From Virgifigura deserti (GTDB taxonomy: Bacteria; Pseudomonadota; Alphaproteobacteria; Dongiales; Dongiaceae), in the NCBI GenBank assembly GCA_003576685.1, contig QOZR01000003.1, positions 1 through 64,000 of the forward strand: DNA of 64,000 nucleotides, given 5' to 3'. This document shows, piece after piece, positions 1 through 64,000 of this stretch. A model generated the notes under the pieces. That model was given only the letters and a program-made list of their open reading frames with translations, had not been told where the DNA came from and did no database searches. The stretch's first letter is position 1. The number at the start of each line of letters is the position of its first letter. The position numbers and the translations under genes are program-made.

Positions 1-241
1 CGACATCGAACCCGTCGGCGGTCACGTGACCGTCCGCCATCCCCGACTCGCGGATCCTCTCTTCGGTCACGATGCTGAGAGAGGCCCTTCCGCCGGCGCT
101 GACGATCACGACATCGCCATTGGCATCCGGCAAGAGATCGCCCAGCGACAGCGTGACGGCCAAATCCTCCGCCCCCATGCCGCACTTCGCCGCCCCCGCA
201 TGGGGCGTCGGAAGTTCGTCGCCGTTATCGATCACTTGCAT
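1..241 (-). CDS. Partial hypothetical protein, C-terminus outside the window
   Basis: A leftward frame stays open from an ATG at 241 to the window edge, giving at least 80 residues. The frame has an in-frame TAG about 85 bases upstream of the ATG, so the start is bounded. A GAGG sits a few bases before the ATG. The product is acidic and glycine-rich (for example SLGDLLPDANGD, then VVIVSAGG). This loosely recalls segments of large secreted RTX-type adhesins, but no family can be assigned. Two rightward frames over the same DNA read as low-complexity shadow protein. Confidence 0.4.
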   Translation of the reverse strand, partial: MQVIDNGDELPTPHAGAAKCGMGAEDLAVTLSLGDLLPDANGDVVIVSAGGRASLSIVTEERIRESGMADGHVTADGFDV

Positions 242-482
242 CCGCCCCTCATTCGAGGTGCCTGTTGAATAGCCGCCCTGCCACGCAGGCCAATAGCCTT
301 CGAAGACCCCAATCCCGGCAACCTACAGTCGACGGCGCGCCGTTTCAACAATTCTCATAAAGTTCGGCATAAATATATGGGAATTAACCACTTGTTGCGG
401 CTTGCGTTTCAGCGCTGATTTCGAGCTATGGTTAACTCTGGGTAGCCGCTTCGGCTTGCCGCCCTGGCTGCGCGGCGACCGT
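242..482. other. Intergenic region, no gene seen
   Basis: No convincing gene is present. The part from about 350 to 395 is AT-rich compared with its surroundings and could hold the promoter of the leftward partial gene. A small AGCCG/CGGCT hairpin lies near 443-456. Nothing else was recognised. Confidence 0.5.
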
Positions 483-1085
483 TCAGTTCCGGTCTGCGCT
501 GTCGACCAGGATCAGGTAGGCGAAGTCGTCAGGGTTGTCGGTCATCACTGGACATAAATTGGCCGGGGCCATGATGACACGCCCCGGGCGCAGATAGACG
601 ATCCGGGCCTGAAACACCTTTGCCAAGCCTTTCGCGAACTGCTCGACGATGCTCGCAAGCGGCAGGGTCGCTTTGATCTGGAAGTAATGCTCGACCGATT
701 TGCCGATCAGGGCCGAGCCGTCGACGCTCATCCAGGCCAGGGCCGCCGGATTTGCATCCAGAATGATCTGCCCGCGCGACACCACGAGGCATGGCGCCGG
801 ACTCGCTTCCGCCACGAGGTTGACGGGCACGCCACGGCTGGCGAGCGAAAGCCGGTTGAGCTCGCGCTCGAGCTGCTCCGCCCGCTCCAGGCTCTGCCGG
901 AGACAGAAGAGACGCAGAGCACCGGTAACGCTCGACTCGTCGGAAGCCTCTCGTGCGACCGTGGCGACCAGCTGGTTCAGCCGGATGCCGGCCCGCGCGG
1001 CCGCCGCTTCCAGGCACTGCCAAACGATCTCGTCGAGCTTCAGGGAATAACGCTTGCCCTGGTACTGGATAATGCGGTGGCGCAT
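483..1085 (-). CDS. Ribbon-helix-helix DNA-binding protein with a PAS-like domain
   Basis: About 200 residues from the ATG at 1085; a GTG seven codons upstream is an alternative start. The first 45 residues (basic RHRIIQYQGKRYSLKLDEIVW, then a helix ending RLNQLVATVAREA) match the RHH_4 type of ribbon-helix-helix domain. A helical linker rich in Arg and Glu follows. From about residue 95 a PAS-like fold is visible: a hydrophobic strand, then ILDANPAALAWM, then ALIGKSVEHYF. Known family behaviour: RHH domains bind DNA as dimers and PAS domains sense ligands or redox state. The inference is a one-component sensor-regulator. It is monocistronic, 150 bases downstream of the aminotransferase gene. 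Confidence 0.75.
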   Translation of the reverse strand: MRHRIIQYQGKRYSLKLDEIVWQCLEAAAARAGIRLNQLVATVAREASDESSVTGALRLFCLRQSLERAEQLERELNRLSLASRGVPVNLVAEASPAPCLVVSRGQIILDANPAALAWMSVDGSALIGKSVEHYFQIKATLPLASIVEQFAKGLAKVFQARIVYLRPGRVIMAPANLCPVMTDNPDDFAYLILVDSADRN

Positions 1086-1235
1086 GGCCGGTAATCGTCC
1101 CCCCACGGCCGCAGACCTCTGCCACCGTTAAGGACCGAACCTGCCCTCTTTTTCTCAAGATTCGGCAAACGTCGCGCCACCAGCGCCCTCGACCAAGCGA
1201 AAGACGGCGCTTTCCGGGGCTTTCAGGCTCCGGCC

Positions 1236-2402
1236 TTAGCCTTTGGACGGCCGTCCGGGCCTCGCGGCCCTGACCGCATTAATGATGCGGTCCTGCGTGT
1301 CGGGATCGAGATAGGGGTGCATCGGCAAGCTGAGGACATAATCCGCCAGCCGTTCGGAAACGGGCAGACCGGCGGGCGCCGGAAAGCGCCGATAAGCGGC
1401 CTGCAGATGCAGCGGCTTGGGGTAATAGATCGCAGTGGGTATGCCCGCCGCGCCAAGCTCGGCAGCAACCTGGTCGCGGCCGTCGAGGGTGATCGTGTAC
1501 TGGGCCCAGACCGAGCGCACGCCCTCCTCGACACGCGGCGTGCCGATCAGATCGCCGAGTCCGTCATTATAGCGCTGCGCGACGCGCTGGCGCGCCAGGA
1601 TCTCATCGGGAAGAATCGCCAGCTTCTCCATCAGAATCGCCGCCTGGACCGTGTCCAGCCGTGAGGTCATCCCGATTCGCACATTGTCGTAGCGATCGAC
1701 TCCCTGCCCGTGCATCCGCAGCGAGCGCAGCACCGCCGCCATGTTCTCGTCCTGCGTGAAGATCGCGCCGCCATCGCCATAGCACCCGAGCGGCTTGGCC
1801 GGAAAGAAGCTGGTCGTCGCCGCATCGCCCATGGCGCCGACTCGCCGTCCGGCGCGCTCGGCGCCGAAGCTTTGCGCAGCGTCGGCGAGCAGGAACAGCT
1901 TATGTTCGGCCGCAATCGCCGAGAGCGCCGTGTAATCCGCCGGCTGGCCGAACAGGTCGACAGCGATGATCGCCGTCGGCTTCAGGCCCTCGCGGCCTGC
2001 CCAGACGACTGCCGCTTCGAGCGCCGCCGGATCCATGTTGAAGTCGGAGTCGCGGATATCGACGAACACCGGCGTCGCGCCGATCAGTGCCACCACCTCG
2101 GCCGTCGCGGTAAAGGTGAAGCTGGGCACGAAAACGGCGTCCCCCGGCCCGATCTCCCGAGCCATCAACACCAGCTGCAGAGCATCGGTGCCGTTCGCGC
2201 AGGTGACTGCGTGCGAAACCCCGCAGAACGCGGCGAGCTGGCGCTCGAGTTCCGTGACCTCCGGCCCCAGAATGAACCGGCCATGCTCCAGGACCCGCCC
2301 GATCGCCTGGTCGATACGGGAGCCGATATGCTGGCGCTGTGCCTGAAGATCAATGAAGGGGATCGGGGTGGGACGGCTGGTCGGGACACGGGAATCGGGC
2401 AT
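1236..2402 (-). CDS. DegT/DnrJ/EryC1/StrS-family PLP-dependent sugar aminotransferase
   Basis: 388 residues, a normal length for the family. It opens with PIPFIDLQAQ, the usual N-terminal signature of nucleotide-sugar aminotransferases. The cofactor segments are visible: CANGTDAL near residue 70, the aspartate-containing LLADAAQSFGA, and SFFPAKPLG, whose lysine forms the Schiff base with PLP. Family members transaminate 3- or 4-keto nucleotide sugars for surface polysaccharide synthesis. No sugar dehydratase or epimerase lies beside it, so the exact substrate cannot be given. It is transcribed leftward and is divergent from the hydrolase gene starting at 2609. Confidence 0.9.
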   Translation of the reverse strand: MPDSRVPTSRPTPIPFIDLQAQRQHIGSRIDQAIGRVLEHGRFILGPEVTELERQLAAFCGVSHAVTCANGTDALQLVLMAREIGPGDAVFVPSFTFTATAEVVALIGATPVFVDIRDSDFNMDPAALEAAVVWAGREGLKPTAIIAVDLFGQPADYTALSAIAAEHKLFLLADAAQSFGAERAGRRVGAMGDAATTSFFPAKPLGCYGDGGAIFTQDENMAAVLRSLRMHGQGVDRYDNVRIGMTSRLDTVQAAILMEKLAILPDEILARQRVAQRYNDGLGDLIGTPRVEEGVRSVWAQYTITLDGRDQVAAELGAAGIPTAIYYPKPLHLQAAYRRFPAPAGLPVSERLADYVLSLPMHPYLDPDTQDRIINAVRAARPGRPSKG

Positions 2403-2608
2403 GCGGAATCTTTCGCCGGGAAATGTGCAGGAATTTCACCGGCACCATATAACGCCGTCGTGACGCGCGCGCAGCAACTTTACAGTGACAATCGCGGAGC
2501 ACGGTCGTCCGGCCGGCGCGATGAAATTCCGCCTTGTCCCATCTCCAACGGACTGCCAAATGGAAGAATCGGTTGATTTGCCGGAACTGTTGTCGCTCAT
2601 AATTGGTC

Positions 2609-3361
2609 ATGGAAAACACAGTCGATCCAGTTTCTGAATCCTCCCTCATCGGCCAGCTTCGCAATGCGCTGCCCGTGCGCCTGGAGGCGTGCGAGCTTGC
2701 GGGGAGGCATGTCGGGTTGGTGATCGTCGACGAGGTCAACGGCTTCGCCACGGTCGGGGCCGGCGCCCTGGCGCCACGAACCGAGAACCCGCAGGTTTCG
2801 GGCATGGTCGCCGAGACGGACCGCCTCGCCCGGGCCTTCGGCGCACAGGATTGGCCGATCCTGGCCTTTCTCGATACGCATATTCCCGGAAAGCCGGAGC
2901 CGCCCTACCCGCCCCATTGCGAGGCGGGCACTGACGAGGAGAATCTGGTGCCGGAGCTCGCCTGGCTCGAACAGGAACCCGGGGTGACGCTGATCCGCAA
3001 GGATTGCATCAACGGTTTTGTCGGAGCGATTGCGAGCGACGGCTCGAACGGCGTGGTCGATTGGGTCAACCGGCACCGGCTCGACAGCCTGCTCGTCGTC
3101 GGCATCTGCACGGATATCTGCGTGATGGATTTCGTCCTCACCATGCTGTCGGCACGCAATCATGACCTGATGCCGTCGCTGCGCGAGATCCTGGTCTACG
3201 AGTCCGGCTGTGCCACCTATGACCTGCCGCGGGAAACGGCGGAAGCGGCGGGCCTCCCGGCCGAGGCGGCGCACCCGCAGGACGCGACTCACCATATGGG
3301 GCTTTACTTCATGGCCTCGCGCGGGGCGCGGCTGGTCGGAGAGGTTTCTATTCCGGCGTAA
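2609..3361 (+). CDS. Cysteine hydrolase of the nicotinamidase/isochorismatase superfamily, plant NIC1-like
   Basis: 250 residues from the ATG at 2609; a TTG two codons upstream is less likely. The catalytic triad of the superfamily is in place: Asp41 in VIVDEVNGF, Lys131 in IRKDCINGF and the nucleophile Cys171 in GICTDICVMDF. The pattern VDEVNGF...VGAGALAP...KDCINGFVG...DGSNGVVDWV resembles the plant nicotinamidases (NIC1) more than Escherichia coli PncA. The likely reaction is amide hydrolysis, for example nicotinamide to nicotinate, but the substrate is inferred. The gene runs convergently into the ribokinase-like gene, and the two 3' ends overlap by 14 bases. Confidence 0.85.
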   Translation: MENTVDPVSESSLIGQLRNALPVRLEACELAGRHVGLVIVDEVNGFATVGAGALAPRTENPQVSGMVAETDRLARAFGAQDWPILAFLDTHIPGKPEPPYPPHCEAGTDEENLVPELAWLEQEPGVTLIRKDCINGFVGAIASDGSNGVVDWVNRHRLDSLLVVGICTDICVMDFVLTMLSARNHDLMPSLREILVYESGCATYDLPRETAEAAGLPAEAAHPQDATHHMGLYFMASRGARLVGEVSIPA

Positions 3362-4277
3362 ACGCCGCCGGCGGGGCGAGTTCCGGCAGATAACGGGTGA
3401 TCTCTGCGTCGTCGGGCAGGCTCGGCTGCGCCCCCTGGGCAAGACAGGCGAGCCCGCCGGCCACGCTGGCGCGATGCAGCGCCGCGGGCAGATCCGCACC
3501 CGACTCCACCGCAGCGGCAAAGGCGCCGACGAAGGCATCGCCGGCCCCCGTGCTGTCGACGCAGTCCACCGGCAGCGCGCCGACCCGCCAGGCCTCCTCG
3601 CCATGGAACGCGATGGTTCCCGCCTTTCCCAAGGTCACGACCGTCGCGATTCCCCCGGCAGCGGCCAGGGCACGAGCCGCCGTCCGCGGATCCTGCGCCG
3701 ATAGGCCCAGGCCCTTCGCGACGGTGACGGCCTCTCCCTCGTTCATCACCAGCCAGTCGAGCGCAGCGAGCGCGTCCTTCGGGATCGGCCCGGCCGGCGC
3801 CGCGTTCAGGAGAATGCGGGCGCCGCAGGCGCGGGCACGCCGGACGAGCGACCAGTTTTCGGCGGCGGGGATCTCCATCTGGAGGAGAAGAAGCGTCTTC
3901 GCCTCCAGCAGCGCATCCCCGACCTGCGGCGCCGCGACCGCTCGATTGGCGCCGGAAGCAACGACGATGAGGTTGTCGCCCTGCCGGTCGACGCAGACCA
4001 GGGCGCAGCCGGTCGGCTGGTCATCGCGTTCGACGTCGCGAAGATCGACGCCCGCGGCCGTCAGGTCGGCCAACGCCAGATCGGCGAAGGAATCGCGGCC
4101 GACGCGGCCGATCATTCGGACATCGCCACCCGCCCGACGGGCGGCCAGCGCCTGGTTCGCGCCCTTGCCGCCCGGCACCAGCCGGTATCCCGGCCCGAGC
4201 ACGGTCTCTCCCGGCCGGGGCAGCGTTTCGACCGGAATCACCAAATCGATGTTGATCGACCCGAAGACGAGAATCAT
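3348..4277 (-). CDS. Ribokinase-like PfkB-family sugar/nucleoside kinase
   Basis: 309 residues from the ATG at 4277, which overlaps the stop of the upstream GH63-like gene by four bases (ATGA). A longer upstream frame is only a shadow of that gene. PfkB signatures are present: start VFGSINIDLV, the substrate loop GGKGANQA (residues 37-44), and the C-terminal STGAGDAFVGAF carrying the catalytic Asp and anion hole. It phosphorylates a sugar or nucleoside at the expense of ATP in the cytoplasm. As the last gene of the ABC-transporter/glycosidase operon it probably acts on the sugar that system releases. Confidence 0.88.
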   Translation of the reverse strand: MILVFGSINIDLVIPVETLPRPGETVLGPGYRLVPGGKGANQALAARRAGGDVRMIGRVGRDSFADLALADLTAAGVDLRDVERDDQPTGCALVCVDRQGDNLIVVASGANRAVAAPQVGDALLEAKTLLLLQMEIPAAENWSLVRRARACGARILLNAAPAGPIPKDALAALDWLVMNEGEAVTVAKGLGLSAQDPRTAARALAAAGGIATVVTLGKAGTIAFHGEEAWRVGALPVDCVDSTGAGDAFVGAFAAAVESGADLPAALHRASVAGGLACLAQGAQPSLPDDAEITRYLPELAPPAAFTPE

Positions 4278-6574
4278 CGCACAGCCCCAGGAGCCGCAGC
4301 TTCCTGATCCGTATCCAGCAACAGTTCGAACGACGCCGCCCGATCCGAAGCCGGCAGTCGGAAACGGAGGACATCGCCGTCGGCTTCGCAGTCGATCGGC
4401 CGGCCGGCAATCCGCGCGAGGGCCACGGTCCTGCCCCGCTCCCGCCGCAGCTCGAGCCATTTCGGCGCACCGGCCTCATTGATCGGCGGGAGGGTGAGGC
4501 CGACGGATTGCGCCTCCAGCCGCAAATGGCGAATCCGGCCGAGGAGATTGGTCCGCAAGGTCCAACCTCCGCGGATCGACAAGGTGAGGCACCCCGCCTC
4601 CGTCGCGACTACCGCCTCGCCCGCCGGCGTCAGGACCGGTCCTACGCGGCCCTCCTCGGCGTGGTGCGTCACTTCCCAGCCGTTCCAGGGATTGAGGTCG
4701 AGCGTCTCCGACAGGCTCATCAGCGGGAGAAGCGCGCCCCAGCTATAAAAGGGGTCTGTATCGGGCTGGTCGCAGACCGCGCCCGTGTCGGCATTGTAGT
4801 TCTCCGCGCAGCGCCGATGTGGCGCCCATTCCGCCATGAAGAGCCGGCAGGCATTGTCCGCCAAGACGCCAGCCTCGTCCTCGAAGCCATACCGCCGCAG
4901 GCCGTGATAGACAAGGAAGTTCAGCGGCGGCCAGATGCGGCCGCGCCAGTAAACATTGTCAGCGAAGGCGGGATCGTCACGCGTCACCGAGGGCAAGAGC
5001 CAGCGGCCGCCGAATTTACGTTCGTCCTTCAGCAGGAGCAGCAACTTCTCCACCTGCTCTGGCGTCGCTGCGCCGGCCAGGAGGGGATAGAAGCTCGTCG
5101 GCGCCAGGCTGCGGACGAACTTGCCCGACCACAGGCGGTTGGCGAAGACACCCCGCTCCTCGTCCCAAAGCTCGGTCTGGATCCGCTGCCGCAGCACCTC
5201 CGACCGGCTCTCGAGCCGATCGGCGATCTCGACCTGCCCCAGGACACGCATCATCCGCGCCAGCATCTCGCCGTCGAGCGCGAGAAGGCTGTTCAGCCCG
5301 ACATCGGCGCAATCGAGCGTCCGGCTCTGCGCATCCAGCACCGCCTCGTCATGGACCGGCGAGTTGTCCATGCTCGACTCGTCCTTGGCAGCAAGCTTCG
5401 TGCCGCGGTAGAGCCCACTCCCCAAGGGCGAGGTGCCATATTCGACCAAGCCGTCGCCATTGCCGTCCCGCTCCCGCCACCACCACTCATGGTTCCGCAG
5501 CAGGCTGTCGGCGGCGAGCGTCAGCAAGTCACGATCGCCGGTTCGCAGATACAGCAGCCAGGTGATGAAGGCGCCGATCGGCGGTTGCGAGCGGTCAATC
5601 CAGGCATCGCGTCCCGTCACCAGGCAGGGCAGATTGCCCTGTGGCGTCGCGCCCGCCAGGACCGACAGCAGATTCTCTCGCGCCAGTTGCACATCGAAGA
5701 GGCCGGCCATCAGCGCGTGATACAAGGCATCGTTGAGCCAGATGCCGAAGCCGCCGAACTTCGGCGTTACCCAGTTGCGGCTGGCCGTGGTGTAAGGGCG
5801 CCGGTTCACCGAATCCCAGACCGAGTTCCAGCCGATCACGTCGCGGATCGCGTCGAGAGCTCCTGTAGCGGTTCCCACACTCCCGCCTTCCGCGCGGGAG
5901 GGCTGGGGTGGAGGTTCTTCCAACTGAGTCGCTGCTTGCCGGACGGCTAAGACCGGATCATTGGCAAGCGTCGCGACGAAGCGGAAACGCGACATCTCCT
6001 CCAGATTGTAGCGGAGCACCGCGACGGGCCCGCTGCTTCCGCGCGACTCCAGATAAAAATATCCCTTGGTCTCGAATTCCTGCTGCAAGGCATCAAGACT
6101 GTCGTGAAAAGTCGCCAACAACGGCGGTCGCTCGCCCCGGATGACAATATGTGTGGCACCGGACCGCGCCGTCATCGCTCCTGACTCTGGATCGAAATGC
6201 CAGTCCACGAGGTCACCGTCCCCGGTGGGTGGGGCGAGTCGGAGCACCAGGAGGACCCAGAAGCGCAGGCCCCATTCGCCGGTCCGATGCGCCTCCCAGG
6301 AGCCGCAGAGCGTGAACGGATCGGGCTTGTGGTAGTTCAGCGACAAGGCGGTGCCGGCATGGGCCAGATCGAGCGCGATGCAGCTGCCGTCGATGGTCCG
6401 CGGCCCGAGCCGTACGCCCTCGCTCCCGGCCGTGAAGCGGGTGAAGCCATTGGTGCTGCTGGCATAGGCGCAGGGCGTGATGCGAAGGCCGAGCGGCAGA
6501 TATTGCATTTCTGCCGGGTGCTCGCTGTCCCAGCTGTTCCACGCGCGCTGAAGCGGGACTGTCGACTCGGCCAT
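4274..6574 (-). CDS. GH63/MGH1-like (alpha/alpha)6-barrel glycoside hydrolase
   Basis: 766 residues from the ATG at 6574 (MAESTVPLQRAW); upstream in-frame codons overlap the previous gene. The barrel region has the GH63-type segments GGFGIWLNDALYHALMAGL, the acidic SSMDNSPVHDEA, and YWRGRIWPPLNFLVYHG near the end of the barrel. A beta-rich N-terminal domain and a C-terminal beta domain flank it. Relatives hydrolyse alpha-glucosides or mannosyl/glucosylglycerate. No signal peptide is seen, so it should act in the cytoplasm on an imported glycoside. About residues 219-235 (PPPQPSRAEGGS) are encoded by a palindromic repeat inserted in frame at 5878-5915. Confidence 0.85.
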   Translation of the reverse strand: MAESTVPLQRAWNSWDSEHPAEMQYLPLGLRITPCAYASSTNGFTRFTAGSEGVRLGPRTIDGSCIALDLAHAGTALSLNYHKPDPFTLCGSWEAHRTGEWGLRFWVLLVLRLAPPTGDGDLVDWHFDPESGAMTARSGATHIVIRGERPPLLATFHDSLDALQQEFETKGYFYLESRGSSGPVAVLRYNLEEMSRFRFVATLANDPVLAVRQAATQLEEPPPQPSRAEGGSVGTATGALDAIRDVIGWNSVWDSVNRRPYTTASRNWVTPKFGGFGIWLNDALYHALMAGLFDVQLARENLLSVLAGATPQGNLPCLVTGRDAWIDRSQPPIGAFITWLLYLRTGDRDLLTLAADSLLRNHEWWWRERDGNGDGLVEYGTSPLGSGLYRGTKLAAKDESSMDNSPVHDEAVLDAQSRTLDCADVGLNSLLALDGEMLARMMRVLGQVEIADRLESRSEVLRQRIQTELWDEERGVFANRLWSGKFVRSLAPTSFYPLLAGAATPEQVEKLLLLLKDERKFGGRWLLPSVTRDDPAFADNVYWRGRIWPPLNFLVYHGLRRYGFEDEAGVLADNACRLFMAEWAPHRRCAENYNADTGAVCDQPDTDPFYSWGALLPLMSLSETLDLNPWNGWEVTHHAEEGRVGPVLTPAGEAVVATEAGCLTLSIRGGWTLRTNLLGRIRHLRLEAQSVGLTLPPINEAGAPKWLELRRERGRTVALARIAGRPIDCEADGDVLRFRLPASDRAASFELLLDTDQEAAAPGAVR
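5878..5915. repeat. Short palindromic repeat element inside the GH63-like gene
   Basis: CTCCCGC (5880-5886) and GCGGGAG (5894-5900) form a hairpin, followed by GGCTGGGGTGGAGG. This resembles the short palindromic elements scattered through alphaproteobacterial genomes. It stays in frame and encodes a Pro/Ser-rich loop of the enzyme. Confidence 0.5.
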
Positions 6575-6584
6575 CGGTGCGTCT

Positions 6585-7187
6585 CTATTCCGTCCAGGCG
6601 GCAAGCAGATGTTCGACCGGGGCAACCTCGATCTGCTCGCTATATCGTGATCGGAGCATTTCAAGCGTCGCCTCGTGGCAGGTCGACGAGGCACTCGTCA
6701 CCGCATCCGCGACGATAATGACGCGCAGGCCGCGATCGACGGCGGCGAGCGCCGTTGCCAGAACGCAGACGTCGGTCTCGACGCCGGTCAGCACGAGTGT
6801 GTCTGCGCCCCTTCGCCTCACTGCCTCTTCGAGGCTGCCGCTCGTGAAACCGGAGAAGGTCATCTTGTCGCAGATCCGCTCGGGCGCGGCCAACGGTGCC
6901 AGCGCCGGCACCAGATCGAGCATCTCCGCCGGCATCTGCTCGAGCGTCACGTTCGGCCAACGTTCATAGTAGCGCCGCCAAGTTCCCCTCGTCTCATCCA
7001 CCGAAGCCGGCGTCAGGAACCGGGTGAACAGGGTCCGCTCCGTATGGCTCTCCCCGATCCGCCGAATCGCAGGAACGATGTCGAAGAAGCTCGGCACTCG
7101 CCACGGCGAGTCTTCGCCGAACAGCCGCTGCATATCGACGGCAACATGCAGGGCCGACCGAGCGACCGGCCGAAGGGTATTGCTCAT
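6585..7187 (-). CDS. Cysteine hydrolase, isochorismatase-like
   Basis: 200 residues. Start ATG at 7187 overlaps the stop of the ATPase gene by four bases, so the pair is translationally coupled. The triad is Asp18 (VAVDMQRLF), Lys108 (CDKMTFSGF) and Cys141 (GVETDVCVLAT). It is only distantly related to the hydrolase at 2609-3361: shorter and without the VDEVNGF signature. Family members hydrolyse amides or carbamoyl groups such as N-carbamoylsarcosine, biuret or nicotinamide. Being between an importer ATPase and a glycosidase, it probably processes an imported compound; the substrate is not predictable. Confidence 0.85.
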   Translation of the reverse strand: MSNTLRPVARSALHVAVDMQRLFGEDSPWRVPSFFDIVPAIRRIGESHTERTLFTRFLTPASVDETRGTWRRYYERWPNVTLEQMPAEMLDLVPALAPLAAPERICDKMTFSGFTSGSLEEAVRRRGADTLVLTGVETDVCVLATALAAVDRGLRVIIVADAVTSASSTCHEATLEMLRSRYSEQIEVAPVEHLLAAWTE

Positions 7188-8284
7188 GGCTCCACCGGAA
7201 CCGAATGCCTCGGCGCCCAGACGAGATCGACCGCCTCGCCGGGCGGAAAAGGTTGCGCCGACCGATTCTGCTCGAACACCGTGACCTCCTGACCGCGGAC
7301 ATCGACCTTATAGGTGATGCTGCTGCCGGAATAGATGGCCTGCAGGACGCGCCCGGAAAGGCGGTTCATCGCGTCGCCTGCCGCCGGACCAGCGCCGCTC
7401 CGATAGATCTCGAACTTCTCCGGCCGCACGGCGAGCCGCACGGGTTCCCCGTCGGCCGGCAGGGGACTGGTCGTGAGGATCGCGTCACCATCAGCCAACA
7501 GGACGCGGCGCGGGGCTCCGGCCCCGAGACTCCCGGTCCCGTTCGGGGACCCCGCCCGCCCGGTAAAGAAGTTTGCGTCGCCGAGGAATGCGGCCGCAAA
7601 GGCGGTCGCCGGCCGTTCATAGACTTCGTTCGGCTGACCGACCTGCACCACCCGGCCTTCATTGAAGATGGCGATCCGATCGGACAGCGTCAGCGCTTCT
7701 TCCTGATCGTGGGTCACGAAGACCGTGGTGATGCCGACCTCTCGCTGGATCTGTTTCAGCTCGATCTGCATCTCCTGCCGCAGCCGCTTGTCGAGGGCGC
7801 CCAACGGTTCGTCGAGCAGCAACACCCGCGGACGAGTAATCAGGGCCCGCGCCAGCGCCACGCGCTGCTGCTGCCCGCCCGACAGCTCGCGCGGCCGTCG
7901 CTCCTGAAGCCCGCCAAGCCGCACCAGGTCGAGCATCGCCGCGACCTGCGCCGCGATCTCGCGCCGTGGCGCGCCGCGGACGGAAAGACCGAAGGCGACA
8001 TTGTCGAACACGCTCAGATGCGGAAACAGGGCGTAGTTCTGGAAGACCATGCCGATATCGCGACGGTGAACCGGGGTGTCGCGCACCGGCGCCCCATCTA
8101 TCCGGATATCGCCTTGATCCGGCTCGACGAAGCCGGCGATCGATCGCAGGAGGGTCGTTTTGCCGCTGCCGCTCGGCCCCAGAAGGCCGAAGAACTCGCC
8201 GTCCGCGAAGGATAACGAGACGTTTTCGAGCGCGGCGACGGTACCGTAATGCTTGCTGACCTTGTCGACCTCGACGATGCTCAC
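7184..8284 (-). CDS. potA-like: ABC transporter ATP-binding protein, polyamine/PotA type
   Basis: 366 residues. Walker A GPSGSGKT (36-43), Q-loop in VFQNYALFPHL, signature LSGGQQQR (134-141), Walker B VLLLDEP (154-160), D-loop GALD and switch His in VFVTHDQEE are intact. The C-terminal 130 residues form the TOBE-type regulatory domain usual in PotA/FbpC/MalK proteins. It energises the importer formed with the two permeases upstream. The start overlaps the stop of the permease gene at 8281 by four bases. Confidence 0.93.
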   Translation of the reverse strand: MSIVEVDKVSKHYGTVAALENVSLSFADGEFFGLLGPSGSGKTTLLRSIAGFVEPDQGDIRIDGAPVRDTPVHRRDIGMVFQNYALFPHLSVFDNVAFGLSVRGAPRREIAAQVAAMLDLVRLGGLQERRPRELSGGQQQRVALARALITRPRVLLLDEPLGALDKRLRQEMQIELKQIQREVGITTVFVTHDQEEALTLSDRIAIFNEGRVVQVGQPNEVYERPATAFAAAFLGDANFFTGRAGSPNGTGSLGAGAPRRVLLADGDAILTTSPLPADGEPVRLAVRPEKFEIYRSGAGPAAGDAMNRLSGRVLQAIYSGSSITYKVDVRGQEVTVFEQNRSAQPFPPGEAVDLVWAPRHSVPVEP

Positions 8285-9063
8285 CGCTCACCTCCGAATC
8301 GGGAGAACCGTGCGAAGAGCAGCATCAACCCCATCGAGACGAGAATGATGATGGTCGAAATGGCGTTGATCTCCGGCGTGAAGCCTTTGCGGATCGCCGA
8401 ATAGATCTCGACCGGCAGCGTCGATATGCCCGGCGGCGCCAGGAAGTACGAGATCACGAACTGGTCGAAGGACACGGCAAAGGCGAACAGCGCCGCCGCG
8501 ACGATCCCCGGCCCCATCACGGGAGCCGAAACCCGCCAGAACACCTGCCAGGGTGAGGCGCCGAGCGTCGCCGCCGCCTCTTCGAGCGTCACGCCGAAGC
8601 TCTTCAGCCGCGCGCCGACGACCACGATCACATAGGGCAGCGACAGCGCCACATGCCCCAGCAGCATTGCATGCAGGCCGCGGCCGATGCCGGTCCAGAA
8701 AAACAAAATCAGCATCGATGTACCGATGATCAGCCAGGGAATCGTGATCGGCGGGAACAGCAGGATCTGGAGCAAGGTCTTGCCGCGGAACTGATAGCGC
8801 GCGAAAGCGAGTGCCGCCATTGTGCCGAGCGCGGTCGCGATGACGGCGTTGATCAGGGCGAGGACCACGCTGTTGAGGCTTGCCCCCAGCAGCCGCTCAT
8901 TCCCGGCGAGTTCCTCGAACCACACGGTATCCCAGACCACAGGGAGCCGATAGAGCGGCGACTGATTGAACGCCATCACCATCATCACGGCGATCGGCAA
9001 ATAGAGGAAGACCAGCACCAGTGCGAGATAGCCGCTCACCAGAGATTTCAGAAGCCCCTTCAT
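8281..9063 (-). CDS. potC-like: ABC transporter permease, PotC type
   Basis: 260 residues with six predicted membrane helices, the first at about 12-30 (YLALVLVFLYLPIAVMMVMA). The coupling-helix (EAA) segment is visible around LEEAAATLGASPWQVFWRV. This is the second inner-membrane subunit of the polyamine-type importer. A 13-base gap separates it from the first permease gene. Confidence 0.92.
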   Translation of the reverse strand: MKGLLKSLVSGYLALVLVFLYLPIAVMMVMAFNQSPLYRLPVVWDTVWFEELAGNERLLGASLNSVVLALINAVIATALGTMAALAFARYQFRGKTLLQILLFPPITIPWLIIGTSMLILFFWTGIGRGLHAMLLGHVALSLPYVIVVVGARLKSFGVTLEEAAATLGASPWQVFWRVSAPVMGPGIVAAALFAFAVSFDQFVISYFLAPPGISTLPVEIYSAIRKGFTPEINAISTIIILVSMGLMLLFARFSRFGGER

Positions 9064-9076
9064 TCCCGCACCACCT

Positions 9077-9940
9077 TCAGAACGGCTGCAGATTGCGGCG
9101 CAGCAGCGGATAGGCCGCTGCCAGAATCGTCAGCACGATGGCCAGCAGGATGAACGAGAGCGCTGCGCCGAGCGGCCAATTGAACACCGCGGTGAACTGA
9201 TCCTCGATCACGGTGCCGAGCGTAACTCCTTCCAGGCCGCCGAGGATGCGCGGCTCCATGAATGACCCGATTACCGGCACGAAGACGAGAACCATGCCGG
9301 CGAGCAGGCCGGGCAAGCTGAGCGGCAGCAGGACACGGCGGAAGATCGCAAGATTCGAGGCACCGAGGCTCCGCGCCGCCTCGATCAGGGAACGGTCGAT
9401 CGCTTGCAGCGAGATGTAGCAGGTGAGAATCATATAGGGCAGATAGGAATGCACGAGCCCGACGATGATTGCCGGATAGGTGAACAGAATGCCCACCGAC
9501 GGCGCGTCCGGAAAGATCGCCTGCAGTCCGCGATCGATCAGCCCGTTCTCGCGCAGTACCATTGTCCATGAAAAGATGCGGACCAGGGCATTGCTCCAGA
9601 ACGGCAGCACGATCAGGAGAAAAAGCGCCTCGCGCCAGCGGTTCGGCACGTGATGCGCGAGGATCAGCGCCGCCGGATAGCCGATCAGCACGCAGCCCAG
9701 GGTAACGTGCACCCCCATCATCACCGACCGCCAGGTCAGGAACCGGTAGAACTCCTTGTCGAGGAAGGCGCCATACTGCGCGAAGGTCAGCGCCGGCTCG
9801 CGGTTGCCGATCGGCGCCACAGTGAGGAAGCTGAAATACAGCATCACCGACAGCGGCAGAAAAATGGTCAGCGCCAGCCAGAGATAGGTCGGCGCGGTCA
9901 GCCCGAGAATGGCGAAACGGCGGCGCTGTTCAATCCGCAT
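9077..9940 (-). CDS. potB-like: ABC transporter permease, PotB type
   Basis: About 287 residues from the ATG at 9940 (MRIEQRRRFAILGL); an ATG nine codons upstream at 9967 is possible and neither has a strong ribosome-binding site. Six membrane helices are seen, with the EAA segment LIEAARSLGASNLAIFRRVLLP. It pairs with the PotC-type permease. A palindromic element at 9993-10019 lies just upstream, between this gene and the binding-protein gene. Such a hairpin can protect the upstream transcript and raise binding-protein levels. Confidence 0.9.
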   Translation of the reverse strand: MRIEQRRRFAILGLTAPTYLWLALTIFLPLSVMLYFSFLTVAPIGNREPALTFAQYGAFLDKEFYRFLTWRSVMMGVHVTLGCVLIGYPAALILAHHVPNRWREALFLLIVLPFWSNALVRIFSWTMVLRENGLIDRGLQAIFPDAPSVGILFTYPAIIVGLVHSYLPYMILTCYISLQAIDRSLIEAARSLGASNLAIFRRVLLPLSLPGLLAGMVLVFVPVIGSFMEPRILGGLEGVTLGTVIEDQFTAVFNWPLGAALSFILLAIVLTILAAAYPLLRRNLQPF

Positions 9941-9992
9941 CGGTCGTCCCGGGAAGCGCTCCCCCATGCCATCGCAGAAGCGCGGACCGGGC

Positions 9993-10019
9993 CTCCCTCT
10001 CCTCTTGCGGGAGAGGGAG
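9993..10019. repeat. Palindromic element between the binding-protein and permease genes
   Basis: CTCCCTCTCC (9993-10002) and GGAGAGGGAG (10010-10019) form a perfect 10-bp stem with a 7-base loop. The sequence resembles the widespread alphaproteobacterial CCCTCTCCC...GGGAGAGGG repeat. No T-run follows, so transcript stabilisation or partial termination is more likely than full termination. Confidence 0.6.
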
Positions 10020-10081
10020 AAGGTCAGAGCCGTTCACTGGAAACCCCGATCTATCTACAATTCCGGCATTCACTGCCGCGA

Positions 10082-11173
10082 TTACTGCGCGAAATAGGCC
10101 TTCGTCTCGTCCCAGATCTCCTGATAGGTCCGCCGCTCCTCGTCGCTCAGCGGCGCCATCCATTGCAGCCGCTTCATCGCCGCTTCGTCGCCATGGATCT
10201 CGCGCCCCATATCGCCCTCCGGCAGAGCGGCATTGGCCTCGCGGTTGGCCGAGGCCGGCGCTCCCACCTCGGTCGCCCAGCGGACATAGAACTCCGGGTC
10301 GATCAGGAAATTAATGAAGGCGTGCGCGGCCTCTGGATTCGGCGCATCCGTCGCAATCGACAGACCGTCGAACCAGCCGATGGCGCCCTCCTCCGGCACG
10401 ACATAGCCGACCGGCAAATCGAAGTTCGTCGCGCTGCGCGCCGCCGATCCGCTCCAATAGGTCGAGACGTCGAACTGGCCGGCGGCGAAGAGCTTGTTCC
10501 ATTCGTCTTCGGACGACCAGAAGGCCCTGATCTGCGGCTTGAGCGCGCGCAGCTTCTCGCGCACCTTGTCGAGATCCTCAGGATGGTTCATGTCCTGCCC
10601 CGTGGCGATCGCGGCAAAGCTCACCGCCTCCACGGCGTCATCGCGCCAGCCAACCCGACCGGCGAACTCCAGGTCCCAGAAGACCTGGATCGACTCCGGT
10701 GCCGTCTCCAGATCCTCCGTGTTGTAGGCGACGGCGGTCATGCCCCAAACCCAGGCGATGGCGTAAAGCTTGTCGTCGATGATGAACCGCGGCGAATCCC
10801 GCAACAGCGGCGACAAATCCTCGAAATTCTCGATTTTGCCCGAATCGACCGGCTGGATCAGACCTTCCTTCGCGGCCTGCTCTGTAAAGGCGCTGTTGAT
10901 CAGCACGACGTCGTAGGTGCCGGGACTGGTCCGCAGCTTCGTCAGCATCTCCTGCTCGGAGTTGAAGTAGTCGTGGATCACCTCGACCCCGGTCCGCTCC
11001 TCGAAGAGCTCGAGGGCCCAGGCCTCGTCGGTGCCATAACCCTGCCAGTTCAGCACATTCAGTTCCTCGGCCGCCGCGGCACCGATCATTGGCCCGATGG
11101 CGAGTGCCGCCGCCAAGACGAACCCTACCCCCGCCTTCGCCGCCGCGCCCACGATACCTCGCCGCTCGATCAT
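10082..11173 (-). CDS. potD-like: Periplasmic substrate-binding protein, spermidine/putrescine (PotD/PotF) type
   Basis: 363 residues. It has a cleavable signal peptide with a twin-arginine-like start (MIERRG) and a hydrophobic stretch ending AAAAEELN. The mature protein begins LNVLNWQGY, typical of PotD/PotF relatives; EVIHDYFNSEQEMLTKL and YDVVLINS follow. It is the first gene of the seven-gene leftward operon (11173 to 3348). The downstream glycosidase, kinase and amidohydrolase make a polyamine conjugate or other amine-containing glycoside as plausible as free polyamine. Confidence 0.92.
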   Translation of the reverse strand: MIERRGIVGAAAKAGVGFVLAAALAIGPMIGAAAAEELNVLNWQGYGTDEAWALELFEERTGVEVIHDYFNSEQEMLTKLRTSPGTYDVVLINSAFTEQAAKEGLIQPVDSGKIENFEDLSPLLRDSPRFIIDDKLYAIAWVWGMTAVAYNTEDLETAPESIQVFWDLEFAGRVGWRDDAVEAVSFAAIATGQDMNHPEDLDKVREKLRALKPQIRAFWSSEDEWNKLFAAGQFDVSTYWSGSAARSATNFDLPVGYVVPEEGAIGWFDGLSIATDAPNPEAAHAFINFLIDPEFYVRWATEVGAPASANREANAALPEGDMGREIHGDEAAMKRLQWMAPLSDEERRTYQEIWDETKAYFAQ

Positions 11174-11315
11174 TTCAGACGTCCTCCCTTCAAGGTGCGG
11201 TTGTATTTAAGATCGTCCGGCAGAATCTGTCCACGGTCTGCGTCGAGCGGCGATGTGGACTCTTGCGCCGTGCCGCCATGCAAATAGATTGGGTAGACGT
11301 CAGATGGAGGTCAGG

Positions 11316-11606
11316 ATGAACTTCAAGCCATTGCATGATCGCGTTCTCGTCCGCCGGATCGAGGCGGCGGAGAAGACCAAAGGCGGCATCATCATCCCCG
11401 ACACGGCGCAAGAGAAGCCGATGGAGGCCGAGGTGATCGCCGTCGGCCCCGGCAGCCGCGACGAGAGCGGCGAGGTGCGCCCGCTTGACCTCAAGCCGGG
11501 GGATCGCATCCTGATCGGGAAATGGTCGGGAACGGAGGTGCAGATCGATGGAGAGGATCACCTGATCCTCAAGGAATCGGACGTCCTGGGTGTCATCGAA
11601 TCCTAG
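11316..11606 (+). CDS. groES: Co-chaperonin GroES (Hsp10), without adjacent groEL
   Basis: 96 residues. All typical segments are present: [12 protein letters not shown], the mobile loop around [16 protein letters not shown], and [32 protein letters not shown]. It caps the GroEL ring during protein folding. A good GGAGG lies nine bases before the ATG. No groEL follows; instead a bidirectional terminator and an oppositely oriented PEP-CTERM gene come next, so this is a stand-alone copy. No CIRCE element or clear sigma-32 promoter was seen upstream. Confidence 0.95.
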
Positions 11607-11626
11607 ACCCGCAAGACAAACGAAAA

Positions 11627-11646
11627 GCGGCGCCCGAAGGCGCCGC
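11627..11646. terminator. Bidirectional hairpin terminator between groES and the PEP-CTERM gene
   Basis: GCGGCGCC (11627-11634) and GGCGCCGC (11639-11646) form a perfect 8-bp stem around CGAA. On the leftward strand the stem is followed by TTTTCGTTT, so it is a good terminator for the PEP-CTERM gene and also lies just past the groES stop. Confidence 0.75.
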
Positions 11647-11675
11647 CATGCGGTCGAGAGATCATACAGTTCTGG

Positions 11676-12365
11676 TCAGGCGGCGCGGCGGTTGCGGCGC
11701 AACGCCGTTGCGATCCCGAGCAAGCCTACTCCCAGCAAGCCGAGCGTGGCCGGTTCAGGCACGTTCACAGGCGGTTCTTCGTCAGCCAAGCCGCCCACGC
11801 CGATCGTGAAACCATTCCAGTGTTCTGCCACCGTCGCGTTGAAGGAAATCGATGTAAAATTTCCCGACAGCTTGATCACGCCGTGCCCCTCACCCGTGGA
11901 GGTAACGCCGTTTCCGCCAAAGGCGGAAACGAGAGTGCCGCTGCCCCAATATCCCGTGCCGAAGCTGATGATATCGGTCGGCACGCCAAAGTCGTATCCA
12001 TTGTTGCCGTTCAAGCTGACAATAGCGATGAACAGCTCTTCGACTGCCTGGCTGAAGGTGATGGTCCGTACTCCAACCGTGTTGATGGCGATGATGTCCG
12101 CCGACGGCGGGGCGTTATCGACCGTGGCGCTGACATAAGGTGCGCTGGGCGACCAGTAGTTCGTGCCGCCATTTGTCTGTGTAGGCGCAGTGAATTGGCC
12201 ACTGTAGGTTACATCGATTGTGTCTGAGCCGACCGTGAGACTGCCGTTGACGGTATTTACCTCCGTATCAGTCCAGTCAGTCCATATCACGGGTGCGGCC
12301 GTTGCGGCCGAGCACCAGCTCGCTAAAGCGGCAGCCCATAGCAGACTACGCGAAATCATGCGCAT
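11676..12365 (-). CDS. PEP-CTERM sorting-signal protein
   Basis: About 229 residues from the ATG at 12365, chosen because GGAGG lies eight bases upstream; an ATG two codons later is possible. It has a signal peptide (hydrophobic SLLWAAALASWCSAATA) and a beta-rich Asn/Gly/Thr-rich body. The end is the PEP-CTERM signal: VPEPATL, then a transmembrane stretch GLLGVGLLGIATA, then RRNRR. Known role: exosortase recognises this tail and processes exported proteins, often with exopolysaccharide genes. No exosortase is in this window. Function of the body is unknown. Confidence 0.88.
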   Translation of the reverse strand: MRMISRSLLWAAALASWCSAATAAPVIWTDWTDTEVNTVNGSLTVGSDTIDVTYSGQFTAPTQTNGGTNYWSPSAPYVSATVDNAPPSADIIAINTVGVRTITFSQAVEELFIAIVSLNGNNGYDFGVPTDIISFGTGYWGSGTLVSAFGGNGVTSTGEGHGVIKLSGNFTSISFNATVAEHWNGFTIGVGGLADEEPPVNVPEPATLGLLGVGLLGIATALRRNRRAA

Positions 12366-12533
12366 ATGGCTTATTCCTCCCAGGCTCCAAGAAAACCTGG
12401 GCATTTGAGGCAAATTCCGTGCCAATCTAGGGGAAGCTAGGCTGATCAATGCCTTGCGTTATTGGCCGCTGCAGCGTTATGAATAAAGTGTAAGCGCCTC
12501 TTTACAGGTGCAGAACTTGGCTCGACACAATGG

Positions 12534-12549
12534 TGGGGGCGCACCCCCA
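12534..12549. terminator. GC-rich hairpin downstream of the sensor kinase gene
   Basis: TGGGGG (12534-12539) and CCCCCA (12544-12549) pair around CGCA; an overlapping CCCCCATAGGGGG offers a competing stem. No T-run follows in either direction, so termination is only suggested. Confidence 0.3.
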
Positions 12550-12630
12550 TAGGGGGAGCCCGCAGGGATCATCCGAGCATGCCCGGGCAGTTCGATATGC
12601 TGAAGGCAAGAGCTCGTCATCGCCCTTCGC

Positions 12631-14007
12631 TTATTGACGCGAACCTGGGCGGGCTATCCGATCCGGTGGGAGCCAAAGCCGTATGAGCGTGCCGCGCCCG
12701 ACATGGCTGTCGATCGACAGGCTGCCGCCATGCGCCTGGATGAGGACCTTTGCCAAGGGCAATCCGAGCCCGGTCCCCTCGTGCGGACGGTTCGTTCCCC
12801 GCTGAATCTGGCAGAACGGCTCCAGAGCCAGCGTCACCTCCTCCGGCGTCATGCCAGGCCCGGTGTCGCGGATGGAGATCAAAACACCCTCGTCGGGCGC
12901 CTGCTCGCCCCGGATTGCGACGGAACCTTCCCGTGGCGTGAACTTGACCGCATTGCCCAGAAGGTTGAGCAGCACCTGTTTGATGCGCACCGGGTCGGCT
13001 AGGACAGAAGGCAGATCCGGCGCTATATCCACGGAAATCCTCAATCCCTTGAGCCCTGCCTTTTCCCGCACGAGGGAAAGGCAGGAAGACGCAAGTTCGC
13101 GGAGGTCCACCTCCTGCTCATCGAGGTTGAGCCGGCCCGCCTCGACCTTCGAAAGATCGAGAACGTCGCTGATGATGGCCAGGAGATGCTCGCCCGCTTG
13201 GCGGACGTCGACGAGATATTCGGCCTGCTTGGCCGTGAGAGGTCCTGCTATCCCGATCCGGAGGGCGTCGGAGAAGCCGATGATGGCGTTCAAGGGTGTG
13301 CGCAGCTCGTGGCTCATATTGGCCAGAAACTCGGACTTGGCGCGGTTCGCAAGATCGGCATCGACCCGAGCGACGTGCTCCGCCCGGGCGATGCGGCGGT
13401 TGCGTGACAGCTCGGCGAGCAGAATCAACATGAGGAGCCCGCACGCTCCGAACATGCCGGCGAGGTGGAGCGCGCTTCGGTCGTGGCTATCGTGGAGCAC
13501 CGCACGCAGTTGTTGCGTGCCGTGCCCCTTCATCGCCGCCATTGTCAACTCGTGCAATGGCGCCTCGAAGGATTCGAGTCGGCGGCGTGCCTCGTTATAG
13601 GCCTGCAAGTCCTTAGGCCCGGCGGCGAGGATAACAGGTTCCAGCGCCTGCAGGCGGGCGAAGAGGTCCTGCAGAAGGTCCTCTGCGCCGGCTTCCTCGC
13701 GCAATAGCTTGGCCTCGGGTCCGATCAGCGCGACCGGAAAGCGGCTCCAAAGGAGGTCGAGGCGATGCGCGACCTCGTCGCGCGTCGTCCCGGGATCTCC
13801 GAGTGCGAAGCGGTCGAGCGCGTTGCGCAGGAACAGATATTCGACTTCAAGCTGGACGGCGATCCAGCTGTTGGTGCGAAGCAACTGGCCATAGGCCTCC
13901 TGTTCCTCCTCGACCTGCCGGTAGTTGAGCGCGAAGCTGCCGGTAAAGGTGATGAAGAGACCGGCGGCAAGGCCGTAGCGTACCCACTCGCTGATGCGGT
14001 GACGCAT
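12631..14007 (-). CDS. Membrane-bound sensor histidine kinase
   Basis: 458 residues from the ATG at 14007, four bases after the stop of the upstream gene; the longer upstream frame is a shadow. There are two membrane helices (about 10-28 and 182-200) enclosing a helical periplasmic domain of about 150 residues rich in Glu and Leu. The kinase core has the H-box MSHELRTPLN with His233, the N-box LLNLLGNAVKF, G1 DTGPGM and G2 GTGLGLPLA. No response regulator is adjacent, so the partner is encoded elsewhere. The coupled secreted molybdopterin-fold protein is the obvious candidate for its periplasmic input partner. Confidence 0.9.
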   Translation of the reverse strand: MRHRISEWVRYGLAAGLFITFTGSFALNYRQVEEEQEAYGQLLRTNSWIAVQLEVEYLFLRNALDRFALGDPGTTRDEVAHRLDLLWSRFPVALIGPEAKLLREEAGAEDLLQDLFARLQALEPVILAAGPKDLQAYNEARRRLESFEAPLHELTMAAMKGHGTQQLRAVLHDSHDRSALHLAGMFGACGLLMLILLAELSRNRRIARAEHVARVDADLANRAKSEFLANMSHELRTPLNAIIGFSDALRIGIAGPLTAKQAEYLVDVRQAGEHLLAIISDVLDLSKVEAGRLNLDEQEVDLRELASSCLSLVREKAGLKGLRISVDIAPDLPSVLADPVRIKQVLLNLLGNAVKFTPREGSVAIRGEQAPDEGVLISIRDTGPGMTPEEVTLALEPFCQIQRGTNRPHEGTGLGLPLAKVLIQAHGGSLSIDSHVGRGTLIRLWLPPDRIARPGSRQ

Positions 14008-14011
14008 GGAA

Positions 14012-14530
14012 TTACCGGAGTTCCAATGTCTCGAGCTGCCAGACCATCTTGTCGTTATGTGGACCCACGTGAGCGAGGGACGGCCGGGGGTCGGGGTAGA
14101 TGATCCAGATCGGCCCCTTGTCGCGGATGCGCATTTCCTCTCCGTTCTGCCGCAACGCCAGGAGAACGGGGAACTCCTGAAGATCCGACCATGGAATCGG
14201 GGCGCCGTAATTGTTGAGGGCCCGGGCAAAGATCTCGGCGCCGCAGCCCTCGATACGGGCGATCAAATCCTTCAGCAGAACGCCTTCGAAGCGCTGCGGG
14301 CCCACGGTCCAGTCGGTGTAGCTCACGAAGCTGGCCTGCGGCAGGGCCTCGAGCATGTCCCGGTCGAAGCGAGCGGCGCCATCGGCGTTCGTAACTCCGA
14401 TCTCCCCCGTCACCGTCAAGATCACCGGACCCGAGGGTGCCGGCAGCGGGTCTGCGGCAAAGGCCGATACCGCCGCAGTCACACACACGAACACGAACAC
14501 GAACACGCAATGGCGCAGGAAGGAAGACAT
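14012..14530 (-). CDS. Small secreted protein with oxidoreductase molybdopterin-binding (SUOX) fold
   Basis: 172 residues from the ATG at 14530, preceding a signal peptide (SSFLRHC, FVFVFV, ending SAFAAD). The mature part ILTVTGEI...FDRDMLEALPQ...FEGVLLKDLIARI...IPWSDLQEFPVLLAL...GPIWIIYPDP follows the core of the sulfite-oxidase/YedY molybdopterin-binding fold. It is shorter than enzymes and I cannot find the cysteine segment that ligates molybdenum. It is therefore probably a non-catalytic binding protein. It is co-transcribed with the histidine kinase (four-base gap), and a sensory role is inferred. Confidence 0.75.
   Translation of the reverse strand: MSSFLRHCVFVFVFVCVTAAVSAFAADPLPAPSGPVILTVTGEIGVTNADGAARFDRDMLEALPQASFVSYTDWTVGPQRFEGVLLKDLIARIEGCGAEIFARALNNYGAPIPWSDLQEFPVLLALRQNGEEMRIRDKGPIWIIYPDPRPSLAHVGPHNDKMVWQLETLELR
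14487..14514. repeat. CACGAA hexanucleotide microsatellite in a signal-peptide coding region
   Basis: Four perfect CACGAA units (14487-14510) plus a partial unit lie inside the coding region at 14012-14530. On the coding strand they give the alternating Val-Phe run of the signal peptide. The six-base period keeps the frame when units are gained or lost. Confidence 0.75.
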
Positions 14531-14673
14531 GAGATCAACCGCATTCGTGATAATGCAAACCAAATGCCAGATAAGGATTGAGAGCGGGTTAAGCTGCCGC
14601 AGTCGAAAACGTGCATTGTTCGAAATGTGGCCCACCAGCGCGGATCGGCGGTGTTCGGGCGATCCCGACCCCG

Positions 14674-14859
14674 TCAGACCAGAACGGTTATGGTCACAGT
14701 GACCATTGTCAGTACGCAAATCCAGAGCCAGACGCCCACGATTTCGAGCCAGCCAGGGCGGCGCGCGGGAGGTTGCGGCGGTCGTCCGGCGATTTGGGCA
14801 AGCGCCTCGTCCTCGAGAGCCGCTCGATTGGCGCTTCGCCCAAACCGCTTTTTCGTCAT
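14674..14859 (-). CDS. Small single-pass membrane protein
   Basis: 61 residues from the ATG at 14859 (MTKKRFGRSANRAALEDEAL). The N-terminal half is charged and includes a Pro/Arg-rich linker. The C-terminal half is one hydrophobic helix with alternating Val/Thr (about 39-61). A GAGAG precedes the start. Upstream ATGs at 14928 or beyond would lengthen it but lack better signals. It is 143 bases upstream of the molybdopterin-fold gene in the same direction. Function is unknown. Confidence 0.5.
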   Translation of the reverse strand: MTKKRFGRSANRAALEDEALAQIAGRPPQPPARRPGWLEIVGVWLWICVLTMVTVTITVLV

Positions 14860-15244
14860 GACGGGCTCTCGGTCGCTATTGGTAGAATCCGGAGCCGCAT
14901 TGATCCATGCTTGCAACCGGATGGACATGGCGCTACGCCGCTGAAGAGTTTTGACTCCAGGCTGGCGCATCGTCATGAAGGTATGGTTAATCATTAAAGG
15001 ACTCGCCGCCGCCTCTCCCTCCCCTGCAACGGTGGACTGGACAGCTGATCGTCCGGTAGAAAAAGGGTCGTGATTTCGGAACGAACGGATTTCGCCCGTA
15101 TCCGCCGTCTCTGCCGCGATAGGCGCATCGGCCCTCGGCATTTCGGGCTGATTTCTCCTTGACAAGCGACCGCTTCCCCCCACTTTTAAACACGAGTGAT
15201 TCGGTCAGGATTAAAGGCAGGACTGAGGGAGGAAGAGGCGGTCT
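14860..15244. other. Intergenic region upstream of the SUF operon
   Basis: No convincing gene. It carries the start-side region of the small membrane protein gene and, on the right strand, the presumed SUF promoter region near 15159-15190. Confidence 0.45.
15159..15190 (+). promoter_or_regulatory. Possible sigma-70 promoter of the SUF operon
   Basis: TTGACA (15159-15164) is followed after 19 bases by TTTTAA (15184-15189), about 55 bases before the regulator start. The spacing is longer than ideal. A site for the regulator itself would be expected here but was not identified. Confidence 0.35.
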
Positions 15245-15742
15245 ATGATACGGCTGAGCAGGCTGACGGATTATGGCGTCGTGTTGACGAGCTATATGGC
15301 TGGCAACACGGATCGGTGCCATAACGCCTTCGATCTGGCCGCCGCAACGGGTCTGCCCGCGCCGACCGTCAGCAAGATTCTGGCGACCTTGACCCGGGCC
15401 GGCCTGCTTATCTCGCATCGCGGTGCCAAGGGCGGCTATCAGCTCGCCCGCAATCCGGAGGAGATCTCCGCCGCCGACATCGTCAGCGCACTTGACGGCC
15501 CGGTTGCCCTGACCCTCTGCATCGAGCATGGCGACGGGGCCTGTGACGTCGAGACGCTCTGTCCCTCGCGCCAAAGCTGGCGGCGGATCAACGACGCGGT
15601 CCGGCGGGCGCTGGAAGGCGTCTCCCTGGCCGATATGGCGTTTCCGTCGCTGCCCAGGGCGGCCGAATCGGCGACCGAACCCGCGGTTGAACCGCCGAAG
15701 GACGGCGACGCTCCGCCAACGACGAACCGAGCGGTCAACTAG
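15245..15742 (+). CDS. sufR: Rrf2-family SUF operon regulator with an Fe-S cluster motif
   Basis: 165 residues. The N-terminal winged helix (MIRLSRLTDYGVVL, then TGLPAPTVSKILATLTRAGLL) and the GGYQLAR wing are typical of Rrf2/IscR proteins. Three cysteines of the cluster motif are in CIEHGDGACDVETLC. Family members sense the Fe-S status of the cell and repress the SUF or ISC operon when holo-form. The C-terminal 30 residues are a Pro/Thr/Glu-rich tail. It opens the SUF operon, 75 bases before sufB, which supports autoregulation and control of the pathway. The symbol is by role and context. Confidence 0.9.
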   Translation: MIRLSRLTDYGVVLTSYMAGNTDRCHNAFDLAAATGLPAPTVSKILATLTRAGLLISHRGAKGGYQLARNPEEISAADIVSALDGPVALTLCIEHGDGACDVETLCPSRQSWRRINDAVRRALEGVSLADMAFPSLPRAAESATEPAVEPPKDGDAPPTTNRAVN

Positions 15743-15817
15743 ACGACCGCGACCTGCTGGCTCCTAGCCGGAATCGCCCCTCATTGGAATTTGAAGATCC
15801 GCAGTACAGGTAGAATT

Positions 15818-17272
15818 ATGGCAGCTTCCGTCGACACCGCTGAAACCGTGCAGTCCATCGCGGGCGACAAGTACAAGTACGGCTTCATCACCGATATCGA
15901 GTCGGAAACCGCGCCGCGTGGCCTGAACGAGGACACCGTGCGGTTCATCTCGGCAAAGAAAAACGAGCCGGAATGGCTGCTCGAATGGCGCCTCAAGGCC
16001 TTCCGCCTCTGGACCGGCATGACGGAGCCGTCCTGGAGTAAGCTCGGCTATCCGCCGATCGATTATCAGGACGCCTATTATTATTCAGCGCCGAAGAGGA
16101 AGGAGGCGCCGAAGAGCCTGGACGAGATCGATCCCGAACTGCTGAAGACTTATGAGAAGCTGGGAATTCCCCTGAGGGAGCAGGAGATGCTGGCCGGCGT
16201 CGCCGTCGACGCGGTGTTCGACAGCGTCTCGGTCGCCACGACCTTCCGGAAGAAGCTCGAGGAGAAGGGCATCATCTTCTGCTCGATCTCCGAGGCGGTG
16301 CAGAACCATCCGGAACTGGTGAAGAAGTATCTCGGCAGCGTCGTCCCCTACTCCGACAATTTCTTCGCGACGCTGAACTCGGCGGTCTTCACCGACGGCT
16401 CGTTCGTCTATGTGCCCGAGGGCGTGCGCTGCCCGATGGAGCTGTCGACCTACTTCCGGATCAACGCGGCGCAGACCGGCCAGTTCGAGCGGACGCTGAT
16501 CATCGCCGACAAGGGAAGCTATGTGAGCTATCTCGAAGGCTGCACCGCGCCGATGCGCGACGAGAACCAGCTCCACGCCGCGGTGGTCGAACTGATCGCG
16601 CTCGACGACGCCGAGATCAAGTACTCCACGGTCCAGAACTGGTACCCCGGCGACGAGAACGGCAAGGGCGGGATCTATAATTTCGTGACCAAGCGGGGCG
16701 CCTGCCGCGGTCGGAATTCGCAGATCTCCTGGACCCAGGTAGAGACCGGCTCCGCGATCACCTGGAAATATCCGAGCTGCATCCTGCAGGGCGAGAATTC
16801 CGTCGGGAAGTTCTACTCGATCGCGATCACGAACAACTATCAGCAAGCCGATACTGGAACCAAGATGATCCACATCGGCAAGAACACGCGCAGCACGATC
16901 GTCTCCAAGGGCATCTCGGCCGGCAAAGCGCAGAACACCTATCGCGGCTTGGTGAAGATCCTGCCGGGCGCGGCGAACGCCCGCAACCACACGCAGTGCG
17001 ACTCGCTGCTGATCGGCGACAAGTGCGGCGCCCATACGGTGCCCTATATCGAGACGCGCAACCGAACCGCGCGGGTGGAGCATGAGGCGACGACCTCGAA
17101 GATCGACGCGGACCAGCTCTTCTACTGCATGCAGCGCGGCCTCTCGGCGGAGGACTCCGTCTCGCTGATCGTCAACGGCTTCTGCAAGCAGGTGCTGCAG
17201 GAACTGCCGATGGAATTCGCGGTCGAGGCGCAGAAATTGGTGGGCATCAGCCTGGAAGGTAGCGTCGGCTGA
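15818..17272 (+). CDS. sufB: Fe-S cluster assembly scaffold subunit SufB
   Basis: 484 residues from the ATG at 15818; a TTG nine codons upstream is unlikely. Diagnostic segments include [46 protein letters not shown] and [15 protein letters not shown], with the C-terminal [21 protein letters not shown]. SufB forms the SufBC2D complex with SufC and SufD, accepts persulfide sulfur and builds the nascent cluster in the cytoplasm. It is about 30 bases upstream of sufC. Confidence 0.97.
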
Positions 17273-17303
17273 GGCGCCGACCAGTAAAGACGGGATAGCG
17301 ATT

Positions 17304-18061
<758 letters not shown>

Positions 18062-18062
<1 letters not shown>

Positions 18063-19396
18063 TGGCTTCGGAAACCACTACCGGCCTGCCCTACGCCGAC
18101 CGCTTTGCCGCGATCGCCGCGACATTGCCGGGTCAGAGCGTGCCTTGGCTGCGGGAGCTGCGCGAGGACTCCTTCGCGCGCTTTGCCCAGCTCGGTCTGC
18201 CGACCCCGCGCGTCGAGCAGTGGAAGTATACGAACCTCCACCCGCTGACCAAGGCGGGTTTCGAACCGGCCGTGGTCAATGGCCAAGGCAGGGGCCAGAT
18301 CAAGGCCCTGCAGCCGCTTTCCAGCCTCCTGCCGGCCGAGGAGCCGGCGCACCGGCTGGTGTTCGTGAACGGCCTGTTCCGGCGCGACCTCTCGGAGATC
18401 GGCGCCCTGCCTGAAGGCGTTCGGCTCGACGGCCTGGGCGAGGCTCTGGCGAGCGAGGCGGAGTCGCTGGCCCCGATGCTGGGACGTGCCGTCCGGTCCG
18501 GAGACAACGCGCTCCTCGCGCTGAACACCGCCTTGATGGCGGACGGCTGCATCCTGCGCATCGGCCGCGGCGTCTCGATCGACGCGCCGATTCACCTGGT
18601 CTTCGTCGGCGCCGCGGAGGAGACCGCGCTCGCCTTTCATCCGCGCAACCTGATCGTAGCGGAACGCGACAGCCGCGCCGTGATCTTCGAAAGCCACGTC
18701 GCCTCGAACGGCGGCGTCTACTGGTCGAATCCGGTCACCGAGGTGACGGTCGAGGATGGGGCGGAGATCCAGCATTACAAGTTTCAGGACGAGAGTCTCG
18801 ACGCCTTCCACATCGCGCTGACGGAGGTGGAGATCGGCGAGCGCGGCCGGTATCACAGCTTCGTCATGACGAGTGGCGGCCGCCTGTCACGCCAGGAAAT
18901 CCGGGCCGTGCTCGACGGCAAAGGAGCCGAATGCCGGCTCACCGGCGGCTATCTGGCCCGCGGCAAGCAGCATGTCGACAACACGACCGAGATCGTCCAT
19001 GCCAAGCCCCATACCACCAGCAAGGAAGTCTATAAGGGCGTGCTCGACGAACAGGGTCGCGCCGTGTTTCAGGGCAAGATCATCGTCGAGAAGGATGCGC
19101 AGAAGTCGGACGGGCATCAGCTCAACCGGACCCTGCTGCTCTCCGACCGCGCGGAGATCGACACCAAGCCCGAGCTGGAGATCTATGCCGACGACGTGAA
19201 ATGCAGCCACGGCGCGACTGCCGGTGAGCTCGAGGAGAGCGCGCTGTTCTATCTGCGCGCCCGCGGTATTGATGAGACGGCGGCGCGGCGGATGCTGATC
19301 GAGGCGTTCCTGGGCGACCTCGGCGAGGATCTGGCGAGTGCGACGGTGAAGGCCGCTCTTCAGCGCCGCGTCTCGAATTGGCTGGCGGCGATCTAG
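18062..19396 (+). CDS. sufD: Fe-S cluster assembly subunit SufD
   Basis: 444 residues from the ATG at 18062. The N-terminal part has VEQWKYTNLHPL, typical of SufD, and the C-terminal beta-helix has KQHVDNTTEIVHAKPHTTSKE and EIYADDVKCSHGATAGEL. SufD is a paralogue of SufB and contributes to the cluster site and iron acquisition in SufBC2D. Expressed by coupling with sufC. Confidence 0.96.
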
Positions 19397-19409
19397 AGGG
19401 GATTGGACG

Positions 19410-20681
19410 ATGACCGCGATGGGACGATCGCAAGCTGCGCTTACCTTCGGCTCCAACCTATCGGACTTCGATGTCGAGCGCGTACGCGCGGATTTTCCGA
19501 TCCTGAGCAAGCGCATCTACGACCGACCGCTGGTGTTCCTGGACAGCGCCGCCAGCGCCCAGAAGCCGCAGGCGGTGATCGATGCGGTTCGCCACTGCTA
19601 TGAGGACGAGTACGCGAATATCCATCGCGGCGTATATTATCTGAGCGCCCAGGCCACCCTCGCTTATGAGGCGGCACGGGCCAAGGTGCAGCGGTTCCTG
19701 AATGCGCGTGAGGATCGCGAGATCATCTTCACCCGCGGCGCGACCGAGGCGATCAACCTGGTCGCTTCGAGCTATGGCGGAACGTTTCTGAAGGAAGGCG
19801 ACGAGGTCGTGCTCTCGGCCTTGGAGCACCATTCCAACATCGTACCCTGGCAGTTGCTGCGCGATCGGATGGGCATCACCATTCGCGTCGTCCCGATCAA
19901 CGATGCCGGCGAGTTCCTGCTCGACGAGTATGAGAAGCTCCTCGGGCCGCGGACGAAGCTGGTCGCGGTCACACATATTTCGAATGCGCTCGGAACCGTG
20001 ACGCCGGTAGCGGAGATCACCCGTCTCGCCCATGCACATGGCGCAATCGTGCTGCTCGACGGCTGCCAAGCAGTGCCGCATCAGGCGGTCGATGTCCAGA
20101 CGCTCGACTGCGACTTTTACACCTTCTCCGGCCATAAGCTCTACGGGCCGAGCGGCATCGGCGCGCTCTACGGCAAGGCCGATCTTCTGCAGGCCATGCC
20201 GCCCTACCAGGGCGGCGGCGACATGATCCGATCGGTCAGCTTCGAGAAGACGGAGTATGCCGACATCCCGCAGCGGTTCGAGGCGGGAACGCCGCACATC
20301 GCCGGCGCGATCGGGCTCGGCGCGGCCATCGACTATGTCACGGCGCTGGATCAGGAGAAGATCGCCGCGCATGAGCAGGCGCTTCTGGCTTATGCGACCG
20401 ACCGGCTGTCCGGCATTCCGGGGCTGCGGCTCTTCGGCACCGCGCGGGAGAAGGCGAGCATCCTCTCTTTTACGATCGACGGCGCCCACCCACATGATGT
20501 GGGAACGATCCTCGATCGTGCCGGAATCGCGGTGCGCGCCGGTCATCATTGCACGCAGCCGGTGATGGACCGCTTCGGCATCGCCGGGACGGTGCGCGCC
20601 TCGTTCGGCCTCTATAACAGCTTCGACGAGGTCGATGCGCTGGCGGCCGGGATCGAACAAGTGAAGGAGATCTTTGGCTGA
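19410..20681 (+). CDS. sufS: Cysteine desulfurase SufS
   Basis: 423 residues. It is a PLP-dependent class-V aminotransferase fold with Lys243 in FSGHKLYGPSG as Schiff-base lysine and Cys381 in VRAGHHCTQP as the persulfide-carrying cysteine. The surrounding RAGHHCTQP loop is the group II (SufS) type. It takes sulfur from L-cysteine and passes it to SufU or SufB. Its last base overlaps the sufU ATG. Confidence 0.96.
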   Translation: MTAMGRSQAALTFGSNLSDFDVERVRADFPILSKRIYDRPLVFLDSAASAQKPQAVIDAVRHCYEDEYANIHRGVYYLSAQATLAYEAARAKVQRFLNAREDREIIFTRGATEAINLVASSYGGTFLKEGDEVVLSALEHHSNIVPWQLLRDRMGITIRVVPINDAGEFLLDEYEKLLGPRTKLVAVTHISNALGTVTPVAEITRLAHAHGAIVLLDGCQAVPHQAVDVQTLDCDFYTFSGHKLYGPSGIGALYGKADLLQAMPPYQGGGDMIRSVSFEKTEYADIPQRFEAGTPHIAGAIGLGAAIDYVTALDQEKIAAHEQALLAYATDRLSGIPGLRLFGTAREKASILSFTIDGAHPHDVGTILDRAGIAVRAGHHCTQPVMDRFGIAGTVRASFGLYNSFDEVDALAAGIEQVKEIFG

Positions 20682-21139
20682 TGTCGGATCTGCGCGACCT
20701 CTATCAGGAGGTGATTCTCGACCATAACCGCGAACCGCGGAACTTCTGCTGCCCGCCGAACGCGAACCGCGAGGCGCGCGGCGACAACCCGCTCTGCGGC
20801 GACAAGGTCACGATCTATCTGACCCTCGAGGACGGGGTTGTGAAGGATATCGGCTTCCAGGGCCGTGGCTGCGCGATCTCCGTGGCCTCCGCCTCGCTGA
20901 TGACGGAGATGATCAAGGGCAAGACCGCGGCCGAGGCGCAGGCACTGTTCCGCCGCTTCCAGGCGTCAATGACCGGCGAGGAAGAGGTCGGCGGTACCGA
21001 CGATCTCGACAAGCTCGCGGTCCTCTCGGGCGTGCGGGAGTTCCCGATGCGCGTCAAATGCGCGACGCTGTCCTGGCATACGCTGGCCGCGGCGCTCGAG
21101 GACGCCGCGGAGAAGAAGATAAGCACGGAGACCGCCTGA
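20681..21139 (+). CDS. sufU: SufU-type sulfur-transfer protein
   Basis: 152 residues. Three conserved cysteines are seen: Cys39 in DNPLCGDKV, Cys64 in GRGCAIS, and one in RVKCATLSWHTL, with the extra insertion (near residues 90-110) that separates SufU from IscU. In Gram-positive bacteria SufU is a zinc protein that accepts persulfide from SufS. Here it takes the place of SufE. A one-base overlap couples it to sufS. Confidence 0.94.
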   Translation: MSDLRDLYQEVILDHNREPRNFCCPPNANREARGDNPLCGDKVTIYLTLEDGVVKDIGFQGRGCAISVASASLMTEMIKGKTAAEAQALFRRFQASMTGEEEVGGTDDLDKLAVLSGVREFPMRVKCATLSWHTLAAALEDAAEKKISTETA

Positions 21140-21155
21140 GGAACTGAGGAAAATA

Positions 21156-21521
21156 ATGAGCAGCACCGAGGAAATTCAGAACGCGGTCGCACCGAAGCCG
21201 CTCGACGCCGACGAGATCGAGGCTCTCCAGCAGGGCGTCGTCGCGGCACTGCAGACCGTTTACGATCCGGAAATTCCGGTCAATATATATGAGCTTGGAT
21301 TGATCTATCGGGCGGATGTCGACGCCACAGGCGCGGTCGAGATCGAGATGACCCTGACCGCCCCAGGCTGCCCCGTCGCCGGAGAGATGCCGGGAATCGT
21401 CCAGCAGGCCGTTTCCCAGGTGGAGGGGGTGAATGACGTAAATGTCGAACTGGTTTGGGATCCGCCCTGGGACCAGTCGAGAATGTCGGAGATCGCCCGC
21501 CTGGAACTTGGAATGATATGA
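21156..21521 (+). CDS. sufT: SUF-associated MIP18-family (DUF59) protein SufT
   Basis: 121 residues. The DUF59 core VYDPEIPVNIYELGLIYR, LTAPGCPVAGEMP and VELVWDPPWDQSRMSEIARLELGM is complete, including the conserved Cys in TAPGCP. SufT-type proteins assist maturation of Fe-S proteins. It lies 16 bases after sufU in the same operon. Confidence 0.93.
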   Translation: MSSTEEIQNAVAPKPLDADEIEALQQGVVAALQTVYDPEIPVNIYELGLIYRADVDATGAVEIEMTLTAPGCPVAGEMPGIVQQAVSQVEGVNDVNVELVWDPPWDQSRMSEIARLELGMI

Positions 21522-21536
21522 GGAACGGAGACCTCT

Positions 21537-21881
21537 ATGGCTAGAGTTGCCGCCGCTTTGATCACCCTGACGGACGCTGCCGCCGAGCGCGCCAAGACCC
21601 TGCTCGCCCGCAACGAGGCGCCGGCCGCCGGGCTGCGCGTCGGCGTGAAGTCGAAGGGGTGCTCAGGACTTTCCTACACGATCGAATATGCCGACGCGAA
21701 GGGACCGCATGACGAGGTCATCGAGGACAAGGGCGTGACGATCTTCATCGACCCCAAGGCGACGATGTTCATCCTCGGCAGCGAGATGGACTATGTCGAG
21801 GACAAGCTCCAGTCCGGCTTCGTCTTCCGCAACCCGAACGAGAAGGGCCGCTGCGGCTGCGGGGAATCGTTCCACGTTTGA
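21537..21881 (+). CDS. sufA: A-type Fe-S carrier protein (SufA/ErpA/HesB family)
   Basis: 114 residues. The three cysteines of A-type carriers are present: KSKGCSGLSY and the C-terminal GRCGCGESF. It receives a cluster from SufBCD and delivers it to apo-proteins. It is the last gene of the operon and is followed by a hairpin at 21895-21926. Confidence 0.95.
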   Translation: MARVAAALITLTDAAAERAKTLLARNEAPAAGLRVGVKSKGCSGLSYTIEYADAKGPHDEVIEDKGVTIFIDPKATMFILGSEMDYVEDKLQSGFVFRNPNEKGRCGCGESFHV

Positions 21882-21894
21882 TTTCCAATACAGA

Positions 21895-21926
21895 AAGCGC
21901 CTCCCCTCGGATGGCGAGAGGCGCTT
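21895..21926 (+). terminator. Hairpin after the SUF operon
   Basis: AAGCGCCTC (21895-21903) pairs with GAGGCGCTT (21918-21926) over a 14-base loop, 14 bases past the sufA stop. No T-run follows, so it may be a weak or Rho-assisted terminator. Confidence 0.5.
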
Positions 21927-22062
21927 CAGGCTGCTGAAGACCCCGCCTATGGCCGAGCTGTTCTACATAGGTGTGGTCGGGATCATGGAAGACTGATACA
22001 CGCCGCCGCGTTCAGCGCGGGTTGACGCAGTATTCTCACTCGCACCCAACTATCAAGACGCG

Positions 22063-22968
22063 CTAAGGGGCTGCCAGCCGCGACACCCAATCAACAAAGG
22101 CGCGTGTTTGCGGCGATTTAGCTTGGGCTGCCAACCACACCGCATAGTACCCATAGCGACTCTGAACCGACTCTTTGAGAGGCCTGACCAGCCTACCGTC
22201 GTCTAATTCCCGATCCACCAAACCTTTCCAGCCGAGAGCCAGACCCTGACCCTTCTTTGCCGCCTCGATGAGCAGCGGATAGTTATTGATGGTCAGGCCG
22301 TGTTGGTTGGCCGGAAACGCCACGCCGTTCTCGGTCAGCCACATGCGCCAGTTCATCCACTCCCAGTGATCGTCCTCGAGGTGTAGGAGAGTATGCTCTA
22401 TCAAATCGCTCGGCACTTCGAGCGGTGATGCTGATGCAAGATAGCTCGGCGAGCAGACAGGATAGACCTCCTCCACGAAAAGCAATGCGGATTGGCGGCC
22501 TGGCCAGACGCCCTCGCCATGGACCAGCGCCACGTCGACGCTATCCGCCAGGCAGTCCGACTCCAGGTCCGAGACGACAACGCGTACTGAAACGCCCGCG
22601 TTAACTTCATAGAAGTGGCCAAGCCGGGGCATCAGCCACATCCAGGCCATCGATTGGTCCGCAGCGACGGTAAGACGGTCGCGGCCGCGGGTCATGCGCA
22701 GTTCCTGGGTCGCGGTGGCCAAGTGTTGAAGTGCCGCTGCCACGGTGTGCTGGTATTCGCGCCCGAGATGCGTGAGCTGCACCGCTTTGTGCGTTCGGTT
22801 GAAGAGAGCCAGACCCAGGCTGTCCTCCAAGTTCCGGACCTGCTGGCTCACCGCGGCTTGGGAAACGTTCAGTTCCTGGGCAGCGGCGGAGAATGAGGAC
22901 AGGCGAGCGGCGGCCTCAAAAGCGACGAGCGCATGCAGTGGCGGCAGCGATTTGCGGAATTCCTTCAT
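22063..22968 (-). CDS. LysR-family transcriptional regulator, GcvA-like
   Basis: 301 residues. The N-terminal winged HTH is LPPLHALVAFEAAARLSSFSAAAQELNVSQAAVSQQVRNLE, whose PLHALVAFEAAARL start is typical of GcvA-like members. A periplasmic-binding-protein-like effector domain follows from about residue 95. It is divergent from the Rieske oxygenase operon (starts 305 bases apart), the classic arrangement for a LysR activator of an adjacent catabolic operon. The inducer is probably the operon substrate. A palindrome overlaps its own start codon. Confidence 0.9.
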   Translation of the reverse strand: MKEFRKSLPPLHALVAFEAAARLSSFSAAAQELNVSQAAVSQQVRNLEDSLGLALFNRTHKAVQLTHLGREYQHTVAAALQHLATATQELRMTRGRDRLTVAADQSMAWMWLMPRLGHFYEVNAGVSVRVVVSDLESDCLADSVDVALVHGEGVWPGRQSALLFVEEVYPVCSPSYLASASPLEVPSDLIEHTLLHLEDDHWEWMNWRMWLTENGVAFPANQHGLTINNYPLLIEAAKKGQGLALGWKGLVDRELDDGRLVRPLKESVQSRYGYYAVWLAAQAKSPQTRAFVDWVSRLAAP

Positions 22969-22981
22969 AAGCCAAGCTTAT
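22967..22981. promoter_or_regulatory. Palindrome ATAAGC-CAA-GCTTAT at the LysR gene start
   Basis: Perfect 6-bp dyad (22967-22972 and 22976-22981) overlapping the regulator start codon. Its A/T-rich ends and 15-base size are compatible with a LysR-type half-operator and negative autoregulation. Confidence 0.35.
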
Positions 22982-23273
22982 CCAAATGACCAAGGACAAA
23001 TCGTTTGAGAAGCATAGCTCCTCAAAATACCATCCCTATTCGGAATTGCAGCATCTCTTCGATAATAAAAACTATTGGAAGAGATCACTGCCGAGGCTGA
23101 CGTAGGAGGCCCCGTGATGATTTGCCGGAAGCTTGACCATTGCCGTTCGAGATCTTGCCGGATTTCCAATTCGACGGCGACGATGGCCGCAGACCGACGA
23201 AAGTGGCGTGGGCAGCGCCCGACCGGCTGATCATATCGCCCCTTTTCCCTTGATACATTCGGAGGTCCACAGG

Positions 23274-24410
23274 ATGAGCCTACCTCTTTTGCAGGCCCAA
23301 TCAGGCGATAATCCCTTTCGTGACGAGCCCGGCCGCTCTTTTACGATGCCCTCCCGCTTCTATCTGGATCCGGAGATCTACGAGCGCGAGAAGGACGCCA
23401 TCTTCTACCGCAGCTGGTGGTTTGCCGGCCACAAGAGCCAACTCGACAAACCTGGCCGCTTCATCACCACGCAGATCCATGAACAGAGTATCGTCATCAC
23501 CAGAACGACAGACGGTGCGCTGAACGCCTTCTACAATGTCTGCCAGCACCGAGGACACGAGTTGGTTAGCGGCAGCGGTAGCGCCCGGCTGCTCGTCTGC
23601 CCCTACCATGCTTGGTCCTATGATCTCGACGGGAAACTGAGAAACGCGCCGAACACGGCGGACATGGTCGACTTCGACAAGTGCGCCTTCTCCTTGAAGT
23701 CTGTACAGGTCGAAGAGTTCTGCGGCTTCGTCTTCGTCAATCTCGACCCCGACGCCTTACCGTTCAGAGAGCAGGCTGGTGACTTGGAGGCGGAGCTGAG
23801 ACACTACTGCCCGAGCATAGACAACATGGTCTATGCCCATCGGCACAGCTATGACGTGGCGAGTAACTGGAAGGTCCTGATCGATAATTTCCTTGAGTGC
23901 TACCACTGCGGCGTGGCGCACAAGGACTTCGTCAATCTCGTCGACATGAAAACCTATCAGTCGCAGACCTGCGGCATCTACTCCAGCCATACCTCCCAGG
24001 GCGCCAGCGTCAACAGTTCGGCCTTCAAATTCGAAAAGGGCGACGTCGAGTTCGGCTATGCCGCCTGGTTCGTATGGCCGAACCTGACGATTTGGGTTTA
24101 TCCCGGCGAGGCCAACGTCTCCGCGCTGCAGATAATTCCATCCGGGCCCGACCGGACCATCGAGCACCTGGATTGGTTCCTCCCGACTTCCGAGCCGACG
24201 AAGCAACTGAAGGACGCCATGGTCTACATGGACGAGGTCCTGCAGCCTGAGGACATCGGTCTTTGCGAGAGCGTTCAGCGGGGGTTGCGATCAAAGGGTT
24301 ACAATCAGGGACGCTTCGTCATCGACAACGATCTGAGCGAGCTCAGCGAGCACGCTGTCCACCATTTCCAGAAGATGGTCGTCGACGCACTTGATGCGCG
24401 TCTTGGCTGA
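23274..24410 (+). CDS. cntA-like: Rieske non-haem iron oxygenase, carnitine/quaternary-amine oxygenase (CntA/YeaW-like)
   Basis: 378 residues from the ATG at 23274, with GGAGG eight bases upstream. Rieske [2Fe-2S] ligands are Cys90, His92, Cys109 and His112 (CQHRGH ... CPYHAW). The mononuclear iron ligands are His211, His216 and probably Asp327 (PEDIGLCESV). The residue three before the first His is Glu208 (DNFLECYHCGVAH). Ring hydroxylases have Asp there, while CntA, GbcA and other quaternary-amine oxygenases have Glu. The C-terminal ESVQRGLRSKGY...GRFVIDND...SEHAVHHFQ also follows CntA/YeaW. The likely substrate is carnitine, a betaine or a related N-methylated compound; the exact one is inferred. 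Confidence 0.85.
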   Translation: MSLPLLQAQSGDNPFRDEPGRSFTMPSRFYLDPEIYEREKDAIFYRSWWFAGHKSQLDKPGRFITTQIHEQSIVITRTTDGALNAFYNVCQHRGHELVSGSGSARLLVCPYHAWSYDLDGKLRNAPNTADMVDFDKCAFSLKSVQVEEFCGFVFVNLDPDALPFREQAGDLEAELRHYCPSIDNMVYAHRHSYDVASNWKVLIDNFLECYHCGVAHKDFVNLVDMKTYQSQTCGIYSSHTSQGASVNSSAFKFEKGDVEFGYAAWFVWPNLTIWVYPGEANVSALQIIPSGPDRTIEHLDWFLPTSEPTKQLKDAMVYMDEVLQPEDIGLCESVQRGLRSKGYNQGRFVIDNDLSELSEHAVHHFQKMVVDALDARLG

Positions 24411-24429
24411 AGAGCTGAGGAAAAAGAAC

Positions 24430-25827
24430 ATGACCCAGCGTGTGGCAATTATCGGAGCCGGCCCCAGCGGCCTATCGCAGCTTCGTGCTTTCCAACAAGC
24501 CAGGGCCAAGGGAGCCGAGATCCCGGAGATCGTCTGTTTCGAGAAGCAGAACGACTGGGGCGGGCTCTGGCATTACACCTGGAGGACCGGCCTCGACGCC
24601 CACGGCGAGGCCGTGCATAGCAGCATGTACCGCTATCTCTGGTCGAACGGCCCGAAGGAGTGCCTGGAGTACGGTGACTATTCTTTCGATCAGCACTTCG
24701 GCCGGCCCATTCCGTCATTTCCTCCGCGCGAGGTCCTGCACAACTACATCACGACGCGAGCGAAGGTCAGCGGCATACGCGATTGGGTGCGTTTCGAAAC
24801 CGCGGTGCGATGGGTCGGCTTCGACGAGGCCGAGCGACGCTTTACGGTGGTGAGCGAAGACCTGCCGACGCGGCGCGTCACCAGGGAAACGTTCGACTCC
24901 GTGATCGTCGCCTCGGGCCACTATTCGGTCCCCAATGCGCCGTCCTTCCCAGGTATCGAGCAGTTCCCCGGCCGGGTGCTGCACGCGCATGATTTTCGCA
25001 ACGCCATGGAGTTCGCAGGCAGGGACATCCTGATCGTCGGCGCCAGCTATTCGGCCGAGGATATCGGGCTGCAGTGTCACAAGTACGGCGCCCGGTCGGT
25101 AACGATGAGCTACCGCACCAAGGCAATGGGCTTCACCTGGCCCGAGAGCATGGAAGAGCGCCCGCTGCTCACCCGGATCGACGGCTCGACCGTTCACTTC
25201 GGCGACGGCTCCCACCGGGACGTGGATGCCATCATTCTCTGCACCGGCTACCTCCACCGCTTTCCCTTTCTGGCGGAGGATCTGAAGCTGCACACGCACA
25301 ACCGGCTCTATCCCCCGGGCCTCTACAAGGGCGTGGTCTGGGAGGCCAACCCGCAGCTGCTTTTCGTCGGCATGCAGGACCAGTTCTACACCTTCTCCAT
25401 GTTCGACCTGCAGGCCTGGACGGCTCGCGACGTGGTGATGGGTCGTATCTCGCTGCCCGACACCAACAGGATGGCGGCGCATTCGGCGCGCTGGGTGGAG
25501 CGTGAGGAAGCGCTCGTGGGACCCGAGCAGCAAATCGACTTCCAGACAGATTACTGCAAGGAGCTGGCGGCCGCTGTCGACTACCCGGCCATCGACTTCG
25601 ATCTCGTGGCGGCGAACTTCAAGGAGTGGGAGCACGAGAAGGTGCGCGATATCACAGGCTACCGTAACACGGCCTACCGTTCTGCGGTTACCGGGACGAT
25701 GGCTTCGATCCACCATACGACTTGGCTGGAGGCCACGGACGACTCCATGAAGACCTTCCTGGGCGACGGCGAGCGGCGGTCTGTTCAACTCCCGACGCGA
25801 TCGGTTGCCGCTGCCGCCCGCCTGTAG
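24430..25827 (+). CDS. tmm: Flavin-containing monooxygenase of the trimethylamine monooxygenase (Tmm) family
   Basis: 465 residues from the ATG at 24430, 19 bases after the oxygenase stop. FAD motif GAGPSG (9-14), FMO identifying motif FPGRVLHAHDF, and NADPH motif VGASYSAED are present. The long conserved stretches WGGLWHYTWRTGLD, HSSMYRYLWSNGPKECLEYGDY and CTGYLHRFPFL are those of bacterial Tmm enzymes. Tmm oxidises trimethylamine to its N-oxide with NADPH and O2. The C-terminal part (TGTMASIHHTTWLEATDDSM) also matches. Co-transcribed with the Rieske oxygenase. Confidence 0.9.
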   Translation: MTQRVAIIGAGPSGLSQLRAFQQARAKGAEIPEIVCFEKQNDWGGLWHYTWRTGLDAHGEAVHSSMYRYLWSNGPKECLEYGDYSFDQHFGRPIPSFPPREVLHNYITTRAKVSGIRDWVRFETAVRWVGFDEAERRFTVVSEDLPTRRVTRETFDSVIVASGHYSVPNAPSFPGIEQFPGRVLHAHDFRNAMEFAGRDILIVGASYSAEDIGLQCHKYGARSVTMSYRTKAMGFTWPESMEERPLLTRIDGSTVHFGDGSHRDVDAIILCTGYLHRFPFLAEDLKLHTHNRLYPPGLYKGVVWEANPQLLFVGMQDQFYTFSMFDLQAWTARDVVMGRISLPDTNRMAAHSARWVEREEALVGPEQQIDFQTDYCKELAAAVDYPAIDFDLVAANFKEWEHEKVRDITGYRNTAYRSAVTGTMASIHHTTWLEATDDSMKTFLGDGERRSVQLPTRSVAAAARL

Positions 25828-25870
25828 AGCCTGATCCGATCAGGTCGACCCAACCTGATCGGATCAGGCT
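25828..25870. repeat. Nested perfect inverted repeat between the FMO and reductase genes
   Basis: AGCCTGATCCGATCAGGT (25828-25845) and ACCTGATCGGATCAGGCT (25853-25870) form a perfect 18-bp stem with a 7-base loop. Each arm is itself a palindrome of the form CCTGATC-N-GATCAGG. It could be an intra-operon terminator, an mRNA-stabilising hairpin or a tandem protein-binding site. Confidence 0.8.
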
Positions 25871-25936
25871 CAAGGTCGGTCGACATGAAGGCCGTGAATT
25901 TCGACTGAACCAATACGGGAGGCGAGAGGAGCGCTC

Positions 25937-26896
25937 TTGTCCTTGAGGGTTTACGTCACCAAGGTCACCGACGAAGCAGAGAGCATCCGCTCTTACGAGC
26001 TGATCGCGGCCGAGGGCACCCCTCTCCCGGCTTTCACCGCGGGCGCCCATATCGTTGTCAACCTGCCGAACGGAATGGCGCGTCAGTACTCGCTGACCGG
26101 CGACGCCGGCGATCGCCAGCGCTACCTCATTGCGGTACAGCGAGAGACCGAAGGAAGGGGTGGGTCACGCTGGATCTATGACAACCTGCGCGAAGGCGAC
26201 AGCCTCGAGATCGGTGACCCGGTCAATCACTTCACCCTCGCCGAGGAGGCCGAACGGCACCTTCTGATCGCCGGCGGCATCGGCATTACCCCGATCCTCG
26301 CGATGGCCAGCAGCCTCGAGCGGGCAGGCGCCGACTACCACCTCGTCTACTGCGCACGCAGACCGGCACGGACCGCGTTCCGCAATCGCCTCTTGTCGCC
26401 AGCCTTCCAGGATCGCGTACGCTTTGTGTACGACGAGGCAGAGGAGGCCCAACGCCTCGATCTTGCCGCGATTCTGGGTGCGCAACCGCCCGGAACCCAT
26501 GCCTATTGCTGTGGTCCGGCCGGCATGATCCGCGCCTTCCGCCAAGCGACCAACCATTGGCCCAGTGAGCGCGTCCACTTCGAGCTCTTTGCTGCCGACC
26601 CGGAAGCGCCTCCTCCGCCGGCCGAAGATCAGGCCTTCACGGTGGAGATTGCCAGCACGGGACAGCGTTTCGAAATCCCGCCTGGCAGAAGCATTCTTGC
26701 TGTCCTCTCCGGTCACGGACTCGAGGTGCCAAAGCTCTGCGAGTCCGGCTACTGCGGCTCCTGCCTCACCGGCGTACTGGAGGGCGTGCCTGAGCACCGC
26801 GACAGCGTGCAGAGCGATGCCGAGAGGGCAGCCGGAACCTACATCGCGCTCTGTTGCTCGCGAGCCAGGAGCGACCTCCTGGTCTTGGACCTCTGA
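25937..26896 (+). CDS. cntB-like: Oxygenase reductase: flavin/NAD(P)H domain plus C-terminal plant-type ferredoxin (CntB-like)
   Basis: 319 residues with a TTG start at 25937 preceded by GAGAGGA at good spacing; a second TTG two codons later is possible. Domain order is a flavin-binding barrel (RQYSLTG at about 50), an NAD(P)H domain (LIAGGIGITPILAM, YCCGPAGM), and a C-terminal [2Fe-2S] ferredoxin (CESGYCGSC...ALCC). This is the phthalate dioxygenase reductase arrangement shared by CntB and GbcB. It supplies electrons to the Rieske oxygenase two genes upstream. The palindrome at 25828-25870 lies in the 109-base gap. Confidence 0.88.
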   Translation: MSLRVYVTKVTDEAESIRSYELIAAEGTPLPAFTAGAHIVVNLPNGMARQYSLTGDAGDRQRYLIAVQRETEGRGGSRWIYDNLREGDSLEIGDPVNHFTLAEEAERHLLIAGGIGITPILAMASSLERAGADYHLVYCARRPARTAFRNRLLSPAFQDRVRFVYDEAEEAQRLDLAAILGAQPPGTHAYCCGPAGMIRAFRQATNHWPSERVHFELFAADPEAPPPPAEDQAFTVEIASTGQRFEIPPGRSILAVLSGHGLEVPKLCESGYCGSCLTGVLEGVPEHRDSVQSDAERAAGTYIALCCSRARSDLLVLDL

Positions 26897-26937
26897 CCCG
26901 GCGGGACGAGCCATGCTGCGCAACCCTTCCAGTGCCA

Positions 26938-27410
26938 AGCTTGCCACGGCGGTATTTGGAAGGTCTGCGGCGACAATCCCGGCGGTCCTCTCGATGCCAA
27001 TGGCAAAGGACCGCCGTGGCGCTCGCCGCGCGCATGCAGGCCGGGGCTCATGCATTTGCTTTGAATGGTGTCCCGCTGAAGATCGTCAATGGCGAGATCC
27101 TCGTCATCACGGGCCTTTCAGGATTCGGAGAGTCGACGATCGTGCGCACGAGCCCTTCAGCGCGCGCGAACCGCTGATCCGTCACCAGATACAGAATGAG
27201 TTTCTGCAGCTTCAGCAGCGGCTCTACAGAACGATCGTCTTTATCAAGTACGCTTCTCTGGCGGCGCTCCGCATGGCCGGCCGCGTCTGCGTGGCGCGGA
27301 ATAAGTTCGTGATCCAATCCGGCGCCGCCGAGGAGAGCGCTACGCGTCCTGCGGATGCCGCGTACGAGCTTTCGCCGGAGATTCGCCCGTCGCCAACTCT
27401 CACCAAGTGA
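26938..27410 (+). pseudogene. Decayed ProV-like glycine betaine/quaternary-amine ABC transporter ATPase
   Basis: Homologous blocks lie in three different frames. GIWKVCGDNP (26951-26980) matches the ProV N-terminal WKVFG signature. GEILVITGLSGFGESTIVR (27091-27147) is a Walker A region with the essential Lys replaced by Glu. EPFSAREPLIRHQIQNEF...RTIVFI, followed by GRVCVARNKFVIQSG and TRPADAAYE (27150-27370), is the Walker B and C-terminal part of ProV (DEPFSALDPLIR, THD region, NPADAYV). The segment between Walker A and Walker B is deleted. It is clearly non-functional, and points to a former betaine-type importer in this locus. Confidence 0.75.
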
Positions 27411-27471
27411 GGAGGTCAGAGCAGAAAATACTACGCGTTTCAAACAAGTAGAATAATTAGGGAGGTGAACC

Positions 27472-27651
27472 ATGGGACCAAATGATGAACCGGCTTACAG
27501 AGACGTCGACGTTGATCCCGAGGAATACATCACGCAGGCCCTGAAAGCAGGCACGCTCGTTGGCACGGGACACACCACGAAGGATCTGTGGATGCTGTTC
27601 CTTCTCGGCGTCGTCTGCCCTGCCCTGATTCTCGCGTGGGGGTGGATGTAA
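27472..27651 (+). CDS. 59-residue single-pass membrane protein coupled to the NCS1 permease
   Basis: The ATG at 27472 is preceded by GGGAGGTGA at ideal spacing. The product starts MGPNDEPAYRDVDVDPEEYI, an acidic hydrophilic part of about 37 residues, then has one membrane helix (WMLFLLGVVCPALILAWGWM). Its TAA stop shares one base with the ATG of the permease (27651), so the two are translationally coupled. A role as a small accessory subunit of the permease is inferred; no known family was recognised. Confidence 0.8.
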   Translation: MGPNDEPAYRDVDVDPEEYITQALKAGTLVGTGHTTKDLWMLFLLGVVCPALILAWGWM

Positions 27652-29090
27652 TGGGCACCGCCAAAATGAAAGGACCACCCGAGGCGAGGATCGGCAGCCT
27701 TCCTTTGCCGCTTTCCGAACGCACATGGAGCGGCTGGCTGGTCGCGGGCGTCTGTGCGACCGCGGGGATCGGGACCTGGTCGTTCGTCGTAGGCGGGTTT
27801 ACCGCCTACTACGTTCCGGCAGGTGAAGGAACGGCAACAATGATCGCGGGCGCCCTGATCGGCCAGTTGCTGGTCACGCTTTCTCAGGTTCCGCCAGTGG
27901 CGAAGTACGGAATTGAGACCCTGGCGTCGACCAAGCCGCAACTCGGCATCCGCGGCTCCTACTTTGCCCTGATCGTGCAGTACGCCACCCTCATCGGCTG
28001 GAACTGCGTGCTCATGATATTCTTCGGCAGAGCCGTAGCGTCAGTCCTCATCGAAACCGGTATCATAGGGCCTGTCCAGGCAGATGCGGTCGCGATCGCG
28101 TCGTCGCTGATCGGCGCCGGGGTCGTCTTTTGGCTCCTCACGGGCGGCTCCACGAGCTTGAAATATGCGGGGTCGATCATCGCCGTCGGAGTCTCGATCA
28201 TCGGCCTCTGGATGTATGGCATGCTCTTCAATGCCTACGGCCTTGACGCGATAGCGGCGGCCGCGCCACTCGCGCCGATCGAGAACGATCGGCTCATGAA
28301 CTTCACCGTTGGAACCGAACTGCTGATCCTGTCGACACTGGGATGGTGGGCCTACATGGGCAGCTTGTTCCGCATGCTGAACTGCGTCAGCAAGGGAGTG
28401 GTGCCGTCCATGCTGTCGCTCGGGTTCGGCTGGGCGGCCGTTGGCCTGATCGGCCTCTATTCTGCCCTCGTGGTCGGCGAACCGGACCCGACAGTCTGGA
28501 TGCTCCAAATCGCGGGACCTGTCGCCGGCGTTTGCGTTCTGGTCTTTGTCGCCCTGGCCAACATTGGTTCAGCGCTTGTCGGTGCCCATGCGGCTACGCT
28601 GGGCATCGGTCAGATCCCCGCGGTCGCGCGACGCTTCGGCTGGAAGATGAAGGCCTTCATCGTGCTGATCCCAATGCTGTTGGCGCTCCTGTTCTTTCCG
28701 GGACCATTCTACGACAACATCGGAACGTTCATGGCTTTCATCGGCATCATCATTGCGCCGATTTGCGGTGTGCAGATCGTCGACTGGTTCGTATTCAAGC
28801 GGCTCGACGATCTGGATCTGGTTTCGCTCTATCAGCACGATTCACGGTCACGCTACTGGTATCTGTATGGCTTCAACCCCGCAGGGATCGCGGCACTCGT
28901 CATCGGCGCAGTCGTCTATATGCTTCTGCTGGACCCATTGACGTTCGTGCCCAACAGTACGTTGTTGAGGTATCTCACAGCCTCGATACCGTCAGCTCTT
29001 GCCGGCGCTGTGACCTACTGGGGTCTCACCAAGGCGCTTCGAATGGATGCCCGGGAAGGCACCTACCGGCTAAGAGAGCGGGACGTTTGA
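27651..29090 (+). CDS. NCS1-family permease (cytosine/purine/allantoin/hydantoin type)
   Basis: 479 residues from the ATG at 27651; upstream in-frame codons overlap the small membrane protein. About 12 membrane helices are seen. The N-terminal PLSERTWSGWLVAGVCATAGIGTWSFVVGG is the start region of NCS1 transporters, and SLKYAGSIIAVGVSIIGLWM and GVQIVDWFVFKRL also fit. NCS1 proteins symport nucleobases, hydantoins, allantoin or thiamine with H+ or Na+. Here it follows the amine-oxidation operon, so an N-methylated heterocycle is conceivable; substrate unassigned. Confidence 0.88.
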   Translation: MGTAKMKGPPEARIGSLPLPLSERTWSGWLVAGVCATAGIGTWSFVVGGFTAYYVPAGEGTATMIAGALIGQLLVTLSQVPPVAKYGIETLASTKPQLGIRGSYFALIVQYATLIGWNCVLMIFFGRAVASVLIETGIIGPVQADAVAIASSLIGAGVVFWLLTGGSTSLKYAGSIIAVGVSIIGLWMYGMLFNAYGLDAIAAAAPLAPIENDRLMNFTVGTELLILSTLGWWAYMGSLFRMLNCVSKGVVPSMLSLGFGWAAVGLIGLYSALVVGEPDPTVWMLQIAGPVAGVCVLVFVALANIGSALVGAHAATLGIGQIPAVARRFGWKMKAFIVLIPMLLALLFFPGPFYDNIGTFMAFIGIIIAPICGVQIVDWFVFKRLDDLDLVSLYQHDSRSRYWYLYGFNPAGIAALVIGAVVYMLLLDPLTFVPNSTLLRYLTASIPSALAGAVTYWGLTKALRMDAREGTYRLRERDV

Positions 29091-29395
29091 AAGCGAACGG
29101 CAGAACGTCGAATGAACCCGGGCGAACGGTTCGTGAGCGGCAACGAACGCTGAATCGCTCTGCCCGGGCATTGGCAAAATCCGTGAGAGTGTCGCGGAAT
29201 TACGTCTCAGCCGTCGAGATGGGGCTTACCCCGCGCGCGACGGCTGAGACGAGGCGACCAGCCGCGCCGCGCCGTAGCGTGTTGCGCGGCTTCACAATCA
29301 GCCTCGAGATTTCGTTGCAGAACGCAGTCCAATCCAAGCGAGGCAGTTCGTCTACTACTTCCTTAGCTGGGCAGGAGCGGGCTTGATCCAAGCAT
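29091..29395. other. Non-coding stretch with a possible helix-turn-helix gene remnant
   Basis: No intact gene. A short rightward reading around 29150-29240 gives ALAKSVRVSRNYVSAVEMG, which looks like the recognition region of an XRE-type HTH domain, but no full domain exists. A 14-bp inverted repeat (29203-29216 with 29238-29251) overlaps it. Confidence 0.35.
29203..29251. repeat. 14-bp inverted repeat
   Basis: CGTCTCAGCCGTCG (29203-29216) and CGACGGCTGAGACG (29238-29251) are perfectly complementary around a 21-base loop, downstream of the permease gene. Confidence 0.7.
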
Positions 29396-29434
29396 TCATT
29401 GTCACCCGCGGGTCAACCCTGCGGGTGACAATGA
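29396..29434. terminator. Bidirectional hairpin between the permease and ahpD genes
   Basis: TCATTGTCACCCGC (29396-29409) and GCGGGTGACAATGA (29421-29434) form a perfect 14-bp stem; the loop contains a second GGGTCAACCC dyad. It sits 10 bases past the end of ahpD and between convergent genes. Confidence 0.7.
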
Positions 29435-29443
29435 AGGAAATGG

Positions 29444-29995
29444 TCAAGCAGCCGCGCGGGTCTCGCCAGCCAGCGCCGACTCCGCCTCGAGAACCGTCGA
29501 CACGGCGTAGAGGACCGCCGCGATGCGGACGGCGTTCTGCACCGCTTCCTTGGTCAGCCCCTTGCCGACGACCTCGCGCTCATGCGCGTCGATGCAGGTG
29601 CCGCAGCCATTGACGGCCGAGACAGCGAGCGACCAGAGCTCGAAATCGACCTTGTCGACGCCGGGGTTGGCAAGGATGTTCATCCGCAGCTTGGCCGGCA
29701 TGGTGGCATATTCCTTGTTCCCGACCAGATGCGTGAAGCGGTAATAGATGTTGGTCATCGACATCATCGCCGAAGCGGCCTTCGCCGCCTGCAGCGCCGC
29801 CTCGTCGAGATGCTGGCGCGCCTCGTCGGCGATGGCGGTGATGACCTCGCCGTTGCGCGAGGCAACGGCGGCGGCAAGGATCGTGCCCCAGAGCTGTTGA
29901 GGCGTCAGGCCGGGCGTGCTGGGCAGACCCGACAGGTTGAGCTTCAGGTCCTTCGCATAATCAGGCAAGCGCGATTTGAGAGCGTCGATCGACAT
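29444..29995 (-). CDS. ahpD: Alkylhydroperoxidase AhpD
   Basis: 183 residues, full length. The catalytic motif is NGCGTCIDAHE with Cys131 and Cys134 and the conserved His. The N-terminal LKSRLPDYAKDLKLNL and SMTNIYYRFTHL are typical of true AhpD rather than the smaller CMD-like proteins. AhpD reduces AhpC and has weak peroxidase activity of its own. It is 83 bases downstream of ahpC and probably co-transcribed. Confidence 0.95.
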   Translation of the reverse strand: MSIDALKSRLPDYAKDLKLNLSGLPSTPGLTPQQLWGTILAAAVASRNGEVITAIADEARQHLDEAALQAAKAASAMMSMTNIYYRFTHLVGNKEYATMPAKLRMNILANPGVDKVDFELWSLAVSAVNGCGTCIDAHEREVVGKGLTKEAVQNAVRIAAVLYAVSTVLEAESALAGETRAAA

Positions 29996-30078
29996 GATAG
30001 TCCTCCGGTTGGGTCTCTTGACGGGGTAACGGGCGGACGCGGAATGCGCCCGCCCCCGGAAACGGATTTGCTACAGGC

Positions 30079-30618
30079 TTAGGCGGCCTGGAGCGTGTCC
30101 TCGCCCTTCTGCCAGTTGCAGGGGCACAGCTCGTCGGTCTGAAGCGCATCCAGAACGCGCAGGACCTCCTGCGGGTTGCGGCCGACATTCAGGTCGTTGA
30201 CCGATGCGAAGCGGATGATCCCCTCCGGATCGACGATGAAGGTCGCGCGCAGGGCGACACCCTCAGCCTTATCGAGAATGCCGAGAGCCGTCGACAGCTC
30301 GCGCTTGAGATCGGCCAGCATCGGGAACGGCAGATCCTTCAGATCCTCATGGTTCTGCCGCCAGGCCAGATGGACATACTCCGAGTCGATGCTCGCGCCC
30401 AGAACCTGAGCATCGCGATCGGCGAACTCCTCGTTCAGGGCGCCGAAGGCCGCAATTTCGGTCGGGCAGACGAACGTAAAGTCCTTGGGCCAGAAGAAAA
30501 CAACCGTCCACTTTCCCGGAAAGCTGTTCTGATTCAATTGGGTAAATGCGGTTTTCGGATCCGTCGAGACAACGGCCTGCAGATCGAATTCCGGAAACTT
30601 GTCGCCGACAGTGAGCAT
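30079..30618 (-). CDS. ahpC: Peroxiredoxin AhpC
   Basis: 179 residues. The peroxidatic Cys51 is in FTFVCPTEIAAF, and the C-terminal ELCPCNW carries the resolving cysteines, as in AhpC partners of AhpD. It reduces hydrogen peroxide, organic peroxides and peroxynitrite in the cytoplasm. No ahpF is present; AhpD is the dedicated reductant. The divergent oxyR starts 103 bases away. Confidence 0.95.
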   Translation of the reverse strand: MLTVGDKFPEFDLQAVVSTDPKTAFTQLNQNSFPGKWTVVFFWPKDFTFVCPTEIAAFGALNEEFADRDAQVLGASIDSEYVHLAWRQNHEDLKDLPFPMLADLKRELSTALGILDKAEGVALRATFIVDPEGIIRFASVNDLNVGRNPQEVLRVLDALQTDELCPCNWQKGEDTLQAA

Positions 30619-30671
30619 GGAGGCTTCTCCTTGGTTCGGGTTCAGTGCTTTCTTAAGTAGGCCGCCGGCTG

Positions 30672-30721
30672 TGATAGGTCCAATTGCATTATCTTTTCCT
30701 TTTGATATGATATCCCTATCA
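30672..30721. promoter_or_regulatory. Possible OxyR operator between ahpC and oxyR
   Basis: TGATAG (30672-30677) and CTATCA (30716-30721) form an inverted repeat with their centres about 44 bases apart, and the sequence between is AT-rich. ATAG/CTAT half-sites are the core of OxyR sites. The second half-site abuts the oxyR ATG, consistent with autorepression. Confidence 0.45.
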
Positions 30722-31642
30722 ATGAGCCTGACCCTGAGACAACTGCGCTATCTGGTCGCCGTCGCGGACAGCCTGCATTTCCGCAAGGCTGCGGCGGCCT
30801 GCCACGTCAGCCAGCCGGCGCTCACCACGCAAATCCAGGAACTGGAAGACCGGCTGGGCGTCCAGCTGATCGAACGCACCCGACGCAAGGTCTTGCTGAC
30901 GCCGATCGGGACCGAGATCGTCACTCGCGCCCGCTCCCTGCTGGACGAGGTGGAGCAGATCGAGGAAATCGCGCGGCGGCGCCACAAGCCGCTGGTCGGG
31001 CCGCTCCGCCTCGGCGTCATCCCGACCGTCGGGCCCTATCTGCTGCCGCGCACCCTTCCCTCCGTGCGGACGGCCTATCCGGACCTGCAGCTTTTCCTGC
31101 GCGAGGATCAGACCGAACGGCTGCTGGAGCGGCTGCGGCTCGGTCAGCTCGATCTTCTCCTGCTGGCGCTGCCCGTGAGCGAGGCGGAGTTCGATTGTTT
31201 GCCGCTGTTCGACGAGCCGTTCCTGTTGGCCGCCCCGCCGGGACACCGATTGGCGGAGAAGCCCGATCTTGCCGAGAGCTCCCTCGCCGGGGAAGGCGTC
31301 CTGCTGCTCGAGGAAGGGCACTGCCTGCGTGACCAGGCACTCGCAGTCTGCCGTCTGGCGGGTGCTGTCGAGGCCGATACCTTTCAGGCCACCAGCTTGA
31401 ACACGCTGACGCAGATGGTGGCGAACGGCCTTGGCGTGACCCTTCTGCCGTCCCTCGCTGTGGAGGTCGAGGTCCACTCCGACAGCCGCATCGTCACGCG
31501 CCCGTTCGCAAGCCCGCCGCCACAGCGGCGCATCGCGCTGGTCTGGAGGCGAAGCTCCGGCCGGGCACACGAATTCCGCCTCCTCGGCGACTGCCTCCGC
31601 GCGAATCTGCCGGAGGGGGTATCGGTGGTCGGAGCCACATAG
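30722..31642 (+). CDS. oxyR: Peroxide-sensing LysR-family regulator OxyR
   Basis: 306 residues from the ATG at 30722; upstream in-frame codons cover the ahpC promoter. The N-terminal HTH is LRQLRYLVAVADSLHFRKAAAACHVSQPALTTQIQELE. The redox pair Cys201 and Cys210 sits in EEGHCLRDQALAVC, matching the Escherichia coli Cys199/Cys208 segment. Oxidation to a disulfide switches on peroxide defence genes. It is divergent from ahpC-ahpD, its likely targets. Confidence 0.94.
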   Translation: MSLTLRQLRYLVAVADSLHFRKAAAACHVSQPALTTQIQELEDRLGVQLIERTRRKVLLTPIGTEIVTRARSLLDEVEQIEEIARRRHKPLVGPLRLGVIPTVGPYLLPRTLPSVRTAYPDLQLFLREDQTERLLERLRLGQLDLLLLALPVSEAEFDCLPLFDEPFLLAAPPGHRLAEKPDLAESSLAGEGVLLLEEGHCLRDQALAVCRLAGAVEADTFQATSLNTLTQMVANGLGVTLLPSLAVEVEVHSDSRIVTRPFASPPPQRRIALVWRRSSGRAHEFRLLGDCLRANLPEGVSVVGAT

Positions 31643-31650
31643 CTCTCCTC

Positions 31651-31706
31651 TCATCCTTCGACAGGCTCAGGATGAGGACCTCATGGTGAGCTTGTCGAAC
31701 CATGGG
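31651..31706. repeat. Palindromic repeat of the TTCGACAGGCTCAGGATGAGG type
   Basis: TTCGACAGGCTCA (31657-31669) and TGAGCTTGTCGAA (31687-31699) form an imperfect long hairpin around GATGAGG/CCTCAT. Elements of this kind are dispersed in many alphaproteobacterial genomes. It lies between convergent oxyR and nudix genes and provides the last codons of the nudix gene. Confidence 0.75.
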
Positions 31707-32142
31707 GGGGCGTCAGCCGCTCCGCCGAGAGGCGAATCACCTCCTCGACATCGGCCGACAGGATCATCTCCCCGCGCGCCAGATCGTCAGGCCGAACCCA
31801 GGCCACGGCATCGGCGTCATCGTCGGCGACTCCCTCCCCCGCCTGCCAGATGCCGAGCACCGCAACCAGGGTGAACTGGTAGCGCACCCTCCCCGCCTCG
31901 TCCCGCTCGATCACATCAACCGCCGTCACCACCTCGGACGGTTCGGCGACGACGCCGGTCTCCTCCCGGAGCTCGCGCATCGCCGCGTCGAAGATCGTCT
32001 CGCCGAGATGCTGTTTGCCGCCGGGGAAGCCCCACTTCCCGGCATCGGGCGGATTCGCCCGGCGGACCAGCAGGACCGAATCCTCCCGCCACACCACTGC
32101 GATCACGCCGACTACCGGTCGATCTGGATATGAGCGGGTCAT
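31681..32142 (-). CDS. NUDIX hydrolase
   Basis: 153 residues. The Nudix box GGKQHLGETIFDAAMRELREETGV (residues about 41-64) is complete, preceded by GKWGFPG. It is related to ADP-ribose/NADH pyrophosphatases of the MutT type. The ATG at 32142 overlaps the thiQ stop by four bases, so it belongs to the thiamine operon and may hydrolyse a thiamine-related or damaged pyrophosphate; that role is inferred. The last residues (PPHGSTSSP) are encoded by a dispersed palindromic repeat. Confidence 0.9.
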   Translation of the reverse strand: MTRSYPDRPVVGVIAVVWREDSVLLVRRANPPDAGKWGFPGGKQHLGETIFDAAMRELREETGVVAEPSEVVTAVDVIERDEAGRVRYQFTLVAVLGIWQAGEGVADDDADAVAWVRPDDLARGEMILSADVEEVIRLSAERLTPPHGSTSSP

Positions 32143-32876
32143 GGCGCCTCGCCGGACTCCAGTTCGCCGAGATAGGCGCGCAGCTCGGGCGCACTCTCTC
32201 CCGCCAGCAGTCGGCTGGTCTCATCCACCGCGAGGATCTTGCCCGCATGAACGAACGCAGTGCGTGCGGCAGCATAGCGGGCGTCTTCCGGGTGGTGGCT
32301 GACGAGCAGCACGGTCAAGCCACGCGCCTTGCGCATTTCATCGACGAGGTCGAGCATCTCGCGCCGCAATGCGGGCCCGAGCGCGGCGAACGGCTCGTCC
32401 AGCAGGAGGATCGGCCGGTTGCGCACGAGGCTGCGCGCCAGGGCAACGCGCTGACGCTCGCCACCGGAAAGCTGTCCCGGCAGGCGCCGCTCTAACCCGT
32501 CGAGCCCCACCTGCTTCAGCGCATGATAGACCCGCTCGCGATCCGCCGCAGTCAGCCGCAGGCCCGGATGGATACCCAGCCCGACATTGGCGGCGGCGTC
32601 GAGATGGGCGAACAAATTGTGGTCCTGAAACAGGGTCGTCACCGGCCGCGCCGCCGGCGACAGGCCCGTCACGTCGCGGCCGTCGATCCGCACGCGGCCG
32701 GACTCCGGCCGGTCGAACCCGGCGATCAGCGACAGCAGGGTGCTCTTGCCGGCGCCGCTCGGCCCGATGATCGCCAGCATCTCGCCCGACTCGACCCGCA
32801 GGGTGAAGGACATCACCATGTCCTCATAGCGGAATGTCAGGTTTTCGATATCAAGCTCGGCCACGGCCGCCGACAC
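32139..32876 (-). CDS. thiQ: Thiamine/TPP ABC transporter ATP-binding protein ThiQ
   Basis: 245 residues, a short ABC ATPase without a TOBE domain as expected for ThiQ. Walker A GPSGAGKST (38-46), Q-loop LFQDHNLFAHL, signature LSGGERQR, Walker B ILLLDEPFAALG and switch His in LVSHHPEDA are present. It overlaps thiP by 26 bases. With ThiB and ThiP it imports thiamine and its phosphates. Confidence 0.93.
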   Translation of the reverse strand: MSAAVAELDIENLTFRYEDMVMSFTLRVESGEMLAIIGPSGAGKSTLLSLIAGFDRPESGRVRIDGRDVTGLSPAARPVTTLFQDHNLFAHLDAAANVGLGIHPGLRLTAADRERVYHALKQVGLDGLERRLPGQLSGGERQRVALARSLVRNRPILLLDEPFAALGPALRREMLDLVDEMRKARGLTVLLVSHHPEDARYAAARTAFVHAGKILAVDETSRLLAGESAPELRAYLGELESGEAP

Positions 32877-34440
32877 CCCGTTCGATGATGACGAAGAGCA
32901 GCAGGCAAAGGCCCACCAGGACCAGCGCCGTCACCGCCGCCTGCTCCATCTGATAGCTGGCCATCCGTTGATACATGAGCAACGGCAAGGTCGTCGTGTC
33001 CTGCGTCCCGAAAAGCGCGATCGCCCCGAGGTCGCCGGTGGCGAGTGCCGCGCAGAGCGCCAGCGCGAGCCCAGCCGAGCGGCGCACCGCCGGCCATTCG
33101 ACGAGGCGGAAGCGGTTCCAGCCGCTGATGCCGAGACTGGCGCAGAGCCGATCATGCTGCTCGGCCACGCGCATGACCGGCGGCCCGAGAACCCGGATGA
33201 CATAGGGCAGCCCCATGATCGCGTTGACGATGACGACAAGGACCAGCGCCAGGGCGAACACGTCGGCAATCGGCGACAGCAGGACGAAGAAGCCGGTGCC
33301 GAGAACCAGCGGCGTGACCACGAGCACCGCCGAGCCGCTGACCTCGATCGCGTCCGCGGCCCGCGGGCGATATCGCCGCAAGCGCAGCTCCCGGCTCGTC
33401 AACAGCATCGCCCAGCCGAAAGCGAGCGAGAGGACGCCGGCCGCGAGTGCGACGCCGAGGCTGCGCAGCGCAGCGTCCCAAAGCCGCGGATCGCCCAGTA
33501 CCACGCCGATCGGCCCGGTCACGCCCGCATAAAGCACAGCAAGGATCGGCAGCAGAACAAGCGTCGTCCCCGCCGCGATCGCGATGGCGTCGGCGATCCG
33601 GCCGCCGAGCGGCGCTAGGTCCGGGCGATCGTGCGGGCGCTGTGGCGTCGGAGCGAGCGTCACCGGGCGCGCCAGGCTCTGGCCGAGCGCGATCAGCGCG
33701 CCGCACAGCAGCAGCTGTACCAGCGCCAGCAGCACCGCGCGGCCGAGATCGAACTCGAACCGCAGCGCCTGATAGATCGCCACCTCCACCGTCGTCGAGG
33801 CGGGCCCGCCGCCGAGCGTCAGGACCACCGCGAAGCTGGTGAAGCAGAGCATGAAGACGAGGCCGGCCACGCCGGGAAGAACCTGTCGCAGCAGCGGCCA
33901 TTCGATCAGCCGGAAAATCTGCCCCGAGCGCATGCCGAGCTGCGCCGAGAGCCGCCACAGCTCTCCCGGGATCGCCTGCCAGACCGGCAGCATCAACCGC
34001 ACGGCAAGCGGCAGGTTGAAGAAGACATGGGCGATCAGGATCCCCGGAAGGCCATAGAGATATTGCTGCGTCGGCAGCCCCAGGGCGGCCGTGAGCCTGT
34101 TCAGGAGGCCGACCTGCCCATAGATCGCGACGATGCCGAAGACCGCGACGATCGTCGGAATCACCAGAGGCAGACCGAACAGGCGAAGAATCGCCTCGCG
34201 GCCCGGGAACGCCTGCCGCCGCGCCAGCGCCCGCGCCACCGGAATCGCGAACCCGATGCTCAGAGCGGCGGACAGCGATGCCTGCCAGATGGTGAAGCTG
34301 ATGACATGGCGCAGATAGGCGTCGGCCCAGAGCGCGCCGAGGTCGATCGCCGGAGCGGTCCAGAGCAAGGCGCCGAGCGCGCCGCCGACCAGCAGCGCCA
34401 GGATTGCCAGAGCCACGCCGCCCGGCAGCAGCCGCGTCAT
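32851..34440 (-). CDS. thiP: Thiamine/TPP ABC transporter permease ThiP
   Basis: 529 residues with about 12 membrane helices in two homologous halves, the fused permease arrangement of ThiP/FbpB. The EAA-type loops are LWRLSAQLGMRSGQIFRLIEWP in the first half and CASLGISGWNRFRLVEWPAV in the second. It starts eight bases after thiB. Confidence 0.93.
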   Translation of the reverse strand: MTRLLPGGVALAILALLVGGALGALLWTAPAIDLGALWADAYLRHVISFTIWQASLSAALSIGFAIPVARALARRQAFPGREAILRLFGLPLVIPTIVAVFGIVAIYGQVGLLNRLTAALGLPTQQYLYGLPGILIAHVFFNLPLAVRLMLPVWQAIPGELWRLSAQLGMRSGQIFRLIEWPLLRQVLPGVAGLVFMLCFTSFAVVLTLGGGPASTTVEVAIYQALRFEFDLGRAVLLALVQLLLCGALIALGQSLARPVTLAPTPQRPHDRPDLAPLGGRIADAIAIAAGTTLVLLPILAVLYAGVTGPIGVVLGDPRLWDAALRSLGVALAAGVLSLAFGWAMLLTSRELRLRRYRPRAADAIEVSGSAVLVVTPLVLGTGFFVLLSPIADVFALALVLVVIVNAIMGLPYVIRVLGPPVMRVAEQHDRLCASLGISGWNRFRLVEWPAVRRSAGLALALCAALATGDLGAIALFGTQDTTTLPLLMYQRMASYQMEQAAVTALVLVGLCLLLFVIIERGVGGRGRA

Positions 34441-34447
34441 TGCAGGG

Positions 34448-35452
34448 TCACTGACTCATCGCGGCGAGCCACTCGTCGATCCACCGCTTGCGGTTGGCAG
34501 CGACCTCCTCGGGCGTGAACAGAAGCGCCTCCTCCGGCTTGACGAGCGTGTCGAAGGCCGGCGGCAGGCCATCCTCCAGCGCGATCACCGGATACATCCA
34601 GTTGCCGGTCGGGATCGTGCTCTGGAAGCCCGGCGAGACAACGAAATCAAGGAATTTCTGCGCCAACTCCGCATTGTCGGAGGTAGCCACCCGCCCGGCG
34701 ACCTCGATCTGAAGGTAATGCCCTTCGGTGAAGGAGGCGGCGGCGAATCGGTCGTCCTCCTCGGCGATCTGATGGTAGGCGGGCGAGGTCGTGTAGCTCA
34801 GCACCATCGGCGCCTCGCCTTCCATGAACAGGCCGTAGGACTCGCTCCATCCCTTGCTGACGGTGAGGATGCGCGGCTGCAGCTTGCGCCACGCCGCGTC
34901 CGCTTCGTCGCCATAGACCTTCTTCATCCAGAGCAGAAGGCCGAGGCCCGGCGTGCTGGTGCGCGGGTCCTGTATCAGGATCTTCTCCTCGGCATCGCCA
35001 TTGACGAGCTCATCGAGGCTCTCCGGCGGCTCCGCCAGCCGCGTCTTGTCATAGACGAAGGCGAAATAGCCATAATCGAACGGAATGAACAGGTCGTCGG
35101 TCCATTCCACCGGCAGGGTCAGATGCGAGAGGCCCGCCTCATGTGGCGCGAACAGGTCAGTCGCCGTCGCCTCCGCCATCAGGTTCATGTCGAGGCCAAG
35201 CACCACATCAGCCTTGGTGTTCACGCCCTCGAGCTGCAGCCGGCTGAGCAGCGTCACCCCATCTTCGAGCGAGACATAGTCGAGCTGGCAATCGCACTCC
35301 GCCTCGAACGCCTTCTCGATCGCCGGCCCCGGCCCCCATTCCGCGGTAAAGGAGCTGTAGGTATAGACGGTTAGGGTCGGCGTCTGCCCCCAGGCAGGCG
35401 CCGCAAGGCCGGCGCAGAGCAGGCCGACGGTCAAGGCTAGCGTATGTCGCAT
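34448..35452 (-). CDS. thiB: Periplasmic thiamine-binding protein ThiB
   Basis: 334 residues with a signal peptide (LALTVGLLCAGLAAPAWG). The mature start LTVYTYSSFTAEWGPGPAIEKAFE is characteristic of ThiB, and FDYGYFAFVYDK and PLTSSTP-like EKILIQDPRTSTPGLGLLLWM segments follow. It captures thiamine, TMP and TPP in the periplasm. It is the first gene after the TPP riboswitch. Confidence 0.94.
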   Translation of the reverse strand: MRHTLALTVGLLCAGLAAPAWGQTPTLTVYTYSSFTAEWGPGPAIEKAFEAECDCQLDYVSLEDGVTLLSRLQLEGVNTKADVVLGLDMNLMAEATATDLFAPHEAGLSHLTLPVEWTDDLFIPFDYGYFAFVYDKTRLAEPPESLDELVNGDAEEKILIQDPRTSTPGLGLLLWMKKVYGDEADAAWRKLQPRILTVSKGWSESYGLFMEGEAPMVLSYTTSPAYHQIAEEDDRFAAASFTEGHYLQIEVAGRVATSDNAELAQKFLDFVVSPGFQSTIPTGNWMYPVIALEDGLPPAFDTLVKPEEALLFTPEEVAANRKRWIDEWLAAMSQ

Positions 35453-35507
35453 GACGGTCCTCCATGGGCAGGCAAGGTCGGAGGGACCGCAACGATCTGC
35501 GCGCTCA

Positions 35508-35605
35508 CTTTCCCTCCGCCGGCATTACCCGGATCAGGTTCTTCGGGTTGGAACCGGACGGTGACCGTCCGGTCCCTCTCAGCCGCAAGGGCACCCCGTT
35601 GAGAC
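35508..35605 (-). ncRNA. TPP riboswitch (THI element) controlling thiBPQ-nudix
   Basis: Read leftward, the canonical conserved blocks appear in order: GGGGTGCCC, GGCTGAGAGGGA, a variable GGACGGTCACCGTCC stem, then ACCTGATCCGGGTAATGCCGGCGGAGGGA. These are the pyrimidine- and pyrophosphate-sensing halves of the TPP aptamer. The element ends about 55 bases before the thiB start, so control of translation or of an early terminator is expected when TPP is plentiful. Confidence 0.95.
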
Positions 35606-35611
35606 GGGCTC

Positions 35612-35617
35612 ACTATA
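35612..35617 (-). promoter_or_regulatory. -10 element TATAGT of the thiB operon
   Basis: Read leftward, TATAGT lies about 7-10 bases before the presumed first base of the riboswitch. The -35 region is poor (CTTTTC at suitable distance). Confidence 0.45.
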
Positions 35618-35666
35618 GACAGGAAGCGGAAAAAGAAAAGGGAATCGGAGCCCGCCGATGTCGTCC

Positions 35667-36578
35667 TCAGCCGGCGGCATTCTCCACGTGCCGCGCGAAC
35701 GACACATCGTCCAAGGCGGCGTGGAATCGGGCTAGGCGCTCGGCAACGAAGGCGCGAAAATCGGTCGTGTCGTTGCCATCCGCGATCTGCACCGCGCCCC
35801 AGGCCGCGCCCAGAAGATCCAGCGCCGCCTTGTAGAGAACGAGCCGGCCGGCCAGGGCGGATGAGGCCGCACCGTAATAGGTCTCCAGCATCGCGGCGTC
35901 CTGATCCGGATCGAACCCGGCCTCGACGGAGAGATCGCCGATGTCCCACATCGGCTCGCTCATCGCCGAATATTCCCAGTCGATGAGATAGACCCGCCCT
36001 CGCCCTTCGATGAAGTTGTGCGGCGCCGGATCGATATGGCAGGGAACGAGTGCTTCCCGCCCCTTCTCAAGCGCCGCTCGCAGAGGTTCCGCCTGGAGAC
36101 AGGCCGCCTTCAGCGCGGCGACGATCGCCGGCTCCGTCTCGCGCGCCAGTGCTCTATACACGTCGAGCTTGGCGAAAAGGATCATTTCGCCGCGGAACGA
36201 GCAGCCACTCGAATGCAGCCGCTTCAGCACCCCCACCGCAGCCCGGAGCGAAGCGGGGTCCCGGAGCCGGTCTCCGTCGAATGGGGCCGCACCGTCGATG
36301 AAGCGCGTCAGCATCGTGCCGTCCGCCCGGTCGAAGAACAGAACCTCCGGACAAAGACCGAGCGCGACGGCGGTCCGCATATTGAACGCCTCACGCGCCC
36401 GGTCGATGTAGCGCGCCGTCCCCTCCCCGCCCAGACGAAGCACATAGCTCTCGCCGTCGCGGCTGAGCTTCAGATTGCGGTTGGTCAGTCCGCCGAGCGG
36501 CTTGACATGCCAGCCCTCGAGCGGCCGGTCGGAGAAGAGCGGCAACCCTTCAAGCTTCGCTCGCAGGCTGGCGTCCAT
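35667..36578 (-). CDS. Aminoglycoside-phosphotransferase/choline-kinase-like kinase
   Basis: 303 residues. The kinase-like fold is shown by GGLTNRNLKL (nucleotide loop), YVLRLGGEG (lysine-equivalent strand), the catalytic CHIDPAPHNFIEG and the Mg-binding LIDWEYSAMSEPMWDIGDL. HxDxxxxN and IDWEY are shared by choline, ethanolamine and thiamine kinases. Coupled 14 bases behind the beta-keto acid cleavage enzyme gene. Nearby thiamine genes allow a thiamine-kinase role, but it is outside the riboswitch-controlled unit, so choline-type substrate is equally likely. Confidence 0.82.
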   Translation of the reverse strand: MDASLRAKLEGLPLFSDRPLEGWHVKPLGGLTNRNLKLSRDGESYVLRLGGEGTARYIDRAREAFNMRTAVALGLCPEVLFFDRADGTMLTRFIDGAAPFDGDRLRDPASLRAAVGVLKRLHSSGCSFRGEMILFAKLDVYRALARETEPAIVAALKAACLQAEPLRAALEKGREALVPCHIDPAPHNFIEGRGRVYLIDWEYSAMSEPMWDIGDLSVEAGFDPDQDAAMLETYYGAASSALAGRLVLYKAALDLLGAAWGAVQIADGNDTTDFRAFVAERLARFHAALDDVSFARHVENAAG

Positions 36579-36592
36579 ATTCGTGAGCTGCG

Positions 36593-37528
36593 TCAGAACG
36601 CCACCTGATCGCCGCCCTTGAGGGCGAGCATTCGCCGCGCCTCCGTCGGCGTCGCGATCTCCAGCGACAGGTCTGCGAGAATTCCGCGGATCTTCCGAAC
36701 CTGCTCGGCATTGCTCTTCGCGAGCTGTCCCTTGCCGAGATAGAGGCTGTCCTCGAGCCCCACCCGGACATGGCCGCCCATGATCGCGCCCGTCGTGACG
36801 AAGCTCATCTGGTGACGGCCGGCCGCAAGAATCGACCAGTGATACTGATCCCCGAACAGCTTGTCGGCGATCCGGCGCATATGCATCAGGTTCTCCGGGT
36901 CGGCGCCAATGCCGCCCAGGATGCCGAAGATCGTCTGGACGAACAGCGGCGGCTTGACCAGCCCACGGTCGAGGAAATGCGCCAGCGTGTAGAGATGGCC
37001 GACATCATAGCATTCGAACTCGAAGCGCGTGCCGCAACCCTCGCCCAACATCTTCAGGATGGATTCGATATCCTTGAAAGTGTTGCGGAAGATGAAGTCG
37101 CGCGAATTCTCGAGAAAGCCCGGCTCCCAATCATATTTCCAGGACTGGTATTTTGCCGCCATCGGAAACAGCCCGAAGTTCATCGAGCCCATGTTCAGCG
37201 AGCACATCTCCGGCTTCGCCTGCAGCGGCGCCGCGAGGCGGTCTTCGACCGTCATGTTCTGGCCGCCGCCGGTGGTGATGTTGACGACCGCATCCGTCGC
37301 CTGCTTGATCCGCGGAAGGAATTGCTGAAACACAGCCGGATCGGGCGTCGGCGCGCCGGTCTCGGGATCGCGCGCATGAAGATGCAGAATCGCCGCGCCC
37401 GCCTCAGCGGCGCCGATCGCGTTCTCGGCGATCTCGTCCGGCGTGATCGGCAGATGATCCGACATCGTCGGCGTGTGAATTGATCCGGTCACCGCGCAGG
37501 TGATGATGACTTTGCGGCTCTCGGCCAT
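36593..37528 (-). CDS. Beta-keto acid cleavage enzyme (BKACE, DUF849 family)
   Basis: 311 residues. The family's metal-binding HLHARD at about residue 48-53, ITTGGG, EFECYDVGHLYTLAHFLDRG and the WSILAAGRHQM segments are present. BKACE enzymes use acetyl-CoA or another CoA ester to cleave beta-keto acids, for example 3-keto-5-aminohexanoate or dehydrocarnitine, to acetoacetate plus a CoA thioester. The subgroup cannot be set by eye. First gene of a two-gene unit with the kinase-like gene. Confidence 0.9.
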   Translation of the reverse strand: MAESRKVIITCAVTGSIHTPTMSDHLPITPDEIAENAIGAAEAGAAILHLHARDPETGAPTPDPAVFQQFLPRIKQATDAVVNITTGGGQNMTVEDRLAAPLQAKPEMCSLNMGSMNFGLFPMAAKYQSWKYDWEPGFLENSRDFIFRNTFKDIESILKMLGEGCGTRFEFECYDVGHLYTLAHFLDRGLVKPPLFVQTIFGILGGIGADPENLMHMRRIADKLFGDQYHWSILAAGRHQMSFVTTGAIMGGHVRVGLEDSLYLGKGQLAKSNAEQVRKIRGILADLSLEIATPTEARRMLALKGGDQVAF

Positions 37529-37599
37529 TCTCGTCCCCTAAAAAATCGATCGCATCCGCTCGGCGGTTCCGTTCCGGAGACTAACCCATTCGGCGGCGG

Positions 37600-37634
37600 C
37601 CGGCCACAGGCCGGGATCATTTCAGGCAATGATC
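37600..37634. repeat. Two adjacent small hairpins upstream of the site-2 protease gene
   Basis: CCGGCC-ACA-GGCCGG (37600-37614) is followed at once by GATCATT-TCAGGC-AATGATC (37615-37634). They lie between divergent genes and might be operators or mRNA leader structures. Confidence 0.4.
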
Positions 37635-37698
37635 TGTTGTTCTTGGCAGGCACCGTTCTTCAACAGACTCGCGACGCTGAAAAAACGGAGACGGCGGG

Positions 37699-38886
37699 AT
37701 GTTCGAGCGCCGAATCACGCTGTTCCGGATCCTCGGATTCGAGGTCCGGATCGACATCAGCTGGGTGATCCTGGCGATCCTGGTCACCTGGACGCTGGCC
37801 GCTGGACTGTTTCCGGCCTGGTACCCGGACCTTCCGGCAAACACCTATTGGTGGATGGGCATCGTCGGCGCGCTCGGGCTGTTCTTCTCGATCATCTTCC
37901 ATGAGTTCTCCCACGCTATCGTCGCCCGCCGATACGGCCTTCCGATCACGGGGATCACCCTTTTCATTTTCGGTGGGGTCGCCGAGATGGACGAGGAGCC
38001 GGCCAGCCCTAAGGTGGAGTTTCTGATGGCCGTAGCGGGACCAGTCGCGAGCGTCATTCTCGCCGCAGTGTTCTTCGGGATCTACGCCGGCGCCGCTGCT
38101 TGGTCACAACCGGTCGGCGGCATTCTCGCCTATCTCGCCGTCATCAACCTGCTTCTGGCGGTGTTCAACCTGATTCCGGCCTTCCCGCTGGACGGCGGAC
38201 GGATGCTCCGCGCGGCGCTGTGGGCCTGGAAGGGCAAGCTTCGCTGGGCGACGCGGGTGGCGTCCAACATCGGGTCGGGTTTCGGTCTTCTTCTGATTTT
38301 CCTCGGCATCTTCAACGTCGTCACGGGAAACTTCATCGGCGGGTTCTGGTGGTTCCTGATCGGCCTGTTCGTCCGTGCCGCGGCCGGCAACTCCTATCAG
38401 CAGGTTGTCGTTCGGCAAGCACTTGAGGGCGTGCCCGTTCGACGGCTGATGCATCGCGACCCGATCACCGTGCCGCCGGACCTTTCGGTGTCGGAGCTGG
38501 TGGAGAATTTCTTCTATCGCCACTATCACAAGATGTTTCCCGTCGTGGAGGGCGGCCGGCCGATCGGCTGCGTCACCAGCAAGCAGGTCAAGGATCTCCC
38601 GCGTGAGCGGTGGCCCTATGCGACGGTGGCCGACATCCTGCAACGGTCATCGGCAGAGAACACGGTTCGACCGGATGCCGATGCCCTCGACGCGATGGCG
38701 CTGATGAACCGTTCCCGGAATTCGCGCCTGCTGGTCGTGGAGGGGGACCGTCTCGCCGGCATCGTGACCCTCAAGGACATGCTGAGCTTTCTGTCGCTCA
38801 AACTCGCCTTCGAGGAGGACGAGGATATCGGCCTGCACGGCGCGGACAGCCTGTCCGGCGACTTGCCCTCGGAGCGCGCACGCTGA
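37699..38886 (+). CDS. Site-2 protease-type membrane metalloprotease (M50) with two CBS domains
   Basis: 395 residues. The zinc motif HEFSH (His68, Glu69, His72) and the third ligand in NLIPAFPLDGGRML (Asp165) are present, within about six membrane helices. A pair of CBS domains fills the C-terminal half from about residue 250 (LMHRDPITVPPDLSVSEL; DALDAMALMNRSRNSRLLVVE). Family members cleave substrates within the membrane; the CBS pair suggests control by adenine nucleotides. No PDZ domain is present, so it is not RseP itself. Confidence 0.9.
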   Translation: MFERRITLFRILGFEVRIDISWVILAILVTWTLAAGLFPAWYPDLPANTYWWMGIVGALGLFFSIIFHEFSHAIVARRYGLPITGITLFIFGGVAEMDEEPASPKVEFLMAVAGPVASVILAAVFFGIYAGAAAWSQPVGGILAYLAVINLLLAVFNLIPAFPLDGGRMLRAALWAWKGKLRWATRVASNIGSGFGLLLIFLGIFNVVTGNFIGGFWWFLIGLFVRAAAGNSYQQVVVRQALEGVPVRRLMHRDPITVPPDLSVSELVENFFYRHYHKMFPVVEGGRPIGCVTSKQVKDLPRERWPYATVADILQRSSAENTVRPDADALDAMALMNRSRNSRLLVVEGDRLAGIVTLKDMLSFLSLKLAFEEDEDIGLHGADSLSGDLPSERAR

Positions 38887-38907
38887 CCCGCGATGCGCCG
38901 CCGGTGG

Positions 38908-38933
38908 GGAACGCCGGATCGGGATCCGGCGTT
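38908..38933 (+). promoter_or_regulatory. GGAAC-N17-CGTT EcfG-like motif within a perfect palindrome
   Basis: GGAAC (38908-38912) and CGTT (38930-38933) are 17 bases apart, which fits the alphaproteobacterial EcfG consensus. But AACGCCGGATC-GG-GATCCGGCGTT (38910-38933) is also a perfect 11-bp palindrome just after the protease stop. It may instead be a terminator-like hairpin. It lies about 200 bases upstream of asnO. Confidence 0.4.
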
Positions 38934-39129
38934 GATATGATCGCCATCGACACCATCTGTCTTGTGTCCTTTGCAAATTTGATCAATCGCCTTCGCGAGG
39001 TTACGATCAGTTCGCGAAAGGACTCGGCTTTTACGCGGATCACGCCGAGCGGAGGAAGGTCGCTAACGATTTCCGCTGCCTGTGCGCCGACGTCACTCCT
39101 AATTTTTTCCCTCCTAGATCTGAAGGATT

Positions 39130-40902
39130 ATGTGCGGACTCTCCGGTGAAATAACGTTCAGCAATCGCCCTGCCTCGACGGATGCCGTCCAAACGATGTG
39201 CGACAGCCTCGCGCGTCGCGGCCCAGATGGCAGCGGCCTCTTCATCCAGGGCCGCATGGCCTTCGGGCACCGCCGGCTGAAGATCATCGATCTCAGCGAA
39301 CAGGCCCAGCAGCCGATGGTCGATAACGAGCTCGGGCTCGGCATCGTCTTCAACGGCGCTATCTACAACTACCCCGAACTTCGCGCCGAGCTGCAGGCGA
39401 AGGGCTATCACTTCTTCTCACACGGCGACACCGAGGTCATCCTGAAGGCGTTCCACGCCTGGGGCGAACGCTGCGTCGAGCGGTTTTCGGGAATGTTCGC
39501 CTTCGCACTCTGGGAACGCGACAGTGGGCGGGTGACCCTCGCCCGCGACCGACTGGGCATCAAGCCCCTCTATTACGCCGAACTGGCCGACGGTCTCCGT
39601 TTCGCATCGAGCGTGCCGGCCCTTCTTCGCGCCGGGGGCGTCGATACGACGATCGATCCCATAGCGCTTCATCACTACATGACATTTCACGCCGTCGTGC
39701 CGGCGCCGCATACGATCTTCAAGGGCATCCGCAAGCTGCCGCCGGCGACGGTGATGACCATCGAGCCGGACGGGAAGCGGCGGCTCAATACCTATTGGAG
39801 TGTCGACTTCACGCCGCGCTCCGAGGACGCGAAGCTGTCGGAACGCGACTGGCAGGACCAGGTGCTTTCGACTCTGAAACGCGCGGTCGACCGGCGGCTG
39901 GTCGCCGACGTCCCGGTCGGCGTTCTTCTGTCGGGCGGACTCGATTCCAGCCTCATTGTCGGGCTTCTGGCGGAAGCCGGTCAAACTGGGCTGATGACGT
40001 TCTCGATCGGCTTCGAAGCCGTCGATGACGAAGCTGGCGATGAGTTCTCCTACTCCGATCTCGTGGCGCGCCGCTTCGGCACCGATCACCGGAAGATCTT
40101 CGTCGATCGCGACCGCGTTCTGCCGGCGCTCGACGCCTGCGTGGCGGCGATGTCGGAGCCGATGGTGAGCCACGATAATATCGGATTCTTCCTGTTGTCC
40201 CAGGAGGTCGCGCAGCATGTCCGCGTCGTGCAAAGCGGCCAGGGCGCGGACGAGGTCTTCGGCGGCTATCACTGGTACCCGCCGATGCTGGACAGCGACG
40301 ATGCGGTCGCCGACTATGCGAACGCCTTCTTCGATCGGGATCAGGCGGATTACCGGCGCGCGGTCAACGCCAATCTGGTGAGCGAGGATTACAGCCGCGC
40401 CTTCGTCGCGGAGCATTTCGGGCGCTCAGGCGCCCCTCGCCCGGTCGACAAGGCGCTACGCCTCGACACCACGGTGATGCTGGTCGACGATCCGGTCAAA
40501 CGGGTGGATAATCACACGATGGCCTGGGGCCTCGAGGCACGCGTTCCGTTCCTCGACCATGAGCTGGTCGAGTTGGCGGCGCGGATACCGGCGGAGCTGA
40601 AGGTCGGAAACGGCGGGAAGCATATTCTGAAGGAAGCCGCGCGCAGCGTTATTCCCCATGAGGTGATCGACCGGCCGAAAGGCTATTTCCCCGTGCCGGC
40701 CCTGAAATATCTGCGGGGTGCCTATCTCGATCGTGTGCGCGATATTCTCGATCAGCCGGCGGCACGCAACCGCGGCATTTTCAATCGCGATTATGTCGAA
40801 GCCCTGCTTCAGAATCCGGAAGGAAACATAACCGCGCTCGGCGGCTCGAAGCTGTGGCAGGTCGCGGTGCTCGAGTACTGGCTGCAAACGCACCTTCAAT
40901 GA
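39130..40902 (+). CDS. asnO: N-acetylglutaminylglutamine amidotransferase (asparagine-synthetase-like) AsnO
   Basis: 590 residues. The N-terminal class-II glutaminase begins with Cys2 (MCGLSGE) with RRGPDG, FNGAIYNY and GDTEV. The synthetase domain has the pyrophosphate loop VLLSGGLDSS near residue 260 and GQGADEVFGGYHWYP. The family placement rests on the next two genes, which form the N-acetylglutaminylglutamine amide (NAGGN) set. It amidates the dipeptide to give the osmoprotectant NAGGN. Confidence 0.92.
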   Translation: MCGLSGEITFSNRPASTDAVQTMCDSLARRGPDGSGLFIQGRMAFGHRRLKIIDLSEQAQQPMVDNELGLGIVFNGAIYNYPELRAELQAKGYHFFSHGDTEVILKAFHAWGERCVERFSGMFAFALWERDSGRVTLARDRLGIKPLYYAELADGLRFASSVPALLRAGGVDTTIDPIALHHYMTFHAVVPAPHTIFKGIRKLPPATVMTIEPDGKRRLNTYWSVDFTPRSEDAKLSERDWQDQVLSTLKRAVDRRLVADVPVGVLLSGGLDSSLIVGLLAEAGQTGLMTFSIGFEAVDDEAGDEFSYSDLVARRFGTDHRKIFVDRDRVLPALDACVAAMSEPMVSHDNIGFFLLSQEVAQHVRVVQSGQGADEVFGGYHWYPPMLDSDDAVADYANAFFDRDQADYRRAVNANLVSEDYSRAFVAEHFGRSGAPRPVDKALRLDTTVMLVDDPVKRVDNHTMAWGLEARVPFLDHELVELAARIPAELKVGNGGKHILKEAARSVIPHEVIDRPKGYFPVPALKYLRGAYLDRVRDILDQPAARNRGIFNRDYVEALLQNPEGNITALGGSKLWQVAVLEYWLQTHLQ

Positions 40903-40904
40903 TG

Positions 40905-40984
40905 AGTGCAGGCCCGAGCGAGTACAGGCCCTAGCAAATACAGGCCCTAGCGAATACAGGCACCGACGAGGACAGGCTCAGGAT
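40905..40984. repeat. Five tandem copies of a 16-bp repeat between asnO and ngg
   Basis: Units begin at 40905, 40921, 40937, 40953 and 40969, each near AGTACAGGCCCTAGCG. The middle copies differ by one to three bases and the outer ones by more. The array fills the whole intergenic gap up to the ngg start codon. Confidence 0.85.
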
Positions 40985-40985
40985 C

Positions 40986-42761
40986 ATGATGCGCGCCCGC
41001 CAGAATCATCGCTTCGATCGCCACAACGCCCCCTCCCTGCGCAACTGGGGACCGAAATCGCGCCCGCCAAGCGGCGACGCGCTGCCGACGAACGTTCTTC
41101 TGGAATGTGGCTGGGGTCGGCTGATCTTCGCCCATACCTTCGATTCCGCGGAGAAGATCGCTGAAACCCTGCGGGAGGAGCGGCCGGACAAGCGTGACAT
41201 CGCGCTCTATCTCCGCGACCCTCACGTCGTCCTGGCAGCCGCGCCCCAGGAGCTCTTCCTCGACCCATCCCACACCTATCGGCTCTGGATGTCGCACTAT
41301 CGCAGCGCCCGCGCCCGCCCCCGGGGGTTCATGGTAAGGCGGCTGCGCACCAAGCGGGATGCGCAAGCCTGCGAGCGCATCTGCCTGCAGCGGCGGATGG
41401 TGCCCGCGGATGTCGAGTTCCTCCTGGCGAATCGGAAGTCGCGAACACTCACGCATCTGGTGGCCGTCGACGAGGCGACCGATGAAGTGATCGGCACGGT
41501 CACCGGAGTCGATCACGCGGAAGCGTTCGGCGACCCGGAGAACGGCAGCAGCCTCTGGTGCCTCGCGGTGGACCCGCAAGCGCCGCAGGCGCGGATCGGC
41601 GAGGCGCTGGTCCGCACACTGGCGGAGCATTACCAAGCCCGGGGGCGCGACTTCATGGACCTGTCGGTCCTCCACGACAACGAGCAGGCTATTGCCCTTT
41701 ACGAAAAGCTCGGCTTCCAGCGCGTTCCGGTGTTCTGCCTGAAAACCAAGAACGCCTTCAACGAGCACCTTTTCACCGGCCCGCAACCGGACGCGCAACT
41801 CAATCCCTATGCAAGCATCATCGTCGAGGAAGCACGCCGACGCGGGATCGCCGTTTCCGTGCTCGACGCCGAAGCCGGCTATTTCCGCCTGACCCTCGGC
41901 GGCCGATCCATCGTCTGCCGGGAAGCCTTGAGCGAATTGACCACCGCCATCGCAATGAGCCGATGCGACGACAAGGCCGTAACACGCCGTGTGCTAGCCG
42001 AGGCGGGCCTCACCGTTCCGGCGCAGATTGAGGCAATCGGGAAGAAGGAGAACGAGGCATTCCTGAAGCGTTACGGTCGCGTCGTGGTGAAGCCGGCATC
42101 CGGCGAGCAAGGCGTCGGCATCGCCGTGGACGTCCGCACTCCCGCCGAGCTGAAGGCCGCGGTGGACCGCGCGCGCCGGCATGACGGCCGCGTCCTGATC
42201 GAGGAGCTGATCGAGGGCCAAGACCTGCGGGTCATCGTCATCGACTTCAAGGTCGTCGCCGCCGCCATCCGGAGGCCGGCGCAGATCAGGGGAAACGGGC
42301 GGGACACAGTGCGCGATTTGATCGCGACACAGAGCCGACGGCGCGCTGCCGCGACGGCCGGCGAAAGCGCGATCCCTATGGACGAAGAGACCAAGCGCTG
42401 CATCCGCGCGGCTGGGCATGACATGGATGCCGTCCTTCCCGCAGGCACCGTCGTGCCGGTCCGCAGGACGGCGAACCTGCATACCGGGGGCACGATTCAC
42501 GACGTGACCGGAAAGCTGCATCCGACGCTCGCAACCGTGGCGGAGGAGGCGGCGCGCGCGCTCGACATTCCCGTGGTCGGCCTCGACCTGATAGTGCCGC
42601 GGGCCGACGCGGAGAGCTATGCGATCATCGAGGCGAACGAACGGCCTGGTCTCGCCAATCACGAACCACAGCCGACCGCCGAACGGTTCATCGACCTTCT
42701 ATTTCCTCAGACAACTCCCACGGCGGCCGTGCCGCGGCCAGAGTCTTCGACGGACAAGTGA
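40986..42761 (+). CDS. ngg: N-acetylglutaminylglutamine synthetase (GNAT plus ATP-grasp)
   Basis: 591 residues (ATG at 40986 or 40989). A GNAT acetyltransferase domain spans about 115-255 (LWCLAVDPQAPQARIGEALV, YEKLGFQRVPVF). An ATP-grasp ligase fills 290-590 (VVKPASGEQGVGIAV, RVLIEELIEGQDLRVIVID, AIIEANERPGLANHEP). This GNAT/ATP-grasp fusion is the known architecture of Ngg, which acetylates glutamine and joins it to a second glutamine. It is between asnO and the M42 peptidase. Osmotic or stationary-phase control is expected. Confidence 0.92.
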   Translation: MMRARQNHRFDRHNAPSLRNWGPKSRPPSGDALPTNVLLECGWGRLIFAHTFDSAEKIAETLREERPDKRDIALYLRDPHVVLAAAPQELFLDPSHTYRLWMSHYRSARARPRGFMVRRLRTKRDAQACERICLQRRMVPADVEFLLANRKSRTLTHLVAVDEATDEVIGTVTGVDHAEAFGDPENGSSLWCLAVDPQAPQARIGEALVRTLAEHYQARGRDFMDLSVLHDNEQAIALYEKLGFQRVPVFCLKTKNAFNEHLFTGPQPDAQLNPYASIIVEEARRRGIAVSVLDAEAGYFRLTLGGRSIVCREALSELTTAIAMSRCDDKAVTRRVLAEAGLTVPAQIEAIGKKENEAFLKRYGRVVVKPASGEQGVGIAVDVRTPAELKAAVDRARRHDGRVLIEELIEGQDLRVIVIDFKVVAAAIRRPAQIRGNGRDTVRDLIATQSRRRAAATAGESAIPMDEETKRCIRAAGHDMDAVLPAGTVVPVRRTANLHTGGTIHDVTGKLHPTLATVAEEAARALDIPVVGLDLIVPRADAESYAIIEANERPGLANHEPQPTAERFIDLLFPQTTPTAAVPRPESSTDK

Positions 42762-42765
42762 CAGA

Positions 42766-43875
42766 ATGCGCAAACTCGCGATCGATATGGACTACGTACA
42801 GGATCTCCTGCTTCGCCTCCTCAAGATTCCCAGCCCAACCGGCTATACGGACGAGATTGTGCATTTCGCCGGGCAGGAACTGGAACGTCTCGATATTCCG
42901 TACGAACTGACGCGCCGAGGTGCGATCCGTGCCGACCTGTCCGGCGACCAGCAGAGCCCGGACCGCGCCGTCGTTGCCCACCTGGACACCCTCGGCGCCA
43001 TGGTCAAGCAGCTCAAGCCGAACGGACGGCTCGCAGTCGTTCCGATCGGGCATTGGTCGGCTCGGTTCGCCGAGGGCGCGCGAGTGACCATCTTCACCGA
43101 CGAGACCAGCCGCAGGGGCACCATCCTGCCGCTGAAGGCCTCCGGCCATACCTTCGGCGCGGAAATCGATACCCAACCGGTCGCCTGGGACAATCTCGAG
43201 ATTCGCGTTGACGAGACCGCCCGGAACGAAGAGGACCTCGTTCGCATGGGTTTCCACATCGGCGACTACGTCGCGATCGATCCGCTTCCGGAGATCTGCG
43301 ACAGCGGGTTCATCAATTCCCGGCATCTCGACGACAAGGCCGGTGTCGCCTGCCTTTTCGGCGCGGCCAAGGCAATCATGGAAAGCGGCGCCCGCCTCGC
43401 GCTGGACTGCCATTTGCTGCTGACGATCTCGGAGGAAACCGGGTCCGGCGCCTCGGCGGTCCTCCATGGCGATGTCGCCGAGATGGTCGCGATCGACAAC
43501 GGGGCCCAGGCACTGGGGCAGAACTCGAAGGAGTTCGGCGTCACGGTATCGATGATGGACGCGAGCGGCCCCTTCGACTATCACCTGACGCATAAGCTGC
43601 TGCGGCTATGCCGCGATTTCGACATCTCCCATCAGCGCGACATTTTCCGTTACTACCGGACCGACGCGGCATCGGCCCTCGAAGCCGGCAACGACATCCG
43701 CACCGCGCTACTCTGCTTCGGCATTGATTCCTCGCATGGCTACGAGCGCGTCCATCTCGACGCCCTGAAGAGCCTGAGCGAACTCCTTGCGCTTTACATG
43801 CAGAGCGGCCCGACGTCGCCGCGCGACCGTTACAATCTGTCGTCCCTGGAGAACTTCCCCCGCCAGCCGACTTAA
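42766..43875 (+). CDS. NAGGN-system-associated M42-family peptidase
   Basis: 369 residues from the ATG at 42766, four bases after ngg. Metal-site segments of the M42/M20 fold are seen: VVAHLDTLGAMV (His72), SRHLDDKAGVACL, ISEETGSGAS with the catalytic Glu, and VAIDNGAQ. The C-terminal CFGIDSSHGYERVHLDALKSL also fits. The third gene of NAGGN operons is typically such a peptidase and presumably hydrolyses NAGGN or a related dipeptide when stress ends. Its stop overlaps that of the convergent YihY gene. Confidence 0.92.
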   Translation: MRKLAIDMDYVQDLLLRLLKIPSPTGYTDEIVHFAGQELERLDIPYELTRRGAIRADLSGDQQSPDRAVVAHLDTLGAMVKQLKPNGRLAVVPIGHWSARFAEGARVTIFTDETSRRGTILPLKASGHTFGAEIDTQPVAWDNLEIRVDETARNEEDLVRMGFHIGDYVAIDPLPEICDSGFINSRHLDDKAGVACLFGAAKAIMESGARLALDCHLLLTISEETGSGASAVLHGDVAEMVAIDNGAQALGQNSKEFGVTVSMMDASGPFDYHLTHKLLRLCRDFDISHQRDIFRYYRTDAASALEAGNDIRTALLCFGIDSSHGYERVHLDALKSLSELLALYMQSGPTSPRDRYNLSSLENFPRQPT

Positions 43876-44756
43876 CTTTTTTCTGTTCTCCCGGACCGAA
43901 ACACCCGGCGAAAAGCGACATTGAACTCGGCACCGAAGAGGAAGATGAGGGCGCTGATATAGAAGAAGGTCAGGGTGATGATGACCCCCCCCAAGCTTCC
44001 ATATGTGATGCTGTAGTTGCCGAGATTGCCGAGATAGAGCGAGAAGATGCTGCCGGCGCTCACCCAGATCACCGTTGTCGCGATCGCTCCCGGCAGCATG
44101 TCTCGCCAACGCTGCCGCGCGTTCGGCAACCATCGGTGCAGGATCAGCACGGCCACAATGAGAACCCCGACCGAAAAGAGATAGCGGACGATGTCCCAAA
44201 GGACTCTTTCGCCGACCGTGAGATGTGCGATCGAGGTCAGGAACTCCCAGATGATCGGTCCCAGAATGATCGAGAGGGACAGCAGGAAGATCGCCAAAGA
44301 TCCAAGAATGACGAAGGCGATACTCTGCAGTCGCAGGTACCAGAGAGGGCGGGCCTCGGGCACGCCATAGGCCTGGTTGAGGCCGAGACGCAGCGCCTCG
44401 ATTCCGCTCGACGCCACCCAGAGCGTACCGAGGATCCCGAAGGTGAGAAGACCGCGGCTGCGGGTCGTCAGCACCTCCAGAACCGGGCGCGTGAGCGTTT
44501 TCGCGACGTCATCCGGCATGAAGCGGAACATGAAGTCGATGAAGTCATTCGCCGTGTCCGCATCGCCGAGCACGCCGGCAAGCGCCGCGAGAAAGATCAG
44601 GAACGGAAAGATCGCAAGCAAGGCCGTGAAGGCCATGTGGCCAGCCAGATGCACGCCCTCTCCCATGGCGAGCGCATAGGCGGCGGACCAGAGCGCGCGC
44701 GCCAGTTTCCCCGGACCGCTCGTCTTCCATTTCGAACGGCCAGATCCGTTCGGCAT
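43872..44756 (-). CDS. YihY/BrkB-family inner-membrane protein
   Basis: 294 residues with about six membrane helices. GVHLAGHMAFTALLAIFPFLIFLAAL, WVASSGIEALRLGLNQAYGV and GSLGGVIITLTFFYISALIFLFGAEFN are the family's conserved stretches. Biochemical role is unknown. The C-terminal codons overlap the convergent M42 gene by four bases, so the two 3' ends share sequence and there is no separate terminator. Confidence 0.92.
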   Translation of the reverse strand: MPNGSGRSKWKTSGPGKLARALWSAAYALAMGEGVHLAGHMAFTALLAIFPFLIFLAALAGVLGDADTANDFIDFMFRFMPDDVAKTLTRPVLEVLTTRSRGLLTFGILGTLWVASSGIEALRLGLNQAYGVPEARPLWYLRLQSIAFVILGSLAIFLLSLSIILGPIIWEFLTSIAHLTVGERVLWDIVRYLFSVGVLIVAVLILHRWLPNARQRWRDMLPGAIATTVIWVSAGSIFSLYLGNLGNYSITYGSLGGVIITLTFFYISALIFLFGAEFNVAFRRVFRSGRTEKS

Positions 44757-44843
44757 CGGCCTGCTCCTAAGCCCGTTTGCCTTGGGTGATGTCCGCGCCA
44801 GTGTGATGGTTCCAACGCCTAGGAACCAAGTGTTGCGATCGGA

Positions 44844-46211
44844 TCACTTGACGGGCGTCGGCTCGCCGTCCGCTTGGCGATTCCGCCGCCAGTCCCCTAG
44901 GGCGTCATCAAGCACCTTCAGCCGCTGCGCAACGTCGCGGCGGTCGATCGGCTCGAACGTGAATTCCGCACTCGACCGCTCGATCATATCCCTGTGCTTC
45001 TTGATTGCCTGATAATGCGCATCGCCCTGGATGAACGCCGACATGCCAGTCAACGTTTCGATCAGGCGAATGGTAATCGCGACGTGATCACGGGCGGCCT
45101 GGCGGATCTGATTGAACGCACTGTCGAACAGCCCCTCGACGGTGATGGGGTCGGTCAGGAGACGCAGCTTGCCGCTATCGTCCATCCGGGCGGCCGGCGG
45201 GGCATCGCGCCGCATCACCCGCGCAAGCGAACCGCCGAGACGGTCGATACAGGCGATCGCCGTGAACTCGTCGTTGATACCCGGGGACAAGGCACGCAAC
45301 GCCACCTCGACCAAGGCTTTGGCCGCGAACTCGGGATCCTGGGCCGCCGTCCGGGTGGGGCCAAGCACGATCGCGGCCCTTATCTTCGTAGCGACGGCCT
45401 CGTTCACATGGTCGCCCGGCCATGCTGAAGCCGCCACTCCTGCATCGATCAGGAAATGGCCGGGACGGCATTCCAGCCGAACGATCAGATCATGAGCGGC
45501 CGCCAAATGGAAGATGCCGTCATAGTCCACGGTTTCGACATAACCGGTCCCTTCGACCGGGATTCGTTTCGCCGCCTCTTCAAATCCTGCCGGAAGGCAC
45601 GCCTCGTCCGCTGCCGTCGCCCATTTGGGATCAGCGCGCTGCTCGGGAAACAGTGTGTCGATCGTTTTGTCGAGTTGCCGGGCAACATGGGCAATGACGG
45701 AGTCCGCCTGGATCGACGTCGCGATATGGTGGATGAAATAGATCAGGAGGGCGACGCTGGCGACCGACAAGGTCATGGCGGTGATCACCGAGATCGCTGG
45801 CACGAACGCGCCATCGGATGTCCCGTAGACGGTTCGAAGAATAAGCAAGGCATAGATGAACGTTGCACAGAAGATTCCGAGAACCACCTGATTGACGCTG
45901 TCTTCCATGAAAGTGCGGAGCAGGCGCGGGCCGAGTTGGGCCGACGCCATGGTCAGCGTCACGAGGGTCATCGAGAAGACGAGGCTGGTAACGGTGATCA
46001 TCGAGCCCGCAATGGTGGAAAGGATCAGCCGGGCGCCCTCGGCGCCTATTGGGAAAAGCCAGACCCGCCCCTCCTGCCGCAGATTGACGAAGGCTCGATC
46101 CAATTCCAGCGTCACGACCGAAAGCACGATCGCCCCAGCCAGCATCAGGCCGGGGACGAACCAGAAGCTGTTTATCGCGTTGAAGCGGAGAAGGGCGAGC
46201 CTGGCTTTCAA
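44844..46211 (-). CDS. DUF2254-family membrane protein
   Basis: 455 residues. Four membrane helices occupy the N-terminal third (about 15-35, 62-88, 108-130 and 142-165), followed by a soluble domain with LALRALSPGINDEFTAIACIDRLG, the family hallmark. Function is unknown. Monocistronic, leftward. A small CAAGTG/CACTTG hairpin overlaps its stop codon. Confidence 0.9.
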   Translation of the reverse strand: MKARLALLRFNAINSFWFVPGLMLAGAIVLSVVTLELDRAFVNLRQEGRVWLFPIGAEGARLILSTIAGSMITVTSLVFSMTLVTLTMASAQLGPRLLRTFMEDSVNQVVLGIFCATFIYALLILRTVYGTSDGAFVPAISVITAMTLSVASVALLIYFIHHIATSIQADSVIAHVARQLDKTIDTLFPEQRADPKWATAADEACLPAGFEEAAKRIPVEGTGYVETVDYDGIFHLAAAHDLIVRLECRPGHFLIDAGVAASAWPGDHVNEAVATKIRAAIVLGPTRTAAQDPEFAAKALVEVALRALSPGINDEFTAIACIDRLGGSLARVMRRDAPPAARMDDSGKLRLLTDPITVEGLFDSAFNQIRQAARDHVAITIRLIETLTGMSAFIQGDAHYQAIKKHRDMIERSSAEFTFEPIDRRDVAQRLKVLDDALGDWRRNRQADGEPTPVK

Positions 46212-46287
46212 GAACCTGCTCCGGCTATAGGCGGGCCAGCTATAGGCAGGAATGTCCTCGCGATAGGGATGTCGGGATCAGCAAGCC

Positions 46288-46307
46288 GCCTCGGCTCCCG
46301 CCGAGGC
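46288..46307. terminator. Hairpin after the small gene at 46327-46542
   Basis: GCCTCGGC (46288-46295) and GCCGAGGC (46300-46307) form a perfect 8-bp stem with a TCCC loop, 20 bases past the leftward stop. No T-run follows. Confidence 0.45.
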
Positions 46308-46326
46308 AATCATCTCTCCCCAGGCG

Positions 46327-46542
46327 TCATGTCTCCCCAGGATGCTCATCGGCGGGTTGTTCAAAGTCCTCTTCCCGCGGTTTGCCCTTCTCGATCTCCT
46401 TGCCATGCTTTGCATAATAGGCCTTGATCGCCGCATCGAGGTCGTCGCGCCGCTTCGCTTCGGGACTACCAGCGCGCGCCTTCTCCAATCCCTGAAGTTC
46501 GTGCAGGGCTCGCTCCAACTCAGCGTTCGATCTGATTTCCAT
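46327..46542 (-). CDS. Small soluble hypothetical protein
   Basis: 71 residues. A GAGG lies just before the ATG at 46542. The product is hydrophilic and mostly helical (MEIRSNAELERALHELQGLE), with a Lys/Glu-rich middle and an acidic end. No family was recognised. Confidence 0.7.
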   Translation of the reverse strand: MEIRSNAELERALHELQGLEKARAGSPEAKRRDDLDAAIKAYYAKHGKEIEKGKPREEDFEQPADEHPGET

Positions 46543-46724
46543 GCCTCGTCAACTCCGTTCCGGGCCCTACCCAACCGGCCACAGAACATGCCCGCGACAT
46601 ATGTCGATACCTCTCAAAAAGCGGCTTGGCGGAGATAGAAAATCCGAAAGGGCGGCTGCGCATCGAGATTCGGCGCGCTTGACCAGCTAAGACGGTTTTG
46701 AACGCCTGCCTCGGGCAGGATGCC

Positions 46725-46901
46725 CTAATCGGATGCGTCCTCGGCCGTCCCCTCGATCGCACTTCCCGTGGCCTCGATATCCCTCCCCAAGCCGGCGGTG
46801 GTGTTGCAACCCGATAACACCATTGCAGCCAAGGCCAGGAACGTAAAAGTAAGGATCGGAATAAGTTTTGCCCGATCTACTGTCGCTGCCTTGCGCATCA
46901 T
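46725..46901 (-). CDS. ecn-like: Entericidin A/B-type small lipoprotein
   Basis: 58 residues starting MMRKAATVDRAKLIP at 46901, with AAGGAGAG upstream. A lipoprotein signal peptide ends in the lipobox LSGC with the modifiable Cys at residue 32. The mature part NTTAGLGRDIEATGSAIEGTA is the entericidin consensus (CNT..G.G.DI...G.AIE). Entericidins are stress-linked membrane lipopeptides. An EcfG-type promoter lies 68 bases upstream on the same strand. Confidence 0.85.
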   Translation of the reverse strand: MMRKAATVDRAKLIPILTFTFLALAAMVLSGCNTTAGLGRDIEATGSAIEGTAEDASD

Positions 46902-46968
46902 CGACTCTCCTTGGAACCGGCTAGGCTTTCAAACACCTCAAGGCTGAGATCACAGCCGCCGATTGTGC

Positions 46969-46993
46969 AACGCCCCGTGGCACGAAAGGTTCC
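46969..46993 (-). promoter_or_regulatory. EcfG-type general stress promoter of the entericidin gene
   Basis: Read leftward: GGAAC (46993-46989), 16 bases, CGTT (46972-46969). This matches the alphaproteobacterial EcfG consensus GGAAC-N16/17-CGTT exactly. Confidence 0.75.
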
Positions 46994-47048
46994 CGGTTCC
47001 AGCGGATAGGACGGACCGGTCTTTGCCGCCGCGGCGGGCCCGAACGGT

Positions 47049-47073
47049 GGAACTCCTGTCTATCATAGACGTT
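47049..47073 (+). promoter_or_regulatory. EcfG-type general stress promoter of the ECF sigma factor gene
   Basis: GGAAC (47049-47053), 16 bases, CGTT (47070-47073). It is an exact match to the consensus, oriented toward the sigma factor gene and back-to-back with the entericidin promoter. Confidence 0.75.
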
Positions 47074-47192
47074 GAATAACCAACCGACGCCGGTGCCTTC
47101 GAGCGGGCAGTCGGGTGGTAGTGGCTTCGACCACATATGTCGGAAGCGATTCCTGCGATAACCGCTCACATGGTATCATCGTCCAACGTTCA

Positions 47193-47753
47193 ATGGCATC
47201 GCGTCCAAGCAGACACAAGAAATCGCGACACACAGGCAACAATCCAGCGCCCTCCGAGACGACGACGCAGCAGGTCGACGATATCGGCGCTTTGATCGAG
47301 CCGGAGATCCCTCGACTTCGGCGCTATGCGCGGATGCTCGTGCGCAATGCGGCCTATGCCGACGATCTCGTTCAGGAATGCCTGCTCCGTGCCGTCAGCC
47401 GGATCGACAGCTGGACCCCCGGCACGAACCTGCGGGCGTGGATGTTCACCATCCTCCACAACGTCTATGTCAACGAGGTGCGGCGGGCGACGCGAATGCC
47501 TCTCGCGGCCGATATCTCGGAAGGCAATCCGTCCCTCGAGGCGGCGGGGAATCAGGACGAGCGTCTCCGGCTCCGAGACCTGGATCGGGCTTTCAATCAA
47601 CTATCCGACGATCATCGGCAGGTAATCCTGCTGATCGGGATCGAAGGGCTGCAGTATGAGGAAGCCGCCGCGGTTCTTGACGTGCCGGTAGGGACCGTGC
47701 GGTCGCGGTTGTCGCGGGCACGCGAGGCCTTGCGCTGCGCCCTCGAAGCGTAG
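47193..47753 (+). CDS. ECF-family RNA polymerase sigma factor, possibly EcfG-like
   Basis: 186 residues from the ATG at 47193; a GTG at 47115 is a possible earlier start, as neither has a clear ribosome-binding site. Region 2 is seen in YARMLVRNAAYADDLVQECLLRA and GTNLRAWMFTILHNVYVNEVRR; region 4 in AFNQLSDDHRQVILLIGIEGLQYEEAAAVLDVPVGTVRSRLSRAREAL. No anti-sigma factor, NepR or PhyR gene is adjacent. The EcfG-type promoter in front suggests it is in the general stress network, either as EcfG itself or as a paralogue. Confidence 0.88.
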   Translation: MASRPSRHKKSRHTGNNPAPSETTTQQVDDIGALIEPEIPRLRRYARMLVRNAAYADDLVQECLLRAVSRIDSWTPGTNLRAWMFTILHNVYVNEVRRATRMPLAADISEGNPSLEAAGNQDERLRLRDLDRAFNQLSDDHRQVILLIGIEGLQYEEAAAVLDVPVGTVRSRLSRAREALRCALEA

Positions 47754-48276
47754 TTTCTTTGCCAGGAACGATGCGGACGAGCGAAACTCCGCCGTAATGG
47801 GCGAAGCGGTCGGCGGCGCCCGCCGCCCTCTGGAGTCCAGCCACAAATTTGCCTCCCCCCGCGGCCGGAACCAACATCCTATCGAAGTCGTCATCCTCAG
47901 GTCCGCGGAGAATGAGCGGCCCCGTTCGGCTGGTTCTATCGATCAACTGGACCTGCGCACCGTTCCTCAAGCGGGTAAAGAACTGCGGGCGCGAGCTATT
48001 TGAATTATTCTCATAATCTGCGAGAACGACCTCATAACCGACAGCAATGATCGATACGGGCAGCTTGACGCTCCGCGGCTCGACACTCCCATGGCGAGGC
48101 AAGGAGTGATATCGAAGGGGGCAGAAGCGATAACCGGATCAAAATCCAACATGTCAGCCTTGGCCGACATCACGCCCAACGCCCCCTATCGGGCGGGATG
48201 CTCGAGAATGCAACCTTTCAAGGCACTGGGGCCACGGCAACCGGCTAAGATTATTTTAATTTAGGAGAATAGGACT
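47754..48276. other. Non-coding stretch, no convincing gene
   Basis: Open frames in both directions exist but have no plausible start signals or recognisable domains. One leftward frame (48102 to 47593) runs into the sigma factor gene. The last 40 bases are AT-rich and precede the leader ORF. Confidence 0.45.
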
Positions 48277-48357
48277 ATGGCTGCTTCCGGGTATGCCTTA
48301 ACCCTTTTGTCGGCGCGCGGCCACTGGCAATCTACGCCACTGGCCCTTTGCATATGA
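48277..48357 (+). CDS. Possible 26-residue leader peptide upstream of the glycosyltransferase
   Basis: The ATG at 48277 is preceded by TTAGGAGAATAGG, a good ribosome-binding site. The peptide MAASGYALTLLSARGHW... ends in TGA at 48355-48357, overlapping the ATG of the glycosyltransferase (48354) in ATGA. The glycosyltransferase has no strong site of its own, so translation may depend on this ORF. Confidence 0.4.
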   Translation: MAASGYALTLLSARGHWQSTPLALCI

Positions 48358-49352
48358 ATGAGCAGCAACGGCCCCGGTCGATGCCGATGGCCCTTTCCAT
48401 CATCGTCCCTCTCTATAACGAGGAGGATAACTGCCGGTTGCTCTATACCGCAATCCTGAGCGCCGTCGAACCGCTCGAACTTTGCTTTGAGATTCTCTTT
48501 GTAGATGACGGCAGTACCGACAATTCCTTCAGTCGCGTCGAAGCACTGGCGGAGCAGGACCCACGGATTCGAGTCATCAAGCTGAAGCGAAACTACGGGC
48601 AGACGCCGGCCATGGCCGCGGGAATCGACCATGCCCAAGGCGAAATCCTGATGACGATGGACGGCGATCTGCAGAACGATCCCGCCGACATACCGAGTTT
48701 CCTGGAAAAGATGAACGAGGGCTATGACATCGTCGTGGGCTGGCGCCAGCGGCGCCAGGACGCGCTGATCCGACGGAAAATTCCGTCCAAGGTCGCCAAT
48801 TGGCTGATAGGGAAGGTCACCGGCGTTCCAATCAAGGACAATGGCTGCTCGCTGAAGGCTTATCGGGCCTCGGTCATAAAGCAGGTCCCGCTATACTCGG
48901 AAATGCATCGCTTCATCCCAGCGATGTCATCGATTACGGGCGCGCGCATTGCGGAAATCAAGGTTCGTCACCACGCACGGAAGTTCGGCACATCGAAATA
49001 CGGCCTGTCGCGGATCTACAAGGTCCTGCTCGATCTCATCGCGATCAAGACGATCCTCACCGTGGCCGAGCGCCCGATCCACTTCTTCGGCACGCTCGGC
49101 ATCATCGCGGGACTGGTCAGCGTTCTCATGCTCGTCTGGATGCTTGTCGCGCAGTGGACAGCATCGACGCCACATTTCGTCGTGACCGGAAGTCTCGTCA
49201 TTCTGTTCGGGACGCTCGGCTTCGCCTTGTTTTCGCTCGGCCTGATCGGAGAGTACGGATCGCGTTCGGGCGATTTCAGACTGAAGGATTTCGCCGCGGT
49301 CATCCCGCAACGCGCCGGCGCCACCCGGGACACTGAGAGGTCATATGAGTAA
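48354..49352 (+). CDS. GT2-family polyprenyl-phosphate glycosyltransferase (DPM1/ArnC/GtrB-like)
   Basis: 332 residues from the ATG at 48354. The GT-A core has VDDGSTDNS (50-58), the metal-binding DGDLQND (103-109) and NGCSLKAYR. A C-terminal pair of membrane helices (about 230-300) is typical of polyprenol-phosphate sugar transferases. It should transfer a sugar from a nucleotide to undecaprenyl phosphate at the inner face of the membrane. It overlaps its degenerate paralogue by eight bases. Confidence 0.9.
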   Translation: MNEQQRPRSMPMALSIIVPLYNEEDNCRLLYTAILSAVEPLELCFEILFVDDGSTDNSFSRVEALAEQDPRIRVIKLKRNYGQTPAMAAGIDHAQGEILMTMDGDLQNDPADIPSFLEKMNEGYDIVVGWRQRRQDALIRRKIPSKVANWLIGKVTGVPIKDNGCSLKAYRASVIKQVPLYSEMHRFIPAMSSITGARIAEIKVRHHARKFGTSKYGLSRIYKVLLDLIAIKTILTVAERPIHFFGTLGIIAGLVSVLMLVWMLVAQWTASTPHFVVTGSLVILFGTLGFALFSLGLIGEYGSRSGDFRLKDFAAVIPQRAGATRDTERSYE

Positions 49353-50382
49353 CTCCTCAACTTGCGCGCTGTCGGTCATCATCCCTGTCACGGACCGGTA
49401 TGACGATACGCGGGATCTCTTCTATCGCTACAAGGCCGCGGTCGAAGCCTGGACTACGGACTACGAGTTCATCTATGTCCTGGACGGCGAAAACCCCCCG
49501 GTTGCGAGCGCGCTCCAGTCGCTGCAGCAGCGCGGTGAGCGGATTCGGACTCTTGCCCTGAACCGATGGTTCGGCGAAGCGACGGCCCTTGCGCTGGGCT
49601 TCGAGGAGGCCTCTGCCGACACGCTTCTCACCCTGCCCGCCTACGAGCAGGTCGAGACCTCCGATATCCCGAAGGTGCTGGCGGCGCTCGATGATTGCGA
49701 TCTCGTCGTCGCCCGCCGCGCGCCGCGGCGGGATTCGCGGTTCAACCAGTTCCAGTCGATTATCTTCCACCGCATGGTGAAGATGGCGGCCGGCTTCTCC
49801 TTCCATGATTTGGGATGCGGCGTTCGTGCGTTGCGCCGGGACGTGATCGAGGATGTCGCGGTCTATGGGGACCTTCACCGCTTCCTGCCGATGCTGGCTT
49901 CCCGCAAGGGCTTCAAGGTCGTCGAGGTCGATGTCCAACAGGCATCGAAGGATAAGGCGCTTCGCATCTACGGCGTCGGCGTCTATGTGCGGCGACTGCT
50001 CGACATCATGTCGACCGCCTTCATGCTGCGGTTCGTTCGAAAGCCCTTCCGCTTTTTCGGGCTGATCGGATTCTTCGTCTTTCTGATCGGCGCCTTGATA
50101 ACTGCCGTTCTGGTGTTCCAGCGGCTCTTCTTCGATATGCCGCTTGGCGATCGGCCGGCATTGGTCATCAGCTCGCTGATCGTCGTCCTCGGAATACAGA
50201 TTTTCGCGATCGGGTTGATCGCCGAGGTCATCATCTTCACGCAAGGTCGCAAGCTGAAGGAATATCGAGTGGAGCGGATTGTCGCTTTCCCTTCCCCACG
50301 CGAGCCCGCCCCCGAACCTGTCCCCCCGGCGGAAGCAGCGGCAAGGATCGGGCCTCTCAATGCGCCCCTCTCAGATGCCTAG
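49345..50382 (+). CDS. Degenerate GT2-family paralogue of the preceding glycosyltransferase
   Basis: 345 residues. It aligns along its length with the upstream protein: N-terminal strand LSVIIPVTDRYDD, GCGVRALRRDVI for GCSLKAYRASVI, LHRFLPML for MHRFIPAM, and the same two C-terminal helices. But the VDDGSTDNS nucleotide motif reads VLDGENPPV, and DGDLQND reads PAYEQVE (98-104), so the metal-binding DxD is gone. It probably is not an active transferase and may act as a partner subunit. Confidence 0.85.
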   Translation: MSNSSTCALSVIIPVTDRYDDTRDLFYRYKAAVEAWTTDYEFIYVLDGENPPVASALQSLQQRGERIRTLALNRWFGEATALALGFEEASADTLLTLPAYEQVETSDIPKVLAALDDCDLVVARRAPRRDSRFNQFQSIIFHRMVKMAAGFSFHDLGCGVRALRRDVIEDVAVYGDLHRFLPMLASRKGFKVVEVDVQQASKDKALRIYGVGVYVRRLLDIMSTAFMLRFVRKPFRFFGLIGFFVFLIGALITAVLVFQRLFFDMPLGDRPALVISSLIVVLGIQIFAIGLIAEVIIFTQGRKLKEYRVERIVAFPSPREPAPEPVPPAEAAARIGPLNAPLSDA

Positions 50383-50745
50383 GTCCGTCGTTTCGACGCG
50401 TGGCGTCACCTATTCCTCGACGGGTTAGGGAGTTCGCTTGGCCGCTCGTTAACGGCCTGTATACCGGTCCGGACGAGAATCCGCAGGGTGGAGTCCTTTT
50501 GGGGAGCCGCGGGATATGCGTCAGTCGAACCAGCCGGGGAAAGTCGCCGTTCACCAATTGAGCGCCGTTGGCCGGCCGGCAGTGATCGATCCGAAGCCTC
50601 GCACCGGCGTAGCGAGTTCGCCGGCGAAAGCCACGCAGCCGGCCAACTCGGACAGGGACGAATTCGGCGACCTCGGATAAGCCGCAGAACAGTCTAAGGC
50701 TGCGCCGCGAATCGTTCGAGCCGGATTTCGGCCCGAGCGCTCCGC
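50383..50745. other. Intergenic stretch with one weak small ORF
   Basis: No established gene. One 54-codon frame (50516-50680) is listed separately. The rest shows no recognised signal; no terminator was found for the glycosyltransferase pair. Confidence 0.4.
50516..50680 (+). CDS. Possible small hypothetical protein
   Basis: 54 residues starting MRQSNQPGKVAVHQLSAVGR, hydrophilic and rich in Ala and Pro, with G/C-rich third codon positions. GGGGAG lies about 12 bases before the ATG. No family is recognised and coding status is uncertain. Confidence 0.3.
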   Translation: MRQSNQPGKVAVHQLSAVGRPAVIDPKPRTGVASSPAKATQPANSDRDEFGDLG

Positions 50746-51495
50746 TCATCCTGTTCTCGGTTCGATGCGAACTTCTTCCGCAAGGGCAGCTCCGTCTTTG
50801 CCGACCGCCTGACTCTGCTGGCGCACCGAGCGCAGGGTCCGGGAGTAGAATTGACGGCGCAACAGAACCAGAAGCATCCAGGCGGTCACGGCCATGAAGA
50901 GCCAAGGCTGAATGAACCAGGTGAGCGCCGCCAAGGCGAAATAATACGCGCGCAGGCCCCCATTAAAACTGCCGATGGCAAGGGTCAGGACGTCGCCCGT
51001 ATGGGTCGCAATGGCATTTTGCCTCGCTTCGTCGACCGGCGCCGCGGGTGCGGCGCCGACAAGAGCGCAGCTATAGTTGAACTGCCGCAAGGCCCAGGTA
51101 AATTTGAAGAAGGCGTAGACGAAAATCACGAACAGCAGCAGTAGCTTCAGCTCGAAAAGCGGTTTCGTCGTTGCGGCGGCGAAGGTGAGCTCAGCGACCA
51201 CCCGATAGGCCTGATCCAGCGCGCCGAACACACCGAGCAACCCGGCGAGCACCAGCAGCGTGGCTGACGCAAAGAAGGATACGCTGTGAATCACATGTCC
51301 GAGCAGCGCCGAATCCACGATCCGGTTCTCGCGCTCGAGCATCCGCCGCATCCAGATGCCCCGTATCGCCCGCATATGCTGGTTCAACGCTATGCGGTGG
51401 GGCAGCAGATGATCGAGAACCAGATTGTAAGTCAGCCAGACTCCGAGAAACCAGCCAAGCGCAACGATGTCGATCGGCGTCAGGTCGAACGGCAC
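50746..51495 (-). CDS. DUF599-family membrane protein
   Basis: About 249 residues from a GTG at 51495, chosen because GGGAGGG sits six bases upstream; a TTG at 51519 is possible. Several membrane helices, with NQHMRAIRGIWMRRMLERENRIVDSALLGHVIHSVSFFAS and YAFFKFTWALRQFNYSCALVGAAP as the conserved parts of the family. Function unknown. Confidence 0.88.
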   Translation of the reverse strand: MPFDLTPIDIVALGWFLGVWLTYNLVLDHLLPHRIALNQHMRAIRGIWMRRMLERENRIVDSALLGHVIHSVSFFASATLLVLAGLLGVFGALDQAYRVVAELTFAAATTKPLFELKLLLLFVIFVYAFFKFTWALRQFNYSCALVGAAPAAPVDEARQNAIATHTGDVLTLAIGSFNGGLRAYYFALAALTWFIQPWLFMAVTAWMLLVLLRRQFYSRTLRSVRQQSQAVGKDGAALAEEVRIEPRTG

Positions 51496-51609
51496 GACGC
51501 TCCCTCCCCCGCGAAGCAAGTGGCCGTCGAATCATAGGGGCCGGGAGGCCAAAGTCAAAGCGGCAGGACTCCTCCGGGCGGCGGCCCAGCCTGCGTCCCG
51601 CTATCCGTT

Positions 51610-51969
51610 CTAGGACTTCGGGAGCAAGTGGTAGTGGATGGTCTGCATTCGAATCAGCCCGTCGCGGATCAGGAAGGAGTCGGCGCCGCACTCGACGCGG
51701 TACCGCTTGGAGTCGGCCCTCCAGACGAGGAAGGCAAATTCGCCATCAACCTGCTTGGCGGAAAACTCGAACCGCGCGCCCGGGAGCTGCAACTGGAGGC
51801 GCCCGCTGGACCGCCGTAGACCGTCATGCCCATGCAGCACGCTGTACACCGTCAGCAAGATCACGTCGGGGGCATAGTTCCGTTGGAGATCCGTCTCAAG
51901 GTCCTGGGACAGCCGGAGTCTCAGGTGATCCTCGGAAACTTCCGCGACCGAGCGGCTTAACGGCGACAT
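51610..51969 (-). CDS. SnoaL/NTF2-like small protein
   Basis: 119 residues from the ATG at 51969, preceded by GGAGG at five bases; an upstream ATG at 52038 is less likely. The layout of an N-terminal helix (VSEDHLRLRLSQDLETDLQRNYAPDVILLTV) followed by curved beta strands (FEFSAKQVDGEFAFLVWRADS...VECGADSFLIRDGLIRMQTIHYHL) is that of the NTF2-like fold. Such proteins bind small ligands or act as isomerases; no specific role can be given. Confidence 0.75.
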   Translation of the reverse strand: MSPLSRSVAEVSEDHLRLRLSQDLETDLQRNYAPDVILLTVYSVLHGHDGLRRSSGRLQLQLPGARFEFSAKQVDGEFAFLVWRADSKRYRVECGADSFLIRDGLIRMQTIHYHLLPKS

Positions 51970-52286
51970 TCTTTCCTCCGGATTGCTTCTGCACTGATAG
52001 AAATGCAGGGGTCGTCGAAAGGTTTCATTGGTCGCCATCGGCGCAGTGAAGTCTAGGCGAAGCGATCGCTCGCCAAGTCGCGGCAGGTTCTTCTTCTACC
52101 GCCCGGCAGGACAGCCATTTACCTGTCGATCGGTATCGATACTGCAGCTGGACCGAATAAATCTCCGACGCAAGGCAACAACTCGGAACCTTCCGAACGC
52201 GAAACCGTTGAATGTGACAAGCTGCTCGATCCAGGAAGGAGCATGGAGTCGCCACTGCAAACGCGACGGGGGCAATCGGCCGTACA
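51970..52286. other. Regulatory region between divergent genes
   Basis: No gene. It holds the EcfG-type promoter at 52185-52209 for the rightward carbohydrate cluster. Confidence 0.55.
52185..52209 (+). promoter_or_regulatory. EcfG-type general stress promoter of the carbohydrate cluster
   Basis: GGAAC (52185-52189), 16 bases, CGTT (52206-52209), 77 bases before the first gene. Exact match to the EcfG consensus. Confidence 0.7.
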
Positions 52287-53402
52287 ATGAAGCTGGTGAT
52301 CTTCGGACTATCGATCAGTTCCTCTTGGGGCAACGGGCACGCCACGCTCTGGCGCGGACTGTGCAATGCCCTGGCGCGGCGCGGTCACCACGTCATGTTC
52401 TTCGAGCGGGACGTCCCTTACTACGCCGCCCATCGCGACCTCACCGAAATTCCGGGCGGCGCTCTCCACCTCTACACGGGCTGGACGGAGCTGCTTCCTC
52501 TCGCCGCCCGCCATCTGGCCGATGCCGATGTCGCGATCGTCACCTCCTATTGCCCGGATGGCATTCAGGCCTCCGATCTGGTTCTCGACTCACCGGCGAA
52601 GCTCCGCGTCTTCTATGACCTCGACACGCCCGTCACCCTCGCAAGACTGGCGGCCGGTGAGCCCACGACCTATATCGGCCCGCGCGGGCTGGCGGATTTC
52701 GATCTCGTCTTGAGCTATACCGGCGGCGCGACCCTGTCCGAGCTTCGCACCCGCCTCGGAGCGCGCCGCACGGCGCCGCTTTACGGCAGCGCGGACCCCG
52801 CGGTCCATCGGCCGACGGCGCGAGTTCCGCATTACCGCGCGGATCTCTCCTATCTCGGCACCTATGCTGAGGACCGACAAAACGCCTTGTCCACCCTCTT
52901 CATCGACCCGGCCCGGAACCGTCCCGACCTGCGCTTCGTCATTGGCGGCGCGCAATATCCGCAGTCCTTTCCCTGGACGGACAACATCTTTTTTGTCAGG
53001 CACCTTCCACCGGTAGAGCATCCGGCCTTCTACTCCTCGTCGCGGCTGACCCTGAACATCACCCGCCGCGCCATGGCCGAAATGGGTTATTGCCCATCGG
53101 GCCGGCTGTTCGAAGCCGCTGCCTGCGGCGTTCCAATTCTGAGCGACGCATGGGAGGGGTTGGAGTCCTTCTTCACGCCCGGATCCGAGATCCTCGTCGC
53201 TGGCAGCAGCGCGGAGGCCGTCAACGCCATCAGCCTGTCCGACGAAGAACTCGGTCGGGTGAGCCGCGCAGCCCGCGAGCGCGTCCTCGCCGAGCATACC
53301 GCGGACCAGCGTGCGAAGGACCTGGAAGACGCCCTCGACGCGGCCTTGGCTGGCGATCCCGCGCGGCCATCCACAGTGGCGATGCCGCTGATGGAGGCCT
53401 GA
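52287..53402 (+). CDS. CgeB-like glycosyltransferase
   Basis: 371 residues. The N-terminal domain starts MKLVIFGLSISSSWGNGHATLWRGL and FFERDVPYYA. The C-terminal GT-B half has LSYLGTYAEDRQ and PSGRLFEAAACGVPILSDAWEGLESFF, the donor-binding region of the CgeB/DUF3880 group. The acceptor is unknown. It is the first gene of a nine-gene unit behind an EcfG-type promoter. Confidence 0.87.
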   Translation: MKLVIFGLSISSSWGNGHATLWRGLCNALARRGHHVMFFERDVPYYAAHRDLTEIPGGALHLYTGWTELLPLAARHLADADVAIVTSYCPDGIQASDLVLDSPAKLRVFYDLDTPVTLARLAAGEPTTYIGPRGLADFDLVLSYTGGATLSELRTRLGARRTAPLYGSADPAVHRPTARVPHYRADLSYLGTYAEDRQNALSTLFIDPARNRPDLRFVIGGAQYPQSFPWTDNIFFVRHLPPVEHPAFYSSSRLTLNITRRAMAEMGYCPSGRLFEAAACGVPILSDAWEGLESFFTPGSEILVAGSSAEAVNAISLSDEELGRVSRAARERVLAEHTADQRAKDLEDALDAALAGDPARPSTVAMPLMEA

Positions 53403-53405
53403 CGC

Positions 53406-54230
53406 ATGTGGGGGATCATTCCAGCCGCCGGAAGCGGAACGCGGATCCAACCTTTGGCCTTTTCGAAGGAGCTTCTTCCTGTCGGCAGTCGCCGGGACGG
53501 CGATGTCGAGCGACCGCGAGCCGTCAGCGAATATCTGGTCGAGCGAATGATCCGATGCGGCGCCCGCAAGATCTGCTTCGTCATCGCACCGGGCAAGTCG
53601 GACATCCTCGAATATTACGGCGGCCGGGTTGGACCGGCCGACATTTCCTATGTCGTCCAGCCCCAACCCGGCGGCCTGTGCGATGCAATCTTTCGCGCCC
53701 TGCCGCTGGTCCATCCGACGGAGGTTGTGACCGTAGGCCTTCCGGACACGATCTGGTTCCCCGAAGACGGGCTCTGTGCGCTCAATGATGACCGGCTGTC
53801 CTTCCTCCTGTTTCCTGTCGAACGCCCGGAATTCTTCGATGCCGTGGTAACGGACAGCCAGGGTCTCGTTCTCGAGATCCAGGTCAAGCGCCAAAACCCC
53901 GAGTCCCAATGGATCTGGGGCGCCTTCAAGCTTCCGGGACAGGTCCTTCACGCCCTATTCGAGCTCTGGTGCGAGCGCAATCGCGTCGACGAATATATCG
54001 GCTCTCTGATTAACGCCTATATCGCCCGCGGCGGAAAGGCTCACGGCGTGCGAGCCGGGCAAGCTTATGTCGATGTCGGCACGCTGAACGGATATCGCGA
54101 AGCCATGAACCTGCTGGCCGAAAGGCCCGAGGGCTCGGGCGACGGCCTGGATGTCCCACCGCCCCAAGGACTCACCCGGGAACGCAGCGGTCGCCGTTTT
54201 CCCGCGCTGGCGGTCGACGGCGACCTCTGA
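53406..54230 (+). CDS. Sugar-1-phosphate nucleotidyltransferase-like protein
   Basis: 274 residues. The nucleotide-binding start is WGIIPAAGSGTRIQPLAFSKELLPVG, the signature of hexose-1-phosphate nucleotidyltransferases. QPQPGGLCDAIFRAL and TVGLPDTIWFPEDG (metal-binding Asp) follow, and AYVDVGTLNGYREAMNLL ends the core. It probably activates a sugar for the adjacent glycosyltransferases. Three bases after the CgeB-like gene. Confidence 0.9.
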   Translation: MWGIIPAAGSGTRIQPLAFSKELLPVGSRRDGDVERPRAVSEYLVERMIRCGARKICFVIAPGKSDILEYYGGRVGPADISYVVQPQPGGLCDAIFRALPLVHPTEVVTVGLPDTIWFPEDGLCALNDDRLSFLLFPVERPEFFDAVVTDSQGLVLEIQVKRQNPESQWIWGAFKLPGQVLHALFELWCERNRVDEYIGSLINAYIARGGKAHGVRAGQAYVDVGTLNGYREAMNLLAERPEGSGDGLDVPPPQGLTRERSGRRFPALAVDGDL

Positions 54231-54232
54231 TC

Positions 54233-55009
54233 ATGCAGGACACAAACTGTCGTCTGACGCCCGAAGAGATCCGACAGCGGGCGCTCGAGCTGGGAGACTG
54301 GTTCCACAACATCGACCTGCGTGGCGTGCAGACGGCGCCGCATCATTTCCTCGGCGACTATCCCGCCGTCAAATGGAATCAGTTCGCCGACGCCTTGCCG
54401 GCCGATCTGCGCGGAAAGACCGTGCTCGATATCGGCTGCAACGCCGGCTTCTACTCGATCGAGATGAAACGCCGCGGCGCCGATCGCGTTCTCGGCATCG
54501 ACTTCGATGAGACCTATCTGGAGCAAGCCCGATTCGCCGCCGAGCTCTGCGGCGTCGATATCGAGTTGAGGATGCTTTCGGTCTACGACGTGGCAGACCT
54601 CGGCGAGACGTTCGACCTCGTGCTGTTCATGGGCGTGCTGTACCACCTCCGGCACCCTCTGCTCGCCCTCGACCTGATCCATGAGCATGTCGTGAAGGAT
54701 CTTTTCGTCTTTCAGTCGCTGCAGCGAGGAAGCCCGGAGGTCGAAGCGTTGCAGGAAAACTATCCCTTCCAGGAGCAGGAGATCTTCGAGCGGGAAGGTT
54801 TTCCACGTCTGCATTTCATCGAGAAACGCTATTCCGACGACCAGACGAACTGGTGGATTCCGAACCGTGCCTGCTCCGAAGCGATGCTCCGCAGCGCTGG
54901 CTTTGAGATTCTCGATCATCCGGAAGAGGAAGTTTTCATCTGCCGGCGCGGCGATACCACCGGCGCGTCCGGCGCTGTTTATCCGGCAAGGGGGAGAATG
55001 CGTGATTGA
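54233..55009 (+). CDS. SAM-dependent methyltransferase, CmoB-like (TIGR04290-type)
   Basis: 258 residues. The SAM site is TVLDIGCNAGFYSIEMKRRGA, with FMGVLYHLRHPLLALD further on. The N-terminal LGDWFHNIDLRGVQTAP and the C-terminal NWWIPNRACSEAMLRSAGFEI set it near CmoB/DUF1698 methyltransferases, but the neighbours suggest a sugar substrate. It starts two bases after the nucleotidyltransferase stop and overlaps the next gene. Confidence 0.88.
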   Translation: MQDTNCRLTPEEIRQRALELGDWFHNIDLRGVQTAPHHFLGDYPAVKWNQFADALPADLRGKTVLDIGCNAGFYSIEMKRRGADRVLGIDFDETYLEQARFAAELCGVDIELRMLSVYDVADLGETFDLVLFMGVLYHLRHPLLALDLIHEHVVKDLFVFQSLQRGSPEVEALQENYPFQEQEIFEREGFPRLHFIEKRYSDDQTNWWIPNRACSEAMLRSAGFEILDHPEEEVFICRRGDTTGASGAVYPARGRMRD

Positions 55010-55937
55010 AGCGGTGATGCTCTGGAATGAGCCGAACAACAAGTCGCATTGGGATCCGGAGCTTGACCCGACCTGGACGGGCTATGGCGACATGGTCAAG
55101 CTGGCGGCGACGGCGATAGAGGCCGAGAACCCGCATCTCCTGCGGGTCCTCGGCGGCATCTCGCCGATCGACCCACTATTCATCGAGAACATGAAGGGGC
55201 AAGGCGTCCTGGACCGACTCGACGTCATCGCGGTGCATGGCTTTCCGTTCGACTGGAACCACTGGATGGTCGACGACTGGCCCGCCAAGCTGCAGGAGAT
55301 CCAGGCCGTTACCAACCTCCCGATCTGGGTCACCGAGGTCGGCGTGTCGACTTTCGGTGCAGAGGAGGTTCAGGAGTTCGGGCTGGCGCGGACGGCCGAG
55401 CTGCTGATCGGACGCGTCCCGCGCATCCACTGGTACAGCTTGTATGATCTGCCGCGCGCCTGGACCGCGACGACGCGGCACCGCGAAGCCGAAGGATCAT
55501 CCTACTACCGTCACTTCTATATGGGACTCCTGCGCGAGGACGGGACACCGAAACGTGCCCTCGACAGCTTTGCCCGATACACGCCCGATCTCGGGATCTG
55601 TCAGTGGTTCCATTTCGAGGACCACCGTCTCGACGACGCCGTTCGCTGGCTGCGGCGGCTCGGGGTGAAGCATCTCCGGACGGGCTTGAGCTGGGCGGAC
55701 AGCTTCCGCCCGAATGCCGAGGCTTGGTTCGATCGGCAAATGCGTGCGCTGGAGGAGTTCGACGTGACGTTGACCTTCTGTTTCACACCAGAGCATCGCG
55801 GCCTCGCGCCGCATCACACGAGCCCGCCGCAGGTGAATGAGGAGTTTGCCGAGTTCTGCGCTGCGATGGTACGCCGCTATGCAGCCAAACCCGTCACGAA
55901 CCGACCGCATAAGCTGTCCTCCGCAACAGCTCTCTGA
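55002..55937 (+). CDS. Glycosidase-like TIM-barrel protein (GH39-like), apparently circularly permuted
   Basis: 311 residues from a GTG at 55002 that overlaps the methyltransferase by eight bases. It begins at what is normally strand 4 of the barrel: IEAVMLWNEPNNKSHW with the presumed acid Glu10. WVTEVGVSTFG (nucleophile Glu112) and WYSLYDLP follow. After about residue 200 a segment typical of a GH39 N-terminus appears (LGVKHLRTGLSWADSF, DVTLTFCFTPEH). It has been called beta-xylosidase-like; the substrate is unknown and it lacks a signal peptide. Confidence 0.75.
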   Translation: MIEAVMLWNEPNNKSHWDPELDPTWTGYGDMVKLAATAIEAENPHLLRVLGGISPIDPLFIENMKGQGVLDRLDVIAVHGFPFDWNHWMVDDWPAKLQEIQAVTNLPIWVTEVGVSTFGAEEVQEFGLARTAELLIGRVPRIHWYSLYDLPRAWTATTRHREAEGSSYYRHFYMGLLREDGTPKRALDSFARYTPDLGICQWFHFEDHRLDDAVRWLRRLGVKHLRTGLSWADSFRPNAEAWFDRQMRALEEFDVTLTFCFTPEHRGLAPHHTSPPQVNEEFAEFCAAMVRRYAAKPVTNRPHKLSSATAL

Positions 55938-56787
55938 AGCCGACCGTACCGCCAGCGCGGCGCGGCACTTTCTGGAGCGGCTGCGCGCCGGCGATACACC
56001 TTTGCAAGTCCCCTCCGCTGCCATCGTTGCCGCTCATCCCGACGACGAGGTGATCGGCGCAGGCGGCCAGCTTTCGCGGCTGAGAGCCCTCACGCTGCTT
56101 CACGTGACCGATGGTGCGCCTCGAAACATGCGGGATGCGGCCGCCGGAGGATTTGAGACGAGACAAGCCTATGCACGCGCGCGTCGAGGCGAATTGGAGC
56201 AGGCCCTGGCCCTCGCGGGTATCGCGCCGCAACAGACCGACAGGATCGGCATCGCCGACCAGGAGGCCGCGTTCCATCTTGCCGAGCTTGCCCTGACGCT
56301 CGCCGAACGCCTCGACCGGATCTGCCCGGACATCGTTGTCACGCATCCCTACGAGGGCGGACATCCGGACCATGATTCGACCGCCTTCGCCGTCCATGGC
56401 GCCTGCGACCTCCTGAAGAGGCGGAACGGGGTTTCGCCGGCGATCGTGGAGATGGCCTCCTATCACATGCGGGACGGTACCATCGCCGCCCTCGAATTTC
56501 TGCCGAACGGCGATCACGACATTGTCCTCCTGCCACTGACCGACGCGCAGCAATGTCTGAAACGCCGGATGATCGCCTGCTTCGCGAGCCAGGCGGCAAT
56601 GCTGACGCGGTTCCCGCCTGACCGGGAGCCGTTTCGGCCGGCCCCGACATATGATTTCCGGCGCCCACCGCACGCGGGACGGCTGTTCTACGAACTCTTC
56701 GACTGGGGCATGACGGGCGCGCGATGGCGAGCGCTGGCGGGAACGGCGCTCGCCTCCTTGCAGTCCGGACGGGCAACATGCCGCTGA
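55879..56787 (+). CDS. PIG-L-family N-deacetylase
   Basis: 302 residues from the ATG at 55879; other starts inside the upstream gene are possible. The zinc-binding motif AHPDDEVIG (52-60) and THPYEGGHPDHDSTAFAVH are intact. PIG-L enzymes remove acetyl groups from N-acetylglucosaminyl compounds. The overlap of 59 bases with the glycosidase-like gene is unusually long for this operon. Confidence 0.88.
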   Translation: MQPNPSRTDRISCPPQQLSEADRTASAARHFLERLRAGDTPLQVPSAAIVAAHPDDEVIGAGGQLSRLRALTLLHVTDGAPRNMRDAAAGGFETRQAYARARRGELEQALALAGIAPQQTDRIGIADQEAAFHLAELALTLAERLDRICPDIVVTHPYEGGHPDHDSTAFAVHGACDLLKRRNGVSPAIVEMASYHMRDGTIAALEFLPNGDHDIVLLPLTDAQQCLKRRMIACFASQAAMLTRFPPDREPFRPAPTYDFRRPPHAGRLFYELFDWGMTGARWRALAGTALASLQSGRATCR

Positions 56788-57875
56788 CCGTGCTCAACAT
56801 CGCGTATCCGTTGGCGTCCGTCGGCCCTGACGCTGTCGGCGGCGCCGAGCAGATCCTGACACAATTGGATGCGGCGCTCACGCGCGCCGGGCACCGCTCG
56901 CTGGTGATTGCCTGCGAAGGATCGGCCACCGGAGGGATTCTTCTGCCGACGCCCGCTCCCCCAGGATCCATCGACGAGGGAGTCTTTCGTCAAGTCTGCG
57001 CGACCCACCGGCGGAGGATTGCCGAGGCCCTGAGCCGGTGGCCCGTCGATCTCGTCCACATGCACGGCATCGATTTCCATACCTATCTGCCCCCGCCCGG
57101 CCCGCCGGTCCTGGTGACGCTCCATCTGCCACCCGACTATTATCAGTCGGCGATCCTTTATCTCGACCGCCCCGACACGCATCTGCATGGCGTGTCCCGG
57201 TCTCAGCATGAGGCGTTTCCTTCGAACGCGGCGCTGTTGCCGCCGATCGAGAACGGTGTCGCCCTGCCTGCCGTGACCATGCCGGTAGCGAAACGCCGCT
57301 TCGCGATCGCGCTCGGCCGGCTCTGTCCCGAGAAGGGTTTTCACCTCGCGCTCGACGCCGCCAGGCAGGCCGACATTCCGCTGCTTCTCGCCGGAGCGGT
57401 GTTTCGCTATCCCGAGCATCTGCGTTACGTCGAGGAGGAGATCAGGCCGCGGCTCGACCGAGCACGGCGGTTCATCGGGCCTATCGGCGTCGAGCGAAAG
57501 CACCGCTTGCTGACGGCCGCGCAATGCCTGCTGGTGCCGAGTCTGGCGGCGGAGACCAGTTCGCTCGTGGCGATGGAGGCTCTTGCCTGCGGGACGCCGG
57601 TGGTCGCATTTCCGTCCGGCGCGCTGGCAAGCATCATCGAGGACGGGCGGACCGGGTTCCTGGTGCGCGACGTACAGGAGATGGCCGAGGCAATCGAAGC
57701 AGCTCGGTTTCTGGATCCGGAAGAATGCCGGGCAGCGGCGCGACGCCGCTTTTCATTGGCGCGCATGACCGATCGCTATCTCGAACTCTACCATACCCTG
57801 GCCGGCCGTCGCACCGAAGCCACGGGGCGTTTCCATCAAGCGCCGGGGGCAGCCTGTGTCGGCTCCGGCGCTTGA
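56778..57875 (+). CDS. GT4-family glycosyltransferase
   Basis: 365 residues from the ATG at 56778, overlapping the deacetylase by 10 bases. The N-terminal VGGAEQILTQLDAAL and the donor-side AIALGRLCPEKGFHLALDAA and EALACGTPVVAFPSGALASIIEDGRTGFLV are typical of GT4 retaining transferases. It presumably adds a sugar to the product of this cluster. Confidence 0.92.
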   Translation: MPLTVLNIAYPLASVGPDAVGGAEQILTQLDAALTRAGHRSLVIACEGSATGGILLPTPAPPGSIDEGVFRQVCATHRRRIAEALSRWPVDLVHMHGIDFHTYLPPPGPPVLVTLHLPPDYYQSAILYLDRPDTHLHGVSRSQHEAFPSNAALLPPIENGVALPAVTMPVAKRRFAIALGRLCPEKGFHLALDAARQADIPLLLAGAVFRYPEHLRYVEEEIRPRLDRARRFIGPIGVERKHRLLTAAQCLLVPSLAAETSSLVAMEALACGTPVVAFPSGALASIIEDGRTGFLVRDVQEMAEAIEAARFLDPEECRAAARRRFSLARMTDRYLELYHTLAGRRTEATGRFHQAPGAACVGSGA

Positions 57876-58887
57876 CGTGGTGAGCAGCCTGGATGGGCTG
57901 GAGGCGCTGCGCCATGACTGGACTGACCTGTGGCGGCGCGATCCGTCGGCTACGCCGTTCCAGTCGCCGGAATGGCTGATTCCGTGGTGGAAGCATTTCG
58001 GCCACGAGGATCTGCTCGTGCTCACGCTGCGTCGACACGGAACACTTCTTGGTCTCGTTCCGTTGTTCATCTCCGAAGGGGCTGGGGAACGGGTGCTGTT
58101 GCCGATCGGCTGCGGCATTACCGATTACTGCGACGGGCTGTTTGACCCAAGCATCGGCCAGCAGGGCGCGGCCATCGCTCTTGCATATTTGGCGTCGGAA
58201 AACCGCCGGTGGGACTTGTGTGACTTGCAGCAGCTGCGACCTGATTCCGTTCTCTTGCACGCCCCTTCCCCTTCGGGCTGGGTGGATAGACGCATCCCCC
58301 AGGAGCCTTCGCCGGTCTTGCCGATTCCCGGAACCGTCGAGGCTTTGGCCCGGCAACTGCCGCGCCGCATGGCCGCGAATCTGCGATATTACCGACGTCG
58401 CGCATCGAAGCTCGGCCGGCTCTGCGCCGAGGCCGCCGAAGCGGAAACTGTCGCGGCATCGCTCGATGCCCTCGTTCGATTGCATGGCGCGTGCTGGCAT
58501 TACCGGGGCCTCCCGGGCGTGCTAGCCGACCAGGCCATCCGTCGCTTCCACGAGGAGGCGGCGCCGTTGCTGCTCGCGCGAGACATGCTCCGGCTCTATG
58601 TTCTGCGCTTGGACAACCGAACCGTCGCGGCGTTCTACGGATTCGCGGACAGGACCCGCACCCACTATTATCTCAGCGGCTTCGATCCCGCCTTCGCAGG
58701 GCTCAGCCCGGGAACGCTGATCGTCGCCCATGCGATCGAACAGGCGGTTCGAGAACGGGCCGCGGAGTTCCACTTTCTCCGGGGCGGCGAGGACTACAAA
58801 TATCACTGGGGAGCTGAGGATCGCCCGAGCTACAGCCGCCAATTCCGGCGCGGTGGCATCCGTTCAGTGTCGCTGTTGTCCCCATGA
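57856..58887 (+). CDS. CelD/BcsL-like GNAT acyltransferase
   Basis: 343 residues with a GTG start at 57856 inside the end of the GT4 gene. The N-terminal PFQSPEWLIPWWKHFG and the C-terminal YYLSGFDPAFAGLSPGTLIVAHAIEQA and EFHFLRGGEDYKYHWG are the signature of the GNAT_6 (CelD, cellulose-biosynthesis type) domain. It likely acylates a sugar or glycan intermediate. Confidence 0.88.
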   Translation: MSAPALDVVSSLDGLEALRHDWTDLWRRDPSATPFQSPEWLIPWWKHFGHEDLLVLTLRRHGTLLGLVPLFISEGAGERVLLPIGCGITDYCDGLFDPSIGQQGAAIALAYLASENRRWDLCDLQQLRPDSVLLHAPSPSGWVDRRIPQEPSPVLPIPGTVEALARQLPRRMAANLRYYRRRASKLGRLCAEAAEAETVAASLDALVRLHGACWHYRGLPGVLADQAIRRFHEEAAPLLLARDMLRLYVLRLDNRTVAAFYGFADRTRTHYYLSGFDPAFAGLSPGTLIVAHAIEQAVRERAAEFHFLRGGEDYKYHWGAEDRPSYSRQFRRGGIRSVSLLSP

Positions 58888-59426
58888 CCGCCCGGCCTGC
58901 AACTCTCGACCACTTCGAAATTGCGCTTGATGTCGCGATTCGCGTCTGCACCGAACGGGATCTCACTCCGCTCGAGTGGTTCGGGCTATTCACCGAACAC
59001 CGGAACATCATCCGGGCAGCCTTTGAAGCCCAGAAGCAAGGACGGGGCCTGATGCTCGTCGCCGACTTGAATGGCTATCCTATTGGTCAGGCATGGATCG
59101 ATTTCACCAAGGAGAGTGCCGTCCTCTGGGCGATTCGCGTGCTTCCGCCGCTGCAAGGCGCCGGCATCGGCACTCGGCTGATTGTGGCCGCGGAGGAGGT
59201 GGCAAGGCGCCGTGGGTTCGCCCATACGCGCATAGGCGTCGAGAAGGACAATACCGATGCGCGGCGCCTGTATGAACGCCTTGGCTATCGGCTGACCGGC
59301 TCACTGCAGGAGGAGTGCCGCTATACCACTCCTGAAGGCGTTCCGATGTGCGTTCTGGTGGACCAGTGGGTTCTCGACAAGCCGTTGAATAAGCCGCCGA
59401 CTGGCCGCCGCGGCAGGATTGCATGA
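58884..59426 (+). CDS. GNAT-family N-acetyltransferase
   Basis: 180 residues, start overlapping the previous stop by four bases. Acetyl-CoA motif A is VLPPLQGAGIGTRLIVAAEEVARRRG, followed by VEKDNTDARRLYERLGYRLTG. The acceptor is unknown, presumably an amine-bearing sugar made in this cluster. Confidence 0.9.
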   Translation: MTARPATLDHFEIALDVAIRVCTERDLTPLEWFGLFTEHRNIIRAAFEAQKQGRGLMLVADLNGYPIGQAWIDFTKESAVLWAIRVLPPLQGAGIGTRLIVAAEEVARRRGFAHTRIGVEKDNTDARRLYERLGYRLTGSLQEECRYTTPEGVPMCVLVDQWVLDKPLNKPPTGRRGRIA

Positions 59427-60204
59427 GCAAACCGGACAGGAGCCGTCTTGCCGTGCGATGGACGGCGGGAGATGTTGGTCCCAAAGTCGCCTATATCGTC
59501 TGCGTCAACTCCATTCCGCTCGCCGAGGCCCGCCGGCGGACGGGGGACGTGCCGGAGACGGTCATCTGGCGCGCGGCTGCTACCGATGCAGTTCCACCGG
59601 CGATTGCCCGCTTCCTCGACGGCGGAATGGCCGAGGAGGTGCCTGGAAATTCGCGCCCTTGCGCGTTACGCCGGATCGCTACGAGCTGTCTCTGGACAAT
59701 GACTGCATTCTCTGGGGCATGCCCGAAGCGATCGCGGACTGGCTGGATTCTGGCGACAGCGGGATCTGCGTTCTCGCCGCCGACGTTCATAGCTGCTTCG
59801 GTCAGTTCGGCGACTATTGCGGCCCGGAACCCCGGAACGCCGGCATTCACGGCCTGCCACCGGGTTTTGATCTAGGCGCAGTCTTGGGTGCGCTGCTCGA
59901 GGTGAACCCGACCCGCCTCGTCTCCGAGCTCGACGAGCAGGGGCTGCAGGTTGCGGCTCTTTCCCACCGGCATCCATCCCTCGTCGTACGCCTCGACGAG
60001 GTCACGATCTGCTCGCCTTTCCCCTCACCTCCCCCACCTCGGTCGATGCGGAGCCCATTTCGTCGGCTTGAACGCAAGGCAGATCCCCTGGCGCTATTAC
60101 GACCGCCCCGCCGTCGATTGCATCGCCGAGCACTGGGCGCGCCATCGCGCGGATCTCTATCGAGCCGTCGGGCTGGTGCCGCAGGGTGCCCCCGACCGTT
60201 CTTG
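59423..60204 (+). pseudogene. Frameshifted last gene of the carbohydrate cluster
   Basis: A continuous-looking protein is split over frames. It starts at 59423 (MSKPDRSRLAVRWTAG, VAYIVCVNSIPLAEARRR) and reads well to about 59645. It continues in the -1 frame (FAPLRVTPDRYELSLDNDCILWGMPEAIADWL, FGDYCGPEPRNAGIHGLPPG) to about 60030. It returns to the first frame for LNARQIPWRYYDRPAVDCIAEHW to a TGA at 60204. The LDNDCILW segment recalls a GT-A metal site. Two frameshifts, or two sequencing errors, would explain the pattern. ATGA overlap with the GNAT gene supports a once-intact gene of about 260 residues. Confidence 0.7.
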
Positions 60205-60230
60205 ACAGGCCAGCTTTACAGTGCCTGAGA

Positions 60231-60580
60231 CTAAAAGAACCAAATGAAAGTTAAATAGTTAATGTAAATAGATTTTACGTTTTGCTTTGATGCAATATTG
60301 CCGGCATGTTCTTGATACAAAGGGGCTTTTGTCTATCTCACGCTTTCGAAAGCTATGGCAGAGCAAAGCAGGGCGTCGGCGCCCCTTACACATCGAGCCC
60401 AGAACAGAACCAATAATATATAATATATTGCTATATAACGATTTTTTATAATGGCACGAGTCCTGCAGACAAGTTTATACGGCCTCGCTGACGGATCAAT
60501 GCTCTAAGAGCAACGAGGATCTGTTCAGCGAAAAGACAGCGTCTTGTTCTGCAAAATCTTATTCCTACTTGGGGGGACGA
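60231..60580. other. AT-rich intergenic region before the PEP-CTERM gene
   Basis: No gene. The DNA is far richer in A and T than the rest of the window (for example 60245-60300 and 60415-60455). It contains a perfect TATAAT at 60447-60452 without a clear -35 box, and a long leader of about 120 bases before the start codon. Confidence 0.55.
60447..60452 (+). promoter_or_regulatory. Candidate -10 box TATAAT of the PEP-CTERM gene
   Basis: Perfect -10 hexamer in the AT-rich region; no TTGACA-like box 16-18 bases upstream, so an activator may be needed. Confidence 0.35.
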
Positions 60581-61219
60581 ATGAATATCCTTAAAGTTGG
60601 TCTTGCGGCGTTTGCCGCGACCATGATCGGAACCGCCGCCCAGGCGGGCACGATCATCCATGATAGCGCGGACGATTTCAGCTCCGTTCAGTACACGCAG
60701 GGTGCCGGCACCATCGATCCGAGCCGGCTCATCGAGGGCAACATCTTCGACGACAATAACAATTCGATGCTTTCGCTTGGCCTCGGAGGCAGCCTCGACC
60801 TCGTGATCGATCCGACGAACCGCTCCATCAGCGGCGGGACGGTGATCGAGTTGACCAATCTCGGCTCCAACCACGCCGAGAGCGCCGAGATCTATCTCGG
60901 CCTGAACGACGACAATTACGTCCTGATCGGCGAAGTGTTCAACAACGCTTTGGGCGGCGGCGCCACTTTCGTGGATGGCCTGATCGCGACCCTGACCTCG
61001 GCCGAGGACGGAGCGAACACGAGCTATTTCCTGACGGTCTTCAGCGGCAATTTCAATTCGCTCCGGATCGTCGACACCTCACCCAATCCGGGAACGAGCA
61101 CGGACGGTTTCGACATCGCCAAGCTGAGCGTGACCTCGGTTCCGGAGCCGGCAACGCTGGCGCTCCTCGGCGCGGGCCTGCTCGGCCTGGGAGGGCTTGC
61201 GCGTCGCAAAGCGGCCTAA
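60581..61219 (+). CDS. PEP-CTERM sorting-signal protein
   Basis: 212 residues from the ATG at 60581, preceded by GGGGGGA. It has a signal peptide (LKVGLAAFAATMIGTAAQA). The beta-rich body has DLVIDPTNRSISGGTVIELTN, and the end has the sorting tail VPEPATL, LALLGAGLLGLGGLA and RRKAA. It is not closely similar in its body to the one at 11676-12365. The export and processing machinery (exosortase) must lie elsewhere. A strong terminator follows. Confidence 0.9.
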   Translation: MNILKVGLAAFAATMIGTAAQAGTIIHDSADDFSSVQYTQGAGTIDPSRLIEGNIFDDNNNSMLSLGLGGSLDLVIDPTNRSISGGTVIELTNLGSNHAESAEIYLGLNDDNYVLIGEVFNNALGGGATFVDGLIATLTSAEDGANTSYFLTVFSGNFNSLRIVDTSPNPGTSTDGFDIAKLSVTSVPEPATLALLGAGLLGLGGLARRKAA

Positions 61220-61245
61220 CACCTCGTCAGAAGGTGACTTTGCAG

Positions 61246-61276
61246 CGGCGGCTCGCGATGAGCCGCCGTTCTTTTT
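61246..61276 (+). terminator. Rho-independent terminator of the PEP-CTERM gene
   Basis: CGGCGGCTC (61246-61254) and GAGCCGCCG (61260-61268) form a 9-bp GC stem with a 5-base loop, followed by TTCTTTTT. Confidence 0.9.
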
Positions 61277-61296
61277 CTCTCGAACGGGCCAGATCC

Positions 61297-61887
61297 TTAA
61301 CAGGGCGAATTGACCCGCAGGATCCGGGGGCCATGGTCCTCGATCTCGACGACGCTCAGCGAGCCGGGACTCACTTCGATCCGCTGGAACAGATCAAGAT
61401 GAACGCCAAGCCAGTGAGCGAGGCCGCTCTTGATTACATCGCCATGGCTCACAATGGCGACCTGGGCGCCGGGATATAGCGTCCGTAGCCCTTCGACCAT
61501 TCCGACGAAGCGCGCCTGAACATCGAGCATCGCCTCGCCGTTAGGAGGCGTCGTTCCGCTGCGGAAGGAATTGAAGAGGTGCCACCGCTGGTCGTCGGCC
61601 AGAGTCTCGATCGGTTGGTTCGTCCAGTCGCCGAAATCGATCTCGTTCAGGTCCTCCACCACCTTTGTTTCCAGCCCGAGCCGTTCCGCAAGCGGTGCCG
61701 CGGTTTCCCGCGCCCGCTCGAGCGGACTGCTGTAGATCGCCCGGATCGACGCCCCCGCGAGGCGGTGCGCCAGGGTTTCCGCCTGCCGCCGTCCCTCCCC
61801 GCTCAAATGGACGCTTGGCGTCCGGCCGACGAGGACCTTTCCCTGGAGGACATGCGCCCCATGGCGGATCAGCAAGACGGCCGTCAC
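61297..61887 (-). CDS. Histidine phosphatase (phosphoglycerate-mutase-like) family protein
   Basis: 196 residues. The catalytic RHG (8-10) at the N-terminus, YSSPLERARETA, the acid in DFGDWTNQP and the second His in IVSHGDVIKSGLAH are present. It hydrolyses phosphomonoesters in the cytoplasm. It follows the inositol-3-phosphate synthase gene by 13 bases, so dephosphorylation of an inositol-related phosphate is a plausible but unproven role. Confidence 0.9.
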   Translation of the reverse strand: MTAVLLIRHGAHVLQGKVLVGRTPSVHLSGEGRRQAETLAHRLAGASIRAIYSSPLERARETAAPLAERLGLETKVVEDLNEIDFGDWTNQPIETLADDQRWHLFNSFRSGTTPPNGEAMLDVQARFVGMVEGLRTLYPGAQVAIVSHGDVIKSGLAHWLGVHLDLFQRIEVSPGSLSVVEIEDHGPRILRVNSPC

Positions 61888-61900
61888 CGGCCGCGCCGGC

Positions 61901-62986
61901 TCAGCACGGCTCCTCGCCCCGGATGAAGGCCTCCGTCCGGTCGTGCGCCTCGTGATCCGTGAACTGCTGCGGCGGGCTCTTCATGAAATAGCTGGCCGGG
62001 CCATGAAGCGCGCCGCCGACGCCGCGGTCCAGCGCGAGCTTCGCGCAGCGCACGGCATCGATGACAACACCAGCCGAGTTCGGCGAATCCCACACTTCGA
62101 GCTTGAGCTCGCAATTGAGCGGCACGTTGCCGAAGGTCGTGCCCTCCATCCGGATGTAGCACCATTTGCGATCGCCGAGCCACGGTACATAATCGCTCGG
62201 GCCGACATGGGCGTCCTTGTCCGAAAGCGGATAATCGAGCTGGCTCGTCACCGCGTTCGTCTTCGAGATCTTCTTCGACTCCAGCCGTTCCCGTTCGAGC
62301 ATGTTCTGAAAATCGGTATTGCCCCCGAAGTTCAGCTGATAAGTCCGATCCAGACGGACGCCCCGCTCGCGAAACAGGTTGGTCAGAATCCGATGAACGA
62401 TCGTCGCGCCGACCTGCGACTTGATGTCGTCGCCGATGATCGGCAGGCGCCGCTCGGCGAACCGCTGGCTCCATTCCGGCCGAGACGCGATGAACACCGG
62501 GATGCAGTTCACGAAGGCACATCCCGCCTCGAGAATCTGCTCGACATACCATCGGGTTGCCCGCTCCGCCCCGACCGGAAGATAGGAAACCACCACATCC
62601 GTGCGGGTCCGCCGCAGAATGTCGGCCACGTCGTCGGGAAGGCCGTCGGCCTCGGTGATCGACTGACGCAGGTACTTGCCCAGCCCGTCGAGCGTTCTGC
62701 CGCGATGGACGGTGACCCCCGACAGGGGAACATCGGTGAATCTGCAGGTGTTGTTAGGCTCTGCGAAGATCGCCTCGGACAGATCCGCGCCCACCTTGGT
62801 CGCATTGATATCGAAGGCGGCCGAGAACTCGATGTCCCTGACGTGATAGCCACCCAGGCTGACATGCATCAGCCCCGGAACCACGTCCGCCTCGCTCGCG
62901 CCCCCGTAGAACGCCACACCCTGCACGAGAGAGGATGCACAGTTTCCCACCCCCACGATGGCAACGCGAATTTTCCGACCGCTCAT
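61901..62986 (-). CDS. ino1: Inositol-3-phosphate synthase
   Basis: 361 residues from the ATG at 62986, favoured because GAGG lies seven bases upstream; an ATG two codons earlier has the site too close. The NAD-binding start is [65 protein letters not shown] and [25 protein letters not shown] are typical of the shorter prokaryotic (actinobacterial/archaeal-type) enzymes. It converts glucose-6-phosphate to inositol-3-phosphate with NAD. Confidence 0.92.
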
Positions 62987-63393
62987 CGACATGCCTCGCA
63001 GTCTCGACTGTGCGCCCATTGGTTCTCGTGCCCCGAGAAGGCCGTCATGCATCACCGCCGGCGTCGCGCGGGAGAGGCTCCATCACCCTCCGGGGGGATG
63101 TCGGCGGGATTGACCGGTAGAGCATGCTGGAGTTTCGGAAAGACCTGCGCGCCGGCATTGTTGCGGGACCCCTTTGCATTTCTCACCCACGCATCCGCCG
63201 CTGTAATAAACAAGAAACCGGACGCAATGGTTCCATCGATCGGCATACCGGGATTTTGCGCTGCCCCCATCCAGCGGCCCAATTCTCCTGGTTTTCTTCC
63301 GCCCGGCTGGCTTTGGTTCGGCTTATTTGCCGGCCTCGCGCTTCGGTACCGGCAAAGGTTGTCGTGGGCGGGTCAATTGCGAGAAGGGCGGCG
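62987..63393. other. Intergenic region with a possible PEP-CTERM tail remnant
   Basis: No convincing gene. A rightward reading near 63280-63360 gives PPGWLWFGLFAGLALRYRQR, which resembles a PEP-CTERM membrane anchor and basic end. No body or PEP motif is present, so it is at most a fragment. Confidence 0.3.
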
Positions 63394-63834
63394 CTAGGGA
63401 ACGGCCTTGGCCTCGCTCAGGCGCTCGAAGCATTGCGCCGAGTTCCCCGCCTCCTCTGCCTTTATGGCCTCGGTGAGCAAGGCCTCCATCCGGGTCCGCT
63501 GCTCCGCCGTGAGATCGTCCACCGGCTGTTCGGTCGACGGTGGCGCGACCTCGGGAGCGGTCGGCATTTGGGATTCCGTCTCCGGCGCATCCATCACCAT
63601 GTCGCTGTCACCGGCCGGCGGCTCGATCACTCCCTGCGAGGGCGCAAGCTCGTCTGTCCCGGTCATACCGCGGGACTCCATTGTGACCGGCGGCTGAGGC
63701 CATTGCAGCTCATAGGACTGTGCCAAGCGCTCGGCCTCATCGCGGCAGGATTCCGCGGACGCTTGGTTACCGAATGCAAGCAGCGCAGTTGCGGCCAGCG
63801 AAAGAAATCTCGAAAGAATTTCAACGGATCGCAT
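63394..63834 (-). CDS. Small secreted hypothetical protein
   Basis: 146 residues from the ATG at 63834. A signal peptide (SVEILSRFLSLAATALLAFGNQASA) is followed by an acidic, Pro/Glu-rich linker and a helical C-terminal part (TAEQRTRMEALLTEAIKAEEAGNSAQCFERLSEA). Two cysteines in the mature protein could form a disulfide. No family recognised. It starts 10 bases after the lon stop. Confidence 0.75.
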   Translation of the reverse strand: MRSVEILSRFLSLAATALLAFGNQASAESCRDEAERLAQSYELQWPQPPVTMESRGMTGTDELAPSQGVIEPPAGDSDMVMDAPETESQMPTAPEVAPPSTEQPVDDLTAEQRTRMEALLTEAIKAEEAGNSAQCFERLSEAKAVP

Positions 63835-63844
63835 TATCTCAAAC

Positions 63845-64000
63845 CTATACCGTTTCGGGCTCGACCCTCGCCGCCTCCCAGTCGCCGATCGCAGCATGCG
63901 CCGCGTCGTCGACCTGCTCGACCCAGACGAACTGCAGCCGCTCGCGCGCCTCCTCCGGGATCTCCTCGAACTCCTTTCTATTCCGCGCCGGCAGCAGAAC
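63845..64000 (-). CDS. lon: C-terminal end of ATP-dependent Lon protease, partial
   Basis: The leftward frame entering from the window edge reads VLLPARNRKEFEEIPEEARERL, then FVWVEQVDDAAHAAI, and stops at 63845. This is the conserved end of the Lon S16 proteolytic domain, after the catalytic Ser-Lys region that lies outside. About 51 residues are visible. Which Lon subtype it is cannot be told from this part. Confidence 0.85.
   Translation of the reverse strand, partial: VLLPARNRKEFEEIPEEARERLQFVWVEQVDDAAHAAIGDWEAARVEPETV

Follow-up and report, generated by a model that had tools for sequence, protein, structure and literature searches.

Does the operon at 23274-26896 of a 64,000-nt stretch of Virgifigura deserti DNA (contig QOZR01000003.1; hereafter the window) couple the cleavage of a quaternary amine directly to the formation of trimethylamine N-oxide? 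The question is raised by the position of a trimethylamine monooxygenase (Tmm) gene between those of a Rieske oxygenase and a reductase. Trimethylamine and its N-oxide are relevant to marine nitrogen cycling and human health. The usual partners of Tmm are Tdm, TmoXVW, Dmm and GmaS, and we know of no Tmm partner for choline monooxygenase or OxyBAC. To our knowledge, trimethylamine release by a Rieske enzyme is confined to the carnitine-type oxygenase. That enzyme acts on carnitine and gamma-butyrobetaine, and on two analogues in vitro (PMC7948474).

Gene organisation

The three genes are intact open reading frames on the same strand, located where the original prediction had placed them, and presumably form a single transcript. 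The region contains the following features:

22063..22968, minus strand: LysR-family regulator, 301 aa (Pfam LysR_substrate and HTH_1), divergent to the oxygenase gene
22969..23273, no strand: intergenic region between the LysR and oxygenase genes, 305 bp, sequence read
23274..24410, plus strand: group Va Rieske oxygenase alpha subunit, 378 aa, residue roles by alignment to CntA
24430..25827, plus strand: Tmm, FMO family, 465 aa, above the NF058570 cut-off
25827..25871, plus strand: perfect 18-bp inverted repeat with a 9-nt loop (arms 25827-25844 and 25854-25871)
25937..26896, plus strand: PDR/CntB-type reductase, 319 aa, NAD-binding domain and C-terminal 2Fe-2S ferredoxin
27019..27359, plus strand: remains of a decayed ABC ATPase gene of the ProV type (betaine/proline/choline), now two pieces in different frames with the middle lost
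27472..27651, plus strand: ORF of 59 codons that overlaps the start of the permease gene (TAATG), possibly a small membrane protein
27651..29090, plus strand: NCS1-family permease (PF02133)

The tmm gene starts 19 bp past the oxygenase stop codon, and the reductase gene, which has a TTG start, follows tmm after a gap of 109 bp. An RNA fold of 25820-25935 gave a z-score of -7.52, and no T run follows the inverted repeat, which is possibly a processing or attenuation hairpin. A widespread mobile repeat was rejected for this position, as the palindromic core 15-mer occurs at just four sites in the genome, two of them here. A Pfam search with the 59-codon ORF gave no match.

The reductase was expected to be CntB-like with a C-terminal ferredoxin, and its domains agree with this (Pfam NAD_binding_1 at 110-202, Fer2 at 237-310), as does its best solved relative, phthalate dioxygenase reductase (2pia). 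In locus L030 (Limibaculum NKW23), a reductase that is 53% identical directly follows the Rieske gene. It is likely that the reductase is the electron donor of the oxygenase.

Identity of the oxygenase

The oxygenase matches the Pfam families Rieske and Ring_hydroxyl_A, and its best solved relative is CntA of A. baumannii (residues 15-370, E 5.4e-81). Ring hydroxylases, which were compared via solved structures only and of which no named member is present in the tree described below, score far under CntA. Alignment to CntA assigns C90, H92, C109 and H112 as Rieske ligands, H211, H216 and D327 as iron ligands and C209/C212 as the Cys pair, while the bridging E208 aligns with Glu205 and F206 occupies the cation-pi position of Tyr203. 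These features, an aromatic residue at position 203 together with the bridging Glu, the Cys pair and both ligand sets, are those of group Va. In the CntA paper, groups Va and Vb are divided on residue 203, the Y203F variant of CntA is active, and choline monooxygenases are also placed in group Va (PMC7948474). Its residues place the protein among the quaternary-ammonium Rieske oxygenases of group Va.

The glutamate had originally been pointed out as standing where ring hydroxylases have Asp. It is indeed present, but the same Glu occurs in 7/7 GbcA/Stc2-type rows examined, so that Glu alone is no mark of CntA, whereas the aromatic residue two positions earlier is. This position holds Phe in all 27 rows of the clade to which the window oxygenase belongs and Asn in all seven GbcA/Stc2-type rows. 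In a quick, non-bootstrapped tree, from which L071 (212 residues) was omitted, this 27-row clade (SH-aLRT 99) lies apart from GbcA/Stc2, from CntA/YeaW and from the other Rieske proteins of the same genome; CntA, YeaW and a Psychrobacter protein form a clade of their own (SH-aLRT 99). The predicted placement thus stands as far as the quaternary-ammonium Rieske enzymes as a whole are concerned, but not for CntA/YeaW in particular. A known activity was sought for members of the 27-row clade and none was found.

The possibility that the enzyme is a true carnitine/gamma-butyrobetaine monooxygenase in a new operon draws on the same observations: CntA is the best solved relative, the catalytic residues are common, and a two-component system with a PDR-type reductase is shared with CntA/CntB (YeaW/YeaX), including the group Va residues (CntA Glu205, Cys206/Cys209, aromatic at 203). 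However, the window oxygenase is only about 38% identical to CntA and belongs to another clade. Besides Tyr203, six residues of the pocket are named in the CntA paper. Four of these are replaced (Asn270 by W274, Tyr295 by L299, Tyr315 by M319 and Phe319 by L323), Tyr225 is kept as Y228 and Phe258 has a similar counterpart in Y262; Trp274, at the position of the carnitine-binding Asn270, is invariant in the clade. Alanine mutants of the CntA binding site had decreased or no activity (PMC7948474). Three annotated cnt-type loci contain genes for a semialdehyde dehydrogenase, a usual though not strictly required neighbour, and a BCCT transporter, whereas the genes read near the operon include neither; in the operon itself, moreover, tmm separates the genes of the two subunits. 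On the basis of the tree and pocket residues, CntA orthology was ruled out, and a carnitine-type substrate is not supported; CntA function in a new setting appears very improbable.

GbcA/GbcB and Stc2 are betaine demethylases. These group Vb proteins are likewise quaternary-ammonium Rieske oxygenases with the Cys pair and Glu in common, but they have Asn at the cation-pi site. Identity with the glycine betaine demethylase GbcA was rejected, since the window protein has Phe at this position and scores 172 bits with NF058607 (cut-off 670). Choline monooxygenase and OxyBAC share the aromatic cation-pi residue, which is Phe in OxyBAC, as stated in PMC7948474.

Regulator and transport genes

With 296.8 bits, the LysR protein lies above the cut-off of 288 for the NCBIfam GcvA subfamily, and it scores 280.4 bits with the choline-sulfate utilisation regulator model TIGR03418, below the cut-off of 324.8. 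Divergent LysR genes with 47-61% identity adjoin the Rieske gene in L038, L042, L043, L044, L045 and L047, and lie one gene (ProX) off in L030. The LysR protein likely regulates the operon.

Locus L030 has an intact ProX-Rieske-reductase-ProV-ProW arrangement with the same divergent LysR nearby. In the window, 27150-27359 matches residues 205-274 of the L030 ProV protein (44% identity, 68.2 bits) and 27019-27147 matches residues 45-87 (36.6 bits), while residues 88-204 are unmatched and an intact ProV frame is absent. The best score of the ProV query over 500 single-base shuffles, which preserve base composition and not dinucleotides, was 27.3 bits. The ancestral operon probably also held a ProU-type betaine importer, of which the decayed ProV is all that remains here. 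The NCS1 permease is possibly the present-day importer, linked to the operon by its position. It was rejected as a conserved partner, being unmatched in loci L021-L110 at E 1e-12 or 1e-8, and identity to its plasmid relatives does not exceed 36.4% (among the matches listed, 12 of 15). The search for pathway partners farther off covered ten more window genes against NCBIfam and ten against Pfam, some against both.

Tmm and its association with the oxygenase

The prediction that the middle gene encodes a Tmm-type enzyme was confirmed by the NCBIfam trimethylamine monooxygenase equivalog (NF058570; 773.1 bits, cut-off 675), the match spanning residues 17-457 of the longer ORF that starts at 24391, and among solved structures the protein is closest to chains of bacterial FMO/Tmm (e.g. 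6hns, 2xve and 5gsn). The nearest Tmm relative in the tree (L174/L191) adjoins glutamate-synthase-type genes and a glutamine-synthetase-III-type gene that is truncated where the contig ends (393 bits, cut-off 469.6), a neighbourhood that looks like a methylamine cluster. In contrast to these similarities with bacterial Tmm, the window protein sits on a long branch and is a second copy, adjoining a Rieske oxygenase instead of tdm. The other Tmm of the genome, which follows tdm at C1, scores higher (861 vs 773 bits). The long branch and lower score suggest that the substrate of the window Tmm may have drifted.

A Rieske-tmm tandem occurs in three further genomes (L036, L047 and G046, which is L129), and in L038 the two genes are 6 kb apart with other genes between, which was counted as near, not as tandem. 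Proximity was thus found in 4 of 26 clade genomes, excluding that of the window, and in none of the 49 control genomes (Fisher p 0.012); tmm lies by the Rieske gene in none of the 56 loci of other Rieske clades. A rough chance expectation, based on rounded genome sizes and the full 17.4-kb neighbourhood, is 0.087 (P for four or more, 2e-6). The clade set consisted of 24 of 80 loci plus G046 and G323, with flanks of up to about 8-9 kb, shorter in several. Controls were 50 of the 56 non-clade loci; the six omitted (L071, L087, L089, L091, L102 and L103) have no Tmm match in their flanks, and L087, L089 and L091 share contig-name prefixes, and presumably genomes, with clade loci. A match of 75 residues (37%) in L094 was excluded from the Tmm counts. 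Order-level and family-level searches reached the identical 17 genomes, and the class and phylum searches scored at most five and four candidates per genome, respectively, so that orthologues may be missed.

The search for the three-gene order gave a mixed outcome: the Rieske-tmm pair recurs, but among the loci examined the arrangement with Tmm in the middle was found in the window genome only. This, and the fact that 22 of the other 26 clade genomes have no tmm near the Rieske gene (flanks being short in several loci), would fit chance neighbours without a common function. Against a rough expectation of 0.087, however, the genes are near each other in four other genomes, and in the window they share a single strand with a short gap, which makes coincidence extremely improbable. 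In the Tmm tree, the Rieske-adjacent proteins do not form a group, and repeated origin of the pairing is therefore the simplest explanation. Genome-level co-occurrence (16/26 clade vs 19/49 control genomes, p 0.088) was discarded as too weak; since Tmm occurs commonly in these bacteria, the informative measure is adjacency.

Choline monooxygenase hydroxylates its substrate without releasing trimethylamine. The Rieske enzyme could likewise hydroxylate or demethylate a quaternary substrate, with Tmm handling trimethylamine from elsewhere in a scavenging regulon. The group Va membership of choline monooxygenases would agree with this, as would the LysR score against the choline-sulfate regulator model (280 bits), albeit under its cut-off, and the absence of a Tmm match at E 1e-100 in 10 of the 26 other clade genomes, L030 with its full importer-Rieske-reductase set included (most are MAGs, perhaps incomplete). 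On the other hand, the key position is occupied by Asn in the demethylases of the set and by Phe here, the genome already has a tdm-tmm pair to deal with external trimethylamine, and without a shared intermediate it is difficult to account for the recurrence of non-grouping tmm genes directly beside the Rieske gene. We consider such an arrangement unlikely.

A different substrate class is less probable still. The oxygenase would then cut a sulfonium compound, with DMSP giving dimethylsulfide that Tmm converts to DMSO, or else release a different tertiary amine from an N-alkylated betaine. The pocket is unlike that of CntA, the window Tmm is divergent, a GcvT/DmdA-like gene adjoins the Rieske gene in L129 and L042, and Tmm of a SAR11 strain oxidises dimethylsulfide (PMC8498191). 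Yet the GcvT-like protein of L129 scores 167.1 bits against the DMSP demethylase cut-off of 410, and in this 1.41-Mb genome the pair lies amid genes for Tdm, ProXVW, soxA/soxB-type and glutamate-synthase-type proteins, a setting of Tdm and methylamine-type genes.

Proposed pathway and significance

Coupling of quaternary-amine cleavage to N-oxide formation, the central claim of the original prediction, is thus supported by the placement of the oxygenase, the Tmm score and the recurring adjacency, and it is fairly probable that one operon encodes group Va Rieske cleavage to trimethylamine followed by oxidation to the N-oxide. We infer a quaternary-ammonium substrate, C-N cleavage instead of demethylation, and a hand-over of trimethylamine to Tmm. 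With electrons from a reduced nicotinamide cofactor, passed on by the PDR/CntB-type reductase, the oxygenase would oxidatively cleave the C-N bond in a trimethylammonium compound that has been imported, to give trimethylamine and an aldehyde or keto product. The adjacent Tmm would use NADPH and O2 to form the N-oxide, which could be passed to Tdm (TMAO demethylase), encoded elsewhere in the genome, or be kept as an osmolyte. Coupling may serve to avoid loss of free trimethylamine. In the operon, no gene was found that would handle the second product.

As to the substrate, we tentatively think of a small betaine that is neither carnitine nor gamma-butyrobetaine, with glycine betaine, yielding trimethylamine and glyoxylate, as the first candidate. 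More speculative is the proposal that the clade, with its invariant Phe206 and Trp274, is a new aerobic oxygenase subfamily that releases trimethylamine directly from glycine betaine or from some other small, common betaine and is wired to Tmm in several lineages, with net conversion of betaine to the N-oxide and a C2 acid.

The results provide a short list of testable genes and residues, and suggest that members of this clade could be counted as carnitine oxygenase when environmental data are surveyed for cntA by similarity. The known betaine routes are anaerobic reduction and aerobic demethylation. If true, glycine betaine cleavage would be an O2-dependent route from betaine to trimethylamine, and a distinct oxygenase clade beside Tmm in several lineages may represent an unrecognised aerobic source of trimethylamine, with the N-oxide made in the same cell.

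Operon layout and genomic setting

The three genes of the predicted operon of Virgifigura deserti are real: the oxygenase, Tmm-type and reductase genes are intact, closely spaced and on one strand. The window forms the first part of contig C23 in a 5.1 Mb genome of 34 contigs, and the operon has the following features in and around it.

22063-22968, divergent from the operon, LysR regulator
23274-24410, operon strand, Rieske oxygenase
24430-25827, operon strand, Tmm-type flavin monooxygenase
25827-25871, between the tmm and reductase genes, inverted repeat (18 bp, perfect) with a 15-mer core that the genome contains just 4 times
25937-26896, operon strand, reductase with C-terminal ferredoxin
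27019-27147, ProV remnant, shorter piece (residues 45-87 of the ProV of Limibaculum sp. NKW23, 36.6 bits)
27150-27359, ProV remnant, longer piece (44% identity to residues 205-274 of the same protein, 68.2 bits)
27472-27651, 59-codon reading frame without Pfam match, overlapping the permease start via TAATG
27651-29090, NCS1 permease, the first intact gene after the remnant, which may have taken the place of the importer
36593-37528, minus strand, about 10 kb downstream, beta-keto acid cleavage enzyme (NF053538, 558.5 bits, cut-off 430)
40986-43875, plus strand, farther on, N-acetylglutaminylglutamine synthetase and its M42 peptidase (osmoprotectant system)

The two ProV-type ABC ATPase pieces lie in different frames directly 3' of the reductase gene. 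Each of seven different ProV queries matched the longer piece, with scores of 53 to 70 bits, and six of them matched the shorter one too, against a best score of 29.3 bits over all queries in 500 single-base shuffles. Judged from these matches, an ancestral importer has probably been lost and pieces of ProV are left. In Limibaculum sp. NKW23 a related LysR gene faces genes for ProX, Rieske oxygenase, reductase, ProV and ProW; this gene set, together with the remnant, suggests that the oxygenase is tied to uptake of a betaine-type compound.

Identity and distribution of the oxygenase

The best solved relative of the oxygenase is CntA of A. baumannii (alignment over residues 15-370); its identity to plasmid copies of CntA and YeaW is about 36-38%. 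In the published division, group Va of the quaternary-ammonium Rieske oxygenases has an aromatic residue at CntA position 203 (carnitine, choline and benzalkonium enzymes) and group Vb has Asn (the demethylases GbcA and Stc2); Tyr203 of CntA makes a cation-pi contact, and the Y203F mutant is active (PMC7948474). The Cys206/Cys209 pair is described as crucial for activity (PMC10952381). We counted residues over 72 aligned rows, comprising the 27-row clade of the window oxygenase, 35 sister rows, three CntA/YeaW and seven Vb rows. The window clade has Phe at position 203 throughout (27/27) and all seven GbcA/Stc2-type rows have Asn there, while Glu205 and both cysteines are common to 72/72 rows. 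Within the window clade Tyr225 is retained throughout (27/27), Asn270 is replaced by Trp and Phe319 by Leu in every row, Tyr295 by Gln, Leu or Met, and the Tyr315 position is variable; the changes at these last four positions imply that the carnitine pocket is not kept. A 107-row tree (quick search, no bootstrap) places the window oxygenase in its 27-row clade with an SH-aLRT value of 99, and CntA/YeaW and GbcA/Stc2 elsewhere. Thus the protein shows group Va hallmarks, yet, with a replaced carnitine pocket and a separate clade, it is not CntA. We found no described activity for members of the 27-row clade.

At E 1e-135 or better, orthologues were found, besides the window's own genome, in one of the family's 16 remaining genomes and at least three of 384 others in a class sample; in a phylum sample of 398 genomes only the own genome appeared among the candidates scored (up to 5 per genome in the class sample and 4 in the phylum sample). 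G007, a genome of the same family, carries an orthologue. The window's genome has Rieske-oxygenase matches at ten places; one, at C33:117171, has ProXVW upstream and a reductase downstream, with Asn at the cation-pi site and no Cys pair. In another genome, a 101-residue stretch with 71% identity to the window Rieske protein (L033:10535-10837) lies 1.4 kb past an intact copy and is perhaps a broken duplicate. Five members of the sister clade (L111-L114 and L142; about 45-47% identity to the window oxygenase) are on plasmids of Rhodobacteraceae, Mesorhizobium and Pseudomonas. Their clusters encode a GlxA-type regulator, SDRs and a 3-hydroxyacyl-CoA dehydrogenase. Most also encode a 3-keto-5-aminohexanoate cleavage protein, an aminobutyraldehyde dehydrogenase, choline-sulfatase or a ProXVW importer. 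They probably represent a separate carnitine/butyrobetaine-type pathway.

Recurrent pairing with Tmm

Flanks were compared for 80 loci (the best 80 of 567 relatives in a genome scan) and for the orthologues in genomes G046 and G323. Besides the window, Rieske and tmm genes stand in tandem in L036, L047 and G046, and are 6 kb apart in L038. Proximity thus occurs in 4/26 clade genomes, the window's own excluded (Fisher p 0.012 against 49 control genomes), and in 0/56 loci of other Rieske clades. By a rough estimate chance would yield 0.087 such genomes, and four or more with a probability of 2e-6. Against a link, the two genes are not close together in the other 22 clade genomes, a Tmm match is absent from 10/26 (among them Limibaculum sp. 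NKW23), and genome-wide co-occurrence is not significant (16/26 clade versus 19/49 control genomes, p 0.088).

In a quick Tmm tree with several open forks the Rieske-adjacent Tmms do not form one group. The window Tmm pairs with that of L174 (99). For the Rieske-adjacent Tmm of L047 the partner is a third Tmm encoded in the same genome (98). The L036 and L038 proteins belong to a six-row group from Granulosicoccaceae genomes (100), and the G046 protein is unplaced within a 19-row set. Since they are scattered, the pairing most simply arose several times. In L036 (3202-6159) and L038 (2330-5446), two Granulosicoccaceae MAGs, a large gene, judged by eye to be protein-kinase-like, lies 3' of tmm.

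G046 has a genome of 1.41 Mb (GC 35.5% over the fetched stretch) and, at E 1e-120, is the only one of 52 genomes of its family, many incomplete, with an oxygenase orthologue; its tandem is flanked by Tdm (1162.9, cut-off 1100), sarcosine-oxidase alpha- and beta-type proteins scoring above their cut-offs, a ProXVW importer and glutamate-synthase-type genes. The gene for the nearest relative of the window's Tmm adjoins glutamate-synthase-type genes and a glutamine-synthetase-III-type gene, which is truncated where the contig ends and, at 393 bits, stays below its cut-off of 469.6. The window's genome has a second tmm directly after tdm (1273.5 bits), and the L047 genome also has a tdm-adjacent copy in addition to the Rieske-adjacent one. 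An extra Tmm at the Rieske gene, besides the standard tdm-tmm pair, is expected if the Rieske enzyme makes trimethylamine. A GcvT-like gene adjoins the Rieske gene at L129:10285-11469 (the G046 locus), L042:9143-10333 and L106:9175-10302; L106 does not belong to the window clade. The protein of L129 falls far short of the cut-offs for Tdm and DMSP demethylase.

Proposed pathway

We infer the whole chemistry of the operon, from oxygenase through Tmm. As in CntA (PMC7948474), a reduced nicotinamide cofactor would supply electrons, which the reductase would deliver to the Rieske centre; Glu208 (Glu205 in CntA) would hand them on to the iron of a neighbouring subunit. Phe206 (position 203) would hold the ammonium group of the substrate, and Trp274 (position 270) would shape a pocket unlike that of CntA, perhaps smaller. 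The carbon adjoining the nitrogen would be hydroxylated and the product would break down into trimethylamine and a carbonyl compound; Tmm would turn the trimethylamine into its N-oxide.

Carnitine is an unlikely substrate, because the pocket is replaced and no semialdehyde dehydrogenase gene was found among the genes read beside the operon, whereas three annotated cnt-type loci have one; the carnitine-type label of the original prediction should be dropped. On thin evidence, the best fit is a small betaine, for example glycine betaine, with a second product that does not call for a dehydrogenase of its own.

In the accessible literature on Tmm with Rieske, CntA, carnitine or glycine betaine, which included few subscription papers, we found no description of a Rieske-tmm operon. 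Two papers come nearest. One, on a Psychrobacter plasmid, mentions that a carnitine-degrading strain has a tmm-like gene at another place (PMC6514802). The other, on a sponge metatranscriptome, infers a route from carnitine through trimethylamine to TMAO with steps spread over community members (PMC9999580). The observation is real and, with recurrent tandems among the evidence, the coupling of oxygenase and Tmm is better supported than could be known when it was proposed.
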